This document shows positions 1 to 64,000 of a DNA stretch of 64,000 nt, piece by piece. Source of the stretch: Haloarcula limicola (GTDB lineage: Archaea > Halobacteriota > Halobacteria > Halobacteriales > Haloarculaceae); NCBI RefSeq assembly GCF_010119205.1, contig NZ_WRXM01000001.1:1488001-1552000 (forward strand), read 5' to 3'. The notes beneath the pieces were generated by a model. That model had not been told where the DNA came from. It saw nothing but the letters and a program-made list of their open reading frames with translations, and ran no database searches. The stretch's first letter is position 1; each line of letters starts with the position of its first letter. The position numbers and the translations under genes are program-made.

Positions 1-918
1 GTCGGCGCGACCATCGTCAACACGGTCGGCATCAGCGGGTCGGCGCTGTTCGTCCCCTTCCTCATCTTCGTCTTCCCGGTCGTCGCCGGTGAGACGCTCA
101 CGCCGGAGACGCTCGTGAAGATCGGCCTCATCAGCGAGTCGTTCGGCCTGTCGAGTTCGGCGCTCGCGTTCATCCAGTACGGACTGGTGGACCGACGATT
201 GGCGCTCACGCTGGTCGGCGGCGGCATCCCGTTCGTCGTCGCCGGAGCGCTGCTCTCCTTCGTCATCCCGGCGCCGGTGTTCCACGCGATGCTCGGGCTC
301 GCACTCATCGCGGCGTCGTACCTGCTGTTCAAGGCCGATCTCGCACACGAAGAGCCGGAGTCGAGTGGCGACGAGTCGAGCGTCTCGGCCGACGGGGGTA
401 CCGACGACGGTCTGCCCAACGACGACGACAAGCTCGGCCCGGCCGGCGTCGAGAAGGACGACTCGGGGACCGTCACGCGCGTCGACCGCGACGGAAACGA
501 CTACGGCTACTCCCACGGCGGCTACCTCGAACGGTTCGCCAACTACAGCATCGGTGGCGTCTTCCAGGGGCTGGCCGGGTTCGGTATCGGCGAACTCGGT
601 ATCATCTCGATGCTCCGCACCGACGTGCCGGTTCGCGTCGCCATCGGGACCAACCACATCGTCGTCGCTACGACGGCCATCCTCGCGTCGCTCGTCCACG
701 TCTTCGGCGGTAGCCTCGTCCCCGGCGCGCACAGCATCAGCCTCGCGTCGACTCCGTGGAACATGGTCGTCTGGACGGTCCCCGCCACCGCGACGGGCGG
801 GCAGATCGCCCCCTACGTCTCCGCTGCACTGGACACCGAGATCATCAAGAAGGGCGTCGGCGCGCTGTTCGCTATCATCTCCGTCGCGCTGTTCCTGATG
901 GCCGGCGGTGCTTTCTAA
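1..918 (+). CDS. TauE/SafE-family membrane permease (5' truncated)
   Basis: The frame is open from base 1, so the start lies outside the window; 305 codons are visible. The protein is an integral membrane permease of the TauE/SafE (sulfite/sulfonate exporter) family, expected to move a small anion. Hydrophobic segments are seen at about residues 5-35, 60-112 and 180-300. The second half carries the Gly-rich repeat signature GFGIGELG of the family. The two membrane halves are separated by an unusually acidic, low-complexity loop (visible residues about 113-175, rich in D, E, S and G), which is longer than the short loop normal for the family. uspA follows 24 nt downstream on the same strand. 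The substrate cannot be told from sequence. Confidence 0.85.
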   Translation, partial: VGATIVNTVGISGSALFVPFLIFVFPVVAGETLTPETLVKIGLISESFGLSSSALAFIQYGLVDRRLALTLVGGGIPFVVAGALLSFVIPAPVFHAMLGLALIAASYLLFKADLAHEEPESSGDESSVSADGGTDDGLPNDDDKLGPAGVEKDDSGTVTRVDRDGNDYGYSHGGYLERFANYSIGGVFQGLAGFGIGELGIISMLRTDVPVRVAIGTNHIVVATTAILASLVHVFGGSLVPGAHSISLASTPWNMVVWTVPATATGGQIAPYVSAALDTEIIKKGVGALFAIISVALFLMAGGAF

Positions 919-942
919 CCTCCGGGCGTTCTCCGTCCGGGC

Positions 943-1380
943 ATGTATGACGATATCTTGCTCCCGACCGACGGCAGCGACGGCATCGCCGCGGCCGCCG
1001 AGCACGCCGGGAACTTCGCCGAGTCGTTCGACGCGACCGTCCACGTCCTCTCGGTCGTCGACACGCGTAACCGCTTCGAGAGCCCGACCAGCGGGCTCTC
1101 GGCAGAGGCGTGGACAGAGGCCGAAGAGGACCGTGCGACGGAGGCCGTAGAAGACACCGTCGCCGAACTCTCCGACGATATCGCGGTGGAGACGGTCGTC
1201 AGAGAGGGCGTCCCTCGGACGGAGATCCTGGAGTACGTCGGAGACGAGGCGATGGATCTCATCATGATGGGTACGCACGGTCGAACTGGTATCGACCACT
1301 ACCTCATCGGCAGCGTCGCCGAGAAGGTCGTCCGTCGCTCACCGGTCCCGGTGACGACCGTGCGGGTGGGCAACGAGTAG
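943..1380 (+). CDS. Universal stress protein, UspA family
   Basis: A 145-residue single-domain UspA protein beginning MYDDILLPTDGSDG. The nucleotide-binding signature of ATP-binding Usp proteins is present near the C-terminus (GTHGRTGIDHYLIGS: G-x2-G-x9-G-S). Usp proteins are cytoplasmic dimers that bind ATP and are induced by stress. The gene lies 24 nt after the TauE-like permease and could be cotranscribed with it. Its TAG stop is the start of a sequence (TAGCGAGGGGC) that recurs at the 3' ends of hisE and the second GH15 gene; see the repeat entries. Confidence 0.9.
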   Translation: MYDDILLPTDGSDGIAAAAEHAGNFAESFDATVHVLSVVDTRNRFESPTSGLSAEAWTEAEEDRATEAVEDTVAELSDDIAVETVVREGVPRTEILEYVGDEAMDLIMMGTHGRTGIDHYLIGSVAEKVVRRSPVPVTTVRVGNE

Positions 1381-1420
1381 CGAGGGGCCGCCGGAACGAA
1401 GTGACGGTGACTCTTCGAAA
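1372..1420 (+). repeat. 3'-end repeat copy at uspA stop
   Basis: The stop codon of uspA lies in GAGTAGCGAGGGGC. The same word GTAGCGAGGG is found at the stop of hisE (minus strand, 46786) and at the stop of the second GH15 gene (61570), and again several times downstream of 61570. Only the first 14 or so bases match here, so this is a partial member. Confidence 0.4.
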
Positions 1421-1438
1421 CGGAGACAGAGATACCAC

Positions 1439-1771
1439 TCAGCTCGATTCGACGAACGCGACGAGCTCCGCCGTCGGGACGAACCCGTCGGCGCGGCGGT
1501 CGACCAACTCCCCGTCGACGAAGAGCAGGAACGTCGGGACACTCCGGACGTCGAACGCCTCGACGGCGTCTAAGTCCTCCTTCGGGTTGAAGACAACGAC
1601 GGCCGCGTCGGTCGCTCGGGCGACGTTGTCGAGGATCGGCTCCATCGATTGGCAGATGGTACACCCCTCGGTGCGGACCATCGTCAGCACGCGGTCGCTG
1701 TCCGCCAGTACGTCGTCTAATTCCGCGCGCGTTCGGACCGTGACCGGCCGGTCGTGGTCGGAAGCAGCCAT
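1439..1771 (-). CDS. Thioredoxin-family protein
   Basis: 110 residues with a thioredoxin fold pattern: active-site CTIC at residues 37-40 and the cis-proline motif SVPT at 77-80. The two cysteines support a disulfide redox role in the cytoplasm (no signal peptide). The C-T-I-C active site differs from the CGPC of classical thioredoxin, which usually shifts redox potential and partner choice. It is transcribed convergently to uspA. Partner proteins cannot be inferred from the neighbours. Confidence 0.85.
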   Translation of the reverse strand: MAASDHDRPVTVRTRAELDDVLADSDRVLTMVRTEGCTICQSMEPILDNVARATDAAVVVFNPKEDLDAVEAFDVRSVPTFLLFVDGELVDRRADGFVPTAELVAFVESS

Positions 1772-1837
1772 GTGGGGCGTACGGTCCGCGGCGGGGTAAG
1801 GGTTTCAGGCAGCGGTGGTCGTTCGCTCGGCCGTGAC

Positions 1838-2317
1838 TTACGCGGCGGACGAGCAGTCGACCCGATACTCGACCGTTCGATTCTCGGTCGTCTCAGCGAA
1901 GACGCTCTCGCCCTCGGCCCGCGCGCCGAACTCGACGGTCGCGTTCTGCTGGCCGCTCCCGGTGCAGTTGAACTGCACAGTGACATCGCGCTCCTCGCCG
2001 ACGCCGACCGATTGGTCCGTCACGGTGTCGCTGGCCGGGGCCGCTTCCAGTCCGTCGCTGGACGATACCTCGTACTCGACGGTGAAATTGACGGGTTGAG
2101 CGAACTGGTTTCGGAGGGTGACGAACCGATCCTCGTACTGGCCACTGCCGGACAGATCGACTTCGTCGGAGTAGTTCAGCGCCATGTAGGCGTCCTCGTC
2201 GCCGACGACCTCGACGCTCGCCGCCCGGTCGGCCGTCACCGAACTGAACCCGCCGCTGCCGACGGCGAACGCCAGCGCCACCGTCGCGACGACTGCGAGG
2301 GCGACGCGCCTACGCAT
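1838..2317 (-). CDS. Small exported protein with SipW-class-like signal
   Basis: 159 residues. The N-terminus is a short basic, hydrophobic leader ending in GSGGFSSVTADR (residues 20-31), the same motif as in the two DUF1102-type proteins at 3327 and 3967. The remainder is a beta-rich, acidic domain with two cysteines (in FNCTG and YRVDCSS) that could form a disulfide outside the cell. The start overlaps the stop of the upstream regulator gene by 8 nt, so the two are one transcription unit. Function is inferred from context: a structural or matrix-type surface protein processed by the S26 peptidase at 6659. No enzymatic motif is visible. Confidence 0.75.
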   Translation of the reverse strand: MRRRVALAVVATVALAFAVGSGGFSSVTADRAASVEVVGDEDAYMALNYSDEVDLSGSGQYEDRFVTLRNQFAQPVNFTVEYEVSSSDGLEAAPASDTVTDQSVGVGEERDVTVQFNCTGSGQQNATVEFGARAEGESVFAETTENRTVEYRVDCSSAA

Positions 2318-2936
2318 CGCTCACCTCGGGGGGTCTCTCGTCGACGCCGAGTCGCATCCGCCGGGAGAGCAGGAAGTGCGAGACCGACGAGACGAGAAAC
2401 ACCCCGAGCAAGAAGACGGTCCACCCGGCGAAGGGCACCGCGGCGAACGGTGCGATTTCCAGCCACGACAGCGAGACGATCGCCGTCCCGAACAGCGTGA
2501 ATCCCAGGTAGTACGAGCTCCACGGGATGTCGTATCGGTCGACCACCTCCAGATAGATGTCGAGGTCGGCCGCGGCGTCGGTGAGCGCGACCTCGCCGGC
2601 GCGGCGGTCGAAGTCGACGACGCCGGTGTCGTCCATCTTCGGGAGGTGGAACTGCTGGAGCGAGGTGTACACCGTCTTGCGCTCGCTCGCCGAGATCTCC
2701 GCGACGGTGCTGTCGTTCTCCCACGCGGCGACCTGTTCGGCGAGGTCCGACAGCGTCACGTCGGTCCGCTCGTCGTGGAGGTAGTGTAACGTGTAGCGCC
2801 GCCGGCGGTTGCTCAGCATCTCGAACGCGTCGTCGCGCGAGAGGTCCGTCTCTCCCTCGGGTTGGTCGTCCGATTCCTGTTCCTCTGCCGCCTGAAGGGT
2901 CTCTTCCCCGGTGGATCCTGCTTGTGCCTTACTCAT
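2310..2936 (-). CDS. Membrane-anchored HTH regulator (DUF7344-like)
   Basis: 208 residues from the start at 2936. A Shine-Dalgarno GGAGGT sits 4 nt before this ATG, which decides it over an upstream ATG at 3035 in the same frame. Residues about 35-130 form a winged-helix domain (LSRDDAFEMLSNRRRRYTL and LSDLAEQVA are typical of the haloarchaeal DUF7344 group as I recall it). Two membrane helices follow (about 140-162 and 170-195), so the DNA-binding domain is tethered to the membrane. It is divergent from the exported-protein genes at 3327-5577 and overlaps the exported protein at 1838, so it probably senses and controls this locus. The family name is from memory. Confidence 0.8.
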   Translation of the reverse strand: MSKAQAGSTGEETLQAAEEQESDDQPEGETDLSRDDAFEMLSNRRRRYTLHYLHDERTDVTLSDLAEQVAAWENDSTVAEISASERKTVYTSLQQFHLPKMDDTGVVDFDRRAGEVALTDAAADLDIYLEVVDRYDIPWSSYYLGFTLFGTAIVSLSWLEIAPFAAVPFAGWTVFLLGVFLVSSVSHFLLSRRMRLGVDERPPEVSDA

Positions 2937-3037
2937 GCTAACCTCCCACCCCTGGGAGATACCGCGATCGACTGCGACTGACTGCGACCGCCTGCGATCG
3001 GCGTCGGCTGTATGCATTTGCAACGTGGGCCACATAT

Positions 3038-3050
3038 GGTATAAAACTAT
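3038..3050 (-). promoter_or_regulatory. TATA box for the HTH regulator operon
   Basis: On the minus strand this reads AGTTTTATACC, a good haloarchaeal TATA element about 105 nt upstream of the regulator start. It implies a leader of roughly 80 nt, in keeping with the strong Shine-Dalgarno there. The rest of 2937-3326 holds no convincing gene. Confidence 0.5.
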
Positions 3051-3326
3051 TGGAGAGCTATCATGAAGCCGGTCGGAGCGTATCTGGATACAACTCTGGA
3101 CAACTCTGCTTCAGTTGACGGTAGACACCGGTAACCGTCCAGATAGCAGCGCGATACGGTATCGAAAACGGTGTTTGAACCCCCCTCTCGGAACCGTAGT
3201 CGGCCCCTATCAATCTTCAAACACTCACAGGTCCCCTGTCAAAGAGATTACTACAATGCGGGAAGGGGGACATGACTCAGGTAGCGCTTGCCCGTAGGGG
3301 GTGGGCGCGACCGAGGTATACAAACG

Positions 3327-3947
3327 ATGCAACGACGCAAGTTCCTGATCGGAATGGGATCGCTCGCGGCCGGCTCGGCCGCTGCAATGGGTACCGGCGC
3401 GTTCACGAGTGTGAGTGCGGACCGCAATGTCAGTGTTGCGCTTGAAAGCGACGATAACGCGTTGCTCAAGATGGCACCGACGGACGGCCCGAACGCTGCC
3501 TACGCGACGCAGAACAGTAACACTCTCGAGATCAATATCGACGAGACGAACTCGGTGAGCGGTGACGGTCTGAACGACGACGCTCGTACCATCATTCGAG
3601 ACGTGTTCAAAATCACGAACCACGGCACCCAAGATGTCTATGTCTTCATCGAGAACGAAGACATTCCGGATGGCGTCGGCGTGTTCTCTGATTACCCAGC
3701 TAACGCCGAATCGGGTGCCGGAGAGCCGGTTCCGGGTACCAGCGGACCAACGACTGGAATCGGTGAAGGGAGTCAAAGTAAAACTGGTGCACCTGACCAT
3801 CCCATCCCAGAGCGTATTCTCGTCCCTACGGGTGAGACAATGGACGAGATCGGCTTCTCGTTCAACACTGGAAGCCGTGGTCAGTTCGACCCGAGTGATT
3901 TCCCGGTGGACATTACCATCCAGGCGGTCGCGGAGAGTTCCTACTGA
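3327..3947 (+). CDS. DUF1102-type exported protein 1
   Basis: 206 residues from the ATG at 3327. The N-terminus MQRRKFLIGMGSLAAG is a twin-Arg-like leader that continues into GTGAFTSVSADR (residues 22-33), the pattern annotated in archaea as a SipW-dependent-type signal. The mature part is an acidic beta-sandwich-like domain with no catalytic motif. The next gene, 19 nt away, encodes a protein with the same leader at identical positions. Base composition here is visibly less GC-rich than in the flanking genes. Probably a secreted structural subunit; the relation to TasA/camelysin is inference. Confidence 0.75.
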   Translation: MQRRKFLIGMGSLAAGSAAAMGTGAFTSVSADRNVSVALESDDNALLKMAPTDGPNAAYATQNSNTLEINIDETNSVSGDGLNDDARTIIRDVFKITNHGTQDVYVFIENEDIPDGVGVFSDYPANAESGAGEPVPGTSGPTTGIGEGSQSKTGAPDHPIPERILVPTGETMDEIGFSFNTGSRGQFDPSDFPVDITIQAVAESSY

Positions 3948-3966
3948 ACAGCCTCTTATCTAAGCC

Positions 3967-4551
3967 ATGAAACGACGCACGCTCCTGGCCGGACTCGGCA
4001 GCCTGACAGCGGCTAATAGCCTAATCGTCGGGTCAGGAGCGTTCACGAGCATATCAGCTGATCGAACCATCAACGCTGAAATCGCCGACGACAATAGGGC
4101 ACTCCTCGCGATTCACGAACGGGGTGATAGTCGTTATGGCGTGGGAGGCCGGAGCAACGAGAGTGGGGATACCGTCACGTTCAGTTTCCCTGGAGTAGGA
4201 CGACGACTCAACAACGACGACCCTGGCGTCGGACTCGGCGTCGACTCTGTCTATGAGTTCACGCAAGACAGCGGTGAGGCCGATAGTCAGAGTCCCAAGC
4301 AGGGATTAGCCCGTATCCAGAACCAAGGTACACAGTCTGTCGAGGTCTATTCGGTTCACGAAACGAGCTCAGAGCTTGAAATTGAGCTGTTCGACGTAAC
4401 TAACCCCGATAGGACGGCACTGCGTGACGACCCCACTGTCATGAATGTCGGTGATCACGTCGACGTAGGGTTCCGGATCCGAACCACGGGTACTGACCTC
4501 GGAACTCACGACGAGACGCTGACGATAGTCGCCGAAGCTACTGACGACTGA
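3967..4551 (+). CDS. DUF1102-type exported protein 2
   Basis: 194 residues. MKRRTLLAGLGSLTAA leads into GSGAFTSISADR at residues 22-33, exactly the position seen in the upstream paralogue. The mature domain is acidic and beta-rich and ends with a sequence typical of the family (DETLTIVAEA). It lies 19 nt after the preceding gene, so the two form an operon. Like its neighbour it is less GC-rich than the surroundings. Predicted to be exported and cut after the hydrophobic region by the signal peptidase encoded at 6659; a filament or matrix role is inferred only from gene context. Confidence 0.75.
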   Translation: MKRRTLLAGLGSLTAANSLIVGSGAFTSISADRTINAEIADDNRALLAIHERGDSRYGVGGRSNESGDTVTFSFPGVGRRLNNDDPGVGLGVDSVYEFTQDSGEADSQSPKQGLARIQNQGTQSVEVYSVHETSSELEIELFDVTNPDRTALRDDPTVMNVGDHVDVGFRIRTTGTDLGTHDETLTIVAEATDD

Positions 4552-4567
4552 GAGCCGTTGTGGTCCG

Positions 4568-4587
4568 CACCACCTTGGGGGGTGGTG
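4568..4587 (+). terminator. Stem-loop after DUF1102 pair
   Basis: CACCACC pairs perfectly with GGTGGTG across a 6-nt loop, 16 nt after the stop of the second DUF1102 gene. No strong T-run follows (only CTCTTT), so it may act as a processing or attenuation hairpin rather than a full terminator. Confidence 0.4.
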
Positions 4588-4686
4588 GCACCACCTCAGT
4601 CTCTTTGAACTGGCTTCAATCACCAGAATACAATGACAATACGAGATACATTTGGAGCCAACACGTCTGACCGGCACTGATCATCC

Positions 4687-5577
4687 GTGAATAGAACTAT
4701 ACTCCTGCTCGTCGCTACCGTCACGTCTGCCGCGATACTCATCCCGACCGGCGCGATACCGTTCGCCGAGTCGGGGACCGACCGAGTGAGCGAAGACATC
4801 GAGATGGCACCCGCCGACACCCTCAACGGCGATTACGCCATCCTGAACGAGAACGACGAGATAGAACTCCTGCTGACCGACGCCAACCCGTATATCGACG
4901 GGGCCGGCGTGGACGCCGACGCCGTCACTCCGATCGACTGCGTGTTCACGGTGACCTACACCGGCGACAGCACCGCCGAAGTGTGGCTGACCGACGACGC
5001 CGAGGACGTGCGGTTCTACCGGGACACCGACCCCGAGGACTCGCTCGAACGGAGCGAGAACAGCGTCGTCCTCCGGCCGAACGAGAGCGTCTCGGTCGGC
5101 TTGCTGGTCGACACGCGCGGCGACCACGACGTCGAGGAGGTAGATACGTTCACCGTGCACGCGGAGCTCGCAGAGCAGCGGGACCGACGGAACGACCGCG
5201 GAAACGGCGGCAGTAACGGCCGGAACGGCGTCGGAGGAGACGACAGAAACGACGACCCCGGCCGCGAAGACCGCGGAAACGACGACCCCGGCAGCGCGGC
5301 GGGCGGGGCGAGCGAACCGCCGCGACAGACGCCGGCCCCACCGACGGCGACCCCCGACCGGACGCCGGACGCGGACGCAGACGATGCAACGGCCGAGGCG
5401 GCGGACGAGACGGGGACTGCGGCGATCGCCGGTGACGACGCCGCGTCGGGTGCGGACGCGCCGGCGGCCGACGAACCGACGGAACTCGGCGGGTTCAGTC
5501 CCGGCCCGCTGGGGCTCGTCGTCGGGTCGCTGGCGGCGGTGTTGCTCGGACTCGCCGCGTTCCGGGCGTTCGGCTGA
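4687..5577 (+). CDS. Surface protein with acidic linker and C-terminal anchor
   Basis: 296 residues from a GTG start. An N-terminal hydrophobic leader (residues 2-25) is followed by a beta-rich domain (about 30-160) resembling those of the two upstream DUF1102-type proteins. Then comes a long disordered linker (160-270) first rich in R, N, G and D and then in A, P, T and D. A membrane helix (about 275-295, PLGLVVGSLAAVLLGLAAF) ends the protein. The layout is that of a cell-surface anchor or base subunit. It sits between the DUF1102 pair and the rhomboid-like gene. Confidence 0.7.
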   Translation: MNRTILLLVATVTSAAILIPTGAIPFAESGTDRVSEDIEMAPADTLNGDYAILNENDEIELLLTDANPYIDGAGVDADAVTPIDCVFTVTYTGDSTAEVWLTDDAEDVRFYRDTDPEDSLERSENSVVLRPNESVSVGLLVDTRGDHDVEEVDTFTVHAELAEQRDRRNDRGNGGSNGRNGVGGDDRNDDPGREDRGNDDPGSAAGGASEPPRQTPAPPTATPDRTPDADADDATAEAADETGTAAIAGDDAASGADAPAADEPTELGGFSPGPLGLVVGSLAAVLLGLAAFRAFG

Positions 5578-5627
5578 GACGCACGCGCGGTCGGCCCGAT
5601 GCGATCGTCGATACCGCCGCAACTGAG

Positions 5628-6599
5628 ATGAGGGACGCGCCGAAACGAACGGCAGACGACCGAGCGATGAACGCGAGCGAGGGGAGGGAAACGGCGGACG
5701 AGAGCGCCCTGCGGACGGTCAGCGAGCGAACCGCAGCGTTCGACGTCTGTCTGCTGCTCTCGATCCCGATAGCGTTGCTCGCCGTCGCGTCGCTTCCGCT
5801 CGCCGTCCGCGAGTCGCTCGTCTTCGAGTACACGGACCCGACGCTCGCGACGGCGCTCGCCTCGCCGTTCGTCCACCTGACGCCCGTCCATCTCGGGACG
5901 AATCTCGCGGTGTACGCGCTCGTGGTTCCCACGGCCTACCTTCTGAGCGTTCTGAGCGAGCGGCGGCGGCGGTTCCGCGTCGTCTTCGTCTCGCTGGTGC
6001 TCGCCTGCCCGCTCACGCTGTCGTATCTCAATCTGGCGATCGTCCGGCAGAGCGCCGGCGTCGGCTTCTCGGGCGTGCTGATGGCCCTTTACGGCTATCT
6101 GCCGTTGGCGCTCGCCACCTATCTCGATCGTCGCTTCGACGTCGGTCGGGTGCGACAGACCGGGCCGCTGCTGTTCTTCGTGGGCTTGCTGCTGATGACG
6201 ACGCTGACCCTCGTCGCCGTCCGCACCCACCGAGTCGCCGTCCCGCTGCGCGGGACGATGGTGCCGGTCACGTGGCTCCTCTCGGTGACGCTCCTCGGCG
6301 TGCTGGCGGCGCTCGCGCTGACCGTCGCGCTGTACGTGCTCTCGGGTCTCGACGAGTGGTGGCCGAGTCGGTCGACCCTCACCGACGCCGCGGCGCGGAC
6401 CGGGCACTTCGAACTGGCCGTCGTCTCGACGGCGGTGTTTCTCACGGTGCCGATCGCCACGTTTCCGGTCGACCCCGTCGTCGCGGGTAGCGTCGTGAAC
6501 CTCTACGTCCACGTACTGGGCTACGCGTTGGGATTCATCGGCGCGTACGCGACGGTGGTTCTCGACCGCGCGTTGTTTGCCACTTCGCCTCGCCTGTGA
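5628..6599 (+). CDS. Rhomboid-like intramembrane serine protease
   Basis: 323 residues with 6-8 membrane helices. Rhomboid hallmarks are readable: FVHLTPVHLGTN at residues 81-92 (the oxyanion-side H and N), GFSG at 146-149 with Ser148 as nucleophile, and VHVLGYALG with His295 as partner. The Ser-to-His distance of 147 residues is much longer than the roughly 50 of GlpG, because two or three extra hydrophobic segments lie between (180-240, 262-282). Rhomboids cut transmembrane helices. Its neighbours encode membrane-anchored surface proteins, so release of these is a plausible role. Whether it is active is not shown; a pseudo-rhomboid is the alternative. Confidence 0.65.
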   Translation: MRDAPKRTADDRAMNASEGRETADESALRTVSERTAAFDVCLLLSIPIALLAVASLPLAVRESLVFEYTDPTLATALASPFVHLTPVHLGTNLAVYALVVPTAYLLSVLSERRRRFRVVFVSLVLACPLTLSYLNLAIVRQSAGVGFSGVLMALYGYLPLALATYLDRRFDVGRVRQTGPLLFFVGLLLMTTLTLVAVRTHRVAVPLRGTMVPVTWLLSVTLLGVLAALALTVALYVLSGLDEWWPSRSTLTDAAARTGHFELAVVSTAVFLTVPIATFPVDPVVAGSVVNLYVHVLGYALGFIGAYATVVLDRALFATSPRL

Positions 6600-6628
6600 T
6601 CCAAGCTAGTATTGTTACTTCACCAACT

Positions 6629-6636
6629 GTTTTATG
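6629..6636 (+). promoter_or_regulatory. TATA box of the signal peptidase gene
   Basis: GTTTTATG is centred 27 nt before the ATG at 6659, the spacing of a leaderless haloarchaeal promoter. The peptidase gene therefore has its own promoter although it lies in the surface locus. Confidence 0.5.
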
Positions 6637-6658
6637 ACGGCATATCATACAGAGACTG

Positions 6659-7804
6659 ATGACACTGCGGCGGGGGGTAGAGCTGGGGCTGGAGGCAGCG
6701 ATGGCGCTGTTTCTCGTCGCCATGGTCGCCGGACAGTTGCTCGGCCAACCCGTGTTGTTGGGCTACGTCACGACTGGCAGCATGCAACCCACGTTGGACC
6801 CGGGCGACGGGTTCGTAGCGGTTCCGGCGGCCGTCGCGGGGCCGATCGAGGAGGGCGACGTGGTCACGTTTCGGGCCGAAGAGCTACACGGCGGGGGGTT
6901 GACGACCCACCGGGTCGTCGACGAGACCGAGCGCGGCTACGTGACCCGGGGCGACAACAACCCGTTTACCGATCAGGACGGCGACGAGCCGCCGGTGACC
7001 GACGCGCAGATAGTCGCCGTCGCCTGGCAGCCCGGCGGGGCGGTGCTGTCGATCCCCGGCGTCGGACTGCTCGTCACCGGCACACAGGACGCCATCGCGG
7101 GGGTACAGCAGCGCCTCGCGGTGCTCACCGGCAGTCGCTCCCTGCTCGGTACGCAGGGTATCGCCTACCTGCTCGTGGCGCTGTCGCTCGGAGCGTACGT
7201 CGCGGACGTGGCGCTGAGCGACGATCGAAAGCGCCAGCGGACCCGGTCGCGAGAGACGGGGACGGACGTCCGCCTCGTCGTCGCCGTCTTCGCGGCGGCG
7301 GTGGTGCTGGCCGCGACGGCGGCGATGGTGGCCCCGGCGGGGAGCACCGAGTTCGGGATCGTCAGCGCCGAGAGCGACGCGCCCGGCAGTCGCGTCATCG
7401 AGACCGGGACCAGCGAGTCGGTGCCGTATCTCCTCCAGAACGGCGGGTTCGTCCCGGTGGTCACGTACTTCGAGCCGGTCACCGACGGCGTCGACGTTCG
7501 ACCGCGGGAGACGCGGATCCCGGGCCGCTCGACGGTCAACGCGACGCTCGTCCTCACCGCGCCGCCGGAGACCGGCTACTACCGGCAGTACCTCGTCGAA
7601 CACCGATACCTGCTGATACTCCCCCAGCCGGCGATTCGAGCGCTCTACGGGGTGCATCCGTGGCTCCCCATCGCCGCCATCGACGGCGTCCTCGGCGGGT
7701 CGTTCTACCTCCTCGGGACGACGCTCGCCGGGACCGGACGCGTCCGCACTCGCTCCCGAGAGGCCCCCTCTCGGTTCGACCGGTTCCTCTCTCGACTCAG
7801 ATAG
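6659..7804 (+). CDS. Signal peptidase I (S26) with C-terminal extension
   Basis: 381 residues. The N-terminal half is an S26 peptidase: membrane helix (13-30), catalytic Ser41 in GSMQPTL, His84 in TTHRVV and Asp99 in TRGDNNP. This is the archaeal/SipW-like Ser-His type, not the bacterial Ser-Lys type. A second helix (165-185) and a third (210-228) follow. A beta-rich extracytoplasmic domain (230-320) and a last hydrophobic stretch (330-360) make it about twice the length of a minimal archaeal enzyme. It lies within a cluster of exported proteins sharing one signal motif, which suggests a dedicated peptidase rather than the housekeeping one. Confidence 0.85.
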   Translation: MTLRRGVELGLEAAMALFLVAMVAGQLLGQPVLLGYVTTGSMQPTLDPGDGFVAVPAAVAGPIEEGDVVTFRAEELHGGGLTTHRVVDETERGYVTRGDNNPFTDQDGDEPPVTDAQIVAVAWQPGGAVLSIPGVGLLVTGTQDAIAGVQQRLAVLTGSRSLLGTQGIAYLLVALSLGAYVADVALSDDRKRQRTRSRETGTDVRLVVAVFAAAVVLAATAAMVAPAGSTEFGIVSAESDAPGSRVIETGTSESVPYLLQNGGFVPVVTYFEPVTDGVDVRPRETRIPGRSTVNATLVLTAPPETGYYRQYLVEHRYLLILPQPAIRALYGVHPWLPIAAIDGVLGGSFYLLGTTLAGTGRVRTRSREAPSRFDRFLSRLR

Positions 7805-7832
7805 CGTCTCCAACGAACTCACTCAGCATCTC

Positions 7833-9047
7833 ATGAACGACAGAACGAACGAAACGGACACGCGGGGTCGTCGCCTCCGAGCGACGCTGGCCGACAACTA
7901 CGCGCTCGCGCTCACCGCGCTCTTGCTGGTCGCCGCCCTCGGCGGTGCGGTCACGTACGCGACGCATCTCGACGGCGAGACGCGGACCGAGACGCGACAG
8001 GTGGCGTCCTGGCAGTCGAGCGGCGAGTTCACGCATCAGGCCACTGTCGTCAACGACACGGAGGCGTTCGCGGCCGGCACCGTCCTCCGGAACCGCTCGG
8101 TGTACTACCAGCGACTCACGCCGCGACTGAACGGCTCGTTCGTCTACACGTACGCCGCCAGCGACGGCGGGAACCTCACGGTCGAGACGACGGTGACGCT
8201 CGTCATGCGCTCCGTCGAGGAGACCGGTGAGGGCAACGAGACCGTCTACTGGCGCGTCGAGCGCCCGCTGAACGAGGTCCGCACGTCGTCGCTCGAACCC
8301 GGTGAGCGAGCGGTCGCGCCGTTCTCGGTCAACGCGACCGCGGCGGCCGCGGAGGCCGCCCGCATCGACGGCGAGATGGGCGGAACGCCCGGACAGACCG
8401 AAGTCGCCGTCGTCGCCCGGGTCGAGCGTTCGGGAACGCGCAACGGCCGCCCGGTCGAGGCGAGCGACGCGTCCCGGCTGGCTATCGCCTCCGGCGACGG
8501 CGTCTATCGCGTCAGCGAGTCGGGAGCGATGACCGACTCCGGCGGGCAGACCGAGGAGATCGAGGTCCCCGCGGAGTACGGCCCGCTCCGGACCGCCGGC
8601 GGGCCGCTCCTGTTGCTCCTCGGCGGGGTCGGCGCGCTCGGCCTCGTCAGTGCGCGCCGCTCCGGTCGGTTGACCGTCACGGACGCCGAGCGCCGGTGGC
8701 TCGCGTACCGCTCGACCCGCCGGGAGTTCGACGACTGGATAACGACCGGACGCGTGCCCAGCGAGGCGGAGGGACCGCCGGTCGTCGCGGTCGACTCGCT
8801 CTCGGGACTGGTCGACGTGGCCATCGACACCGACGAGCGCGTCATCGAGGACCGCCGACGCGGGGCCTGTCTCGTCCTCGGCGAGGGACAGTGGTACCGC
8901 TACGACCGGCCGGCGGCACCGACGGGGGTGCGCTCCGAGAACGGCGACGGATCGACCGAGTCCGCCGACGAGCGGCTGATCGCACCGGAGACGAGCGCGT
9001 CCGGCGAACCCGACACGGACGGCGGACCCGCCACAGACGAGAACTGA
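7833..9047 (+). CDS. DUF5305-type membrane protein
   Basis: 404 residues. A helix near the N-terminus (about 25-45) is followed by an extracellular beta-rich domain (50-250) with many N-x-S/T sites, then a second helix (255-275) and a cytoplasmic tail. The pattern agrees with haloarchaeal DUF5305, a family I recall next to S26 peptidases. The gene follows the peptidase by 28 nt and is probably cotranscribed. It could act as a partner or assembly factor for the secreted proteins; no catalytic residues are recognised. The 3' end is D/E-rich and poorly ordered. Confidence 0.75.
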   Translation: MNDRTNETDTRGRRLRATLADNYALALTALLLVAALGGAVTYATHLDGETRTETRQVASWQSSGEFTHQATVVNDTEAFAAGTVLRNRSVYYQRLTPRLNGSFVYTYAASDGGNLTVETTVTLVMRSVEETGEGNETVYWRVERPLNEVRTSSLEPGERAVAPFSVNATAAAAEAARIDGEMGGTPGQTEVAVVARVERSGTRNGRPVEASDASRLAIASGDGVYRVSESGAMTDSGGQTEEIEVPAEYGPLRTAGGPLLLLLGGVGALGLVSARRSGRLTVTDAERRWLAYRSTRREFDDWITTGRVPSEAEGPPVVAVDSLSGLVDVAIDTDERVIEDRRRGACLVLGEGQWYRYDRPAAPTGVRSENGDGSTESADERLIAPETSASGEPDTDGGPATDEN

Positions 9048-9107
9048 GCCGGACTGCCTGACGACCCGACCGTGGAGTATTTCCGCGCCGGAACCGCCAG
9101 ACCAGAC

Positions 9108-11909
9108 ATGGACGCTGCGCTTGGCCCGCCAGCGAAGATGGCCGAGCTGGAGGACGACTTGACGCCGATGATGGCGCAGTACTTCGAGCTCTGCGAGCGC
9201 TACGACGAGGCGCTCGTCCTCTTTCGAGTGGGCGATTTCTACGAAGCCTTTTGCGATGCCGCCGAGCGGGTCGCTCGCCTCTGTGAGATCACGCTGACGA
9301 AGCGGGAGGACTCCACCGGGGAGTACCCGATGGCGGGCATCCCCATCGACAACGCCGAGTCGTACATCGAGACGCTACTGGACGCCGGCTACCGGGTCGC
9401 CGTCGCCGACCAGGTCGAGGACCCCGACGAGGTCAGCGGCGTGGTCGAGCGGGCGGTCACCCGCGTCGTCACGCCCGGGACGCTCACCGAGGCGGAACTG
9501 CTCGGCGGCGCGGACAACAACTACGTCGCGGCGCTGACCGAGGGAGCGGACGACTACGGCCTCGCGCTCGTCGACATCTCGACCGGCGACTGCTACGCGA
9601 CGAGCGTCGGCAGCGAGACGGCCGTCGCCGACGAACTGAGTCGGTTCGGCCCCGCCGAGGCCATCGTCGGCCCCGAGGTGGACGTAGATCGGGACGCGAC
9701 GTTCGGACCGGCGTGTCTCGTGACCGAGTACGACGCCGGGGCGTTCGAGCGTGAGCGGGCCGAGGAACGCATCGAGCGCTACTTCGGCCCGCCCGAGCGG
9801 CTGTTGGCCGGCGACGCCGAGCGGCGGGCCTGCGGCGCGCTGTTGGCCTACGCCGAGTACACCCGCGGCAGCGCGGGCGCGGTCGGTCCCGACGGCGAGC
9901 CGGTCGACCCCGACGTGGACCCCGAGGGGACCCTCGACTACCTCAACCACCTCACGCGCTACGACCCCCGCGAGTACATGCTACTGGACGCGGTGGCCGT
10001 CGAGAGCCTCGAACTGTTCGAGCGGCGCTCCGTGCAGGGCCACGCGAACCTGACGCTCGTCGACACGCTGGACGAGACCGCCTGCGCGCTCGGCCGTCGG
10101 AAACTGACCGACTGGCTCCGCCGCCCGCTGCTGGACGAGGACCGCATCGACGCGCGCCACGAGGCCGTCGACGAACTGTCTCGGGACCCAGCGACCCGCG
10201 AGCGGTTGCACGACCTGTTGACGGACGTGTACGACCTCGAACGGCTCATCTCGCGGGTCTCTCGCGGGCGCGCGAACGCGCGGGACCTGCGCTCGCTCGC
10301 GGCGACGCTGTCGGTGGTGCCCGACGTGCGCGAGGCGCTCTCGGGGGCCGACGCCCGCCTGCTCTCGGACCTCTACGCGACGATCGACCCGCTGGCCGAG
10401 ACGCGCGAGGAGATAGCGGCCGCCGTCCGCCCGGACCCGCCACAGGAGATCACGGAGGGCGGCGTCGTCCGCGAGGGCTACGACGCGGAACTCGACGACC
10501 TGCGCTCGACGGAGCGCTCGGGCAAGCAATGGATCGACGACCTGGAGGCCGACGAGCGCGAGCGGACCGGCATCGACTCGCTGAAAGTCGGCCACAACTC
10601 GGTCCACGGCTACTACATCGAGGTGACCAACGCCAACCTCGATGCCGTACCTGAAGACTACCAGCGCCGACAGACGCTGAAGAACAGCGAGCGGTTCTAC
10701 ACGCCCGAGCTCAAGGAGCGCGAAGAGACGATTCTCCGGGCCGAGAGCGAGGCCGACGACCTGGAGTACGACCTCTTCTGCTCGGTGCGGGACGCCGTCG
10801 CCGACGAGGCCGAACGGGTACAGGCCCTCGCGGACCGACTCGCGCGGCTCGACGTCCTCGTCTCCTTCGCCGAGGTGGCCGCGAACCACGGCTACTGTCG
10901 GCCGACCGTCGGCGGCGACGGCATCGACATCGAGGCCGGGCGACACCCCGTCGTCGAACGCACCGAGGACGCGTTCGTTCCAAACGACACGCACCTCGGC
11001 AGCAGTCCGGTCGGGGCGAGCCGGGCGAACAATGCGGACGGCGCGAACGGCGAGACCGACGCCGAACGGGACCCCTTCTTCGCCGTCGTCACCGGGCCGA
11101 ACATGAGCGGGAAATCGACGTACATGCGGCAGGTCGCGCTCGTCTGCCTGCTGGCACAGGCCGGTAGCTTCGTCCCCGCGGCGTCGGCCGACCTCCCGAT
11201 ACTGGACCGGGTGTTCACCCGCGTCGGGGCCAGCGACGACATCGCCGGCGGGCGCTCGACGTTCATGATCGAGATGACCGAGCTCGCGACCATCCTCTCG
11301 GAGGCGACGGCCGACTCGCTGGTGCTGTTAGACGAGGTGGGGCGGGGGACCTCGACGGCGGACGGGTTAGCTATCGCCCGCGCCGTCACCGAGTACCTCC
11401 ACGACGAGGTGGGCGCGTACACGCTGTTCGCGACCCACCACCACGACCTGACGGCGGCCGCCGAGGAGCTCCCCGGCGTCGCCAACCGCCACTTCCGGAC
11501 GAGCCGCGACGAGGGGCGCGTCGTCTTCGACCACGAACTCGCGCCCGGCGCGGCCGCGGCGTCCTACGGCGTCGAAGTGGCCGACATGGCGGGCGTCCCC
11601 GACGACGTCGTCGCCCACTCTCGGGAACTGCTCGCCGACGAGCGACGGGACGGAGCCGCGGTGACGGGAGACGGTCGCGACGGCGTCGACGGCGGTGACC
11701 ACCCCGAAACGGGAGACGAACCGGTTCCGGCGACGAACGGCCACGACTCGGCCGCTGACGGAGCCGACGGGATAGAACTGGCCGACGACGAGGCGCTGGC
11801 ACGCGAGCTCCGGGAGACCGACGTGGCCACGATGACGCCGCTGGAGGCGCTGAACACGCTCGCGGCGCTCAAGGACCGCGCCGAGCGAGACAGTCCGAGC
11901 GGGGAGTAA
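9108..11909 (+). CDS. mutS: DNA mismatch repair protein MutS
   Basis: 933 residues from the ATG at 9108, preferred over an upstream in-frame GTG-type start because the protein then begins at the usual place. Mismatch-binding motif F-Y-E lies at residues 44-46 (VGDFYEAF). The connector, lever and clamp domains follow, then the ABC-type ATPase with Walker [10 protein letters not shown] at about 663 and Walker [12 protein letters not shown] non-conserved acidic insert precedes the ATPase (about 630-655) and another disordered acidic insert lies near residues 855-895. MutS recognises base mismatches. mutL is not in the window; nucS lies about 390 bp downstream on the other strand. Confidence 0.95.
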
Positions 11910-11940
11910 CTGGCAATCAGGTGAAGTCTATGCTTTACTA

Positions 11941-11965
11941 ACCTGTAAGGTACAGGTATTTTTAT
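11941..11965 (+). promoter_or_regulatory. Palindromic operator next to TATA box
   Basis: ACCTGTA and TACAGGT form a perfect 7-bp inverted repeat with a 3-nt spacer (11941-11957). It abuts a TATA-like ATTTTTATCC (11957-11966) ahead of the HalOD1 gene. The position, directly upstream of the TATA box, fits a transcription-factor site. Confidence 0.55.
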
Positions 11966-11974
11966 CCTAGAGAG

Positions 11975-12250
11975 ATGACATCCGCTATGCGAACGTCAGC
12001 CCATACCCCGTCTACGGCCCCGCTGGTCTCGACCAACTTCCAGGATCCGGAGTCGGTCGCTCCGGCGGTCGTCCAGGCGGTCTCGAACGTCAGCGAGGAC
12101 CCGATCGAGTCGCTCCCGCCGCTCAACACGGCCGTGGACCCCGACGCGCTCGCCGCGCTCGTCGAGAGCGGCACGGTCGCGCACGTCGCGTTCAGCTACC
12201 ACGGTCACGACGTGATCGTCACCGCGGAGGGCGACATCGACGTCTACTGA
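11975..12250 (+). CDS. HalOD1 output-domain protein
   Basis: 91 residues. The core (VVQAVSNVSEDPIESLPPLNTAVDPDAL split over residues 32-60, then VAHVAFSYHGHDVIVTAEG) matches the haloarchaeal HalOD1 output domain, a small domain often found alone or at the end of response regulators. Its biochemical role is not established. A second ATG at 11987 is equally possible as the start. The gene lies between mutS and nucS and has its own palindromic operator upstream. Confidence 0.75.
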   Translation: MTSAMRTSAHTPSTAPLVSTNFQDPESVAPAVVQAVSNVSEDPIESLPPLNTAVDPDALAALVESGTVAHVAFSYHGHDVIVTAEGDIDVY

Positions 12251-12300
12251 GTTCCCGGTATCGGTAGTACCCGACGGTCTCGAATCGGTTCAGTAGACGA

Positions 12301-13029
12301 TCACGGCGGGGCGAGCGAGACGAACTCCAGTCCCTTCTCGGCGAGTAGCTGACGCGCGCGATCGGTCACCGACGGCGCGACGAGGACGCCGCGGACCTCC
12401 GTCTCGGCGTGTAGGTCCCGCCTGAGCGCGTCGACGTACCGATTCAGTTGGCCGACGGCGTCCGGGCCGACCCGTCGGCGCTTGAGTTCGACGACGACGG
12501 TCCGCCCGGCGGCGTCCTCGCCGTAGACGTCGACCGCGCCCGCGGGCGTCTCGCGCTCGGTGGCGAGCGGCGTGAAGCCCGCTTCGACGAGGTCCGGCGT
12601 CTCCAGTATCCGCTCTTTCAGGTCGGCCTCGGTTCCGGTGACGGCCAGCTCCTCGGGGTCGCTCACGTCGAAGGCCGCGGCGTGGGCCACCGTCTCGAAG
12701 GCGATCTCGAGTTCCTCGTCGGGCGTCGTCCGCTCCGAGAGAATCACCAGCGACCCCTCGGCGACGGTGACGGAGTGGTCACACCCCGGCGGTTGCCAGT
12801 TCACGGGTTGCTGTCCCTCGTCGGTGTGGACCAGCGCGGTCCCGTCCGGCTTCAGCGTCACGTGGCGGTCGCCGAGACCCAGCGAACTGGCCGCGCGGCC
12901 CTGATACTCGACGGTACAGGCGCCGAACAGCGTCACCATCGCGCCCCGGTCGATCGCCCGCTCGACGAGGTCGCGCGCGGTGTCGGGGGCGGGGTGGCTC
13001 AGCGTCTCGACGGCGCTCTCGGCGGTCAC
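12301..13029 (-). CDS. nucS: Endonuclease NucS (EndoMS)
   Basis: 242 residues. The C-terminal PD-(D/E)xK nuclease is complete: Asp167 in GAVDVYG, Glu181 and Lys183 in VVVELKRR, and Gln194 in GQLNRYV. The N-terminal dimerisation domain precedes it. Archaeal and actinobacterial NucS/EndoMS cuts both strands at mismatched DNA and also acts on flaps and single strands. The length matches the family. A small DUF6735-like gene lies just upstream on the same strand (9 nt between). mutS is close by on the other strand, so two distinct mismatch-recognition systems are neighbours. Confidence 0.92.
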   Translation of the reverse strand: MTAESAVETLSHPAPDTARDLVERAIDRGAMVTLFGACTVEYQGRAASSLGLGDRHVTLKPDGTALVHTDEGQQPVNWQPPGCDHSVTVAEGSLVILSERTTPDEELEIAFETVAHAAAFDVSDPEELAVTGTEADLKERILETPDLVEAGFTPLATERETPAGAVDVYGEDAAGRTVVVELKRRRVGPDAVGQLNRYVDALRRDLHAETEVRGVLVAPSVTDRARQLLAEKGLEFVSLAPP

Positions 13030-13038
13030 GACTCGCGG

Positions 13039-13473
13039 TTAGCGGTCGGTCCGTAAAAAGGACGCGTCGCCGGGGAGGAACACCGCATCGGCCCGCAGAC
13101 GAAGCGCGGCGAGCAGGCCGTCCCGGACGGTCCGAACGTCGATACCGTCGCCGACCACCTCGCAGGCCCGGCTCTTCGTCTCCACCCACCACTCGCGTAG
13201 CGCCGCCGGGTCGTCGGTGCGGGCGAGCGCGACGTCTCCGCGGTCGGCGAGCGTCGGGTCCAGCCAGCAGACGCAGTAGCGCCGGACCGTCCCGTCACAG
13301 ACGAGCAACTGATCGAACCCCGCGTCGAGTCGCGCACAGACGGCCGCTGCCGGCCATTCCGTTCCGAGCGGCTCGGACTGCGCGACCGGGTCGGCGTCGA
13401 CGCCCCAATGCGCGTACCGGCAGTCGAATCGGCCGTCCGCACGCTCGACGGCGACGAGGGTCCGCCGCCCCAT
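13039..13473 (-). CDS. Haloarchaeal conserved protein (DUF6735-like)
   Basis: 144 residues from the ATG at 13473, chosen because the protein then opens with MGRRTLVAVERADGRFDCRY, the usual start of this haloarchaeal family as I recall it. No membrane segment, signal or catalytic motif is evident. It precedes nucS on the same strand with a 9-nt gap, so they are likely one operon, but a role in repair is not shown by the sequence. Confidence 0.65.
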   Translation of the reverse strand: MGRRTLVAVERADGRFDCRYAHWGVDADPVAQSEPLGTEWPAAAVCARLDAGFDQLLVCDGTVRRYCVCWLDPTLADRGDVALARTDDPAALREWWVETKSRACEVVGDGIDVRTVRDGLLAALRLRADAVFLPGDASFLRTDR

Positions 13474-13634
13474 CAGCGACCGCCTCCCCGCTTTTCGCAC
13501 ATGCACGTCGGTGGCCGCGTCCCCCTACTTCAACGCTCGCTCGACGGCCGTCGGGACACGGCGGAACCGGCGACCCCGTCGAAGTATGCTAATCATGCAC
13601 AACCCTCAAGTATCGCGTCGCCGTATCGGTACGT

Positions 13635-13931
13635 ATGATGGGGAGCGAATGGCTGTACGGTGCCATCGCCCTGCTCGTCGGGCTGCACGTCCTGACGATG
13701 CTGTACGCCTACCGCCGGCAGAGCGACCCCGCCGCCGGCGCCACGCAGACGGACGCGGAGACGCGTCCAGCGGTCGGCAGCGACGAGGAAGAGGAGGCCG
13801 ACGGAACCGTCAACTGCGCTCACTGCGGCACCGTCAACCAGCAGGGCTATCAGTTCTGCCGGGAGTGCGTCGCCGACCTCTCCGGTAGCGCGCCCCGGCG
13901 ACAGTCGCCCGACCACACCCAACCATACTGA
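13635..13931 (+). CDS. Membrane-anchored zinc-ribbon protein
   Basis: 98 residues. One N-terminal membrane helix (7-26) is followed by an acidic linker and a zinc ribbon with Cys61, Cys64, Cys75 and Cys78 (CAHC, FCREC). The ribbon faces the cytoplasm if the short N-terminus is outside. Such proteins are common and uncharacterised in haloarchaea. It has no clear partner here; the next gene begins about 50 nt later. Confidence 0.7.
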   Translation: MMGSEWLYGAIALLVGLHVLTMLYAYRRQSDPAAGATQTDAETRPAVGSDEEEEADGTVNCAHCGTVNQQGYQFCRECVADLSGSAPRRQSPDHTQPY

Positions 13932-13982
13932 GATCGCTCCCGGAGGGGTGCGTTTAGGTGCGTGGGAAGCGACGGCTTCGAC

Positions 13983-14966
13983 ATGCGTTTCGGAGTGCTC
14001 TCGACGGCGGAGATCGGACGCGAGTCGGTGATTCCAGCCATCCAGCGGAGCGAGCACGCGGTCGCCGCGATCGGCTCCCGCGACGCCGACCGCGCCCGCG
14101 CCGTCGCCGACCAACTCGGCATCGAGTCGGCTTACAGCGACTACGAGACGATGCTCGCCGAGGCCGACATCGACGCGGTGTACAACCCGCTGCCCAACGG
14201 TCTCCACGCCGAGTGGAGCCGACGGGCCGCGGACGCGGGCCTGCACGTCCTCTGTGAGAAGCCGCTGGCCGTCGACGCCGCCGAGGCCGCCGACCTCTTT
14301 TCCTACTTCGAGGACCGCGGCGTCACGCTGATGGAGGCGTTCATGTATCAGTTCCACCCGCGGACCGAGCGGGCGCGCGAGGTCGTCGGCGAGGAACTCG
14401 GCGAGATCACCTCGGTCGACGCCTCGTTCACCTTCCGCCTCGACGACGCCGGGGACATCCGCTTGGACCCCGACCTCGCGGGGGGCAGCCTGATGGACGT
14501 GGGCTGTTACGCGGTCAGCGCGGTTCGCGGGTTCCTGGGCGAACCCGACCGCGCGTACGGCCACGCCGTCGACTCGCGGGCGACGAGCGTCGATACGACT
14601 TTCTCCGGCGTCCTCGAATACGACGACGGCCGGGTCGGGCGGGTCGCCTGTGGTTTCGATACGCCGAATAACGAACGCTACCGCGTCGAGACCACGGACG
14701 GCTGGCTCGAAGCGCGGAACTGCTTCGGTCCGGGCCCCGACCAGTCGGTGTCGCTCACCTACGCCGTCGACGGCCGAGAGGCGACCGAGACGTTCGACGC
14801 CGTCGACCAGTACACCCTGCAGGCCGAGGCGTTCGCCGACGCCGTCGCGGCCGGCGAGACGCCCCGCGTCGACCGCGCGGAGTCGATGGGGAACGCGCGC
14901 ACGATCGACGCGCTGTATCGGAGCGCCGAAGAGGGGGCGCCGGTGGCCGTCGCCGATCCGAACTGA
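13983..14966 (+). CDS. Gfo/Idh/MocA oxidoreductase, sugar dehydrogenase type
   Basis: 327 residues from the ATG at 13983 (MRFGVLSTAEIG). The N-terminal Rossmann fold and the EKPLAV motif (Glu92-Lys93-Pro94, with the catalytic Lys) place it in the Gfo/Idh/MocA family. LMEAFMYQFHPR and GGSLMDVGCY are typical of the NADP-dependent D-xylose/aldose 1-dehydrogenase branch. It would oxidise an aldose to the lactone in the cytoplasm; the exact sugar is not fixed by sequence. An aldo/keto reductase gene follows 42 nt later on the same strand, suggesting linked sugar redox steps. Confidence 0.85.
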   Translation: MRFGVLSTAEIGRESVIPAIQRSEHAVAAIGSRDADRARAVADQLGIESAYSDYETMLAEADIDAVYNPLPNGLHAEWSRRAADAGLHVLCEKPLAVDAAEAADLFSYFEDRGVTLMEAFMYQFHPRTERAREVVGEELGEITSVDASFTFRLDDAGDIRLDPDLAGGSLMDVGCYAVSAVRGFLGEPDRAYGHAVDSRATSVDTTFSGVLEYDDGRVGRVACGFDTPNNERYRVETTDGWLEARNCFGPGPDQSVSLTYAVDGREATETFDAVDQYTLQAEAFADAVAAGETPRVDRAESMGNARTIDALYRSAEEGAPVAVADPN

Positions 14967-15008
14967 CTGGGCCAAACCGTTTTTGCCCGCCGACGACTTC
15001 GGGGGAAC

Positions 15009-15848
15009 GTGACGATTCCCACCACGACACTGCCGAGCGGCGACGAGCTCCCGATGGTCGGCGTCGGGACGTGGCAACTGGACGACGACACCGTCGGCGA
15101 CTCCGTGCGAGCGGGGTTAGACGCCGGCTACGGCCACGTCGACACCGCCGAGGGGTACCACAACGAAGCCGCCATCGGCGACGCCCTTTCCGAGTACGAC
15201 CGCGAAGACTACTTCCTCACCTCGAAGGTCCTGCCGAAACACCTCGACTACGAGTCGGTCATCGCCGCCTGTGAGGCGTCGCTCGATCGGCTGAACACGG
15301 AGTACCTCGACCTGTATCTGGTCCACTGGCCCAACCCGGCGATCTCGATCCGCGAGACGATGAACGCGATGGCCCACCTGAAAGAGGCGGGCAAGGTCCG
15401 GAACGTCGGCGTCTCGAACTTCAGCGCCTACCAACTCAGCACCGCCCAGCACGTCAGCGACGTGCCCATCGCGGTCAACCAGATCGAGTACCACCCGTGG
15501 AACACCCAGGACGACGTGGTCGAGCACTGCCGCGAGACCGACACCGTCGTCGAGGCCGCCGCGCCGCTCGGTCGGACCGAGGTGTTCGAGGACGAGACGA
15601 TCCAGACCGTCGCCGAGGAGTACGGCCGCTCGGTCCCGCAGGTCATCCTGAAGTGGGCCGTCGAGAACGACGTCGTGCCCCTCCCGAAGTCCACCTCGCC
15701 GGACCACGTCCGGGCCAACCTCGAACTGTTCGACTGGGACCTCGCTGAGGAGGACCGCCGGCGCATCGACGACATCGACCGCCACCAGCCGGTGTACGAC
15801 CACCCCGCGCGGGACTGGACGAGCGACACCTACGGCATCTCGCAGTAG
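15009..15848 (+). CDS. Aldo/keto reductase
   Basis: 279 residues from a GTG start; there is no ATG before residue 16. The catalytic tetrad is present: Asp45 and Tyr50 (VDTAEGYHNE), Lys73 (LTSKVLP) and His106 (LYLVHWP). A C-terminal IPKS-like NADPH-binding motif appears as PLPKSTSPDHV. It reduces aldehydes or ketones with NADPH, as in the 2,5-diketo-gluconate reductase branch. It follows a sugar dehydrogenase gene closely and could act on a related carbohydrate. Confidence 0.9.
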   Translation: MTIPTTTLPSGDELPMVGVGTWQLDDDTVGDSVRAGLDAGYGHVDTAEGYHNEAAIGDALSEYDREDYFLTSKVLPKHLDYESVIAACEASLDRLNTEYLDLYLVHWPNPAISIRETMNAMAHLKEAGKVRNVGVSNFSAYQLSTAQHVSDVPIAVNQIEYHPWNTQDDVVEHCRETDTVVEAAAPLGRTEVFEDETIQTVAEEYGRSVPQVILKWAVENDVVPLPKSTSPDHVRANLELFDWDLAEEDRRRIDDIDRHQPVYDHPARDWTSDTYGISQ

Positions 15849-15855
15849 GCCGTCT

Positions 15856-16038
15856 ATGGGGCCGCCCGCGCCGACCCGACTCGACGCCGCGGCGGCCGCG
15901 AGCGTCGCGCTCTGTCTCCTCGTCGCGTACTATCTCGCGCCGGGGCCGACGGTGCAGTACGCCGCGTGGCTGGCGGTCTTCTGCGTCTGGATGGCGTGGT
16001 TCGTCGCCTTCGGCGCGCGGTGGCTCTACGCCGAGTGA
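15856..16038 (+). CDS. Small two-helix membrane protein
   Basis: 60 residues with two hydrophobic segments (about 15-32 and 35-57). It begins 7 nt after the aldo/keto reductase stop and is probably cotranscribed with it. No known function; the sequence ends in WLYAE. Similar short membrane proteins are widespread in haloarchaea. Confidence 0.6.
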   Translation: MGPPAPTRLDAAAAASVALCLLVAYYLAPGPTVQYAAWLAVFCVWMAWFVAFGARWLYAE

Positions 16039-16134
16039 CTGTCCGATCCGCACGTGCAAACGGCCTGACTCGAATGGTTTACTCGATTCCGTGTCAGAGA
16101 GATTTTATTAACTCCCGGTCCGTATGCACAGTTG

Positions 16135-16272
16135 ATGCCTCGCATCGAAGTCTCGGAAAACCTGTACCGCCAGCTCGAAGACGAGGCCAACGGAGAGGCC
16201 ATCGACGACACCATCTGGAAGATGGTCGGTACGTACCGCCGCAAGCACAACCCCGAATCAGACCGCCGATAG
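16135..16272 (+). CDS. 45-residue ribbon-helix-helix-like protein
   Basis: A short frame starting MPRIEVSENLYRQLEDEANG. The pattern of a beta-strand (RIEVSENLY) followed by a helix is that of small haloarchaeal ribbon-helix-helix-like or antitoxin-like proteins (I recall a DUF7557 group). A TATA-like TTTTATTA lies about 29 nt upstream (16102-16109), fitting a leaderless gene. No toxin gene is adjacent. Function unknown. Confidence 0.6.
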   Translation: MPRIEVSENLYRQLEDEANGEAIDDTIWKMVGTYRRKHNPESDRR

Positions 16273-16861
16273 CACCACGCTGCCGACTGTTCTTTGTTGA
16301 CTCACCCCCGAGCGATAGCGCCGTCTGTCTGGCGAGTCGCTGACTGCTCGACCGACGCGTTTTCGCGTAGACGCGTCGCTCGCCACGCGATAGCGACCAG
16401 CCGGAGTCGCTGATAGCGCTTCTTCGAGACGATCGGGACAGCGTCGCTTTCGGTCCCGTACGCCAGTACCGACAGCGCCGTCGCGGGTTCCGTAGCCGCG
16501 GGAATCGAGGCGTTTCGCGGGTGGAAACGGCCGACTAACCCCTCGGAAACCGCGTCTCTGAGTTCGCTACCCCCACTTGGTAAGCACCTGCGTACTAGCT
16601 CGCTCTAACCGTCGTAAACCGGCTTTTGAACGATAGCTATCGGTGTCAAATCTCGGTCATACAAGCCATAACAAAGGTGTCAACTGGAGCAAAGATGAGC
16701 GATGGCCCCGACAGGTCGACCGACTGCTGTCTCCCAGCGTGAGCGGAGCGGAGGTCACGCCGCTCGGACTCGCTCGCCGCCCGGGAGGGGGGTTCGGCAT
16801 TGGGCTGTCGGTGCCAGTTGAGAATCATGCAAACAGTCACAGCGAACCAGTTAGGGAGAGG
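16273..16861. other. 590-bp gap with possible gene remnant and a palindrome
   Basis: On the minus strand a 100-codon open stretch (16604-16302) lacks any ATG or GTG start but reads like protein (e.g. TALSVLAYGTESDAVPIVSK); it may be a decayed gene fragment. Just upstream of the giant exported-protein gene is a perfect 12-bp palindrome CGATAGCTATCG (16631-16642). No RNA gene was recognised. Confidence 0.3.
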
Positions 16862-19800
16862 ATGAGGGGAGCGAACGAAGCGACGCGACTTCTCGCGGTC
16901 GTGTTTTCGGTCCTGATGATCACGTCGGCGATGGGAATCGGTGCGATGTTCAGCGTCGGGGTAGCGCAGGGTCAGACAGCGGGAGAGACACTGTATCAGG
17001 CGAACGCGGGTGGATCGTTCACCGCGGACGGGGACACCTGGGACCCGCTGATAGACTATCAGGTCGCCGGCGAGGACGAAACGTCGAGTCACGGCCAGCC
17101 GAGCGCGATCGACGACTCGGTCCCGTCCGACACGCCCACGCAGATCTGGGAAACGGAACGGTGGGACCCCGATGGCGGCGAAGAGATGCAGTACGAGTTC
17201 AGCGTCCCGGACGGTCAGCAAGTGGAGGTCCGACTCTACTTCTACGACGGGTACTCGGGAACTAGCAGCGTCGGTGACCGCGTCTTCGACGTGAGCGTCG
17301 AGGACCAGACGGTCGAGGAGTTCGACGTCATCGAGGCGTACGGCGACGACACCGGCGGCATGAAGTCGTTCACTGTCACGAGCGACGGGACGATCGACGT
17401 CGACTTCGCGCACGTGACGGAGAATCCGCAGGTCAACGCCATCGAGATCGTCGCGGCCGAGCCGGAACCCGACACGCTCGGCGGCCCGTCCGATGTCGAC
17501 TTCGGCTCGGTCGTCACCGGCCAGACCGAGTCCGAGACGGTCACCGTGACGAACCTCGGCGGCGACGGCGACTCGAGCATCGACATCTCGGGTGTCTCCG
17601 TCAGCGGCGACGCCGCCTTCTCGGCGGGGTCGGCGTCACAGACGACGCTCGCACCCGGCGAGTCCGCCGACATCCCGGTGACGTTCTCGCCCTCGGAGGT
17701 GGCTACGAAGAGCGCAACGCTCGAAATCAGCCACACGGGGAGCAACAGCCCGCTGACGGTCGACCTGACCGGCGAGGGTGCGAGCGCGGTCGACCCCGGC
17801 TTCTCGAAGAGCCAGCTGCAGGGTTTCAGCGCCAGTAACCCGACGGCCATCGACTTCGGCCCCGACGGCCGCGCCTACGTCTCGACGCAGGGCGGGACCG
17901 TCTACGCGCTCGCGGTCGAGCGCACGGGCGAGAACAGCTACCAGGTCGTCAACGAGGTCCAGATCGACGCGATCAAAGACATTCCGAACCACGACGACCT
18001 CGGAAACCTCGAATCCGGTGAGACCAACCGGCAGATAACCGGTATCACCGCCGGCGGGACCGCCGAGAATCCGGTCGTCTACGTCTCCTCGTCTGACCCC
18101 GAGATCGACGTCGGGCAGGACGACGACGACACGGACACCAACTCCGGTGCCATCTCGCGGCTGACGATTTCGCCCGGTAGCGACGACACGCTGCAGGCGA
18201 GCGAGGTCAGCCACGACGTGATGGTCCTCGGCCTCCCGCGCTCGGAGGAGAACCACGCGACCAACGGCATCGACCTCTCGGCCGACGGCGACACGATGTA
18301 CGTCGCACAGGGGGGTCACACGAACAAGGGCGCGCCGGGCGACAACTTCGGGCACACGCCCGAGTACGCGCTCTCGGCGGCCATCTTGGAGATCGACCTC
18401 GCCCAGATAGAGAGCAACTACCAGGCGAAGAACCTCCAGAACTACGATAGCGACTACCCGGACCTGTCGTTCTACTACGGGATTCCGACCATCCAGAACG
18501 ACGACGCGACGGACGGCGACGACCTGCCGTTCGGCGGCAACGACGGCATCAACCAAGCGAAGCTCGTCGAGGGCGGACCGGTGCAGATCTACTCGCCCGG
18601 CTACCGGAACCCCTACGACCTCGTCGTCACGGAGAGCGGGCAGGTCTACGCGGCCGACCACGGCCCGAACGGCGGCTGGGGCGGCCAGCCCGCCGACGCG
18701 ACCGGAAGCATCGTCGCGGACGCGGCGAGCGTCACGAACCACCCGAACGAGGACGGGAGCTTCAGCACGAACGACCAGCTCGTCAAAGTCGACGAGGGCG
18801 ACTACGGCGGCCACGCCGCGCCCATCCGCGCGAACCCGACCGGCGCGGACATCTACGACGCGAACGGGAACGTGATATTCGACATCAACGCGTCGAACTC
18901 GCCCGTCCCGTCCAGTATGGTGAACCCGGTGGAGGCGGACTACATCCCGCCGACTAGCGACTCGCCCGACCCGGGCGCACCCGCCGGCAGCGCGAACACG
19001 ATGGAGTTCGAGGACGGCGACCCAGTCCTGTTCGGGCCGACCGGCGCGACCACCGAGTACACCGCCTCGAACTTCGGCGGGGCCATGCAGGGCGACCTCG
19101 TGCAGGTCGAACTCGGCGGCGACATCGAACGCGTCGAGCTGAGTGACGACGGCACGACGGTCACGAACGTCGAGACCATCGCCAACACCAACGGCCCTCT
19201 CGGAGCCACCGCACAGGGCGACGACGAGGTGTTCGCCGGGACGGTCTGGACCGCCAACCACGGCAGCGGCGGCCTCACCGTTCTCGAACCCGTCGACTAC
19301 GGCGACAACGATAGCGACGGCGGCACGCAGTGTACCGGCGCGGACGACGCCTCGCTCGACGAGGACGGCGACGGCTACGACAACGCCGACGAGATCGACG
19401 CGGGCACCGACCCGTGTTCGTCGGCCTCGACGCCCGCCGACTTCGACGACGACGGAACGTCGAACCTGAACGACCCGGACGACGACAACGACGGCCTCGA
19501 CGACACCGAGGACCCGTTCGCGGTCGACGCCAGCAACGGTATGGACACGACGCTGCCGGTCGAGCACGACCTGTCCGAACTCAGCCTCTTCGGCGAGAAC
19601 GGACAGGGCTGGACCGGACTGATGATGAACGGCTCGAACTACCAGGACCTCTACGACCCGACGCAGATGACGGTCGGCGGCGCGGCCGAGGTCCTGACCG
19701 TCGAGCAGGTGCCACCGGGAGACGCCTACTCGAACACGAACACCCAGCAGTACGGCTTCCAGTTCGGCGCAGACACGCCCGACGAGCCGTTCACCGTCGA

Positions 19801-22800
19801 GACGACGGTGAGTAGCTTCCCGGACAGCCCGGAGAACTACCAGTCGGCCGGGCTGTTCCTCGGCACCGGCGACCAGTCGAACTACACGAAACTGGTCGTC
19901 GCGGCCGACGGCGGCAACGGCGGCGTCGAGTTCGCCAAGGAGGTCGACGACTCATTCACCCATCCGAGTTCGCCGAACGTCGTCAGCGACAGCGCGGTCA
20001 CGACGTCGCAGACGACGCTCCGCATGACGGTGGACCCGACGACCGATCCCGCGCCGGACAACGGCGTCGAGGAGGTCGCGGTGACCGCCGAGTACGAAGT
20101 CGCGGGTAACACGACCGAAGTCGGAACCGCCGCGGTCCCGGCCAGTTGGTTCGACACCTCTGACGGCGTCGCGCCGGCGTTCGGCGTCATCTCGACGTCC
20201 AACGGCGCGAGCAGCACGTTCTCGGCGACGTGGACCGACATCTCCGTCGAGTACGTCACGCCGCCCGAGAACCAGCCGCCGACGGCCGACGCGGGCGCGG
20301 ACCAGACCGTCGACGAGGGCGCGGACGTGACTCTCGACGCCTCCGGTAGCGACGACCCGGACGGCGACCAGCTCGGGTACACGTGGACCCAGACGGCCGG
20401 TCCCGACGTCAGCCTGAGCGTCAACGACGGCGAGCAGACGACGTTCACCGCGCCCGAGGTCGACGCTGAGACGACGCTGACCTTCGAGGTCAACGTCTCC
20501 GACGGCGAAGACACGGACGCCGACACGGTGAACGTCACCGTCCAGGACACCGACACCGCGCCCGCCGAGGGCGAGGTCGTCTACCGCGTCAACGCCGGCG
20601 GTCAGGAGGTCGCGGCGACTGACGGCGGCCCGGCATGGAGCGCGGACACGGACGTGAGTCCGTCCCAGTACGTCAACGCCGACGGCGACAACGGCCTCAA
20701 CACATACAGCACAGGCGACACGATCACGCTCGACGGCTCGGTGCCGTCGAGCACGCCCGCGTCGGTGTTCCAGACGGAACGCTACGACGAGAACACCAGC
20801 GGATCGGCCGCCGACGACACGGAGATGCAGTGGTCGTTCGACGCGGAGCAGGGTGCGACCTACGAGGTCCGCCTCTACTTCGCCGAGATCTTCCTCGACT
20901 CCTCGAACGTCGGCACCCAGGGTCCGCGGACCTTCGACGTCGTCGTCGAGGGCCAGACGGAACTGGACGACTACAACATCTACCAGCAGTACGGTCACGA
21001 CGTCGGCGCGATGGAGTCCTTCGAGGTGACGCCCTCGGACGGCACCATCGACGTCGCGTTCCTGCACGAGCAGGAGAACCCGAAGATATCCGCCATCGAG
21101 GTCGTCAAAGTCAGCGACAGTAGCGGCAGCGGCGACATGACCGTCGCGGAGGCGGTCGCCAGCTACGACGACGACGGCGACGACACCCAGATAGAGAACG
21201 AGGAGATTCAGGCGGCCGTCAACTGGTGGACCACCGGCAGCGAGGTGCCGAACACCGGTGGCGAGACCATCAGTAATTCGCAGATACAGCAGCTCGTCAA
21301 CATGTGGGCGACCGGCGCTACCGTCGGCGACGGCTCCGGTGACGACGGCGACACCGCTACCGGGTCGGCCCTGGTCGAAGTGACGCCCGACACCGGACTA
21401 GAGACCAGCACCTACGGCAGCGGCTCCTATCAGGTGACGAACACCGGCGAGAAGAACATCTCGTCGGTGTCGTTCGACCTCGATACGGCGACGCTCCCGG
21501 ACATGGTGTTCGACCCGCAGGGAACCGCGGGCGACCCGACCGGTGAGGGGCTCAACATCGCCGACGACGGCGGTACCAACATCACGACAGAGCCCGGCAG
21601 CGGCGAGGCGTTCTCGGAGCCCCACAACGGGCAGAACGCCGACGACGGCTACGACGTGATGACCGTCGAGTTCGCCGACTTCGAGAGCGGCGAGACGGCC
21701 ACCTTCTGGGCCGACAACGACCCGACCAGCATCAAGGGCGCGACGGTCGGCTCCCAGGAGGCCGGCCCGGTCTCCGGACTGGAACTCGCTCGTTCGACGG
21801 TGACGGTCACCTACGAGGACGGGACGACCCAGACCACCCAGCTGATGGGCGACGGCAGCGCCGGCGGGTCGACCGCCGTCGTCACCGACAGCGAGGCCCC
21901 CGCGCCGACCATCGGCGCACAGGACGTCTCGCTCGATGACACCGCGCTCGACGACTACCATAGCGCAGCGACGGTCTCCTCGGCCGACCAGACGGTGACG
22001 GTCACCGGCGAGCCGGGCGAGACGGTCACGCTCGTGCGCGTCGAGGGCGAACTGACGCTGACGAACGTCCCGGACGCCGACGGTGACGGCGAACCGGGCT
22101 ACGAGATCGAGGCCTACGAGGCCAACGACGCCGAAGCGGTCGAGTACTACTCGGTCACGCTCGACGGCGACGGCGAGGCCGCGGTCCCGGTCACGCTGAC
22201 CAACACGACCGGCGACTCGGACGCCGGCAACGCCGGCTACAACTACTTCGTGGCCGCACACGGCGAGGCCAGCGGCGACATGGGCCTCGCATCGAACGTC
22301 GTGGTCCTGAAGTACGAGGAGGGCACCGACGACGGCGACACCGGCGGTTCCGGTGACGTCGCCTTCGCCGTGAACGCTGGCGGGAGCGAGTACACCGCGA
22401 CCGACGGAACGGTCTATCAGGCCGACACGAACTTCGACGGCGGCTCGGCCTACGACACGACGCAGGCCATCGGCGACACCCAGAACGACCCGCTGTACCA
22501 GACCGAGCGGTACGGCGACTTCTGGTACAACGCGTCGGCCCCGAATGGCACCTACGAGGTCACCCTGGAGTTCGCCGAAATCTACCACGGGACCTCACAG
22601 GACAACAACGATGTCAACGGCGACGGCACGAACGTCGGCGACCGCCTGTTCGACGTGAACGCCGAGGGACAGCAGGTCCTGAACGACTACGACATCTACG
22701 CGAACGCCGGGGCGCTCAACGCGACCAACGAGACGGTCACCGTCGAGGTGACCGACGGCGAACTGAACCTGGAGTTCGTCACCGAATCCGACAACGCCAA

Positions 22801-24310
22801 GGTCAGCGCTATCAAGGTCGCGGCAGCCGAGGACGGCTCGGGCGGGTCCAGCGGGACCGCTTCGGCCGACTTCGCCGTCAACGCGAACGGCGGCGTCGAC
22901 GCCAGCACCTACGGTAGCGGTTCCTTCGAGATCGCGAACACCGGCGACCAGCAGATCTCGTCGGTCACTTACGACCTGAGTTCGGCGGCGTTCCCCGACG
23001 TGGTCTTCGACCCGCAGGGGACCGCCGGCGACTCGGGTGCGAAGGGCTTCACGCCCGACAGCGGTGCGAGCGCCGTCTCGCCGTCCGGGTCGTTCGCGGC
23101 ACCGCACAACGGACAGAACGGTGACGACGGCTACGACGAACTGACCGTCGACTTCGGCGACTTCGAGGGCGACGAGTCCTTCGCCTTCTCGACGGACATC
23201 GACCCGACGAGCATCAAGGACGCCTCGGGGACGGGCGCGGCCGGTTCCGTCTCCGGGCTCGAGCTCTCGGGCGCGACGGTGACCGTCGAGTACGCCGACG
23301 GTACCACGCAGACGACGAACCTGTTCGGCGACGGTAGTTCGGGCGGCTCGCAGGCCGCCGCGAAGGCGGACGTCCCGGCCGCGCCGACGACCGGTGCGGA
23401 AGGCGTCACGCTCGATTCGAGCGCGCTCGACAGCCAGCACAGCGCTGCGACGGTCTCCTCGGCCGACCAGACCGTGACGGTCTCCGGGCCGGCCGGTGCG
23501 ACCGTCCAGCTGCTCCACGTCGAGGGCCAGCTCGAACTCGCCAACCAGGCCGACGGCTACGACCTCGAAGCCTACGAGGCTAACACCGCCGAGAACGTCG
23601 GCTACCAGACCGTCCAACTGGACAGTAACGGTCAGGCGACCGTCGACGTCACGCTCACCAACACGTCCGGTAGCGGCGTCGAGGGCGGCTTCAACTACTT
23701 CGTCGCCGCCGTCGAGGACGGCAGCGGCGACACCGGCGCGACGTCGAACGTCGTCGTCATGAAGTACTCCGAGGGGAGCGACTCGTCGGGCACGCAGGTG
23801 CTCCACCGCGTCAACGCCGGTGAGGGGACGACCCTCAGCGCGACCGACGACGGTCCCGACTGGATCGGTGTCGCGGACACCAGTTCACCGTACCTCGCCT
23901 CGGTGGCGAACTCCAGCGCCGGAACCTACTGCAGCGGGAGCATCACCGCGACGACCGCTGCCGTTCCGTCGAGCACCCCCGACGCAGTGTACGACTGCGA
24001 GCGCTACGGCAACTCCACCTGGGAGTTCTCGGTGGACTCCGGTCAGCAGGTCGAGGTGCGACTGTACGTCGGCAACCAGTTCTCCGGCACGAGCGAACCC
24101 GGTGACCGAGATTTCAACGTCTCCGTCGAGGGTCAGCAGGTCCTGACGAACTACGACCCCGTGGCCGACGTCGGCCACCAGACCGGGACGATGAAGAACT
24201 TCACCGTCACCGAGGACGGCGACGGCGCGATTACGGTCACCTTCGACAAAGGAGCCTCCGAGAATCCGCAGGTCAACGCCATCGAGATCGTCGAAGGGGG
24301 GAGCGCGTAA
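16862..24310 (+). CDS. Giant exported malectin/propeller protein (2482 aa)
   Basis: The start at 16862 (RBS-like GGGAGAGG before it) gives a basic, hydrophobic signal sequence ending near VAQGQTAG; the frame is open 73 codons further upstream but that part is not leader-like. Approximate domains: malectin-like (41-203); choice-of-anchor/ASH domain (206-310); sugar-dehydrogenase-type beta-propeller (313-813); thrombospondin-3-like Ca repeats (822-886); concanavalin-like domain (893-1133); PKD (1137-1233); malectin-like (1238-1418); dockerin-like helix pair (1423-1495); module A (1500-1822); malectin-like (1830-1992); module A again (1999-2310); malectin-like (2312-2482). Malectins bind di- and oligosaccharides, so extracellular polysaccharide binding or oxidation is likely. 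There is no C-terminal membrane anchor. Confidence 0.85.
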   Translation: MRGANEATRLLAVVFSVLMITSAMGIGAMFSVGVAQGQTAGETLYQANAGGSFTADGDTWDPLIDYQVAGEDETSSHGQPSAIDDSVPSDTPTQIWETERWDPDGGEEMQYEFSVPDGQQVEVRLYFYDGYSGTSSVGDRVFDVSVEDQTVEEFDVIEAYGDDTGGMKSFTVTSDGTIDVDFAHVTENPQVNAIEIVAAEPEPDTLGGPSDVDFGSVVTGQTESETVTVTNLGGDGDSSIDISGVSVSGDAAFSAGSASQTTLAPGESADIPVTFSPSEVATKSATLEISHTGSNSPLTVDLTGEGASAVDPGFSKSQLQGFSASNPTAIDFGPDGRAYVSTQGGTVYALAVERTGENSYQVVNEVQIDAIKDIPNHDDLGNLESGETNRQITGITAGGTAENPVVYVSSSDPEIDVGQDDDDTDTNSGAISRLTISPGSDDTLQASEVSHDVMVLGLPRSEENHATNGIDLSADGDTMYVAQGGHTNKGAPGDNFGHTPEYALSAAILEIDLAQIESNYQAKNLQNYDSDYPDLSFYYGIPTIQNDDATDGDDLPFGGNDGINQAKLVEGGPVQIYSPGYRNPYDLVVTESGQVYAADHGPNGGWGGQPADATGSIVADAASVTNHPNEDGSFSTNDQLVKVDEGDYGGHAAPIRANPTGADIYDANGNVIFDINASNSPVPSSMVNPVEADYIPPTSDSPDPGAPAGSANTMEFEDGDPVLFGPTGATTEYTASNFGGAMQGDLVQVELGGDIERVELSDDGTTVTNVETIANTNGPLGATAQGDDEVFAGTVWTANHGSGGLTVLEPVDYGDNDSDGGTQCTGADDASLDEDGDGYDNADEIDAGTDPCSSASTPADFDDDGTSNLNDPDDDNDGLDDTEDPFAVDASNGMDTTLPVEHDLSELSLFGENGQGWTGLMMNGSNYQDLYDPTQMTVGGAAEVLTVEQVPPGDAYSNTNTQQYGFQFGADTPDEPFTVETTVSSFPDSPENYQSAGLFLGTGDQSNYTKLVVAADGGNGGVEFAKEVDDSFTHPSSPNVVSDSAVTTSQTTLRMTVDPTTDPAPDNGVEEVAVTAEYEVAGNTTEVGTAAVPASWFDTSDGVAPAFGVISTSNGASSTFSATWTDISVEYVTPPENQPPTADAGADQTVDEGADVTLDASGSDDPDGDQLGYTWTQTAGPDVSLSVNDGEQTTFTAPEVDAETTLTFEVNVSDGEDTDADTVNVTVQDTDTAPAEGEVVYRVNAGGQEVAATDGGPAWSADTDVSPSQYVNADGDNGLNTYSTGDTITLDGSVPSSTPASVFQTERYDENTSGSAADDTEMQWSFDAEQGATYEVRLYFAEIFLDSSNVGTQGPRTFDVVVEGQTELDDYNIYQQYGHDVGAMESFEVTPSDGTIDVAFLHEQENPKISAIEVVKVSDSSGSGDMTVAEAVASYDDDGDDTQIENEEIQAAVNWWTTGSEVPNTGGETISNSQIQQLVNMWATGATVGDGSGDDGDTATGSALVEVTPDTGLETSTYGSGSYQVTNTGEKNISSVSFDLDTATLPDMVFDPQGTAGDPTGEGLNIADDGGTNITTEPGSGEAFSEPHNGQNADDGYDVMTVEFADFESGETATFWADNDPTSIKGATVGSQEAGPVSGLELARSTVTVTYEDGTTQTTQLMGDGSAGGSTAVVTDSEAPAPTIGAQDVSLDDTALDDYHSAATVSSADQTVTVTGEPGETVTLVRVEGELTLTNVPDADGDGEPGYEIEAYEANDAEAVEYYSVTLDGDGEAAVPVTLTNTTGDSDAGNAGYNYFVAAHGEASGDMGLASNVVVLKYEEGTDDGDTGGSGDVAFAVNAGGSEYTATDGTVYQADTNFDGGSAYDTTQAIGDTQNDPLYQTERYGDFWYNASAPNGTYEVTLEFAEIYHGTSQDNNDVNGDGTNVGDRLFDVNAEGQQVLNDYDIYANAGALNATNETVTVEVTDGELNLEFVTESDNAKVSAIKVAAAEDGSGGSSGTASADFAVNANGGVDASTYGSGSFEIANTGDQQISSVTYDLSSAAFPDVVFDPQGTAGDSGAKGFTPDSGASAVSPSGSFAAPHNGQNGDDGYDELTVDFGDFEGDESFAFSTDIDPTSIKDASGTGAAGSVSGLELSGATVTVEYADGTTQTTNLFGDGSSGGSQAAAKADVPAAPTTGAEGVTLDSSALDSQHSAATVSSADQTVTVSGPAGATVQLLHVEGQLELANQADGYDLEAYEANTAENVGYQTVQLDSNGQATVDVTLTNTSGSGVEGGFNYFVAAVEDGSGDTGATSNVVVMKYSEGSDSSGTQVLHRVNAGEGTTLSATDDGPDWIGVADTSSPYLASVANSSAGTYCSGSITATTAAVPSSTPDAVYDCERYGNSTWEFSVDSGQQVEVRLYVGNQFSGTSEPGDRDFNVSVEGQQVLTNYDPVADVGHQTGTMKNFTVTEDGDGAITVTFDKGASENPQVNAIEIVEGGSA
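21361..23790 (+). repeat. Intragenic duplication of module A plus malectin
   Basis: Two copies of a roughly 310-residue module (21361-22325 and 22857-23790) share word-for-word stretches such as VVFDPQGTAGD or VFDPQGTAGD, PHNGQN, DDGYD, DPTSIK and SAATVSSADQTVTV. They are separated by one malectin-like domain, and another malectin-like domain follows the second copy. Confidence 0.8.
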
Positions 24311-24535
24311 CGAGACGCGCCTGAAGGCGATGCTCGGGACTCCCCTCTCCGCGCCGGCTGTCCGGCGCGCACGCGTCCGCCCCCGCCCCTCGCCGTTCGG
24401 GGGTAACTGCCAGAAACATCGAACGGCGGCGGGCGATCGGCGACAGCGATACCACATGCAACCGACGCATGAGGGTCCCGAGCACGACGAATCGCGGAGC
24501 AACGAACGACGACACCAGCGACAACACAGCAACTC
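24311..24535. other. Gap between two surface-protein genes
   Basis: 225 bp with no coding signal and no clear terminator or TATA box. It separates the giant protein from the PKD/cohesin-like gene on the same strand. Confidence 0.4.
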
Positions 24536-26485
24536 ATGAGAACGACGATACAGACTCGATTCAAGCGGGCGACAGCGGCGTTCCTCGCGCTCGCGGTCGT
24601 CCTCTCGGTCCTCGGACCGGTGGGGATGGCCGCGGCCGCGCCGAGCGTCTCTGTCACCCAATCGGCGGATAGCACGACAGTCAACCCCGGCGGTACCGTG
24701 ACGTTCACCACCGATCTCACAGTCGAAGAGCTCAACGCGCCGCAGTTGAGTGCCACAACGCCTGACGGATGGGCGATAACGAGCCAGGACCCCGACGGCG
24801 CGGCCTACAATGGCGAGGGAACGTGGCAGTGGCTCATAGGCGGTAACGTCACCTACACGGTCACGTATACGGTACAGGTGCCCGAAGACGCCAGTCCCGG
24901 CGAGTACACTATCGGCGCGGAGGGGTCGGCGCTGACTCCCGAAACCGATTCGACCCGCTTCGCCGACACCGACTCGACCGTCATCACGGTCGAGGAAGAG
25001 CAGACCAACGCCGCGCCGACGGCCGACGCGGGGGCAGACCAGACGGTCGACGAAGGTGACGACGTGAGCCTCGACGCCTCCGGCAGCAGCGACCCGGACG
25101 GCGACGCGCTGAGCTACGACTGGACGGTGACCGACGCCGCCGGGACCGGCGTGAGCCTCGCTGACGCCGACACGGCGACACCGACGTTCACCGCCCCGAG
25201 CGTCGACAGCGCGACCACGCTCACCTTCGAGGTCGAAGTCGCCGACGGTAACGGCGGCACCGACACCGACACCGTGAGCGTCACGGTCGAACCCGTCAAC
25301 GAAGATCCGACCGCGTCCATCAGCGGGCCGGCGAGCGCTCAAGTCGGCGAATCGCTGACCTTCGACGCCACCGCGTCGGACGACGGTTCCATCGCCTCCT
25401 ACGAGTGGGACTTCGGCGACGGTGAGACCGCGACCGGTCAGTCCGTCACCCACTCGTTCGATTCGGAAGGCGACTACACGGTCGAGCTGACCGTCACCGA
25501 CGACGAGGGCGCGACCGCCACGGCCACCCAGTCGGTCTCGGTCAGCGCCGCGCCCGCGCCGGCGAGCTTCCAGATTACGAACTTGGACGCGCCCGCGTCC
25601 GCGACGCAGGGCGACACCGTCACCGTCGAGGCGACGGTCGAGAACACCGGCGACGAGGAAGCGACCAAATCCGTCGAGTTCACGTTCGACGGCTCGGTCG
25701 TCGATAGCCAGGATCTGACGCTCGCGAGCGGCGCGAGCGAAGACGTCCAGTTCACGCTCGACACGACCGGCGTCGACGCCGGCACGTACACGCACGGCGT
25801 GTCCACCGAGGACGACAGCGAGACCGCCCAGATAACCGTCGAAGCGGCCTCCGAGCCCTCGCCCGGCTCGGTCGACGTGAGCCTCGTGCCCGCTGACCAG
25901 ACCGCCACGACCGGTGACGAAGTCACCTACGACGTGGTCGTCAGCGGCACCGACGACGTCGGCGCGTTCGAGGGGACGGTTTCGCTCTCGGACACGTCGA
26001 GTGCGGTGATCACCGACGTCTCGACGCCCGCGGCGGCCGACAACGAGGTCGTCGACGTCAGCGACCAGACCGCAGACGTTCAGGTGTACAACCTGCCGTC
26101 GAACACGGACGATCCCGTGACGGTCGCGACGATCACCCTCTCAGCCGAGAGCACGGGCGAGACCGACATCTCGCTGTCGGACACCAGCGTCTTCAATGAG
26201 CAGGGTACCGGCTACACCGTCGACAGCACCGGCGATGCGACCCTGTCCGTGAGCCTCGCACCGGTTGTCGGCGACACGCCGCCCGCCGACATCGACGGCG
26301 ACGGCGTCTTCGAAGACATCAACGGCAACGGCGAGTTCAACATCGTTGACGTGCAGGCGCTGTTCTACAACCTGGACAGCCCGACCGTCGAGAACAACGT
26401 CGCGCTCTTCGACTTCAACGGTGACGGTCAGGTCAACGTCGGTGACGTGCAGACCGCCTTCTACGCGGTCACCTCGTCGCAGTAA
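24536..26485 (+). CDS. Exported PKD/cohesin-like/dockerin-like protein
   Basis: 649 residues. A signal sequence (about 10-36, ending AAAAPS) precedes a beta domain (37-155), two PKD domains (158-255, 257-336), a CARDB-like domain (342-435) and a cohesin-like domain (446-575, beginning VDVSLVPADQTATTGDEVTY). The C-terminus (584-648) holds two Ca-binding loops of dockerin type I style: DINGNGEFNIVDVQALF and DFNGDGQVNVGDVQTAFY. There is no membrane anchor, so attachment would be by protein-protein or Ca-dependent contact. The assignments are by eye. Cohesin-dockerin pairs assemble cellulosomes in clostridia; here a surface assembly role is inferred. Confidence 0.75.
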   Translation: MRTTIQTRFKRATAAFLALAVVLSVLGPVGMAAAAPSVSVTQSADSTTVNPGGTVTFTTDLTVEELNAPQLSATTPDGWAITSQDPDGAAYNGEGTWQWLIGGNVTYTVTYTVQVPEDASPGEYTIGAEGSALTPETDSTRFADTDSTVITVEEEQTNAAPTADAGADQTVDEGDDVSLDASGSSDPDGDALSYDWTVTDAAGTGVSLADADTATPTFTAPSVDSATTLTFEVEVADGNGGTDTDTVSVTVEPVNEDPTASISGPASAQVGESLTFDATASDDGSIASYEWDFGDGETATGQSVTHSFDSEGDYTVELTVTDDEGATATATQSVSVSAAPAPASFQITNLDAPASATQGDTVTVEATVENTGDEEATKSVEFTFDGSVVDSQDLTLASGASEDVQFTLDTTGVDAGTYTHGVSTEDDSETAQITVEAASEPSPGSVDVSLVPADQTATTGDEVTYDVVVSGTDDVGAFEGTVSLSDTSSAVITDVSTPAAADNEVVDVSDQTADVQVYNLPSNTDDPVTVATITLSAESTGETDISLSDTSVFNEQGTGYTVDSTGDATLSVSLAPVVGDTPPADIDGDGVFEDINGNGEFNIVDVQALFYNLDSPTVENNVALFDFNGDGQVNVGDVQTAFYAVTSSQ

Positions 26486-26717
26486 CCGACCGCGAGACCT
26501 CACGACATCACTTTTTTCGACCGTTCGGCGCGAGACGCAGCGAGATACTGCGAGCGGTATCGCCCGTCTACCGACGCCGCCGGGCGTTCGGAACGCGGTC
26601 GCTGCCGGTTAAACGACCCCTACGGAAGCGGCCCGGTAGGCACCCGAAACCGCCCGAACCGTTCAGCCTGTCTATATCTTTAAGCGATCCTCTCCCGGTC
26701 AGGGGTGGGAAGCAAGG

Positions 26718-27614
26718 ATGACCGGAAATCGACAGCACGCCGTCGTCGCGGCCGCGCTCCTGGTGACGCTGCTCGTCAGCGTCGCCGCGCCGGTGAGCGC
26801 CGCCGGAACGACGGACGTGTTCGTGACACCGACCGAATCGGAGATCGCAGAGGACGAGACGACGACCGTCGACGTCGTCGTCGGGAACGCCGACCGCGGG
26901 GTGGGCGCTGCCGAACTACGAGTGGCGGTTGTGGACCCGAGCGTGGCGTCGATAGCGAACGTCACGATCGGCGGCGAACCGAGCCTGACCAACGTAACCT
27001 ACGCCGACGACCGTTCGTGGGCCAGCGTCGAGTACGCCACGGCGAACACGGCCGACAGCGGCGACGTGTCGATCCTGACCGTCACCGTCGAGGGCCGCGC
27101 CGCCGGCTCGACTACCCTCTCGGTCCTCCCGCAGACCGACAACGACGCCGTCCTCGCCTTCGACGAGCGCGGCGACGGGTACGACATCTCGGAGATTCGA
27201 AACGGGACGCTGACCGTGACCGAAGCCCGGAGCGGCGGCGGTGGAGGCGGGGGCGGCGGTGGCGGTGGGGGTGGCGGAGGCGATGGCGATTCGGTGTCGT
27301 CCGGCGGCTCGAACGACGGCGATTCCGTCGACAGCGAGACCCCGGAACCGACCGCTGAGCCGACGCCCGAGCCGACGGCGACCGAGACGCCCCAGTCGCC
27401 CACCGACGAGGAGCCGACCACGAGCGCACCGACTGAATCGACCGCTGCGCCGACGACCGACACCGAGACGCCGGAATCCGAGCCGACGACGGAGACACCC
27501 GTCGACACGGCGACGCCGGCCGACGTGGACAGCGGCTTGCCGATCACGGGAATCGCCGCAGGGGGCGGACTCGTCGCGCTGCTCGCCGTGGCTGCCCTCG
27601 CTCGGCGGCTCTGA
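26718..27614 (+). CDS. Membrane-anchored cohesin-like surface protein
   Basis: 298 residues. A signal peptide (1-29, ending APVSAAG) is followed by a cohesin-like beta domain (31-168), a run of 16 glycines (173-188), a linker rich in T, P and E (195-270) and a C-terminal helix (GLPITGIAAGGGLVALL, about 275-295) ending ARRL. The design is a ligand-binding head on a stalk fixed in the membrane. The immediately preceding gene ends in dockerin-like loops, and the giant protein before that carries another dockerin-like pair, so the head may capture these. TATA-like TATCTTTAAG lies about 40 nt upstream. Confidence 0.75.
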   Translation: MTGNRQHAVVAAALLVTLLVSVAAPVSAAGTTDVFVTPTESEIAEDETTTVDVVVGNADRGVGAAELRVAVVDPSVASIANVTIGGEPSLTNVTYADDRSWASVEYATANTADSGDVSILTVTVEGRAAGSTTLSVLPQTDNDAVLAFDERGDGYDISEIRNGTLTVTEARSGGGGGGGGGGGGGGGGDGDSVSSGGSNDGDSVDSETPEPTAEPTPEPTATETPQSPTDEEPTTSAPTESTAAPTTDTETPESEPTTETPVDTATPADVDSGLPITGIAAGGGLVALLAVAALARRL

Positions 27615-27711
27615 AGGCCGTCGCTGCTCGGTTCGCGAGCCCATCCACCGGAGATAGCAACGCCGACGGCAAGAGAGCCCGGTATCGACGAGTTCGACGA
27701 TGCGGAGTCCG

Positions 27712-28221
27712 TTACGGCTCGAAGACGATTTGCTGGAGGTCGTCCCCGAAGTCCGTCAGCGCGCTCCGTTCGCCGTCGATCAGCCCGCGAAGCGTGACGA
27801 GGACGGCGTCGTCCTCGCTCTGGAAGTCGAAGGCGAGGCGGTCGAACGCGGCGCCCTCACCCAGGCACGAATCGAACAGCGGCGCGTCGCCGTCCGAGCG
27901 CCCTTCGAGCGAGACTTCGGTGCCTTCGGCCCCCGATCGGTCGTCGAAGACGAGTCGCTCTGCGTGCTGGCTCTCGGCCACGAGCTGGAACACCGAGCCG
28001 GCGTCGATGCCGGCGAGCCGGCACTCGACGACGACGCCCACTTCGTCGCCGGTCCCCGATTCGGGGTTGAGGGTGACCCGCTCGACAGGGGGAAGATCGT
28101 CGTTGTCGACTAACTCACCGATACCCAGCTCCTCGATTGCGAACTCGAGCGTGACGTCGATCTGTTCGGTGGTCTCCGATGCCTCGGCGTCGCGAGCGAG
28201 AGAGTGTAGCTCACTACTCAT
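27712..28221 (-). CDS. Haloarchaeal protein of unknown function
   Basis: 169 residues from the ATG at 28221 (MSSELHSLARDAEASE). The frame continues upstream, but that part overlaps the promoter region of the divergent HTH gene and is not protein-like. The sequence is acidic with alternating strands and no cysteine-metal, membrane or catalytic motif. It is divergent from the small winged-helix regulator at 28377, which may control it. I do not recognise the family. Confidence 0.6.
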   Translation of the reverse strand: MSSELHSLARDAEASETTEQIDVTLEFAIEELGIGELVDNDDLPPVERVTLNPESGTGDEVGVVVECRLAGIDAGSVFQLVAESQHAERLVFDDRSGAEGTEVSLEGRSDGDAPLFDSCLGEGAAFDRLAFDFQSEDDAVLVTLRGLIDGERSALTDFGDDLQQIVFEP

Positions 28222-28376
28222 AGGTTGACTGGCCCCCTCGAGAATCGCTGCTTCGAGTAGGCTACACGGGGGTACGGGCTCCCCACTCTTGAACGCGAAC
28301 CGCGTTTGCAGAGCGTGCAAATCCGACGCGAGCGGAAGTCTGAAACGATTGGCACCGCCTAGAGACCGAAAACAGG

Positions 28377-28724
28377 ATGGATCTGCGAACACAGGCCCTC
28401 ATCGACGCGGTCGCGACCGAGGAGGCCCGAGAGATCCTCCAGCTCGCCAGCCGCGAACCGATGTCGGTCCGGAATCTCCAGGAGGAGATCGACGTCTCCG
28501 CGGCCACGATCTACCGTCACACCGACGACCTCGTCGAGGCGAACTACCTGAAAGAGGAGACGGAGATCACCGACGACGGGGACCAGTACAGCACGTTCCG
28601 GACGAAGGTGAGCGCGGTCACCTTCACCGTCGAGCGAGACGAGTTTCGCGTCGACGTCCAGGTCAGGGACGACATCGTCGACCGGTTCAGCCGCGTGTGG
28701 CGCTCGCTGGGGGAGGGACGATGA
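28377..28724 (+). CDS. Small winged-helix regulator
   Basis: 115 residues. A winged-helix domain of ArsR/TrmB-like style fills residues 10-65: EAREILQLASREPMSVRNLQ, then the recognition-helix region VSAATIYRHTDDLVEANYL. The rest is a short beta domain. No metal-binding cysteines. The stop overlaps the start of a three-helix membrane protein gene (ATGA), so the two are translated together. This pairing of a tiny HTH protein with a DUF7521-like membrane protein is, as I recall it, recurrent in haloarchaea and suggests membrane sensing. Confidence 0.75.
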   Translation: MDLRTQALIDAVATEEAREILQLASREPMSVRNLQEEIDVSAATIYRHTDDLVEANYLKEETEITDDGDQYSTFRTKVSAVTFTVERDEFRVDVQVRDDIVDRFSRVWRSLGEGR

Positions 28725-29065
28725 TCGGGGTAGCTAGTCCAGTCCGAACGACGCTCTTGCAGGCTCAGGGGACGCCGGAGCAGTTGCTGTTCGGCGTCTC
28801 GAGTTTCGTCGTGTTCCTGTTGCTGCTGGCGCTGGCGGCGATCTCGTACAAGGCCTACCAGCGGGAACGTCTCGTCCCGTTCCTCATCGCGTCGCTCGGG
28901 TTCGTCAGCCTCGCGGCCGGCTCGGTCACCGAAGCGACGTACGAGTTCGGACTGAACGGCGGCTATCAGACCATCGGCCGCGAACTCTACCTCCTCAGGA
29001 CCGGCGAGGCGGTGTTCCTGGCGCTCGGTGTGCTGTTGCTCCTCCTCTCGCTGCAGCGGGCGTAG
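28721..29065 (+). CDS. Three-helix membrane protein (DUF7521-like)
   Basis: 114 residues starting in the ATGA overlap with the upstream regulator gene. Three hydrophobic segments are seen (about 22-44, 53-72 and 90-112). The Glu in VTEATYEFG and an Arg pair near the second helix are the only conspicuous polar residues. The overlap means strict translational coupling with the winged-helix protein, so a sensor or anti-regulator role is plausible. The family name is from memory. Confidence 0.65.
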   Translation: MIGVASPVRTTLLQAQGTPEQLLFGVSSFVVFLLLLALAAISYKAYQRERLVPFLIASLGFVSLAAGSVTEATYEFGLNGGYQTIGRELYLLRTGEAVFLALGVLLLLLSLQRA

Positions 29066-29188
29066 CTTGCCTCGAGTTTGCCTCGGCTGTGACCGCGTCG
29101 CGCCGCCGGGCCGTCGCTGACCGGCACCGGACAGCGGCTACTCCGCGAGTATCGCCCGCCGAAAAATAACTGGTCGAACGGGGGCCGC

Positions 29189-29437
29189 TTATTTCGAACT
29201 TCGCAGTCGGACTTCGTCGTCGTTGATGCTGTCGACGTGCTCGTTGCGGACCTCGTTCGAGTCGTCGTCGTCGCCCCAGCCGAGCATGTCCTTGATCCTG
29301 TCCGTGAGGCCGCCGCCGTCGTCGTCGCGGTCGACCGTCGCTCGGTCGTCGTCGACGTTGCGGATGGAGCCGATGCGGTTGCCGTCTGCGGTGACGACGT
29401 CTTTGTCGCGGTCGTCGTCGGTGAAGTTTCGTGCCAT
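29189..29437 (-). CDS. Small PRC-barrel protein
   Basis: 82 residues, extremely acidic. The N-terminal half (DVVTADGNRIGSIRNVDDD) has the strand pattern of a PRC-barrel, a domain used in RNA processing and photosynthetic reaction-centre subunits and common as a stand-alone protein in haloarchaea. The C-terminal half has a helix (LTDRIKDMLGW) and an Asp run, then EVRNEHVDSINDDEVRLR. Function unknown. It opens the island of small acidic proteins that runs to 34.4 kb. Confidence 0.6.
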   Translation of the reverse strand: MARNFTDDDRDKDVVTADGNRIGSIRNVDDDRATVDRDDDGGGLTDRIKDMLGWGDDDDSNEVRNEHVDSINDDEVRLRSSK

Positions 29438-29925
29438 CGCATTTGGGCTACGCGGGGCGCGGCAGGACCGTTACTGCTTGTTTCTGCGTGGTAGTTATAC
29501 CCGAAGAGAAAAACCGCAGCGCGATCGGGCTGAAACGCGTTCTCGGAACGCCTCGCCCGGTTCAGAACGGACGGTCTCCGTCCGAGGAATCGGCTCTGCT
29601 TTCGATGGTGACGACGAGATGTCGAGACGCTTTCGGGTGCGTGCCGTGGACTAAAGACGCTCCGTCCCTCTTCACCCCGTTGGGAGCAAGTGCGGCTGTC
29701 GCCGACGGAGCAGACGGCTACGAGCGACGGGTAGTGGGCTTGCGTGGCGACCGACGGCGGCGATGACCGGTCGTCCCGAACCGGCAGAGACGACATTCCT
29801 CAGCGGCCGTGAGCCGCAATACGAGCGTAGCGATCGGCCGTCGTCGGCGGATTCTCGACGTGGCGGGGTCGTCTGCAGGTACAGGCAGCGGACGGATTCG
29901 GCGTCCGCCCGTCGTTTCAGTCGCA
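29438..29925. other. 490-bp stretch without a supported gene
   Basis: Several overlapping frames exist on both strands, but none has haloarchaeal protein character or a good start. I see no RNA gene or repeat here. Confidence 0.4.
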
Positions 29926-30204
29926 ATGGGAATTCAATCAGAGAGCGAGTCCGAGACGACGGAAGCGGACGCGACGAGTACGGTCGACGACGTCGCCGAG
30001 TCGACGCCGCTGTCGATGGGCGATCCGGTGGCCACGCTCGCGGCGGGGTCGGTCCTCTACTCGTGGTACAAGTTCTACGGCGAAGGGAACAAGGAAGGCG
30101 GCATCTTCGTCGGCCTGTGGGCACCGACGCTGCTCGCGGCGGCCAGCTATCTCCAGCAGAAGGACGTCATCCAGGCGATCAAGCGCGGCGTCGCCTCGTT
30201 CTGA
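29926..30204 (+). CDS. Small membrane-associated protein
   Basis: 92 residues from the ATG at 29926. An acidic N-terminus (SESESETTEADATSTVDD) is followed by two hydrophobic helices (about 32-46 and 60-76). The C-terminus is basic (IQAIKRGVASF). Longer starts in the frame give an unlikely Arg-rich N-terminus. It is about 110 nt upstream of the GvpH-like gene on the same strand. No known function. Confidence 0.55.
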   Translation: MGIQSESESETTEADATSTVDDVAESTPLSMGDPVATLAAGSVLYSWYKFYGEGNKEGGIFVGLWAPTLLAAASYLQQKDVIQAIKRGVASF

Positions 30205-30312
30205 GGCGACGAGTCGCGGTGACGGATCGGAGCTCGATCCCGAGCGGGTAGTGCATTCCGGGCGATACCTTTTGCCGCTCCTCGCGTTACGTGGTCATAG
30301 TCAGCACTGACC

Positions 30313-30798
30313 ATGACTTCTGATGACAATACTGATTCAGACGACGGGGGCGGCGATAGTGCCGACAGGGACGGCGGTATCCACATCGAGTTCGGCCTCT
30401 CCTTGAGCGACCTCGTCGACGGCCTTCTCGACGGCGACCGCGCGAGCGACGACCGGGGGAGCCTCGGACGTCGCCCCGAGCGGGCCGGAACCGAGCGGCC
30501 CTCGTCGGGTTCGGACGAGGTCGACGGGCGGAAGCACGACGAGTCGGCGATCGATAGCCACGTCCGAACGTACCGCGAGGGCGACCGGGTGACGGTCGTC
30601 GCCGACCTGCCGGACACCGACTTCGACGACGTCTCGGCCGCGGTCGGCGAGCGCACGAACGACCTCGTGATCCTCGTCGACGAGGCCGTCGTCGACCGGG
30701 TGTCGCTCCCGTGGGAGGTCTTCGAAGTGGACGCCGCGACGTTCAACAACGGCGTGCTGGAGATCCGCGTTCAGGCAGTCGGCGACGCCGCTTCGTAG
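30313..30798 (+). CDS. GvpH-like Hsp20 chaperone
   Basis: 161 residues. The N-terminus is an acidic run followed by IHIEFGLSLSDLVDGLL, resembling gas-vesicle protein GvpH. The C-terminal half is an alpha-crystallin domain: VTVVADLPDTDFDDVSAAV, a beta-strand core, and the conserved ATFNNGVLEIRV end. Small heat-shock proteins hold unfolded clients; GvpH binds the gas-vesicle protein GvpM and others. No gvpA, gvpO or other vesicle gene is visible, so here it is either an orphan or a chaperone for the acidic operon that follows on the other strand. An inverted repeat (GGTCA...TGACC) overlaps the start region. Confidence 0.7.
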   Translation: MTSDDNTDSDDGGGDSADRDGGIHIEFGLSLSDLVDGLLDGDRASDDRGSLGRRPERAGTERPSSGSDEVDGRKHDESAIDSHVRTYREGDRVTVVADLPDTDFDDVSAAVGERTNDLVILVDEAVVDRVSLPWEVFEVDAATFNNGVLEIRVQAVGDAAS

Positions 30799-30846
30799 CG
30801 GACGAGCCGATCGCATCACCTCGAACGCTGAGACCGATATCGCTCG

Positions 30847-30942
30847 CTACAGCAGGGACCGCAGCAGGCGCAACGGGAACGTGATGATAGCGATGAGTAA
30901 GTTGATGATCCGCTGGAGTATCGCGCGAACGCTACTGAGCAT
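30847..30942 (-). CDS. 31-residue amphipathic membrane peptide
   Basis: A short frame starting MLSSVRAILQ and ending LLRSLL, with a central hydrophobic helix (NLLIAIITFPL) flanked by arginines on both sides. The composition and length are those of small membrane peptides, and it is not antisense to any gene. It sits between the GvpH-like gene and the four-gene acidic operon. No Shine-Dalgarno is clear, as is common for leaderless haloarchaeal genes. Translation is inferred only. Confidence 0.45.
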   Translation of the reverse strand: MLSSVRAILQRIINLLIAIITFPLRLLRSLL

Positions 30943-31042
30943 GTGCAACGTTATCGTTCGTCACCGACATAGCGTTTCGGCACGCATATGCCGGCAGTGT
31001 CGGAAAATCCGACGCCGCGGGTGACGACCACGAAGCGCTCAC

Positions 31043-31921
31043 TCACTCCTCGTCGTCGTCGGCGGACGAGGGCTGCAACGTCGAGAGCCGTCGCGGTTGG
31101 CGCATATCCGACCGGTTCGCCGAGGGGACCGAGGAGAACGTGCTTCGCCGGTGACCGGGGTCGGCAGCGGTGTCCGTGTCGTCGTTCTCGGCCGTCGGCG
31201 TTTCGTCCGTGTCATCGCTCTCGGCCGTCGACGTCTCGTCGGACTCGTCGGATTCCGTCAACTGGTCGCGAAGCGACGACTGAGCCGCTTCTATCTCCTC
31301 GCGGAAGTCCTCGAGCGAGGAAGTCAGCTCCACGTCGAGTTCCTCGCCGAACTGCGACATCGGGTCCGTCGACTCGTCGCCGTCCGCGTCCGAACTGGCG
31401 TCCGGCGCGCCCGAACCCTCCGCCTCCGGTTCGCTCTCCGCTTCGGACTCTCCGGCCGTCCCGGATCGGTCCTCGTCTGCCGCTTCGTCGGCGCGCTCGT
31501 CCGCTTCGCCCTCTGTCTCCGACTCTCCTTGGCCCTCGTCTTCGACCGCGGCCGTCGCGTCCTCCGGAGCGGTGAGTTCTCGCAGCTCTTCGAGCGGCTC
31601 CGCCGCCGCGTCGTCCCCCGTCTCGGACAGCTCCGAGAGCAAGAAGAGCGTCCGCAACTCGGCGACCGACTCGGGGTCGCTCTCCGAGAGCGCCTTCGGT
31701 ATCGTCTCCGGGCCGCTCCCCTCCGGCAGGTCCGTGCCCGTCGCTTCCAGCAGCGCTTCGGTGTCGGCGCTCTCGATCAGGTCGTCGGCCTCGGCGGCCA
31801 CGTCCCGGAGTGACGACGACGGCTCCTCGTCCGATTCCCCGTCGCCGAGTTCCTCGCGAACCGCTCGAAGCAGTTGCTCGACCCGGTCTTCCATCGGTCT
31901 CTCGTCCGTGTCCTCTGTCAT
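31043..31921 (-). CDS. Acidic operon protein 4 (unknown function)
   Basis: 292 residues. A helical N-terminal part (MEDRVEQLLRAVREELGDGE, then about 35-105 with PKALSESDPESVAELRTLFL) is followed by long acidic low-complexity tracts rich in E, D, S, A and T. A helix near 205-225 (MSQFGEELDVELTSSLEDF) interrupts these, and the protein ends in a basic stretch (HRRSTF...RQPRR) before a last acidic run. No membrane segment or catalytic motif. It is the fourth gene of a minus-strand operon, 36 nt after protein 3. The function is not known to me. Confidence 0.7.
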   Translation of the reverse strand: MTEDTDERPMEDRVEQLLRAVREELGDGESDEEPSSSLRDVAAEADDLIESADTEALLEATGTDLPEGSGPETIPKALSESDPESVAELRTLFLLSELSETGDDAAAEPLEELRELTAPEDATAAVEDEGQGESETEGEADERADEAADEDRSGTAGESEAESEPEAEGSGAPDASSDADGDESTDPMSQFGEELDVELTSSLEDFREEIEAAQSSLRDQLTESDESDETSTAESDDTDETPTAENDDTDTAADPGHRRSTFSSVPSANRSDMRQPRRLSTLQPSSADDDEE

Positions 31922-31957
31922 TGTTCGTCCGTTCGGTTTCTCGCCGCGGTCGCGTCC

Positions 31958-32680
31958 TCACTCGTCCGATTCGCCCGATTCGTCGGTCGAGTCTTCGCCG
32001 TCGTCCGAGCCCTCCTCGGCCGTGAACTCCTCGACGATGCGCTCTCGCATCGTCTCCGTGTCGAGGTTCGCCTTCACGCCGACCTTCTTCGCGATGGACT
32101 GCAGCTCGTCGTAGGACATCAGGTCGAGGATCTCCCGGAGCGTCTCTTCGCGGAGGTTGTCGAGCTCCTCGGGAGAGGTGACGCCCGCCCCGTCTTCGCC
32201 GTCCGCCTCTGCTTCGGCTTCCTCGGCCTCGTCGGCCGCTTCCGACCCGGCTGCCTCGACCGATTCGTCGTCTGCGCTCGACTCGTCTTCGCCCGCCTCG
32301 TCGGCCGATTCTTCGTCTGTCCCTTCCTCGTCTGCCGTTTCCTCGGGAAGCGAGCGCGCGGTCTCTCGGATCTCCGCCAGCGCCGAGTCGGCGTCGGCGT
32401 CCGTGAGCAACTCTGAGAACACCGCGACGAGGAACTCGCGGACCTCTCCGAGGACGTCGTCCGACGAGTTCCCCTCTTGTAGTCCGTTGGCGACGAGTTC
32501 GCCGACCGAGCGACCGAGGACCGCCCCGATCTCGCCGCCGATGCGAGCCCCGACCGCGTGTCCCGGCGACGCTTCCTCGTCTCCGTCCCCGGCTAACTCG
32601 TCCGGCACCCAATCGAGGGAGTCGGTTAGCACGGCTACCGATTCCGTGACGGCGTCGGCCACTCTGGACGTATCACTCAT
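31958..32680 (-). CDS. Acidic operon protein 3 with SAP-like C-terminus
   Basis: 240 residues. A glycine-zipper-like helix (about 43-68, GHAVGARIGGEIGAVLGRSV) resembles the core of protein 2. A helical segment follows (75-115), then an acidic linker, then a compact C-terminal helix-turn-helix of SAP/HeH style (LDNLREETLREILDLMSYDE, then LQSIAKKVGVKANLDTETMR). SAP motifs often bind nucleic acid. Gene order and a 21-nt gap to protein 2 show an operon. No homologue with known function is recognised. Confidence 0.7.
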   Translation of the reverse strand: MSDTSRVADAVTESVAVLTDSLDWVPDELAGDGDEEASPGHAVGARIGGEIGAVLGRSVGELVANGLQEGNSSDDVLGEVREFLVAVFSELLTDADADSALAEIRETARSLPEETADEEGTDEESADEAGEDESSADDESVEAAGSEAADEAEEAEAEADGEDGAGVTSPEELDNLREETLREILDLMSYDELQSIAKKVGVKANLDTETMRERIVEEFTAEEGSDDGEDSTDESGESDE

Positions 32681-32701
32681 GGTTCCCGTCGGTTCGGTCG
32701 T

Positions 32702-33037
32702 TCATTCCTCGTCATCGTCCGAATCGGTCCCGTCGTCGCTCTCTTCGGCGCTCTCCCCATCCGTCGCTTCGTCTCCCTCCGACTCCTCGTTTTCGTCCGT
32801 CTCGTCGTCCGACCCCTCGAGTAGCTGCCCGATCAGCATCGCGCCGAGGTAGCCACCGAGGAGTTCCCCGAGCTTGCGACCGGCCAGCTCGCCCAGCCTG
32901 CGGCCGACGGCTTCCGTTATGTCGCCGTCCTCCTGCTCGATCCCCTCCAGTTTCGTCCCCTCGAACAGCTCCTCGTAGTCGAGGTTCGACAGTATCTCGC
33001 TCGTGTCGACGGCGGACGCGAGTGCGTCGTCGCTCAT
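32702..33037 (-). CDS. Acidic operon protein 2 with glycine-zipper core
   Basis: 111 residues. The middle (43-73) is an amphipathic, glycine-spaced helix: AVGRRLGELAGRKLGELLGG followed by YLGAMLIGQLL. Such a helix can insert in a membrane or self-associate. The last third is almost only D, E, S and T. Its ATG overlaps the stop of protein 1 by 4 nt (ATGA), so translation is coupled. The core resembles that of protein 3, suggesting the two are distant paralogues. Confidence 0.7.
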   Translation of the reverse strand: MSDDALASAVDTSEILSNLDYEELFEGTKLEGIEQEDGDITEAVGRRLGELAGRKLGELLGGYLGAMLIGQLLEGSDDETDENEESEGDEATDGESAEESDDGTDSDDDEE

Positions 33038-33648
33038 GAGTCGTCGCTCTCCTCCGTCTCGTCACCGCTCGACGAGTCCGAACTGGACGACTGGGTCAAC
33101 TGCGTGACCAGCTCGCTGATGAACTGGCTGACGAACTTCTCGATGGGGATGTCGTCCACCACGGACTGGGCCGACCCCTTGACGTACTCGCCCAGACCGC
33201 CGGAGTCGGAGTCGTCGTCCCCGTCGCCGCCGCCGAGCAGTCCGCCGCCGAGACCGCTCAGCAGGCTCCCGAGACCCGGTCCGTCGAGCAGGCCCGAAAC
33301 CGCCGAGAGCAGGTTTCCGAGCAGGTTCCCGTCGCCCTTGCTCGCGGTCACGTCGAGTTCGACCTCGTCCAGGTCGACCTCGAGTCCGAGGAGATCGACG
33401 AAGAGCCCCTCAAGGTCGAGATAGAGGACGCCCGTGTCGCCGTCGCCCTCTTCCGCGCCTTGCTCGCTCTCCTGGTTTTCGGTCTCCTGATTTTCGGTTC
33501 CCTCGTTCTCGCTCTCCTCGGTGTCGTCGGCCTCCGCCTCCGCTTCGTCGGCGTCCGAGTCGTCGCTCTCTTCGTCCTCGCCGCCGTCCGTAATCAGCCG
33601 TCGCGTCGTCTCGGGGTCCGTGGACACGTCCTCGGTAGAGTCTGCCAT
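33034..33648 (-). CDS. Acidic operon protein 1 with conserved LLGN core
   Basis: 204 residues from the ATG at 33648; the frame is open further upstream but without protein character. Residues 20-70 are a very acidic tail. A compact hydrophobic core (73-140) then reads VLYLDLEGLFVDLLGLEVDL, DEVELDVTA and GNLLGNLLSAVSGLLDG, followed by a Gly-Leu repeat. A helix (153-186, ending QFISELVTQL) and another acidic tail end the protein. I recall similar GNLLGNLL cores in uncharacterised bacterial proteins, but cannot check. It is the first gene of the operon and overlaps protein 2. Confidence 0.7.
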   Translation of the reverse strand: MADSTEDVSTDPETTRRLITDGGEDEESDDSDADEAEAEADDTEESENEGTENQETENQESEQGAEEGDGDTGVLYLDLEGLFVDLLGLEVDLDEVELDVTASKGDGNLLGNLLSAVSGLLDGPGLGSLLSGLGGGLLGGGDGDDDSDSGGLGEYVKGSAQSVVDDIPIEKFVSQFISELVTQLTQSSSSDSSSGDETEESDDS

Positions 33649-33820
33649 GTACTCGAAAGACAGCCGTAGCGGGCAAGTGACGACTGCTTGCAAACGCGAG
33701 CTTCCGTCACTAATCGGGTGCAGGCGGCGTTCAGACCGCCGAAAAGAACCGTTCGTCCCCCGGCTGGACTTGCGAGGGCCGGCCAGCCCCTTACCCGTTC
33801 GCCGCCCCATCTCTCTCCCG

Positions 33821-34384
33821 ATGAGCGAATCCGAGAGCCAGCAGCTCGATGGGGTACAGGTCGCCGTTCTCGTCGCGGAAGGTACCGAATCGGTCGAATT
33901 CGACCAGCCGAAGGAGGCCCTCACGGACGCGGGGGCAGACGTCGACGTGATCGGGTCCGAGACGGGCGAGGTGCAGACCGTCGAGAACGACCTGAACGAG
34001 GCGGAGACCGTCGAAGTCGAGCGAGCGATCGACGAGGTGTCGGCCGACGAGTACGACGGCGTGGTCATTCCCGGTGGCACCGTCGGCGCGGACACGCTCC
34101 GATCCGACGACGACGTCGTCTCGTTCGTCGCGGCGCAAGTGGAGTCGGGGACGCCCGTCGCGTCGATCTGTCACGGTCCGTGGGTACTGGTCGAGGCCGA
34201 CGCCGTGGATGGTCGGACGCTGACGTCCTATCCGAGCCTCCAGACCGACGTCCGCAACGCCGGTGGAGAGTGGGTCGACGAAGAGGTCGTCACCGACGAG
34301 AACCTGATCACGAGTCGGAAGCCCGACGACCTCGACGCGTTCTGCGAGGCCGTCGTCGACGCGGTCGAGTCGACCGCCGCGTAA
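33821..34384 (+). CDS. DJ-1/PfpI family protein
   Basis: 187 residues from the ATG at 33821. The nucleophile elbow with Cys117-His118 (VASICHGPW) and the acidic partner Glu21 region (AEGTESVEF) place it in the DJ-1/PfpI superfamily, close to the PfpI/YhbO protease or deglycase branch. These enzymes protect against protein glycation or act as peptidases in stress. It is divergent from the acidic operon and could share its regulation, since only 172 bp separate the two starts. The frame is open upstream, but the start chosen gives the usual length. Confidence 0.85.
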   Translation: MSESESQQLDGVQVAVLVAEGTESVEFDQPKEALTDAGADVDVIGSETGEVQTVENDLNEAETVEVERAIDEVSADEYDGVVIPGGTVGADTLRSDDDVVSFVAAQVESGTPVASICHGPWVLVEADAVDGRTLTSYPSLQTDVRNAGGEWVDEEVVTDENLITSRKPDDLDAFCEAVVDAVESTAA

Positions 34385-34424
34385 TCGCGCAGCGGTCTCC
34401 TCGCTATCGGTCGTATCGGTCTCG

Positions 34425-35087
34425 CTACGCCGGTTTCTCGCCGACGACGAAGGTCCACCACTTGACGAACTGCGTGCGCCGATAGGCCTCGTGGAGGTGT
34501 TTCGAGAGGTCGGATTCGGCGATGCTCGCGACCATGAGCGGCGAGCCGAGCGTCCGCTTCGCCACCACGTCGAACTCCCGGGCCACGAGTTCGTAGACGT
34601 CGGCCTCCGAGAGGTGCCCGTAGATGTCGGTGTCCTCCTCGAGGAGGCCGAGTCGGAAGGCGACTCCCTTCGTCAGTCGCCGATACAGCCCCGGAGTCCC
34701 CTCCAGAAGGACGATTCTGCCGCCGGGTTCCAGGACGCGCGCGGCCTCGCTGAGAATCCGTGGGCGATCCTCGGGCGGGACGTGATGGAGAAACCGCCGG
34801 CCGACGACGGTCCCGAACGCCGCGTCTTCGAACGGCAACGAGCGCGCGTCGCCGGCGACCGCCGGGTTGGAAACGCACTGAGCGTTCGACGGCCACCCCT
34901 CCAGGCCGACGTCCGCCGCCGGGTGCATGTGCTGTCCGAACGCGATCTCGAGCGTTCGCCCCGAGAGATTCTCCGAGATGAGCGCGTCGTGGTGCCGGTA
35001 AATCCGCGCCAGCAGCGGATGACGGCGGATCTCCCGGGGTTGCTCTACGATGGCACCGTCTTGGACGTCCCAGGTGGCCTCTGACAT
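34425..35087 (-). CDS. SAM-dependent methyltransferase (class I)
   Basis: 220 residues. The SAM-binding motif I is seen as LEIAFGQHMHPAADVG, motif II as DARSLPFEDAAFGTVVGRRF, and the post-motif LHHVPPEDRPRILSEAARVL is typical of Methyltransf_11. The motif I Gly pattern is degenerate (AFGQ in place of GxGxG). The substrate is unknown; small molecules or lipids are the usual targets of this group. A TATA-like TATAAACAAA on the minus strand (35134-35125) lies about 40 nt before the start. Confidence 0.8.
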   Translation of the reverse strand: MSEATWDVQDGAIVEQPREIRRHPLLARIYRHHDALISENLSGRTLEIAFGQHMHPAADVGLEGWPSNAQCVSNPAVAGDARSLPFEDAAFGTVVGRRFLHHVPPEDRPRILSEAARVLEPGGRIVLLEGTPGLYRRLTKGVAFRLGLLEEDTDIYGHLSEADVYELVAREFDVVAKRTLGSPLMVASIAESDLSKHLHEAYRRTQFVKWWTFVVGEKPA

Positions 35088-35124
35088 AGTCGATCCTCGG
35101 TGTCCCCGCTACCCGGGTGCCATA

Positions 35125-35134
35125 TTTGTTTATA
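35125..35134 (-). promoter_or_regulatory. TATA box for the methyltransferase gene
   Basis: TATAAACAAA on the minus strand, about 40 nt before the ATG at 35087. The rest of 35088-35344 shows no coding sequence. Confidence 0.45.
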
Positions 35135-35344
35135 GAGGGTCTAAGCGGCCGAAATTGTGTCTTTCGAGGACATGTTTCTCGTCCGGTACTCACCGCGTAG
35201 TCGGCAGATAGGGACGCCGTCGGGCGGCGAAACTATCGCCGTGACGCGGCGGCTTTCGGACGGTACGCTCCGCGAGCTCCCCGCTCTCCCGTCGGTCGGT
35301 ACGACCGATCGACAGAAAGGCCGGTTCGACAGCGATTCGGCGCG

Positions 35345-35695
35345 TTACTTGCCGGAGTCGTCGTCGCTCTCGACGTCGATGCGGAGGGGTCCCTGGTCGT
35401 CGTCCTCGCTCTCGCCCAGGAACTTAGAGCGCACGTCGTCGGCGAAGGACTGCACCTGGTTGCGCAGCGTCTTGACCTCCTCCTCGAACTCGTCGACCTC
35501 TCGCTCGACGTAGTGGACGTGACGAGTGGGGATTCGGCGGACGATGTCCCAGTCCCCGTCCTCGTCGTCGCCCATCTTGACTATCCAGTGATCCTGGAAG
35601 TACGCGAGGTGCTCGTTCTGGACCGTCCGCTCGACGGTGCCGTCCTCCGGTGTCTCGTAGACGATCGTCGCCTCGCCGAGGTCTTCCTCTGCCAT
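35345..35695 (-). CDS. Conserved haloarchaeal protein, unknown function
   Basis: 116 residues from the ATG at 35695; a GTG 9 nt earlier is a weaker choice. An N-terminal beta domain (VYETPEDGTVERTVQNEHLAY-type, to about residue 60) binds nothing recognisable. A helix predicted as coiled coil (REVDEFEEEVKTLRNQVQSF) and an acidic tail follow. It is soluble. The likely role, as a small regulatory or scaffold protein, is not established. Confidence 0.6.
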   Translation of the reverse strand: MAEEDLGEATIVYETPEDGTVERTVQNEHLAYFQDHWIVKMGDDEDGDWDIVRRIPTRHVHYVEREVDEFEEEVKTLRNQVQSFADDVRSKFLGESEDDDQGPLRIDVESDDDSGK

Positions 35696-35821
35696 GGCGG
35701 CCACGACGAGCGGGTGCGTGTTAGGTACTGTGCCTGCTCACGCGACACTGGAATAAACTTTCAACCGGTGTATGTTTCTTCTTTCGATGCCCCCTTTCGG
35801 GTCTCCGGTGTACGGCTCGTG

Positions 35822-36844
35822 ATGCCAGAGACTAACCGCGTCTATCGGCTGGCGAAGCGCCCCGAGGGGACACCGGACCGCGACACCTTCGAACTGTCCG
35901 AGGAATCGGTGCCCGACCCCGGCCCGGGCGAGGCGCTCGTGCGCACGCTGTATCTCTCCGTGGACCCCTACATGCGCGACCGGATGCGCGAGGGCGAGTC
36001 CTACGCCGAGCCGTGGGGCGTCGGCGACCCGCTGCGGGGCGGCGTCGTCGGCGAAGTCGTCGAAGCGAACGGCGCGGGCTTCGAGGCCGGCGACGTCGTC
36101 ACCGGGAACCTCCAGTGGGCCGACTATGCCACCGCGCCCGGTCCGGAACTGACGCCGGTCGACCCCGACGTCGCGCCCGTCTCGACGGCGCTCGGCGTCC
36201 TCGGGATGCCGGGACTGACCGCGTACTTCGGCACCCGAGAGGTCGCCCAGCCGTCGGCCGGTGACACGTTCGTCGTCACCGGCGCGGCCGGTGCCGTCGG
36301 CTCCGTTGCCGGGCAACTGGCAAAGCTACAGGGCGCTCGCGTGGTCGGTTTCACCGGTTCCGACGAAAAGGTCGAGTTCCTCGAAGACGACCTCGGGTTC
36401 GACACCGCGATCAACTATAAGCAGACGGACGACTACCGCGCGGCCCTCCGGGAGGCCGCGCCCGACGGCGTCGACGCGTACTTCGACAACGTCGGGGGCG
36501 AGATCACGGACGCCGTCTTCACGCAGTTGAACGTCGACGCGCGCGTGGCCGTCTGCGGTCAGATCTCGCAGTACAACGACGAGGAGACGCCGGTCGGGCC
36601 GCGAAAGCTCGGCCAACTCATCCAGTCGCGGGCCACCGTCCGCGGATTCCTCGTCGGCGACTTCGAGCCGCGCTTCGAGCAGGCCACCCAGCGGTTGGGT
36701 GAGTGGGTCGCCGCCGGCGACGTCGAGTACCGCGAGACGGTCACGGAGGGACTGGAGAACGCCCCGGACGCCTTCCTCGGCCTGTTCGAGGGAGAGAACA
36801 TCGGCAAGCAGCTCGTACAGGTCGGCGAGCGCGGAGATCAGTAG
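35822..36844 (+). CDS. Zinc-independent NADP-dependent oxidoreductase (MDR family)
   Basis: 340 residues from the ATG at 35822. It belongs to the medium-chain dehydrogenase/reductase family of the leukotriene-B4 dehydrogenase / CurA type: LYLSVDPYMRDRM near residue 40, the Rossmann motif VTGAAGAVGSVAGQLAK (about 153-170) and YFDNVGGEI. There are no zinc ligands. Such enzymes reduce activated double bonds or quinones with NADPH. TATA-like AATAAACTTT precedes it. It overlaps the convergent membrane-protein gene by a few bases. Confidence 0.88.
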   Translation: MPETNRVYRLAKRPEGTPDRDTFELSEESVPDPGPGEALVRTLYLSVDPYMRDRMREGESYAEPWGVGDPLRGGVVGEVVEANGAGFEAGDVVTGNLQWADYATAPGPELTPVDPDVAPVSTALGVLGMPGLTAYFGTREVAQPSAGDTFVVTGAAGAVGSVAGQLAKLQGARVVGFTGSDEKVEFLEDDLGFDTAINYKQTDDYRAALREAAPDGVDAYFDNVGGEITDAVFTQLNVDARVAVCGQISQYNDEETPVGPRKLGQLIQSRATVRGFLVGDFEPRFEQATQRLGEWVAAGDVEYRETVTEGLENAPDAFLGLFEGENIGKQLVQVGERGDQ

Positions 36845-37341
36845 TCCCGAACGGCGGCGACGATGCCGGCGGTCTGGCCGACGTTCGTCAGCGTCAGTCC
36901 GGCGAGCACCAACGCCGAGGCGGGGAGAGAGACGCCCGCGAGGTAGACGACCACGCCCGCTGCGCTCGCCGCGGCCCCGCCGGTGTACGCCCACGGAGTG
37001 CGGTCGACGCGTCGGCCGGTGTAGGCGAGACCGACCGCGGGGACGACCATCCAACCGACCACGGTGGCAGTCAGCAGCGGTTCGACGTCGCCGAGCAGTC
37101 CGGCGATACCCGCCAGCGTGATCGGGATGCCGACGACCAGCACGCGTCGCCACACCAGCAGCACTCCGTCGGTCATCTCCCGCCACGAGAGGGCGGCGAA
37201 CGCGGCGAGTATCGTCGCCATGACGACGTGTGCGATGAGTACCGTCCGGGCGGCCAGCAGACCGAGGTGGGCGGCCGTCGCAAACGTCCACGCCAGCGGG
37301 ACGAGGACGACCGGGCCGTTCTCTCTGAGTCCGCGGAGCAC
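36838..37341 (-). CDS. Multi-helix membrane protein, unknown
   Basis: 167 residues if started at the GTG at 37341; a longer in-frame extension runs antisense through the cold-shock gene and is not protein-like. About six hydrophobic helices fill it (VPLAWTFATAAHLGLLAART, ILAAFAALSW, LVVGIPITLAGIAGLL, and others). The length and pattern resemble small haloarchaeal transporters or sensors without a name. The start is uncertain by up to 10 codons. Confidence 0.55.
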   Translation of the reverse strand: MLRGLRENGPVVLVPLAWTFATAAHLGLLAARTVLIAHVVMATILAAFAALSWREMTDGVLLVWRRVLVVGIPITLAGIAGLLGDVEPLLTATVVGWMVVPAVGLAYTGRRVDRTPWAYTGGAAASAAGVVVYLAGVSLPASALVLAGLTLTNVGQTAGIVAAVRDY

Positions 37342-37476
37342 GTTCCGTAGTCGGCAGCGACCGACAAGAACGGCTCGGAACCGGTAATCGGTCGCTGCCG
37401 TCGCTCTCTCGCCGTTTTCATGGCCTCTGACCGTATCGGAACTGTTATCCGTGGTCCCGGCGTCTCTGGAGATGCA

Positions 37477-37671
37477 ATGGCGAAAGGAACGGTTGATTTC
37501 TTCAACGACACTGGCGGTTACGGTTTCATCGACACTGAGGACGCGGACGAGGACGTTTTCTTCCACATGGAAGACGTCGGCGGCCCTGACCTCGAAGAGG
37601 GGCAGGAAGTCGAGTTCGACATCGAGCAGGCGGACAAGGGTCCGCGCGCAACCAACGTTACACGGCTCTAA
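37477..37671 (+). CDS. Cold shock protein, copy 1
   Basis: 64 residues, a canonical CspA-type OB fold. RNP1 is altered to GGYGFIDTE and RNP2 is DVFFHMEDV, both with the aromatic residues that stack on RNA. These proteins melt mRNA structure. A second, almost identical gene follows after only 2 nt. The gene is preceded by GGAG at about 8 nt from the ATG. The N-terminus MAKGTVDFFNDTGGY defines the start. Confidence 0.93.
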   Translation: MAKGTVDFFNDTGGYGFIDTEDADEDVFFHMEDVGGPDLEEGQEVEFDIEQADKGPRATNVTRL

Positions 37672-37673
37672 CA

Positions 37674-37868
37674 ATGGCGAAAGGCAAAGTCGACTTCTTC
37701 AACGACACAGGCGGGTACGGTTTCATCGACACTGAGGACGCAGACGAGGACGTTTTCTTCCACATGGAAGACGTCGGCGGCCCTGACCTCGAAGAGGGGC
37801 AGGAAGTCGAGTTCGACATCGAGCAGGCGGACAAGGGTCCGCGCGCGACGAACCTCGAACGGCTGTAA
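37674..37868 (+). CDS. Cold shock protein, copy 2
   Basis: 64 residues, differing from copy 1 mainly at the ends (KGKVDFF at the start and NLERL instead of NVTRL at the finish). From about 37525 and 37722 onward the two genes are nearly identical in DNA for some 130 bp, including synonymous sites, so the duplication is recent or kept alike by gene conversion. It begins 2 nt after the first stop, so both are on one message. A GGGCTTTTTG follows the stop. Confidence 0.93.
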   Translation: MAKGKVDFFNDTGGYGFIDTEDADEDVFFHMEDVGGPDLEEGQEVEFDIEQADKGPRATNLERL

Positions 37869-37885
37869 GACGGGCTTTTTGTCTA
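37869..37885 (+). terminator. T-run after the cold-shock pair
   Basis: GACGGGCTTTTTGTC directly after the second stop; a T-run of five in a GC-rich setting fits archaeal termination. Confidence 0.4.
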
Positions 37886-37953
37886 CAGTCTCGCAATTAT
37901 TCACACCGGCGAGCGGCTGCTATCGCCCAGCGTGCGACCGCCGTTGGCCGCGC

Positions 37954-38700
37954 TCACTCGACCGACAGCGGCGTCGCTGCCCGGTAGACGAGTTCCATCG
38001 GGAGCCCTGCGGCGTCCGCCGGCGGCTCGGACGGGAGCGTCCGCAGGTCACCGTCGCCGGGCCGCGCGGTGTAGGCGAGCGCAACGGCGTCTAAGACGTC
38101 GGCGACGGTCACGTCGCGGCCGGCGGTCGCCTCGGCCACTCGCTGGACCAGCGGTGCCGCGTCGCGGTCGTAGTTGACGAGCGTGCGCATCCGCTCCGCG
38201 TAGCCACCGGCCGTCTCGCGGGAGTACGCGAGCGGTTCCCCGGCGAAGGCGCGAAAGCAGAGCTCCGGGTGAGACTCGCGGACGACGGCGGCGGCCTCGG
38301 AGACCTCCCGGAGGAGTTCGTCACACATGGCGATCCCCTCGCGGCGAGCGAACGCCGCCTCCGAGAGCTCCGCGCCGCTCTTTCGCTCGTGAACGCGGTT
38401 CGCCGTGGAGTACCGGTGCTTTCGCGTGGCCTCTCGAACCGGCGGATCGAAGATCACGACGCTCCGAGGCCCGAGCACCGCGCGCGCGAGTTCGTCACAG
38501 CGCCGGACCGGATCGCCCGACTCGACGAGGCCGATGGGGACGTCTACCAGTATCCGCGCGGCGGTCTCCTCGTACCTCGACCAGCACTCGCCGATACTCT
38601 CGAAGGTTTCGGTGTGGTCGTAGCCGTCCGGTCCGAACGCGACCGCGAGGCACGACCCGTCGCCACAGACGACGCCCACGTACAGGTCCCCGACCATCAT
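37954..38700 (-). CDS. DUF429-family protein
   Basis: About 248 residues (start 38700 or 38697). It has the DUF429 pattern: an N-terminal RNase-H-like strand pair (VGVVCGDGSCLAVAF), VDVPIGL, and the basic motif RKHRYSTANRVHERKSG in the middle. The family has an RNase-H-like fold and predicted nuclease activity, but no proven substrate. It is soluble. Neighbours on either side are unrelated. Confidence 0.8.
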   Translation of the reverse strand: MMVGDLYVGVVCGDGSCLAVAFGPDGYDHTETFESIGECWSRYEETAARILVDVPIGLVESGDPVRRCDELARAVLGPRSVVIFDPPVREATRKHRYSTANRVHERKSGAELSEAAFARREGIAMCDELLREVSEAAAVVRESHPELCFRAFAGEPLAYSRETAGGYAERMRTLVNYDRDAAPLVQRVAEATAGRDVTVADVLDAVALAYTARPGDGDLRTLPSEPPADAAGLPMELVYRAATPLSVE

Positions 38701-38824
38701 TCGACTTCGGGGACCGGGGTGCAAAAGTCTGACCCGCGTTTGGTCGCTAAGTCGTCACGTCTTCCGGCGGTTTATCGACCGATTCCCCACCAACCATTTC
38801 TCCGTGTCGGCCCACGGGACGGAC

Positions 38825-39532
38825 ATGGACGGCGTCGTACTGGCGGCCGGGAAGGGGACCCGAATGCGGCCGCTCACCGAGGAACGACCGAAGGGGCTGG
38901 TCGAAGTCGCCGGAAAGCCGCTCCTCTCCTACGCGTTCGACGCGCTGCTGTCGGTCGGCTGTGACCGGCTGGTCGCCGTGGTCGGCTATCGGGGCGACGA
39001 CGTCGTCGCTCGCTACGGCGAGTCGTATCGGGAGACGCCGCTCGTCTACGTCGAACAGGCCGAGCGGCTCGGAACGGCCCACGCCCTCCGGCAGACGCTT
39101 CCCGTCGAAGACTCGCCCGTGGTCGTGATGAACGGCGACAACGTCTGTCGAGCGAACCTCGACGCCGTCGTCCGGCGACACCGCGAGACAGAGGCCGCCG
39201 CGACGCTGCTGGTCGAATCCGTCGCGCGCGAGCGGGCCCGGACGACCGGCGTCGTCGAGACGGACGCCGACGGCCGCGTCACCGGCCTCGTCGAGAAACC
39301 CGAGGACCCGCCGTCGACGCTCGTCACGCGCGGGTTCTACGTCTTCGACGCCGCGATCGACCCGGCGCTCCGTCTCGTCACGCCGTCGGCCCGCGGCGAG
39401 TACGAACTCGCCGACGCCGTCGACCTCCTCGTCCACGCGGGCCACCGCGTCGAGGCGGTCGAACTCGACGGCTGGTGTCACAACGTGAACGAACCCGCCG
39501 ACCGCGAGCGCGTCGCCGACCGACTGCGGTAG
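38825..39532 (+). CDS. Sugar-phosphate nucleotidyltransferase
   Basis: 235 residues from the ATG at 38825. It opens with MDGVVLAAGKGTRMRPLTEE, the NTP-binding signature of the GlmU/RfbA family, and has the metal-binding VMNGDNV. The length is that of a bare nucleotidyltransferase domain without the left-handed helix extension of GlmU, so it makes an NDP-sugar and does not acetylate. Glucose-1-phosphate thymidylyl/uridylyltransferase is most likely, but the sugar is not fixed. Its product would feed glycan synthesis such as S-layer or exopolysaccharide. Confidence 0.85.
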   Translation: MDGVVLAAGKGTRMRPLTEERPKGLVEVAGKPLLSYAFDALLSVGCDRLVAVVGYRGDDVVARYGESYRETPLVYVEQAERLGTAHALRQTLPVEDSPVVVMNGDNVCRANLDAVVRRHRETEAAATLLVESVARERARTTGVVETDADGRVTGLVEKPEDPPSTLVTRGFYVFDAAIDPALRLVTPSARGEYELADAVDLLVHAGHRVEAVELDGWCHNVNEPADRERVADRLR

Positions 39533-39604
39533 CTATCGAGCCGGGGAGACGGAGAAGACGGAGGAGACGGAGAAAACGGAGGAGACGAAGGAGGTGCGGT
39601 CGAG

Positions 39605-40687
39605 TTACCCTTCCATCCCGCTGAACGACAGGCCGCCCTCGATGTACCGCTGTGCGAAGAGGTACACGAGCATGATCGGCAGCGCGAAGGTGAGCGCGAA
39701 CGCGGAGAAGCGCGCCCACGGGATGGAGTACTCGCCGACCAGCGAGTACAGGCCGACCGGGAGGGTGTAGTTCTCCGTGCCCAGCAGCGTCTGGGCGACG
39801 ACGAACTCGGTCCACCCGGTGAGGAAGATGAAGATGAACACCGTCGCCAGTCCGGCGGCGGACATCGGGAGGATGACCTCCGTGACGACCCGCCACGGCG
39901 GCGCGCCGTCGACGACGGCCGCCTCCTCGTAGGAGACCGGGATTCCGTCCATGTAGGTCTTCAACAGCCACGTGTTGAACGGCACGGCCGTCGCGGCGTA
40001 GTAGACTGACAGCGCCAACTTGCTGTTGTTGATACCGAACTGGACGTAGAGAGCGTACATCCCGATGAGCAGGGCGACACCGAGGCCGCCACCGATCTGC
40101 GTGAACAGGACGTAAGCGAACAGCACCTTCCGGCGGAGGAGGAACTCTTTCCGCGAGAGCGCGTACGACGCCGGGATGATGAGCGCCATCGAGATGAGCA
40201 CCGTCGGGATCGCGACGGTGACGCTGTTCCAGAGGAACTTCTTGAACGCGGACGGCCTGTCGACGCCGTAAGCGGAGGCGTCGAGCAGCGTGATCTCCGG
40301 CGTGTTGAACACGAGCGAGAGGTCGGTCAGCGGGATGCCGACGCCGATCGTGTAGCCGGGGACGATGAGGTCGCCCACCACCCAGATGAACGGCTTGAGC
40401 GTCGGGTTATCCGGGAACAATCGGAAGCTCTCGGAGGTGTACAGCGACGACCCGCTCCCGGACAGCGCAGCCATCAGGATCCAGTAGATGGGGAACAGGA
40501 GCGCGAGCACCATTATCGTCGCGAGGACCGTCGAGACGGCGACTTTCACGACCTCTGAGGCCGGCACTTCGCCCCGTTGGACGGCCTCGTAGGTGTACTT
40601 CCAGTTCCGAACCGTGTCGACCGGGGTCATCGCGACGTTCTTCACGTCGGTCTTGAGCTTTCGACCGATGCCCGAGAGGATTCCCAT
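39605..40687 (-). CDS. malG: Maltose-type ABC permease, MalG-like
   Basis: 360 residues. Six membrane helices and the permease EAA loop (YEEAAVVDGAPPWRVVTEVI) identify it as the MalG-type subunit. An N-terminal extension of about 50 residues precedes the first helix, and a large loop follows it (about residues 75-160). Together with MalF it forms the channel for maltose or maltodextrin. The gene follows malF with a 1-nt overlap, so the order is malE-malF-malG. The substrate is inferred from the amylase, the solute-binding protein and the GH15 genes nearby. Confidence 0.88.
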   Translation of the reverse strand: MGILSGIGRKLKTDVKNVAMTPVDTVRNWKYTYEAVQRGEVPASEVVKVAVSTVLATIMVLALLFPIYWILMAALSGSGSSLYTSESFRLFPDNPTLKPFIWVVGDLIVPGYTIGVGIPLTDLSLVFNTPEITLLDASAYGVDRPSAFKKFLWNSVTVAIPTVLISMALIIPASYALSRKEFLLRRKVLFAYVLFTQIGGGLGVALLIGMYALYVQFGINNSKLALSVYYAATAVPFNTWLLKTYMDGIPVSYEEAAVVDGAPPWRVVTEVILPMSAAGLATVFIFIFLTGWTEFVVAQTLLGTENYTLPVGLYSLVGEYSIPWARFSAFALTFALPIMLVYLFAQRYIEGGLSFSGMEG

Positions 40688-41649
40688 CAGTCGCTCACCC
40701 CGTCGGCGAGTCTACCCTTCTTCACGTTGAGCCACATGAACGCGCCGATGAATATCAGCGCGATGATGCTGATGGTGGCGCCGCGACCGTACTCCTGGAA
40801 CTGCAGCGCTTCGCGGTAGCCGTAGACGACCAGCAGTTCGTTCGCCCGCGCGGGACCCCCTTCGTTGAACACGAAGGGGATGAGGAACTGCTGGAACGAC
40901 GCCGCGGACGTCAGGATGGTCGCGAACAGCACCGGTCGCTTGATCGAGGGAAGCGTGATGTGGAAGAACCGGGAGACGAAGCCGGCACCGTCGACGACGG
41001 CGGCCTCGTGCAGTTCCTCCGAGACGTCCTGGAGCGCGCTCACGGTGATGATGACCATGAACGGGTACGCGAGCCACGCCTCCGTGATGTTGTACGCCAT
41101 GAACGCCGTCCAGCGCCCCGAGAGCCACGCGACCGGTTGCATCCCGATTCCGGTGAGGAACTGGTTCATCAGCCCGAACTGCGCGGAGCTGAAGATACCG
41201 CGCCACACCGTGATGATGAAGATGGGCGGCAGCCCCATCGGGAAGATGATGAACGAGCGCAGGAAGCGCTTCCCGCGGACGAGGTCGCTGGTGACGACCA
41301 GCGCGATGGAGATGCTGACGACGATCTTCAGCGTGACGCTCGTCGCGACGAACAGCCACGTCACGCCAAAGGAGTTCCAGAACTCGGGGTCGGTCAGCAC
41401 GTTGGCGTAGTTCCGGAGGCCGACGAACGACGCGTCACCGAACGTCAACACGGCGACGACGCCTTCACCGGCGAAGAGATTCGCCGGCTCGGCGTTAGTG
41501 AAGGAGATCCCGATGAGATACACGACCGGAAACAGCATGAACGCCGAGAAGATGAACAGGCCGGGGAGGACCAGCAGCAGCGACGCGTCCCCGCGGCTCA
41601 GGAACGGCACCTTCTCGACGCGGTTCGCGACTCGTGTTGCCGTACTCAT
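40687..41649 (-). CDS. malF: Maltose-type ABC permease, MalF-like
   Basis: 320 residues with six helices. It has the EAA motif HEAAVVDGAGFVSRFFHITL and the C-terminal SIIALIFIGAFMWLN helix. It lacks the large periplasmic insertion of E. coli MalF, as in most archaea. The start overlaps no gene; the stop overlaps the malG start. It pairs with MalG as a heterodimeric channel, driven by MalK encoded at 45465. Confidence 0.88.
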   Translation of the reverse strand: MSTATRVANRVEKVPFLSRGDASLLLVLPGLFIFSAFMLFPVVYLIGISFTNAEPANLFAGEGVVAVLTFGDASFVGLRNYANVLTDPEFWNSFGVTWLFVATSVTLKIVVSISIALVVTSDLVRGKRFLRSFIIFPMGLPPIFIITVWRGIFSSAQFGLMNQFLTGIGMQPVAWLSGRWTAFMAYNITEAWLAYPFMVIITVSALQDVSEELHEAAVVDGAGFVSRFFHITLPSIKRPVLFATILTSAASFQQFLIPFVFNEGGPARANELLVVYGYREALQFQEYGRGATISIIALIFIGAFMWLNVKKGRLADGVSD

Positions 41650-41660
41650 ATCGGATATGA

Positions 41661-42947
41661 TTACCAGTTGCTGCGGATGTCCTTCGCGGCGGTCGTGAGC
41701 GCCTGTTCAGGGGTGGCGTCGCCGTTGAACGCCTTGACGAGCGCGCTGTCGACCGGGCCCCACACGTCGTCCATCTTGGGGTGGGCGGGCATCGGCGTCC
41801 CCATGTCGACGGAACTGGAGAAGGCCTGGACGGTGGCGGGCAGGTCGTCGCCCTGGGCGACGCTCTTGAGAACCGGGATGGAGCCCTGATTCTCCGCGAG
41901 GGAGCGGATGTGGTCCTCGTTCGTCGTGTACCACTCGGCGAACGTCCGCGCGGCGGCCGCGGACGGACCGCCGCTCTCCATGGCTTTGGCGAAGTACCAG
42001 AGTTGAATCCCGGTGTAGGGGTTCGGCGTTCCCTCGCTCATCTCGGGGAACGGTATCACCTCGTAGTTGAGGTCGTTCCCGTTGAGCGCTGCGAGCGACC
42101 ACGGGCCGTTGATAGTGATCGCGGCGTTCCCCTCGTTGAACGCGGCCGCCTGTGGCGAGTACTTCGGGTCCTTCGGCATGTACGGTTTGAAGTTCTCGAC
42201 GATGAACTCGAGCCCGCGGACGAACTCGTCCTCCGCGATACCCAACTGCGGATCGCTGTCGGCCTTGAAGAAGTAACCGCCGAAGGCCTGTAGCCACCCG
42301 CTGGTGAAGTAGGAGTTGATCGGGTAGCTGAGCCCGTACTGACCGTTGTCGGGATCGTGGTGCTTCTCGATCGTGCTGATCATCTCGTCGACGCTGCTCG
42401 GGACGGAGTCGACGATGTCCGTGTTGACGATGGGAGTGACGGTTTCGGCACCGTACGGGAGACCGATGACCTTCCCGTCGTACTTGGCCGCCTGTCGAGC
42501 CGTTTCGGTATAGACGTTCATGTCGACCGAGAGCTGGTCGCCCTGACCGACGATGAAGCCCTGTTCGTAGGTGTTGCCCGCCCAGTCGTGCGCCCAGTCG
42601 AAGATCTGCGGGCCTTCGCCGGCCGGGATCGCGCTCGACGTCTTCTGCTGGAGGTCGGAGATATCCGCTCCCTCGATAGTGTGACGCTTCTGCTCGTTGA
42701 ACTCCTTGATTATATCCTGACGCGTCGCCAGCTCGCTCTCGGAGAGCGAGTACCACGCGGTCGCGGTCCCGGCGGGACCCTGACTCTCCGTGCCACTGCT
42801 CCCGTCGGAGTCGGTACCGCCGGAGCCACCGTCGCCACCGTCACCGCCGCCGTCGCCGCCGTCTTCCTGTACGCTACAGCCAGCGATCGCCGTTGCAGCT
42901 CCGATACCACCGAGTTGCTTGATCAGCGTTCTGCGGTCCATTGTCAT
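41661..42947 (-). CDS. malE: Tat lipoprotein, maltodextrin-binding MalE-like
   Basis: 428 residues from the ATG at 42947 (42941 is also possible). A twin-Arg leader (DRRTLIKQLGG) ends in the lipobox IAGC with Cys24, then a Gly/Ser/Asp-rich linker. The rest is an extracellular solute-binding protein of family 1, with KVIGLPYGAETV and INGPWSLAAL typical of maltose-binding proteins. It is held in the outer leaflet by the lipid and delivers sugar to MalFG. It is the first gene of the malEFG operon and is divergent from the GH13 gene. Confidence 0.88.
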   Translation of the reverse strand: MTMDRRTLIKQLGGIGAATAIAGCSVQEDGGDGGGDGGDGGSGGTDSDGSSGTESQGPAGTATAWYSLSESELATRQDIIKEFNEQKRHTIEGADISDLQQKTSSAIPAGEGPQIFDWAHDWAGNTYEQGFIVGQGDQLSVDMNVYTETARQAAKYDGKVIGLPYGAETVTPIVNTDIVDSVPSSVDEMISTIEKHHDPDNGQYGLSYPINSYFTSGWLQAFGGYFFKADSDPQLGIAEDEFVRGLEFIVENFKPYMPKDPKYSPQAAAFNEGNAAITINGPWSLAALNGNDLNYEVIPFPEMSEGTPNPYTGIQLWYFAKAMESGGPSAAAARTFAEWYTTNEDHIRSLAENQGSIPVLKSVAQGDDLPATVQAFSSSVDMGTPMPAHPKMDDVWGPVDSALVKAFNGDATPEQALTTAAKDIRSNW

Positions 42948-43239
42948 GGATGGATAATGGATGAAATAGTCTTTCACAACTTAAATCATTCGGATACTCA
43001 CGAACGTTCATCATATATATCCCGACTGCTGCGGCTCGCGGCGGGCGAAGAATACGACGAGCAGACGGGCCGAACGACCGACTATCTGGCTCTCAGAACG
43101 TAAATTATCCTCCATGCACAAAAGTGCTACGAAATTATACTTCAGCTCTTTACGGAATCGTTGAAACGATGGTGAACTACTCGAACGAAGATCGAAAACG
43201 AGGGCAACAGTAAAATAGCGGGCTGGCAACGCTTGGGCT
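42948..43239. promoter_or_regulatory. Divergent malE / GH13 promoter region
   Basis: AT-rich, 292 bp. For malE (minus) TATA candidates are ATATATAT (43013-43020) and ATTTAAG (42981-42987). For the GH13 gene (plus) TAAAATA (43211-43217) lies 23-29 nt before the ATG, a leaderless layout. A palindrome GAACGTTC is at 43002-43009, beside TACTCACGAACG (42996-43007); TACTCGAACG recurs at about 43168. These may be regulator half-sites. Confidence 0.5.
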
Positions 43240-45315
43240 ATGCATCACCCCGGCCCACCGCGTTTTTGCACCGTCGACGAGTCGGTCGAGCTGGCACCAC
43301 GGCGACCGGACCCCGACGCCGACTTCCGGTGGCGACTCACGGAGGTACCGGGGGGGAGTTCGGTCGCCCTGGGCGACGGTCCCGTCGTCCACCTCGAGCC
43401 GGACGTACCCGGCACCTACCGCGCGGAACTCTCCGCGCCGGACGGGACGCACACGCAGACGGTACGCGCGTTCCCGGCCTCGACGACGCGGACAGTCCGG
43501 TTCAGCGTCACCGAGGACGACGTCGCCGAGGGCGACCCCGCCGACGTCGCCGACGCCGAGAGCTGCGTCGTCTTCGGGAAGTTCAACGACTTCACGATGG
43601 GGAGTCACTGGGCGACGGAAGCGGACGGCGAGTGGGTCCTGGAGACGGAACTCCCGCCGGGCACGCACGAAGCCATCTTCGCGTTCGACGGGGAGTTCGA
43701 CCCGTTCGCGACCGACGAGGTGACAGTCGAAGGCGCGGGTCGCCCGCGCGTCGAACTCGACAGCCACCGGGAGGGCGAGGAGCTGGTCGTCACCGCCGAC
43801 GCGCGCGCCGCGCCCGACGGGCGCGACCCCGACGTGGAGTTTCACTTCGACGACCGGGACTCGCTCGACGAAGCGGCGGTCGACGTCGGCGGCGGCGAAC
43901 TCCGGGTCGCTATCGACTCGCTACCGGTCCTCTCGCGCGTCCACGCCGTCGCCGTCGCCGAACGGCACAGCATCGCCGACACGCTCGAAATTCGTTCCGG
44001 CGCGTCCGGAGACCTCACTGTCTCTCGCCCCGCGGACGCCCCCGAGTGGACGGACGACGCCACCATCTACGAGATCTTCGTCCGCGAGTTCGTCGGCGAC
44101 ATCGCCGAGACGTCCTTCGAGGAGATCGAGCGCCGGGTGCCCTACGTCGAGTCGCTGGGCGTCGACGTGGTCTGGTTCACGCCCGTCGTCCAGAGCCCCA
44201 CCCGACACGGCTATCACATCACGGACCTCTTCGACACCGCCGCCGACCTCGGCACGCGCGAGGAGTTCCGGTCGCTGGTCGAGCGCTTCCACGAGGCCGG
44301 TATCCGCGTCGTCTTCGACCTCGTCCTCAACCATACCTCGCGGGACCACCCGTACTTCCAGTTCCACCGCGCCGGCGTCCCCGAGTACGCCGACTACTAC
44401 GAGCGCATTCCGGCAGAGGCGGACGTGACCGACGTCGACTGGGCCGGCGACGACGCGCCGGGGCTCTACTTCAACTGGACGCGAATCCCCAACGTCAACT
44501 ACGACTCGCTCGCCGTCCGCCGATGGATGCTCGACGTGGTCGAGGAGTGGGCCGACGAGGTGGACGGCTTCCGCTGTGACGTGGCGTGGGGCGTCCCCCA
44601 CGGCTTCTGGAAGGAGGTTCGCGAGCGGGTGAAAGCCCACGACTCCGACTTTCTCCTGCTCGACGAGACGGTACCACACCGCGACGCCGCCTTCCGGGAA
44701 AACGAGTTCGACGTGCACTACGACCCGGACTTCTACTTCGCTCTGCGAGACATCGGTCGCGGCGAGGAACCGGCGACGGTGCTGTTCGACGCCCTGGCAG
44801 AGTCCGAGCACTGGGGCTACCCCGACCGCGCGGTCCACATGCGCTACGTCGAGAACCACGACGAGGACCGCTACCGCGACGAGTGCGGGCCGGAACCGCT
44901 GCGGGCCGCCGTCGGCGCGACGTTTACTGTCCCCGGCCTCCCCATGCTCTACTACGGACAGGAACGCGGCGTCGAAGACCAGCGCGGGACGATGCGCTGG
45001 CACGACGGCGACGCCGACCTGACCGACTTCCACCGCCGACTGGTGGCGCTCCGCGACGAACACGCCGCCCTGCGCGCGTCCGGTGTCACCCCCGTCGAGT
45101 GGTCCGTCGCCGAAGGTGATCCGGACGGCGTCGTCGCCTACGAACGCGCCGACGGCGACGAGACGCTCGTGGTCGTCTTGAACTTCGCCGCCGAGGACGC
45201 GACGGTGACTCTCGACCGCGAGGTGACCGGCCGCGACCTCCTCTCGGAGTCCGACGTGACGAGCGAGGACGGCCTGCGCGTCGCCGACGTGGTCGTGACC
45301 CCCGCCGCGGAGTAA
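43240..45315 (+). CDS. GH13 alpha-amylase-family enzyme, cytoplasmic
   Basis: 691 residues, no signal peptide. N-terminal beta domains (1-265) precede the GH13 barrel. Catalytic residues are readable: nucleophile Asp447 (DGFRCDVAWG), acid/base Glu476 (LLLDETVPH) and the transition-state Asp541 (ENHDED). The carbohydrate-binding region DLVLNHTSRDHPYFQ is conserved. The N-terminal domain resembles those of cyclomaltodextrinase or neopullulanase types, so the enzyme likely cuts maltodextrins or cyclodextrins brought in by the divergent ABC transporter. A small C-terminal beta domain ends it. The GTG/ATG choice is clear: ATG at 43240. Confidence 0.9.
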   Translation: MHHPGPPRFCTVDESVELAPRRPDPDADFRWRLTEVPGGSSVALGDGPVVHLEPDVPGTYRAELSAPDGTHTQTVRAFPASTTRTVRFSVTEDDVAEGDPADVADAESCVVFGKFNDFTMGSHWATEADGEWVLETELPPGTHEAIFAFDGEFDPFATDEVTVEGAGRPRVELDSHREGEELVVTADARAAPDGRDPDVEFHFDDRDSLDEAAVDVGGGELRVAIDSLPVLSRVHAVAVAERHSIADTLEIRSGASGDLTVSRPADAPEWTDDATIYEIFVREFVGDIAETSFEEIERRVPYVESLGVDVVWFTPVVQSPTRHGYHITDLFDTAADLGTREEFRSLVERFHEAGIRVVFDLVLNHTSRDHPYFQFHRAGVPEYADYYERIPAEADVTDVDWAGDDAPGLYFNWTRIPNVNYDSLAVRRWMLDVVEEWADEVDGFRCDVAWGVPHGFWKEVRERVKAHDSDFLLLDETVPHRDAAFRENEFDVHYDPDFYFALRDIGRGEEPATVLFDALAESEHWGYPDRAVHMRYVENHDEDRYRDECGPEPLRAAVGATFTVPGLPMLYYGQERGVEDQRGTMRWHDGDADLTDFHRRLVALRDEHAALRASGVTPVEWSVAEGDPDGVVAYERADGDETLVVVLNFAAEDATVTLDREVTGRDLLSESDVTSEDGLRVADVVVTPAAE

Positions 45316-45432
45316 TCGCCTGCTCTCGTCTCCGCCGACCGCTCGTTGATTCGGATTCTCGCCGTCCGCGCGCCCACCGGAAGAAAAAACTCCTACGAAA
45401 TTTCCCCTCACAGATTCACTATTTTGGGGAAC

Positions 45433-45438
45433 ATTTAT
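45433..45438 (+). promoter_or_regulatory. TATA box of malK
   Basis: ATTTAT centred about 30 nt before the malK ATG, so malK is probably leaderless and has its own promoter although it follows the GH13 gene by 149 nt. Confidence 0.5.
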
Positions 45439-45464
45439 CATGCGGGACACGTACACGGGTACTA

Positions 45465-46628
45465 ATGGCGAGTCTCGAACTGAACGCACTGAGAAAGGAG
45501 TTCGATGGCGGGTCCATCGTCGCGGTCGACGACCTGGAACTGTTCATCGAGGACGGGGAGTTCGTGACGGTCGTCGGACCGTCCGGCTGTGGGAAGTCGA
45601 CGACGCTGCGGATGATCGCCGGTCTCGAACGACCGTCGAGCGGTCGCATCCACATCGGCGGTAACGACATCACCGACGTCCACGCGCGACACCGCGACGT
45701 GGCGATGGTGTTCCAGAACTACGCGCTGTACCCGCACAAGACCATCCAACAGAACATGGCCTTCGGCCTGCGGATGAGCACCGACATGTCCGCCGAGGAG
45801 CGCGAACAGCGCGTCTACGAGGCCGCCGAGATGATGGGCATCGAGGACCTGCTCGACGACACGCCCGAGGAGCTCTCCGGCGGGCAGAAACAGCGCGTCG
45901 CGCTGGGTCGCGCGATCGTCCGCGAACCCGACGTGTTCCTCTTCGACGAGCCGCTGTCGAACTTAGACGCGAAACTGCGGACGACGATGCGGACCGAGAT
46001 CCAGCGCCTGCAGGAGGAACTGGGCATCACGTCGGTGTACGTCACCCACGACCAGGAGGAGGCGATGACGATGGGCGACCGAATCGTCATCCTCAACGAC
46101 GGGAAGCTCCAGCAGACGGGCAAACCCACCGAGGTGTATCAGAACCCCGCCAACCAGTTCGTAGCCGGGTTCGTTGGGTCGCCGTCGATGAACTTCATCG
46201 ACGTCGAGGCCGAATCCGTCGGCGATGGCATCCACCTGACCGGCTCGGACGGTGCGTTCTCCTACGACCTCACGTCGGGTCGAGCCGACGCGTTCGGCGA
46301 CATCGGCGGCGGCTCGTACGTCCTCGGCATCCGCCCGGAACACGTCGTCGTCGGCGAGGACGGCGGACAGAACGCCGTCCCGGCGACGGTGGACGTGGTC
46401 GAACCGGTCGGGAGCGACAACTACCTGTATCTGGACCTCGGCTCGGAGTCCCGGAGTTTCGACACCGAGGACGCGCCGGACTTCATCGCCCGCGTCCCGG
46501 CCGACGTCGAACCCGAAGTCGGCGACCTGATCCACATCTCCTTCGAGGAGTCCTCGGTCCACCTCTTCGACGCTCAGACGGGTGAGGCGGTCACGGCCAC
46601 CGAAGAACCGGCCGTCACCGCCCCGTAG
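45465..46628 (+). CDS. malK: Sugar ABC transporter ATPase, MalK/UgpC type
   Basis: 387 residues. Walker A GPSGCGKST (38-46), signature LSGGQ (137-141), Walker B LFDEP (159-163) and the switch histidine TSVYVTHDQEEA follow in order. The C-terminal regulatory OB domain (240-380) is the part that in MalK contacts regulators such as MalT or TrmB. It energises MalFG. The gene is apart from malEFG but next to the GH13 gene, making a divergent transport and hydrolysis locus. The sugar could also be trehalose or another glucoside. Confidence 0.92.
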   Translation: MASLELNALRKEFDGGSIVAVDDLELFIEDGEFVTVVGPSGCGKSTTLRMIAGLERPSSGRIHIGGNDITDVHARHRDVAMVFQNYALYPHKTIQQNMAFGLRMSTDMSAEEREQRVYEAAEMMGIEDLLDDTPEELSGGQKQRVALGRAIVREPDVFLFDEPLSNLDAKLRTTMRTEIQRLQEELGITSVYVTHDQEEAMTMGDRIVILNDGKLQQTGKPTEVYQNPANQFVAGFVGSPSMNFIDVEAESVGDGIHLTGSDGAFSYDLTSGRADAFGDIGGGSYVLGIRPEHVVVGEDGGQNAVPATVDVVEPVGSDNYLYLDLGSESRSFDTEDAPDFIARVPADVEPEVGDLIHISFEESSVHLFDAQTGEAVTATEEPAVTAP

Positions 46629-46689
46629 CAGCGACACGCAGTTTCGACGGTTTTCCAGACACCGTCCGGCGAGCGACGACCTCGTGGTG

Positions 46690-46800
46690 GAAAAACTGCG
46701 CCCGCCGCTCCGCGGGTCACTTCGCTACCCGTTTCGCTTCGAGGGCCGCGCTCCCTGCACCCTCACCGGTCGCGCGCCCCTCGCTACCGCCTCTTCGACA
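46690..46800 (-). repeat. Dispersed repeat at the hisE 3' end
   Basis: On the minus strand, from the hisE stop (46786-46784), reads TAGCGAGGGGCGCGCGACC and then CAGGGAGCGCGGCCCTCGAA. Both blocks recur, closer together, at about 61633-61671. The hisE end and the GH15 end are therefore flanked by the same element. Neither copy codes for protein. Confidence 0.65.
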
Positions 46801-47077
46801 ACTCCGCGCGCAAGTCCTCGACGTCCATCCCCTTCATCGAGAGCAGGACGAGCAGGTGATAGACGATGTCGGCGGACTCGTGGGCGAGTTCCTCGCGGTC
46901 GTCGTCTTTCGCCGCGAGAATCAGCTCGGTGGTCTCCTCGCCGAGCTTCTCCAAGACGGCGTTCTCGCCTTTCTCGTGGGTAAACAGCGACGTGGTGTAG
47001 GAGTCCTCGGGGAGGTTCTCCTTGCGGTCCTCGATGACCGCGAACAGGTCGTCGATGACGTCGTCGGCGTCGTCCAT
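46784..47077 (-). CDS. hisE: Phosphoribosyl-ATP diphosphatase HisE
   Basis: 97 residues. The MazG-like helical fold is shown by HEKGENAVLEKLGEETTELI and DIVYHLLVLL, containing the metal-binding E-x-x-E pattern. HisE removes pyrophosphate from phosphoribosyl-ATP, the second step of histidine synthesis. It is a separate gene here, not fused to HisI. Other his genes are not in the window. The stop lies inside a dispersed repeat. pdxT lies upstream on the same strand. Confidence 0.93.
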   Translation of the reverse strand: MDDADDVIDDLFAVIEDRKENLPEDSYTTSLFTHEKGENAVLEKLGEETTELILAAKDDDREELAHESADIVYHLLVLLSMKGMDVEDLRAELSKRR

Positions 47078-47118
47078 ACCGGGCGGTCGGCGGGGGACCT
47101 ATTCAGGCCGTCGAAGCG

Positions 47119-47712
47119 CTACGTCTCCACGCTGTCGAAGAAGGCGAGGTCGTGGATGCGCGGGTCCTCGGTCAGTTCCGGGTGGAACGACGTGCCGACG
47201 ACGGGACCGTCACGGACCGCAACGGGGCGGTCGTCCCACGTCGCCAGCACCTCCACGTCGTCGCCGACGTAGTCGATGACGGGCGCGCGGATGAACACCG
47301 CCGGGAACGGGTCATCGAGACCGGTCACGGAGAGCGGGGCCTCGAAGCTATCCTTCTGTCGGCCGAAGGCGTTGCGCTCGACGGAGACGTCGAGGACGTT
47401 CAGCGTCTCCACGCGGTCGTCGTGGGCGTCGCTGGCGGCGACGATGAGGCCGGCACACGTCGCCAGCACCGGTTTCCCGGCCTCGACGTGAGCCGCGATC
47501 TCGCGGTCGATACCCTCCCGGTGGACGAGTCGCGAGATGGTGGTCGACTCGCCGCCGGGCATGAGGAGCGCGTCGCAGTCGGGGACGACCCCCGCTTCGC
47601 GTATCTCGACGACCTCCGCCGTCTCGCCGTGGGCCGTCGCCACCCGTTCGATCGCGTCGGCGTGTTCGGAGACGTCGCCCTGCACGGCGAGGACGCCTGC
47701 CCGTAGAGTCAT
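47119..47712 (-). CDS. pdxT: Pyridoxal 5'-phosphate synthase glutaminase subunit PdxT
   Basis: 197 residues from the ATG at 47712 (MTLRAGVLAVQGDVSEH). The glutaminase triad is visible: Cys86 in LATCAGL, with the C-terminal His and Glu in SFHPELTED. PdxT makes ammonia from glutamine for PdxS, which builds vitamin B6 from ribose 5-phosphate and glyceraldehyde 3-phosphate. pdxS is not in the window. hisE follows on the same strand after about 40 nt; both pathways use ammonia or phosphoribosyl intermediates, though coregulation is not shown. Confidence 0.92.
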   Translation of the reverse strand: MTLRAGVLAVQGDVSEHADAIERVATAHGETAEVVEIREAGVVPDCDALLMPGGESTTISRLVHREGIDREIAAHVEAGKPVLATCAGLIVAASDAHDDRVETLNVLDVSVERNAFGRQKDSFEAPLSVTGLDDPFPAVFIRAPVIDYVGDDVEVLATWDDRPVAVRDGPVVGTSFHPELTEDPRIHDLAFFDSVET

Positions 47713-47822
47713 GGTCGCCGGTACGCCGGGAACCGTCAAAACACTCTCGCCTCGGTGAGCGCACCGTTCCGGGACGACACCGCGAGCCAAACCGTTAGGT
47801 GCTGGGCAGCCCAGAACGAAGT

Positions 47823-48854
47823 ATGGGAAAGCGACGGGACCCGGTCGCGTCGAACGCGGACCGGTCGACGGACCTCTACGAGATCGCCGACTGGGAGGTG
47901 CGGTCCCGGCTAGACCGCTTCGCCCACTGGCTCTATCACACGGGCATCTGGGCGCTCCGTGGAATGGTGATCCTCATCGCCCTCGTCATCCTGGTGCTGC
48001 AGGTCGCGTTCGGCAGCCTCGGCGCGCTCGGCGTCCAGCCGCTGTTCGCCGGTCTCGCGGCGCTTTCGGCGGTTCCCGCGCTGCTGCTGGCCCTCTACAT
48101 CTGGCGCGCCGACGTGACCTCCTCCGAACCGCTGACGCTGTTGGTGGGGACCTTCCTGCTGGGCGTGCTGTTCGCCGGCTTCGCCGGGCTGTTGAACGTG
48201 ACGCTCGGCGACCCGGTGCAGTCGATCGGCTCCGGGTTCGGGCTGTTCGAACCCGCGGGCCTGTTCTTCTTCTTCTATCTCGTCGTCGGCCCCGTCGAGG
48301 AGAGCGTGAAGCTGCTCGCGGTGCGACTCTACCCCTACCGGGACGACCGCTTCGACGCCGTCATCGACGGCGCGGTGTACGGTGCCGCCGCCGGACTGGG
48401 TTTCGCCACCATCGAGAACGCGCTGTACATCGTCCAGAACACCGAGACGGTCAACGGGACGATACAGGCGATAAACGCCGGCAGCGACATCGCGGCCGTG
48501 CGGGCGCTGGCCGGGCCGGGCCACGTCATCTACTCGGCGTTCGCGGGTTACTACCTCGGGTTGGCGAAGTTCAACCCCGACGACGCCGGCCCCATCATCC
48601 TGAAGGGGCTGCTCATCGCCACGCTCATCCACGCCACGTACAACGCGCTGTCGGGTCCCGTGACGGTGGTTCTCTCCGAGTTTTACGGCGTCAGTCAGTT
48701 CACCGCCTTCCTCGGATTCGTCGTCGTCTACGACGCGCTGTTCGGCCTGCTCCTGTTTCGGAAACTCAACGCCTATCGGCGAGCATATCAGCAGGCACAT
48801 CAGGTGACCGACAGCTCGCCAGACGAGATCGAACAGGCCGAGTTCGAACCCTAG
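47823..48854 (+). CDS. PrsW-family intramembrane protease
   Basis: 343 residues with about eight helices. PrsW motifs: Glu159-Glu160 (GPVEESVKL), Glu198 (GFATIENALY), His234 (GPGHVIYSAFAGYYLG) and His270 (LIHATYNAL). The family includes the bacterial site-1-type protease that cuts anti-sigma factors, and it resembles CAAX prenyl proteases. In archaea the substrate is unknown; cleavage of a membrane-bound regulator is plausible. It converges on ribE, and the ends overlap by 4 nt. Confidence 0.88.
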   Translation: MGKRRDPVASNADRSTDLYEIADWEVRSRLDRFAHWLYHTGIWALRGMVILIALVILVLQVAFGSLGALGVQPLFAGLAALSAVPALLLALYIWRADVTSSEPLTLLVGTFLLGVLFAGFAGLLNVTLGDPVQSIGSGFGLFEPAGLFFFFYLVVGPVEESVKLLAVRLYPYRDDRFDAVIDGAVYGAAAGLGFATIENALYIVQNTETVNGTIQAINAGSDIAAVRALAGPGHVIYSAFAGYYLGLAKFNPDDAGPIILKGLLIATLIHATYNALSGPVTVVLSEFYGVSQFTAFLGFVVVYDALFGLLLFRKLNAYRRAYQQAHQVTDSSPDEIEQAEFEP

Positions 48855-49429
48855 TGGAGCTGTTCGACGTACTTCGCTATCACATCGACTTCGAGGTGAA
48901 CCGGGTCGCCGACCGACTTCTCCGAGAGCGTCGTCTCCTCGTAGGTCGTCGGGATGATCGCCACGTCGAAGCGGTCGTCGCGACGAGCGGCGACGGTGAG
49001 GCTGATGCCGTCGACCGTGATCGATCCCTTCTCGACGAGGTAGTCCCGCTGCGCGTCGGGAAGCGAGAAGGAGAACGTCCAGTCGCCTCTCTCCCGTTCG
49101 ATGCCGACGATCTCCGCGGTAGCGTCGACGTGGCCCTGCACGATGTGGCCGTCGAAGCGGCCGTCGGCGGGCATCGCCCGTTCGAGGTTGACGGTCGCCC
49201 CCTCGGTCAGTCGGTCGAAGAAGGTCCGGTCGAGCGTCTCGCGGGCGAGGAACACCTCGAACCACTCCCCGTCGGCGAACGCCTCGACGGTGAGACACGC
49301 GCCGCTGACGCTTATCGACTGGCCGGCTTCGAGGTCGGAGAAGGGCGCGCCGATGCGGACCCGCCGACCGTCCTCGTCGTCTACGACTTCCCGTACCTCG
49401 CCGGTCGCCTCGACGATCCCGGTGAACAT
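48851..49429 (-). CDS. ribE: Riboflavin synthase (alpha chain type)
   Basis: 192 residues from the ATG at 49429. MFTGIVEATGEV is the hallmark start of bacterial-type riboflavin synthase, and two lumazine-binding repeats follow (about 1-95 and 96-190; GACLTVEAF in the first, GISLTVAAR in the second). It converts two lumazine molecules into riboflavin. Some archaea use an unrelated enzyme (RibC), so this is the bacterial-type version. It is convergent with the PrsW gene. Confidence 0.93.
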   Translation of the reverse strand: MFTGIVEATGEVREVVDDEDGRRVRIGAPFSDLEAGQSISVSGACLTVEAFADGEWFEVFLARETLDRTFFDRLTEGATVNLERAMPADGRFDGHIVQGHVDATAEIVGIERERGDWTFSFSLPDAQRDYLVEKGSITVDGISLTVAARRDDRFDVAIIPTTYEETTLSEKSVGDPVHLEVDVIAKYVEQLH

Positions 49430-49580
49430 ACCGATCGCTTGGCGACTGGCGTGGAAAGCGCTTCGCCTCGCGGCGCGTCGGGCTGAACGAGGCTGCCGCC
49501 GCGACACTTACTCGAAACCGAGTAATATATTTACAACCCTAGTCACAAGGAATTTATTGTCGACGGCCCTACTGCGTGGT

Positions 49581-49727
49581 ATGCCAGAGATGGCTTCCCC
49601 GAAGGGCGACGACGGCGACTGGACGACCAGACACGCGCGGACGCGTCCCCGCGAGAAGCGGCCAGTCGCCGACTACGACCCCGAAGACGGCTGGGACGTC
49701 CGCCACGCCGAGACGGACCGCGACTAG
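49581..49727 (+). CDS. 48-residue haloarchaeal protein
   Basis: A short frame starting MPEMASPKGDDGDWTTRHA and ending VRHAETDRD. It is charged, with Trp-containing DDWTTRH and DGWDVRH motifs. An AT-rich promoter (AATATATTTACAA, about 49524) lies upstream. It ends on the first bases of the convergent pgk gene's stop. Such short conserved proteins are common in haloarchaea; function unknown. Confidence 0.5.
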   Translation: MPEMASPKGDDGDWTTRHARTRPREKRPVADYDPEDGWDVRHAETDRD

Positions 49728-50929
49728 CGCTGTAGCACTTCGACGCCGACGAGCTCCGCGCCGGTGAGCGCGCGGATGTACGCGCCGCCGGCGATGGAGA
49801 CGTGTCCGAACTCGTCTTCTTCCATCCCGTACATCTCGATGGCGCGAGAGGTGTCGCCGCCGCCGACCACCGAGAAGCAGTCGGTCTCCGCGATGGCTTC
49901 GAGGACGCCCGCCGTCCCCACGGAGAAGCGCTCGTCCTCGAACATGCCGAGCGCGCCCTTCACGAAGACGGCCTCCGACTCGCGGATTGTCGGCGAGTAC
50001 TCCATGACCGTCTCGCTGCCAACGTCGAGGTACGAGACCGTCTTCTCGTCGATGTCGTCGACCGACTGCTCGGCGCGGCTCCCGTCGTCGTCCTCGTAGG
50101 CCAGGTCGACCGCGAGCGTGATCTGGTCGCGGTGGTCTTCGAGCATCGACTCGATCTTCTCGCTGTTCTGTTCCCACTGCTCGTCGTAGAGGTTCGCGTC
50201 GTCGATGTCGTAGCCGACGGGGTAGCCCGCCGCCCGCAGGAACAGCTCCCCGGCGATGCCGCCCAGCAGGAAGTCGTCGACCTTCTCGTCCAAGTGGGTC
50301 ATCACGTCGATAACGTCGGTGGCCTTCGTCCCGCCGACGACCATCGTCACCTGCCCGTCGAACTCCTTCTCGGCGATGGCGGTGTTGGCCTCGTACTCGG
50401 TCTCCATGACCCGGCCCGCGTAGGCGTCCATGACCAGCGGAAAGCCCACGAGCGAGGCGTGCGAGCGATGCGCCGCCGAGTAGGCGTCGTTGACGTAGGC
50501 GTCGAACTCGTCCTTGAGCGTCTGGACGAATTCGGTCTCGGCCTTGACCTCGGGCTCTTCCTCGGGGAGTTCCTCGTCGCACATTCGCGTGTTCTCCAAG
50601 ACGAGGACGTCGCCGCCGTCGAGTTCGCCGATGGCGGAAAGGGCGTCCTCGCCGAAGGTGTCGGCGACGAAGTCGACCGGGCTGTCGACGTGCGATTCGA
50701 GGATGTCAGCGTGCTGGGAGAGCGAGACGAAGTCGTCCCGGCCGGGCCGGCCCTGGTGGGCCAGTACCGCGACCTCGAAGTCTCGGTCGACGAGTTCGCT
50801 GATCGTCTCGGCGTGGCGGTCGAACCGCCGGTTGTCCTGTACCTCGCCGTCCTCGACGGGTGAGTTGAGGTCGAGTCGCACGAGGACGCGCTGCCCGTCC
50901 TCGAGGTCGTCGAGCGTCTGGAAGGTCAT
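49724..50929 (-). CDS. pgk: Phosphoglycerate kinase
   Basis: 401 residues from the ATG at 50929. Substrate-binding LVRLDLNSPVEDGEV and the nucleotide-binding VVGGGDTSRAIE are present. It interconverts 1,3-bisphosphoglycerate and 3-phosphoglycerate with ADP/ATP. gap lies upstream on the same strand (135 nt between), so the two enzymes of adjacent steps are probably coregulated. Haloarchaeal Pgk is very acidic, as seen here. Confidence 0.95.
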   Translation of the reverse strand: MTFQTLDDLEDGQRVLVRLDLNSPVEDGEVQDNRRFDRHAETISELVDRDFEVAVLAHQGRPGRDDFVSLSQHADILESHVDSPVDFVADTFGEDALSAIGELDGGDVLVLENTRMCDEELPEEEPEVKAETEFVQTLKDEFDAYVNDAYSAAHRSHASLVGFPLVMDAYAGRVMETEYEANTAIAEKEFDGQVTMVVGGTKATDVIDVMTHLDEKVDDFLLGGIAGELFLRAAGYPVGYDIDDANLYDEQWEQNSEKIESMLEDHRDQITLAVDLAYEDDDGSRAEQSVDDIDEKTVSYLDVGSETVMEYSPTIRESEAVFVKGALGMFEDERFSVGTAGVLEAIAETDCFSVVGGGDTSRAIEMYGMEEDEFGHVSIAGGAYIRALTGAELVGVEVLQR

Positions 50930-51064
50930 CACGCGAACCCACACCCGCCCCGTGCTTAGGCGTTTCCGAGTCCGCCGAAAGCGCGTCGAGATACCGCCGA
51001 CAGCCGCGGCTCGGCGAGCCGAGAAATCGAAGGAGAGACGAACGGCGAGAGCGGAGCGACCAGT

Positions 51065-52072
51065 CTACTGCTCGGTGATGTGCTGTGCGACGTCGAGCAT
51101 CCGGCTCGAGAAGCCGTACTCGTTGTCGTACCACGTCAGGATCTTCGTCATCCCGTTGACGACGTTCGTCGACTGGAGGTCGACCTGCGAGGAGTAGGGG
51201 TCGCCGAGGATGTCGGAGGAGACGACGTCCTCGGTCGTGACGCCCAGCACGCCCTCGAGGTCGCCTTCGGCGGCCTCTTCGAAGGCGGCGTTGACGTCGC
51301 TCTCGGTGACCTCCTCGTTCAGGTCCACGACGAACTCCGTGATGGAGCCGTTCGGGACCGGGACGCGAATGGCCATCCCGTCGAGTTTGCCCTCGAGGTC
51401 GGGCAGGACCTCGGTGGCGGCCTGTGCGGCCCCGGTCGAGGTCGGGATGATGTTCTCGGCCGCGGCGCGGCGGCGGCGGGGCTTGCTGTTGGGGCCGTCC
51501 ATGAGGTTCTGGGACCCGGTGTAGGCGTGGACGGTCGTCAGCTGTCCCGACTCGATGCCGAACTCGTCGTCGAGCACCTTCGCGACCGGCGTGATGGAGT
51601 TCGTCGTACAGGAGGCGTTCGAGACGACGTCCTCGCCGTCGTACTCGTCCTCGTTGACGCCGTAGACGATCTGCTTGACGTGCTCGTCGCCCTTCGGTGG
51701 CGCGGAGATGAGCACCTTGTCGGCACCCGCTTCGAGGTGCTGGCTCGCGTCCTCTTTCGTCCGGAAGATGCCCGTCGCCTCGAACGCGACGTCGACGTCT
51801 AGGTCCTCCCAGGGGAGCTCCGTCGGGTCGGTCTCGTGGAAGATGCCCGCCTCGAAGTCGGTGCCCTCGACGCTGAGGACGCCGTCCTCGACGTTCGCAC
51901 CCGGGAGATTGCCCATGACGGTGTCGTACTGGGCGAAGTAGTCGATCTCGTCGTCGTCCATGACGTCGTTGATGCCGACGATCTCGACGTCGTCGTTCTC
52001 CAGCGAAGCACGGAATACGTTACGGCCGATGCGGCCGAAGCCGTTGAGGCCGACGCGGACTGGGTCACTCAT
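51065..52072 (-). CDS. gap: Glyceraldehyde-3-phosphate dehydrogenase, type I (bacterial type)
   Basis: 335 residues. NAD-binding VGLNGFGRIGRNVFR, catalytic Cys155 in SNASCTTN and His182 in TTVHAYTG, with the C-terminal NEYGFSSRML. This is the type I bacterial/eukaryotic enzyme, not the archaeal type II. In Haloferax the two types have separate glycolytic and gluconeogenic roles (established for that genus), so this one would be the catabolic form. It precedes pgk on the same strand. IR CGGAATTGTTCCG lies about 40 nt upstream. Confidence 0.95.
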   Translation of the reverse strand: MSDPVRVGLNGFGRIGRNVFRASLENDDVEIVGINDVMDDDEIDYFAQYDTVMGNLPGANVEDGVLSVEGTDFEAGIFHETDPTELPWEDLDVDVAFEATGIFRTKEDASQHLEAGADKVLISAPPKGDEHVKQIVYGVNEDEYDGEDVVSNASCTTNSITPVAKVLDDEFGIESGQLTTVHAYTGSQNLMDGPNSKPRRRRAAAENIIPTSTGAAQAATEVLPDLEGKLDGMAIRVPVPNGSITEFVVDLNEEVTESDVNAAFEEAAEGDLEGVLGVTTEDVVSSDILGDPYSSQVDLQSTNVVNGMTKILTWYDNEYGFSSRMLDVAQHITEQ

Positions 52073-52110
52073 ACCGGCTAGTAAAGCGCCTGTTCGGAGT
52101 AAAGGGTTTT

Positions 52111-52123
52111 CGGAATTGTTCCG
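52111..52123. promoter_or_regulatory. Inverted repeat upstream of gap
   Basis: CGGAA-TTG-TTCCG, a perfect 5-bp inverted repeat with a 3-nt spacer, about 40 nt before the gap start. The 52073-52266 gap also holds a tandem ATCAGATGA pair (52204-52221) nearer the Hsp20 gene. Confidence 0.4.
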
Positions 52124-52266
52124 GGATGTGTTTGTTTGTGTTCGTTACGTTTCGAACGAATGTCTATGATAGATACGCCACCGCGCGTCCGGGCGAGATA
52201 GATCAGATGAATCAGATGAGTCCGACAGAAGGCTTTTGAGAGATACGACCGAATGGCCCTATAGTA

Positions 52267-52650
52267 ATGAGACGGGACGACGACGACCCCTTCGACGAGT
52301 TCTTCCGCGAGATAGAGCGGATGATGGACGAGATGATGGGTGCCGAAGGGGACGTTCACATCGACCGAGACGGTGCGACGGGGGGCAGCGACCTACACGT
52401 AGACGTCCACGAGACCGACGAGGAGATCCGCGTCGTCGCCGACATCCCGGGCATCGAGAAGGAGGCGATCGACCTCAAGTGCGACGGCAACGTCCTCACC
52501 ATCGATGCCGACAGCCACCAGCGGGAGTACCACGAGCGGCTCACGCTCCCCAGTGCAGTCGACGAACACTCCGCGTCGGCCACCTACAACAACGGCATCC
52601 TCGAAGTCACCTTCGACCGCGAAGAGGACTCGGCCGACATCGAACTGTAG
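52267..52650 (+). CDS. Small heat-shock protein Hsp20
   Basis: 127 residues. The alpha-crystallin domain (about 38-120) ends with the conserved ATYNNGILEVTF. The N-terminus is acidic (DDDDPFDEFF) with several methionines (MMDEMMGA). It is an ATP-independent holdase that forms oligomers. This is the second Hsp20 of the window; the other (30313) is the GvpH-like one, so the two differ in N-terminus and context. Its promoter is divergent from gap. Confidence 0.9.
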   Translation: MRRDDDDPFDEFFREIERMMDEMMGAEGDVHIDRDGATGGSDLHVDVHETDEEIRVVADIPGIEKEAIDLKCDGNVLTIDADSHQREYHERLTLPSAVDEHSASATYNNGILEVTFDREEDSADIEL

Positions 52651-52682
52651 CCGCGCTTTACCGAACCGCCTGTCGATTTCTG

Positions 52683-53546
52683 CTACGCCGTCGCTGTCGC
52701 GCGAATCAGCTCCGCCAGTCGGTCCCAAAATCCCTCCTCGTACTTCGTCGCGCTGTCGATGGTCGGCCGGGCGTTCGTCTCGTTGACGACGGCGCGGTCG
52801 TCGGTCACGAGCAGATCCACGCCGAGATACGAGATGTCGAGCACGTCCGCCGCGCGTTCGCTCAATTCGCGCAGCGGGTCGGGTAGTTCGACTCCCTCGG
52901 CGTCGGCCCCGCGGTGGACGTTGTGCTTCCAGCGCCCGCCCGCGCGGGCGTCGGCGGAGAGTCGTCGTTCGACGGCCCCGACGTACTCGCCGTCGACGAT
53001 CATCGCTCGGTAGTCGCGCGCGTCGGGGAGATACTCCTGGACGAGAAACGACTGGTCGCCGGTCGCCCGGTAGTCGTGGACCAGGTCGAGGTAGTCGGCG
53101 ATACCCAGGAAGGAATCGAGGTCGTGCGCCGTCGTGACGCCCACGCCGCGGGTCGTGGAGTTGGGCTTGACGACTACTGGCGGGTCGAACTGTTCGAAGG
53201 CGGCGACGAGGGCGGCCTCGTCGGCGGGGTTCGAGACGAGCACCGTCTCCGGGACTGGAACGTCGGCCCGGCCGAGTCGCGTCAGCACGTCCGCTTTGTT
53301 GCGCGAGCGCAGGATCGCCTCGCGGTCGTTGACCCACGGCACGCCGAGCATCGCGTCGGCGACGGCCCCCTCCATGATGCGAGAGGGATAGACGAACCCC
53401 ACGTCGTAGGCCGCGAACGGCGACGTGGAGAGCGGCAGCGACCGCTCGCTGACGTCGACGTGGCCGACGGCGATATCGCGGGCCGCCAGCGGCTCTCGCA
53501 TCCGCTCGAACGTCTCCTCTCGCGTCGTGACGGCCAGATCCAGCAT
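52683..53546 (-). CDS. RimK-type ATP-grasp ligase
   Basis: 287 residues from the ATG at 53546 (a GTG one codon earlier is less likely). An ATP-grasp fold is shown by VVVKPNSTTRGVGV (ATP-binding), SFLVQEYLP and the metal site DLLVTDDRAVVNETNARP. The closest relations are RimK-like alpha-L-glutamate ligases, which join Glu or a related acid to a protein or small-molecule carboxylate (for example LysX, CofF/MptN). The substrate is not fixed by sequence; nearby genes do not help. Some RimK relatives add a glutamate to coenzyme F420. Confidence 0.85.
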   Translation of the reverse strand: MLDLAVTTREETFERMREPLAARDIAVGHVDVSERSLPLSTSPFAAYDVGFVYPSRIMEGAVADAMLGVPWVNDREAILRSRNKADVLTRLGRADVPVPETVLVSNPADEAALVAAFEQFDPPVVVKPNSTTRGVGVTTAHDLDSFLGIADYLDLVHDYRATGDQSFLVQEYLPDARDYRAMIVDGEYVGAVERRLSADARAGGRWKHNVHRGADAEGVELPDPLRELSERAADVLDISYLGVDLLVTDDRAVVNETNARPTIDSATKYEEGFWDRLAELIRATATA

Positions 53547-53600
53547 CACCGCTCGCTTCGTGCGGTCGCTACAAATACTCCCGGTCGCCGGAGACGGCCG

Positions 53601-53804
53601 TTACTCCGCTTTGCCGCGGCCGCGTCGGCGTTTCAGCAGCCACAGCACGATGACCGCGCCCTCCAGCCGCGCGACCGAGTACACCCACGGCCGCAGTTCC
53701 ACGTCGTCGTCCTTCGACGCCAGCCCCATCCAGAAGTCCACCATCTGCTTGGGAGCGAGCAGTTCCACCAGCCCGATGACGAGCAGTAGCAGTCGGAACG
53801 CCAT
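53601..53804 (-). CDS. Small membrane protein
   Basis: 67 residues. Hydrophobic helix at the N-terminus (AFRLLLLVIGLVELLA), a polar stretch with WMGLAS and a second helix (YSVARLEGAVIVLWLL), ending in a basic tail (KRRRGRGKAE). It is downstream of nothing recognisable on the minus strand and upstream of the RimK gene, possibly on the same message (54 nt apart). The function is not known. Confidence 0.6.
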   Translation of the reverse strand: MAFRLLLLVIGLVELLAPKQMVDFWMGLASKDDDVELRPWVYSVARLEGAVIVLWLLKRRRGRGKAE

Positions 53805-54109
53805 ACTCGACGGTAGGACGTGTTAATTCAATAGTATTTCGGCGGTCGCGGTATCGCACTGACCGCGGTGGCCGAGCGCGCGTTTCATCGCGCGCCACGG
53901 GGAAGGGCAGGCTGACCTGGGAAGCGTACCGCGCCGAGCGAAGCGAGGCGCGGTTTCACCGTCAGAGCGAAGCTCTGACGAGCCTGCTGTCGCTGCGCTC
54001 CAACCGACACCGAACTCGCGGCATCGCCGCGAGTTCGGCCTTTTTGGTCCAGGTTTTTCAAGGAGGGTTCCCGCAGCGCCGCGAAGCGGCGCGAGGAAAC
54101 CCGACGCAG
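53805..54109. repeat. Cluster of perfect hairpins 3' of rpl10e
   Basis: Four perfect stem-loops: 53928-53954 (8-bp stem, loop GAGCGAAGCGA); 53961-53979 (8-bp stem, GAA loop); 54011-54037 (12-bp stem, ATC loop), followed by GCCTTTTT; 54076-54092 (7-bp stem, GAA loop). Three contain the core GCGAAGC, a sequence known to fold into an exceptionally stable mini-hairpin. No gene is seen here. Confidence 0.8.
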
Positions 54110-54115
54110 AAAAAA
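54110..54115 (-). terminator. T-run terminator of rpl10e
   Basis: Six T on the minus strand, 4 nt after the rpl10e stop, typical of archaeal T-rich termination. Confidence 0.5.
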
Positions 54116-54119
54116 GTGG

Positions 54120-54653
54120 TTAGGAAACCAGCTGTTCCGCGCCGCGCTCGACCTTGATGCGACAGGACGGCGTGATCTTGTTGTAGGCGCGACGGAACGC
54201 CTCCTTGACGTGTTCGGCGTCCTCGACGTGGCAGTAGGCGGTGAACAGCTGCTCGCCGGCCTGCACGCGAGCGGCGGTGCCGACGATCTTCCCGAAGGCG
54301 GCGCGCATCCCGTCTGAGACACGGTCGGCCCCGGCACCGGTCGCCTGCTTGTTCTCGCGCAGGACCTGGTGGGGGAACTTCCGCAGCGTCATCTTGTAGT
54401 CGCCGTCCTCGCCGAGTTCCTTGATGAGGTGGCGGTTGGCCGACAGGCGCGAGGCCTCGAGCGAGCCGTGGCGGAGCTGAACCGACTCCTCGACGATGAG
54501 GCTGATCTGGACGGGGTAGTCGTCCGTGTCGGTCTGCTTCTGGCCCATCTCGTGCTGTGCGATCTTCGAACCGGGGATGCCCGTGATGTACTCGCGTCGG
54601 GTGTACGCGGGCTTGTCGATGTCCCGGTACATCGAGGCAGGTTTGTCCGACAT
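54120..54653 (-). CDS. rpl10e: 50S ribosomal protein L10e (uL16)
   Basis: 177 residues. [20 protein letters not shown] and [21 protein letters not shown] are the signatures of archaeal L10e, the uL16 family, which sits by the peptidyl-transferase and tRNA-binding sites of the large subunit. The length agrees with the family. It is transcribed alone on the minus strand with a T-run immediately after the stop. This is a reliable archaeal marker. Confidence 0.96.
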
Positions 54654-54822
54654 AGGTACTCTTGGCGAATACGAGGCCGAGCGACGGGATAAGAGCTTCG
54701 AAGGCCGACCGCGGTGTGACGGGTAGTCGCACGGCCGGGGCGCCGCCGCGCCGCCGGCGCGGTGACACGGATGTTACCTCGCTGGGGTGTTTATGCGGGT
54801 CGAGCGGCTATCGGAAGATACC

Positions 54823-55821
54823 ATGAACATGCTCGTCGACGGCGAGTGGCAGACCGACGCCTACGAGAGTACGAACGACGACGGTGAGTTCGACCGGCAG
54901 GAGACGACGTTCCGGGACCGTATCGAAGACGACCCCGACGCGCGGTTCCAACCCGAAGCCGGACGGTACCACCTCTACGTCTCCTACGCCTGCCCGTGGG
55001 CACACCGAACGCTGCTCGTGCGCAGGCTGAAGGGACTGGAGGACGCCATCAGCGTCGACGTCGTGGACCCCTACCGCGACGAGGACGGTTGGCAGTTCAC
55101 GCCCGAGAAGGAGGGGTGCACCGAGGATTCGCTGTACGGATCGGACTACCTCCGGGAGCTGTACGTGAGAGCCGACGACGACGTGACCTGTCGCGTGACG
55201 GTGCCCGTCCTCTGGGACAAACAGGAGGAGACCATCGTCAACAACGAGTCCGAGGAGATCCTACGGATGCTCGACACCGAGTTCGATTCGGTGGCGGAAA
55301 CCGACGCGGACCTCTACCCCGAGGGGTATCGAGACGAGGTCGACCGCGTCATCGACGACATCTACGATCCGATCAACAACGGCGTCTACCGCGCCGGCTT
55401 CGCGGACACGCAGAGCGCCTACGACGACGCGGTCACCGACCTCTTCGACGCGCTCGACCACTGGGACGACGTGCTCGCGGACCAGCGCTATCTCGCCGGC
55501 GACCGCCTGACCGAGGCGGACGTCTGCATGTTCACGACCCTGGTCCGCTTCGACCAGGTGTACCACACCCACTTCATGTGCAACCGCCAGTTCATCCGAG
55601 AGTACGACAACCTCTGGCCGTATCTGCGGGACCTGTATCAGACCCCCGGTGTCGCCGAGACCGTGAACATGGACCACATCAAGGAACACTACTACACGAC
55701 CCACCCCGACGTGAACCCCAAGCGCATCGTCGCCGTCGGCCCCGACCTCGACTTCGAGGCGGCTCACGACCGGGACGAACTGCCGGGCGAACCGCCGGCG
55801 GACCTGCTGGCGACGCACTGA
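54823..55821 (+). CDS. Glutathionyl-hydroquinone reductase-like GST
   Basis: 332 residues from the ATG at 54823 (an upstream ATG at 54793 is less likely). The thioredoxin-fold N-terminus has the catalytic Cys57 in SYACPWAHR, the signature of xi-class GSTs/glutathionyl-hydroquinone reductases (YqjG/EcGS type). The C-terminal helical domain has ADVCMFTTLVRFD and the quinone-binding YHTHFMCN. These enzymes remove thiol groups from hydroquinones or act in redox repair. Haloarchaea generally use gamma-glutamylcysteine rather than glutathione, so the physiological thiol is probably different. Confidence 0.88.
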   Translation: MNMLVDGEWQTDAYESTNDDGEFDRQETTFRDRIEDDPDARFQPEAGRYHLYVSYACPWAHRTLLVRRLKGLEDAISVDVVDPYRDEDGWQFTPEKEGCTEDSLYGSDYLRELYVRADDDVTCRVTVPVLWDKQEETIVNNESEEILRMLDTEFDSVAETDADLYPEGYRDEVDRVIDDIYDPINNGVYRAGFADTQSAYDDAVTDLFDALDHWDDVLADQRYLAGDRLTEADVCMFTTLVRFDQVYHTHFMCNRQFIREYDNLWPYLRDLYQTPGVAETVNMDHIKEHYYTTHPDVNPKRIVAVGPDLDFEAAHDRDELPGEPPADLLATH

Positions 55822-55883
55822 GCGGACCGCGCGCTCGCCCGTATCGAACGCGTCATCTATCGATGTCCGGAACCGAGCCGTCG

Positions 55884-56933
55884 TTAGGACTCGGAGAGGA
55901 TTATCTCCTCGGCCTCGTAGTCCTCGATGAACGAACCGGGTCCGCCGACCGTGACCGTCTCCTCGCCCGTATCGACGACGAGCGTGTGCTCGATCGGGTA
56001 GGCGTTGGTCTGTGGTTCGACGAGGCCCTGTCGCGTATCGACGACGGTCCCTTCGAGCGTCTCTACGTCGGTGTCGGCTTGCACCGGGTGGACCGACGCG
56101 GTGACGTGGACCGGGTCGTCGGCGCGCAGCCGGAGCGTCGCCTGTAACACCGGTTGGCGGAACCGACGGTAGGTGGCGGGTAGCTCGCGCGGTTCGGCGA
56201 CGTACAGCTCCGTCGCCATCGGCCAGTAGTTGCCGAGGAAAGAGCCCGAGAGGACCGGCACGAGTTGCTCCTGTACGAACGCGATCGCCCGCTGGTCGGA
56301 GTTCGACCGTATGATCATATCGGCGGGCGCGACCAGCCCGAACTGGCCGTCGACGGTGAGGACGATCGGCATCTCCTGTTGCCACGATCGGGCGACCGAG
56401 GCCATCCCGGCCACGTCCTCGCTCTCGATGTCGGCCGCGTTGCTGACAACCAGCAGTGCCAGTACGCCACGGTCGACGGCCGCTTCGAGTTCGTCGGCTA
56501 TCTCCGGGAGGTACTGCTGTGGGACCGACAGCATCACCTCGTCCGTCGCGTTCGAGATGTACTCCGTGAGCCGCTTGACGACGGTCACGCGGGACTTGAT
56601 GACGTCGAACTGCTGGGCGCGCCGTTCGGTGTCGGAGTAGCGAGAGTCGAGCGCCGATTCCATCTCCGAGAGCTGACTCGTCAGCGATTCGATGACCTCC
56701 GACGGCGGACGTGCGCGGATCGTCGTCGGCACGATGTGGTCGTTGACCTCGACGAACCCGCGGTCTTCGAGCGATTCGCTGATGCTGTAGACGTATCGCT
56801 TGGAGACGCCGGTGTTGTCGGCGATCTCGCTGGCTTTCGCCTCGCCGTTCCGGAGGATCGAGAGATACGTGTCCACCTCCTTCTCCGAGAGTCCTAACTG
56901 CGTCAGTCGGTCCGCGAGCGTCGAATCGTCCAT
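55884..56933 (-). CDS. TrmB-family sugar-responsive regulator
   Basis: 349 residues. An N-terminal winged helix (8-65; GLSEKEVDTYLSIL, then ASEIADNTGVSKRYVYSISE) is followed by a coiled coil (80-110) and a TrmB-type sugar-binding domain (115-345). TrmB proteins repress or activate sugar transport and glycolytic genes by binding maltose, trehalose or glucose. This one is divergent from the first GH15 gene and only 12 kb from the maltodextrin transporter, so it is the likely regulator of both. Its 140-bp upstream gap holds an inverted repeat. Confidence 0.9.
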   Translation of the reverse strand: MDDSTLADRLTQLGLSEKEVDTYLSILRNGEAKASEIADNTGVSKRYVYSISESLEDRGFVEVNDHIVPTTIRARPPSEVIESLTSQLSEMESALDSRYSDTERRAQQFDVIKSRVTVVKRLTEYISNATDEVMLSVPQQYLPEIADELEAAVDRGVLALLVVSNAADIESEDVAGMASVARSWQQEMPIVLTVDGQFGLVAPADMIIRSNSDQRAIAFVQEQLVPVLSGSFLGNYWPMATELYVAEPRELPATYRRFRQPVLQATLRLRADDPVHVTASVHPVQADTDVETLEGTVVDTRQGLVEPQTNAYPIEHTLVVDTGEETVTVGGPGSFIEDYEAEEIILSES

Positions 56934-57015
56934 GTTATCCCATCATCACCGGTGTGGCAAGTAATTTCGTTTCGGTCTCCAGAGACGCGGTGCCGTCCGT
57001 ATCGGTAGATTCGTT

Positions 57016-57050
57016 GTAATAGTTCATTACGTCTTGAGAAACCATTAAGG
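57016..57050 (+). promoter_or_regulatory. Inverted repeat and TATA region before GH15 gene 1
   Basis: GTAAT-AGTTC-ATTAC (57016-57030) is a perfect inverted repeat. A weak TATA-like CATTAAGG (57043-57050) follows, about 23-30 nt before the ATG. Its place just upstream of the TATA box and between the TrmB and GH15 genes makes it a candidate TrmB site. The half-site ATTAC also appears 40 nt before the second GH15 gene. Confidence 0.45.
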
Positions 57051-57072
57051 TACTGGTCGCACAGGCTCTCGT

Positions 57073-59472
57073 ATGACACGAGAAGCGATTCCGACAGCGA
57101 CCGCCGATGCGACGTGGACAGTCGGCGAGAAGTACGGGTTCGGCACCGTCGCCGACCACGACGACGCGGACCCGTCACGCGTCTGGTATACCCTGACCGA
57201 GGGCGCGGTCACCGAAGTCCGGTTCCCCCGCATCGACGTGATGAACGTCCGCGAACTGGACTTCCTCGTCACCGACGGCGAGGGCTACGCCGCCCGGACC
57301 TTCCGGGAGCGACGTGACCTGCCGACGACCGTCGAGCGCTCGACCGAAGCCGTCGGCGAGGACGCCCTTCTGTTCCGCCAGACCGCCCGCCCGACCGACG
57401 ACCGCGACTGGTCGCTGACCGTCGAACACGTCGCCCATCCCGACGAGGACGCCCTCCTCCTCGACGTGGATTTCGAGGGCGACGGCTACGACCTCCACGT
57501 CGTCGTCGACCCGGCGCTGTCCTGTCACGCCGACCACGACGTCGCTCGCGCACGCGAGGACTCGCTGCTCGCGGCTCACGACGCGACCGAGGACGCCGAA
57601 CCGGCGTTCCTGACCGAGCAGGGCGAACCCATCGACGTGGGGCTGGGCGTGGCGAGCGCCGACGGGTTCGACTGGACCACCGCGGACGTCCGCGAGGGCG
57701 ACGTCGAGACGGCGCTCCTCGAATCGGGCGTGACGGACGAGCGCCACGACGAGGCCCGCGGCAACGTCGTGCTGGCCGGGACGCTGTCGAGCCACGAGAC
57801 GACGCTGGCGCTCGGCTTCGCCGAGGAGAGCGACGACGAGGCCGCGCTCGCTACTGCCGAGGCGGTCCTCGCCGACCCCTTCGAGGACGTCCGCGCGGCC
57901 TACGCCGATTCGTGGGAGCGGTACCTCGACGACGTGCCGGTGCCCGACAGCGTCGCCGGCGACGACGACCTGCTGGCGCAGTACAAGACCGCCGTGATGG
58001 TGATGAAGGCCGCCGACTCCAAGGCGTTCCCCGGCGCGGGTATCGCCAGCCCCTCTGTCCCCTGGGGCGACGCTGTCGATGCCAACGACCCGCGGGACTA
58101 CGGCTACAACTACGTCTGGCCCCGAGACCTCTATCAGGCCTACACTGCCTTCGACGCCGTCGGCGACACGCAGAGCGCCATCGATGCGACGGAGTACGTC
58201 TACGCGTATCAGCAGGAGTCCGACGGCTTCCTCCCGCAGAACACGTTCCTCGACGGCCGGACCCGCTGGGGCGGCGAGCAGATGGACGAGATCGCCTTCC
58301 CGCAGGTGATGGCTCAGCAACTGAAAGAGCGCCACGGCTACGACTTCGGGGAGGCGACCTACGGCTACGAGAACGTCCGCCTCTCCTCGGACTATCTGGT
58401 CGGAACCGGCCCGCACTCCCAGCAGGAACGCTGGGAGGAGGAACCCGGCTACTCCCCCTCGACGACGGCCGCCGAGATCGCCGGCCTGGTCTGTGCCGCC
58501 GACCTCGCTATCGACGCCGGCGAGGACGCCGACGCCATCGCCTATCTGGGCGTCGCCGACCACTGGGTTCGGAATCTGGAGGAGTGGCACGCGACGACGA
58601 CCGGCACGGAGAGGCACACCAACACGCCCTACTACGTCCGCATTACCGACGAAGGCAACCCCGACGACGGGGAGTTGCGCACCCACAACAACGGCGGCGG
58701 GATGCTCGACGAGCGAAATATCATGGACGGCGGGTTCCTCGAACTCGTCCGATTGGGTATCCTCCCGGCCGACGACCCGACGATCCGCAACTCCGTCGCG
58801 GAGTACGACGACGACATCATGGTCGAGACGCCCCACGGCCCGGGCTGGTACCGCTACACCGGCGACGGCTACGGCGAGAAGCGCGTCCAGCCGGGCGCGC
58901 CGTGGCAGCCGGACATGACCGGGAAGGGGCGCATCTGGCCCTTCTTCACCGGCGAGCGCGGCGAGTACGAACTGCTGCTCGACGACCCGGACTTCGAGCC
59001 AGCGGACCTCCTCGGGACGCTCGCGGCCTTCGCCAACGACGGGCGGATGCTCCCCGAACAGGTCTGGGACGAGGACGGCGAGAACGACTTCGACTGGGAG
59101 TTCGGCGAGGGCACGTCGAGCGCGACGCCGCTCTCGTGGACCAACGCGCAGTTCGTCAGGCTGGCGTGGAGCGTCGACGCCGGCGAACCCGTCGAGACGC
59201 CCGCCGTCGTCGAAGAGCGCTACGGTGGTAGTCCGCTGGCGACCGGGCCCGAGCTGGACGTGAGCGTCGAACGCGACGGCGATACCGCCCGGATCACCGG
59301 TCACACGGACGGCGACGACCTCGTGGTGAAGACGCGCGCAGAGACGGCCCGCGTGGACGGCGGCGACGTGGACGTGACCGTCGCCCTCGACGACGCGGCT
59401 CGCGTTACCGTCGTCGCGGCGACCGGCGACCTCCCGGCGGTCGGCACGACGGCCGTCGTCGAGTCGGTCTGA
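57073..59472 (+). CDS. Glycoside hydrolase family 15, glucoamylase-like 1
   Basis: 799 residues, no signal peptide. An N-terminal beta-sandwich (1-270, the prokaryotic GH15 super-sandwich) precedes the (alpha/alpha)6 barrel (280-690), recognised by NYVWPRDLYQAY and the catalytic-base motif LPEQVWDED. A small C-terminal beta domain follows (710-799). It would release glucose from the non-reducing ends of maltodextrin. Length and domain order fit bacterial glucoamylase/glucodextranase types. It is a cytoplasmic enzyme, in keeping with import of oligosaccharides by MalEFGK. The next gene is a second GH15 protein. Confidence 0.9.
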   Translation: MTREAIPTATADATWTVGEKYGFGTVADHDDADPSRVWYTLTEGAVTEVRFPRIDVMNVRELDFLVTDGEGYAARTFRERRDLPTTVERSTEAVGEDALLFRQTARPTDDRDWSLTVEHVAHPDEDALLLDVDFEGDGYDLHVVVDPALSCHADHDVARAREDSLLAAHDATEDAEPAFLTEQGEPIDVGLGVASADGFDWTTADVREGDVETALLESGVTDERHDEARGNVVLAGTLSSHETTLALGFAEESDDEAALATAEAVLADPFEDVRAAYADSWERYLDDVPVPDSVAGDDDLLAQYKTAVMVMKAADSKAFPGAGIASPSVPWGDAVDANDPRDYGYNYVWPRDLYQAYTAFDAVGDTQSAIDATEYVYAYQQESDGFLPQNTFLDGRTRWGGEQMDEIAFPQVMAQQLKERHGYDFGEATYGYENVRLSSDYLVGTGPHSQQERWEEEPGYSPSTTAAEIAGLVCAADLAIDAGEDADAIAYLGVADHWVRNLEEWHATTTGTERHTNTPYYVRITDEGNPDDGELRTHNNGGGMLDERNIMDGGFLELVRLGILPADDPTIRNSVAEYDDDIMVETPHGPGWYRYTGDGYGEKRVQPGAPWQPDMTGKGRIWPFFTGERGEYELLLDDPDFEPADLLGTLAAFANDGRMLPEQVWDEDGENDFDWEFGEGTSSATPLSWTNAQFVRLAWSVDAGEPVETPAVVEERYGGSPLATGPELDVSVERDGDTARITGHTDGDDLVVKTRAETARVDGGDVDVTVALDDAARVTVVAATGDLPAVGTTAVVESV

Positions 59473-59533
59473 GAATCGGCGGTCGACCTCGACGCCGCGA
59501 TCGTCTGTAAGGACGAAAAAGTATTACAGCAGA

Positions 59534-59540
59534 TTTTATA
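59534..59540 (+). promoter_or_regulatory. TATA box of GH15 gene 2
   Basis: TTTTATA centred 29 nt before the ATG at 59566, so this gene is probably leaderless and separately transcribed from the first GH15 gene. Confidence 0.55.
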
Positions 59541-59565
59541 ATGAGGGACGTGTTGGGTAGTGGCA

Positions 59566-61572
59566 ATGACGCTTCGGACATCGTTGAACGATTACAAGCG
59601 CAACCGGGACCACGACCGGAAGTTCCCGGGCGAACTCCGCTCTACGACTGGCACTTTCTCTGGGCGCGGTGACCGTCTCGTCCACGTGAACGACGACGGC
59701 GCACTGCAGGACTACTCCTACCCGCTAAGCGGCCTCTCGGGCGTCGATAGGTCCCGCTTCGGCGTCGGCGGAGAGTGGTTCGACGCCGACGCCGACCAGC
59801 GGTACGACGACGCGGGCGTCGTCGAGACGGTCCACGACCGCGGGAAGTGGCAGGTCCACCAGCGAGACCTGACCCTCGGCCGCGCGCACGTCACCCAGTT
59901 CGAACTCGCCGGCGACGCTCCGACAGACGCCGACCTGCAGGCGTACGTCGGATTCGCACCCGACGGCCGCGAGGGACAGACCAGTCTCTTGGTCCACGAG
60001 AACGCCGTCGAGGCCTACCACCGCCGCGAGCACGACTACGTCGGCGCGTCGACAGCCATCGACGCCGCCCACGGACAGATCCCCGAGCGGTTCGACGAAC
60101 TGGTCGGCGACGACCCCGTCGAGTTCCCGCGTCGAACCGACGAGGAGCGGTACGAGGACGCGGTGATGACCGGCGGCGTCCTCCTCACCGCGCCGTTCGA
60201 AGACGGAGTCGTCACCGTCGTCACGCTCCTGGCCGAACGAGGCGAGACGGACCGCGAGTCGGCGCTCTCGACCGTCGAAGCGGTCGTCGACGAGTACGGC
60301 GACGCCGACTCGCTTCGGACCGAGAGCGCCGCGGCGCGCGACTGGTCGCTCCCCGATTCGACGCCGCGACGCGAGACCGTCGTCTCCGACCTGCGCGTCG
60401 TCTCGCTGCTGTCGGCCGAGAACGGGGCCCGCATCGCCGGCCCGGACTTCGACCCCTTCTACGTCACCTCCGGCGGCTACGGCTACACGTGGTTCCGCGA
60501 CGACAGCGAGATCTCGCGGTTCCTCCTCGACAGCGCGCGGACGCTCGGCGTCGACATCGACCACTGGCACCAGCGGTCCGCGGACTTCTACTGCCGGAGC
60601 CAACTCGACGACGGGAGCTGGCCCCACCGCGTCTGGCCCGGCGACGAGACGCTCGCGCCCGGATGGGCCAACGCCCGCCTCGAAACCGGCGCGGACACCG
60701 ACTATCAGGCCGACCAGACCGGCAGTATCGTCGGCTTCCTCGCCACCTTCCTGCGGACCGGCGACCCCGACGACCCCGAGGGACTCGAACGGACTATCGA
60801 GGCCGCCGTCGACAGCCTCGACGACACGCTCGAGGACGACGGTCTCCCCATCGCCTGCCAGAACGCCTGGGAGAACATGCAGGGCCGGTTCGTCCACACC
60901 GCCGCCACCTTCCTCCACGCCTACGCCGCCGTCGCGCGCGCGCCGGTCTCGACGGAGCTTCGAGACCACGCCCGAGCGCAGGCCGACGCCGTCCTCGACG
61001 GCCTCAACGGCCTCTGGACGGGAGAGTTCTACGCGCTGCGGGAACACGAGGGCGAACTCGACGAGCGCCTCGACTCCGGGTCGCTCGCCCTGCCCGACGC
61101 GTTCCGGGAGTACGCCGCCGTCGCCGACCTCTCGGCGGCGACGCTCGACCGCCTCGTGACCCACGTCGAGGCGACGCTCGACGGCCTCGAACGCGAGACC
61201 GACGCCATCCGCGGCCTCGTCCGCTTCGAGGGCGACGACTGGCGCTGTCACGGACAGGCCGATGAGAAGGTCTGGACCGTCTCGACGGCGTGGGGGGCCA
61301 ACGCGGCCGCCGAACTCGGCAGCCTCCTCGACGACGTCGACGACGACCGAGCCGCCGACGCGTACCGCCGGTCGCGGGACCTCCTGAACGAGATCCTCCC
61401 GGGCGGATCGCTCGTCCGAGCGAACGGCTATCTCCCCGAACAGTTGTTCGACGACGGGACGCCCGACTCCGCGACGCCGCTCGGGTGGCCCCACGCGCTC
61501 CGACTGGCGACCATCGCTCACCTGGAGGAGGCCGGCGAAGGGCGAGTCAGCACGCCGGAAGCCGCGGAGTAG
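59566..61572 (+). CDS. Glycoside hydrolase family 15, glucoamylase-like 2
   Basis: 668 residues from the ATG at 59566 (a GTG two codons earlier is also in frame). N-terminal beta domain (1-275), then the (alpha/alpha)6 barrel with GGYGYTWFRDDSEISRF, a likely acid residue in AWENMQGRF, and the base motif LPEQLFDDG. It shares little overall sequence with the first GH15 protein and is of the GH15-like type without the C-terminal beta domain. It would act on malto- or isomalto-oligosaccharides, or trehalose; the last is known for some GH15 members. The stop lies in the first copy of a repeat tract. Confidence 0.88.
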   Translation: MTLRTSLNDYKRNRDHDRKFPGELRSTTGTFSGRGDRLVHVNDDGALQDYSYPLSGLSGVDRSRFGVGGEWFDADADQRYDDAGVVETVHDRGKWQVHQRDLTLGRAHVTQFELAGDAPTDADLQAYVGFAPDGREGQTSLLVHENAVEAYHRREHDYVGASTAIDAAHGQIPERFDELVGDDPVEFPRRTDEERYEDAVMTGGVLLTAPFEDGVVTVVTLLAERGETDRESALSTVEAVVDEYGDADSLRTESAAARDWSLPDSTPRRETVVSDLRVVSLLSAENGARIAGPDFDPFYVTSGGYGYTWFRDDSEISRFLLDSARTLGVDIDHWHQRSADFYCRSQLDDGSWPHRVWPGDETLAPGWANARLETGADTDYQADQTGSIVGFLATFLRTGDPDDPEGLERTIEAAVDSLDDTLEDDGLPIACQNAWENMQGRFVHTAATFLHAYAAVARAPVSTELRDHARAQADAVLDGLNGLWTGEFYALREHEGELDERLDSGSLALPDAFREYAAVADLSAATLDRLVTHVEATLDGLERETDAIRGLVRFEGDDWRCHGQADEKVWTVSTAWGANAAAELGSLLDDVDDDRAADAYRRSRDLLNEILPGGSLVRANGYLPEQLFDDGTPDSATPLGWPHALRLATIAHLEEAGEGRVSTPEAAE

Positions 61573-61832
61573 CGAGGGTCTGAGCGCACGCGAGGACCCT
61601 CGGCGGAACGGCGACTGCAGGGAGCCGTGGAGTAGCGAGGGGCGCGCGACCACAGGGAGCGCGGCCCTCGAAAGCGACGCGGTGAGCGGTAGCGAGGCCG
61701 CGCCAGCGGCCTCGTTCAGTCGAGCGGGTAGCGCCCGCGAGACAGCGACCCGTGGGGCAGTAGCGAGGGTCTGAGCGCACGCGAAGAACCTCGGCGGAAC
61801 GGGGAGGAACGACCCGTGGAGCAGTAGCGAGA
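61569..61832 (+). repeat. GTAGCGAG direct-repeat tract
   Basis: GTAGCGAG occurs five times, at 61569, 61632, 61689, 61760 and 61824, spaced 57-71 nt. The units at 61569-61611 and 61760-61802 match at 41 of 43 bases. A perfect 8-bp hairpin GAGGCCGC/GCGGCCTC is at 61694-61713. The tract begins at the stop codon of the GH15 gene and is noncoding. Part of it matches the hisE 3' element. Confidence 0.8.
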
Positions 61833-61895
61833 TCCCGTCACAGAGACTGACCTGAGAGCTAGATTTAAGCCGCCGGCAAGTGGTTCCCCGTCCGT

Positions 61896-62657
61896 ATGAG
61901 TGGGGCGACGATACGCGGAACGATAGAGGGACTGGGCAGACGAGCGAATCCCGCGTTCGCGGCCGGGGTGGTGGCCGTCTCGATCGCGGCGCTGGCCGCC
62001 ACGACAGTCGTGTCGATCCGTCAGCACACGTACGTCCACGTCATGGCGGGGGTCCTCTGGACCGGCACCGACATCTTCATCGGCGCGATCCTCGGGCCGG
62101 TCATCGGCGGTCTAGAGGAGGAACAGAGCGCCGCCGTCTTCGAGCGACTGACGCCCAAAACCGCCTTCTTCCTGCCGTCGATGGCGTTTCTCACCATCGC
62201 CTCGGGCATCGCGCTGGCGCTCCGACTGGAGATCTTCGCCCACTCGGGGCCGTGGCTCGCGCTGTTCACGGCGGCGAACGTAATCCCGATACTCCTGTTG
62301 CTCGGCTGGCGGCTGAACGCGTACGGGGACTGGCGCTGGCAGGTGCCGTTCGCCGTCGGTACCGTCGGCTCGCTGGCGTGGGTCGCCACCACTATCGGCG
62401 CGTTCCAGATGACCTCGCCGGCCATCGTCGTGGCGCTGGCGCTCGTCACCGTCCTCTCGGTGCAGGGCTTCGGCTTCTTGATGCCCGGCGAGGTCCGAAT
62501 CTACAAAGAGATGGTGTCGGCCGCGCCGAACACGGGCGTCATCTCGGCGGTCGGTCAGCAAAACGCCATGCTCGGCGGCGTGCAGGGCCTCGTCCAACTG
62601 CTGCTCATCGCCGACATGGTGTACCTGCGCTGGGGCGGCTTTCCCGGGTTGCTGTAA
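61896..62657 (+). CDS. Multi-helix membrane protein, CopD/DUF2269-like
   Basis: 253 residues with about seven helices. HVMAGVLWTGTDIFIGAILG has the His-Trp pattern of CopD/DUF2269-like membrane proteins, which bind copper or haem. IYKEMVSAAP and VISAVGQQN separate later helices. The start (ATG 61896) lies about 30 nt after a TATA-like AGATTTAAG (61861-61869). The function is not settled; a haem or copper role is only suggested by the conserved His. Confidence 0.7.
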   Translation: MSGATIRGTIEGLGRRANPAFAAGVVAVSIAALAATTVVSIRQHTYVHVMAGVLWTGTDIFIGAILGPVIGGLEEEQSAAVFERLTPKTAFFLPSMAFLTIASGIALALRLEIFAHSGPWLALFTAANVIPILLLLGWRLNAYGDWRWQVPFAVGTVGSLAWVATTIGAFQMTSPAIVVALALVTVLSVQGFGFLMPGEVRIYKEMVSAAPNTGVISAVGQQNAMLGGVQGLVQLLLIADMVYLRWGGFPGLL

Positions 62658-62691
62658 CCGTTCGAGAACCGCCCGCTACTCACTCACTCGC

Positions 62692-63012
62692 TCACTCGCT
62701 ATCTGTCGGTGCGAACCGATGCCGGACGACGTCGTTGTCGTCGTCCCACTCGAACTCGTCGTGGACGCGAGCGAGCCGGTCGCGATAGGCGTCTAAGTCT
62801 GCGGAGCCCTCGCGCCGCGCGTCCTCGTCGGTCAGGTCGCCGAGCGTCCGCTCCGTCACGTCGGTCACTTCGTAAGTGGTCCCGTCTATATCGAACGTGT
62901 CGCCCTCGTCGGCGTAGCGGTGGCCGCGGTGCATCTGGGTGATCTCCCCGTCGGCGGCCATCCGCTGGACGTGCTCGTTGGGCAGGAGTTCGCCGGCGTC
63001 GATGTGTGCCAT
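62692..63012 (-). CDS. ASCH-domain protein
   Basis: 106 residues from the ATG at 63012. MHRGHRYADEGDTFDIDG and YEVTDVTERTLGDLTDEDAR fit the ASCH domain, a PUA-like fold that binds RNA or modified bases. It is short and has no second domain. Longer starts in the frame add a region antisense to nothing but with poor character. The stretch before the next gene is 140 bp. Confidence 0.75.
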   Translation of the reverse strand: MAHIDAGELLPNEHVQRMAADGEITQMHRGHRYADEGDTFDIDGTTYEVTDVTERTLGDLTDEDARREGSADLDAYRDRLARVHDEFEWDDDNDVVRHRFAPTDSE

Positions 63013-63151
63013 ATCGGGCGTACGAACCGGCCGGTGAAAAACGTGGGTCGCAGTTATTTGGGGGGCCGCCTCACCAGTGTCCGCGCGCACCCCTCGCACG
63101 GCTGTCACCGATTGGACGCGTTTTTACGCGCTGGCCGTCTACGACGGCCCA

Positions 63152-64000
63152 ATGAGCCATCCTTTCGAGAATCTCCCGACGACGCCGACCGCCGAGGAGG
63201 TCGTCGACAAGGCCTTCTCGCGGGCGACGCGGGCCGGCGGCGCGAAAGAGGGCGTCGAGGCCCAGCAGTCGATGCTGATGACCGCCTCGAACATCGTCTC
63301 GGACAACCTCCAGAACGTCGCCCAGTCGTGGCCGACGATCGACGAGTTGGACCCGTTCTACGTCGAACTGGCCGACGCCGTCGTCGGCGAGGCCTACCCG
63401 TCCGAGGACGACCCGGGCGTCGACGCCCTGAAACAGCACCTCTCCGAGGTCTCGTGGGCCGGGCGCAAGGCCAAGGAGATCCGACAGGAGTACGAGGGCC
63501 GGCTGGTCCGCGGCGACAAGGACACCGCCCGCAAGCTCCGCAAGCAGGCGTTCGCCCGCATCGCCGACGTGGTCGAGGAGGTCGAGGGCGACCTCGCGGC
63601 CGTCTCGACGGCCAGAGACGCGCTGAAGGGGCTGCCGGACATCCGCCCGGACGAGCCGGCCATCGTCGTCGCGGGCTACCCCAACGTCGGGAAGTCCTCG
63701 TTCGTCAACCGCGTCACGCGCGCGGACAACGAGATCGCTTCGTATCCGTTCACGACGACCCAGATCCGCGTCGGCCACTTCGAGGACCAGCGCATCCGCT
63801 ATCAACTGGTGGACACGCCGGGCCTGCTCGACCGGCCGCCGGAGGAGCGCAACGAGATCGAGTCGCAGGCCGTCAGCGCGCTCGAACACCTCGCCGACGC
63901 CGTTCTCGTCCTCGTCGACCCGAGCGAGGAGTGCGGCTATCCGCTCGCCCAGCAACTCGAACTGCGAAACGATATTCAGAGCCGTTTCGACGTGCCGGTG
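63152..64000 (+). CDS. NOG1-type GTPase (3' truncated)
   Basis: 283 codons are visible; the frame runs off the end. An N-terminal helical domain (1-165) precedes the G domain: Walker A GYPNVGKSS (175-183), G2 Thr in YPFTTTQ, G3 DTPG (221-224). This order, with the N-terminal NOG1 domain, fits the archaeal NOG1/Obg-HflX GTPase used in large-subunit ribosome assembly. NKxD and the C-terminus are outside the window. The start at 63152 (MSHPFENLPTTPTAEE) is the usual one for the family. Confidence 0.93.
   Translation, partial: MSHPFENLPTTPTAEEVVDKAFSRATRAGGAKEGVEAQQSMLMTASNIVSDNLQNVAQSWPTIDELDPFYVELADAVVGEAYPSEDDPGVDALKQHLSEVSWAGRKAKEIRQEYEGRLVRGDKDTARKLRKQAFARIADVVEEVEGDLAAVSTARDALKGLPDIRPDEPAIVVAGYPNVGKSSFVNRVTRADNEIASYPFTTTQIRVGHFEDQRIRYQLVDTPGLLDRPPEERNEIESQAVSALEHLADAVLVLVDPSEECGYPLAQQLELRNDIQSRFDVPV

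Follow-up and report, generated by a model that had tools for sequence, protein, structure and literature searches.

P1-P4, a conserved operon of gvpA-bearing haloarchaea without GvpC, is probably a gas-vesicle accessory module

Introduction

In Haloarcula limicola, four consecutive genes coding for strongly acidic proteins lie close to a gene for a GvpH-like protein, GvpH being a protein of gas vesicles, in a region where no gvpA is to be seen. What, then, do these four proteins serve? The window analysed here is a stretch of 64,000 nucleotides of contig NZ_WRXM01000001.1. A sequence-only reading of it set the operon apart from gas vesicles, because gvpA lay outside its view, and proposed instead a small membrane-lining or condensate-like assembly equipped with its own holdase. 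The features concerned are the following, their start codons being predicted.

P1: 33034..33648, minus strand; 204 aa; an acidic tail at the N-terminus, the conserved core VLYLDLEGLFVDLLGLEV...GNLLGNLL and an amphipathic helix at the C-terminus
P2: 32702..33037, minus strand; 111 aa; N-terminus conserved as DTSEI..NLDYEELFEGT.LEG, an amphipathic helix with a glycine zipper, and an acidic tail
P3: 31958..32680, minus strand; 240 aa; a helix with a glycine zipper, a helical segment, an acidic linker and, at the C-terminus, a SAP/Rho_N-like domain
P4: 31043..31921, minus strand; 292 aa; acidic GvpI-like paralogue with a doubled 'ST(M/V)P' motif at its end
Peptide ORF: 30847..30942, minus strand; 31 aa, hydrophobic and arginine-rich; downstream of P4
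GvpH-family gene: 30313..30798, plus strand; small heat-shock-like protein, PF05455

Results

The operon and its neighbours

The four genes follow one another on the minus strand as first described, with P1 and P2 overlapping at an ATGA (4 nt) and with gaps of 21 nt between P2 and P3 and 36 nt between P3 and P4. Their products are indeed acidic, since D+E make up 29-35% of their residues against a mean of 18% for window ORFs longer than 100 aa, and their pI is about 4.05. The GNLLGNLL core of P1 and the two Gly-spaced helices of P2 and P3 are also present. That P1-P4 and the GvpH-family protein are real, constrained proteins follows from their dN/dS values against Haloarcula amylovorans (L045/L092), which fall between 0.13 and 0.23 and indicate purifying selection. 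The 31-aa hydrophobic peptide was likewise found as an ORF, running from 30942 to 30847, and its dN/dS against H. amylovorans is about 0.19, a value based on just 11 differences. Its similarity to the LPFR family is weak and under the cut-off, and its homologue (87% identical) is found in H. amylovorans only; the peptide was rejected as a conserved component, being absent downstream of P4 outside the two Haloarcula genomes. A PADLOC search for defence systems and a plasmid search with P4 as the query both returned no match.

The GvpH-family gene and a gvp cluster on another contig

The gene at 30313-30798 is GvpH-like, as had been proposed: it matches PF05455 with an E value of 2.4e-9 and 38 bits (Pfam cut-off 22), and it is the single PF05455 gene of the genome. 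The statement that there is no gvpA is true of the window and false for the genome, in which three PF00741 matches are found on contig C3, within a gvp cluster made up of gvpO and A (minus strand) and F, G, a GvpI-like gene, J, K, L and M (plus strand). This cluster contains no gvpH, and in this genome GvpC gave no profile match and GvpN none above the cut-off. Haloarcula amylovorans is split likewise, with gvp on contig C29 and P1-P4 plus gvpH on contig C30; in both species gvpH thus stands beside P1-P4 and not between gvpG and gvpI/J. In most other clusters that we read (for example L048, L051, L143, L144 and L147) gvpH lies within the gvp cluster, and several of the strongest non-Haloarcula matches of the GvpH-family protein are gvpH genes of such clusters (G048, G050, G039). 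In other genomes the GvpH-like gene is indeed a member of gvp clusters, which counts against the sequence-only reading. Compared with Halobacterium GvpH, the protein is alike in passing the Pfam cut-off and in resembling the cluster gvpH genes, whereas its gene differs in adjoining P1-P4 on a different contig from the gvpH-less gvp cluster. PF05455 alone was discarded as proof of a gas-vesicle role, as the control Haloferax volcanii, described as being without any gvp genes (PMC7688916), also matches it.

P1-P4 go with gvpA across the haloarchaea

Among 292 Halobacteria genomes, PF00741 was detected in 120, P1 in 96, P2 in 99 and P4 in 100. P1 is present in 96 of the 120 gvpA-bearing genomes and in none of the 172 others (Fisher about 1e-54), the corresponding figures for P2 being 99 of 120 and 0 of 172 (Fisher about 2e-57), while P4 gave three weak matches (E 5e-5 to 6e-4) outside the gvpA-bearing set. 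Shared ancestry can inflate a co-occurrence signal of P1-P4 with gvpA. Kinship was handled by genus counts, which give the safer figure because genomes are not independent: P1 occurs in 35 genera, all 35 of which carry gvpA, and gvpA itself is found in 47 of 77 genera (Fisher 8e-12). Within Haloarcula, gvpA is confined to three of 32 genomes and the operon to two of those three; the third (G003) has neither P1 nor P2, and its gvp cluster is without gvpH. Altogether 24 gvpA-bearing genomes do not carry P1, and 12-13 of these are also without GvpC, so that neither is indispensable and the P1-P4 module is not universally required.

A P1 profile scan of 84,980 species genomes yielded 51 loci, all of them haloarchaeal by title except for one MAG labelled Euryarchaeota, which has a gvp cluster. 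Conservation of gene order was a check set in advance, and the order P1-P2-P3-P4 is kept in 40 of the 51 loci, bearing out the earlier claim of a conserved operon, not described before, that accompanies a GvpH-type protein, a putative holdase by its family match. P1 genes lie inside or beside gvp in at least 10 loci (L093, L098, L099, L101, L102, L103, L106, L109, L121 and L138), and in 18 sampled genomes at most about 5 kb separate P1 from a gvpA-family gene. Where P1-P2 reside within the gvp cluster, as happens in several families, they typically sit between gvpH and gvpI; the order gvpG-gvpH-P1-P2-gvpI is seen in L098, L102, L103 and G039, the full arrangement in the last being gvpO-A-F-G-H-P1-P2-I-J-K-L-M. 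In L093 (gvpO-A-F-G-H-I-J-K-L-M-P1-P2-P3-P4) the whole operon directly follows gvpM, and in L138 and L121 P1 and P2 adjoin gvpO/gvpA. The remaining operons, mainly from Natrialbaceae, are unlinked to gvp as in this Haloarcula, and since they are physically apart from the gvp cluster, their link with it (in Natrialbaceae and Haloarcula alike) rests on co-occurrence. Fusions also occur, a P2-type glycine zipper being attached to the C-terminus of P1 in L109 and L110, and P2 being joined to the P3 tail in L047, which suggests that P1, P2 and P3 work together.

P4 is a GvpI-like paralogue and P1-P3 match no named family

None of P1-P4 matched a Pfam or NCBIfam family above the cut-off, and no convincing relative of P1 or P4 was found among solved structures. 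The cores of P1-P3 stayed without any named family, as the sequence-only reading had supposed, but P4 proved to be a distant match to GvpI (hhalign probability 98.9, E 2.3e-17, a score that comes partly from the helical middle which P4 shares with extended GvpI). The alignments show an NP.AHSTMP...HSTVP motif at the P4 C-terminus; the doubled ST(M/V)P motif occurs in Halobacterium GvpI (pNRC100) as well, and the doubled HST(M/V)P ending is also like that of extended GvpI (Nmag_0338, Htur_2370; PMC3403918). The helical middle region of P4 resembles that of the N-terminally extended GvpI of Natrialba and Haloterrigena, and it was noted in 2012 that GvpC-less haloarchaea have GvpI with a long N-terminal extension (PMC3403918). 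P4 differs from GvpI in its pI, which is 4.05 as against about 10.8 (PMC9501494), in lacking the terminal YS....R.YG.R, the chain stopping shortly past the second ST motif, and in its position, the place between gvpH and gvpJ being occupied on contig C3 by a separate GvpI-like gene. Being acidic and without the GvpI terminus, in a genome that keeps a separate GvpI in its gvp cluster, P4 is best described as a GvpI-like paralogue.

Profile comparison showed that P2 and P3 have a glycine-zipper helix in common. The two zippers rank among the region's most amphipathic windows of 18 residues, a result that is only suggestive because the value is the maximum per protein. For the SAP-like motif proposed at the end of P3, the predicted helix-extended loop-helix and a number of weak matches are in favour, while all scores stayed below thresholds: the C-terminal 45 residues hit Rho_N in 6 of 32 members at sub-threshold level (best E 0.002), and Foldseek returned SAP-domain matches with a probability of up to 0.93 but E > 1. 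The rest of P3 is unrelated to SAP or Rho_N domains.

Mutual exclusion with GvpC and GvpD, and the rival readings

In a set of 80 gvpA-bearing genomes, GvpC was found in none of the 56 with P1 (picked for family coverage, not randomly) and in 11 of the 24 without it (Fisher 2e-7). Full-strength GvpD is distributed similarly, with 0 of 56 against 8 of 24, where GvpD was counted only at PF07088 E < 1e-70 (eight genomes) and low PF07088 scores (E 1e-8 or weaker) were excluded. The separation is visible even within genus g35, one species of which (G071) carries GvpC and GvpD and another (G066) P1. Since P1-P4 are seen only in gvpA-bearing species and never together with GvpC, they probably contribute, in a way that has gone unrecognised, to the building or coating of gas vesicles.

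Because P1 and GvpD are mutually exclusive too, P1-P4 might instead be a regulatory module replacing GvpD/GvpE, in which the SAP/Rho_N-like C-terminus of P3 would bind nucleic acid and set gvp expression with the others as partners. We regard this as improbable: P4 is akin to GvpI, an accessory assembly protein and not a regulator; P1 and P2 contain no nucleic-acid-binding family; the SAP-family matches of P3 are below threshold; and the BAT/HTH_10 genes adjoining Haloarcula gvp clusters are better candidates for such a role.

Less probable still, and by now quite unlikely, is a separate membrane-lining or condensate-like assembly co-inherited with gas vesicles through common habitats. A protein composition that fits a condensate and the physical distance of most operons from gvp genes speak for it, yet P1-positive genomes without gvpA number zero among 292, several lineages have P1/P2 placed between gvpH and gvpI, and P4 and GvpH are Gvp-family proteins. 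Independence from gas vesicles, as originally read, is contradicted by the gvp cluster on contig C3, by the P1-P4 genes inside or beside gvp in relatives and by the restriction of P1 to gvpA-bearing genomes. What survives of that reading is that P1-P4 plausibly build or decorate an assembly; its membrane-lining structure is unsupported.

That P1 could be a divergent member of the GvpA/GvpJ/GvpM shell-protein family is hardly credible. Its LLGLEV...ELDVTAS resembles the GvpA hairpin LVGIEI...ARVVAAS by eye, and its AlphaFold model (low confidence, pLDDT 54, too poor for use) shows a helix after a beta hairpin, but hhalign against GvpA, GvpJ, GvpM and all three pooled gave probabilities of 0.2-0.7%, no better than unrelated controls, and P1 has no Pfam match whatever, PF00741 included.

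Discussion

Taken together, a gas-vesicle role, of an accessory kind, for the P1-P4 and GvpH module is very probable in our judgement, and we consider it likely that the module is an accessory set that has become detached from the main gvp cluster. Where vesicles lack GvpC, it probably acts in their assembly, shape or surface. Against this stands the report that gas vesicles are lacking in species of Natrialba and Haladaptatus whose clusters have no GvpC (PMC4390858). In the open-access literature searched, no paper was found to describe the four-gene operon, nor were any experiments, expression or vesicle data for P1-P4.

Work on Halobacterium indicates how such a module may operate. There, the binding between GvpH and GvpI is strong, vesicles become very long when GvpI is lost and weak when GvpH is lost, and GvpH prevents the aggregation of GvpM (PMC7688916); GvpI also interacts with GvpC (PMC9501494). 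By homology it is somewhat more probable than otherwise that P4 pairs with GvpH in the manner of Halobacterium GvpI. The pair would keep the aggregation-prone P1-P3 soluble and bring them to the growing GvpA shell, where the glycine-zipper helices of P2 and P3 and the hydrophobic core of P1 may associate with themselves or attach to the shell, the acidic tails being turned to the high-salt cytoplasm. P1-P3 would then stand in for GvpC, with an effect on assembly, shape or strength.

A location of P1-P3 at the shell surface, as a GvpC-like coat, is a tentative idea that draws mainly on the exclusion of GvpC and on the character of the proteins. Like GvpC, which strengthens the gas-vesicle shell from outside, these are acidic, have amphipathic helices and are confined to gas-vesicle genomes; they differ in having no detectable sequence relation to it and in being small separate proteins with glycine-zipper helices. 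One may speculate, with similar reserve, that haloarchaea possess two alternative gas-vesicle architectures, one of the textbook type with GvpC plus GvpDE and one in which P1-P3 act in coat or shape control. The second could, just as conjecturally, be that of most sampled gvpA-bearing haloarchaea, with the P4-GvpH pair delivering P1-P3 onto the GvpA shell independently of GvpC.

The genetics of archaeal gas vesicles rests on the Halobacterium and Haloferax clusters. About 80% of the sampled gvpA-bearing haloarchaea have an additional conserved gene set that excludes GvpC, and three of its families match nothing named. What gives GvpC-less vesicles their shape and reinforcement is now testable, as is the question of whether the 'complete but silent' clusters of Natrialba, Natrinema and Haladaptatus seem silent because needed genes sit elsewhere in the genome. 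P1-P4 could also yield new parts for engineered gas vesicles.

Variants and copies of P1

In Halococcus (locus L109, 9002-10864) and in a related MAG (locus L110, 9359-10687), P1 carries repeated Ig/PEGA-like segments at its N-terminus and a glycine zipper of the P2 type at its C-terminus. The whole P1-P4 operon occurs three times in the single genome of Haladaptatus halobius (L095, L104 and L105), and one of these three operons lies on the same plasmid as a gvp cluster. In H. limicola itself, the P1 core (LLGLEVSLSEITLDLTAVAGSGNLLGNLLCAVAGLLDP) recurs at the end of a protein encoded on contig C2 (L052:9691-10362) that also has a Tat-like signal region; the core is found outside the gas-vesicle context too.

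Small proteins, a long open reading frame and candidate regulators

Within the window, a 92-aa protein with a hydrophobic segment (29926-30204), for which Pfam gave no family, is kept next to gvpH in H. amylovorans; positions 16643-24310 form an open reading frame of 2555 aa. On contig C3, an acidic 183-aa protein with a glycine-spaced helix (L053:3443-3994), likewise without a family in Pfam, is encoded only a short way, a few kilobases, from the gvp genes. In several genomes (L048:10779-11117, L047, L121, L138 and L101), gvpO and P1 have as their neighbour a small protein that contains two CxxC pairs and is possibly an additional member of the module.

Genes for BAT/HTH_10 regulators adjoin the Haloarcula gvp clusters, both on C3 (L053:5688-6323 and 6957-7619) and at L145 and L146. 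The clusters that they adjoin at these three loci lack gvpD and gvpE, and the BAT/HTH_10 genes are candidate substitute regulators.
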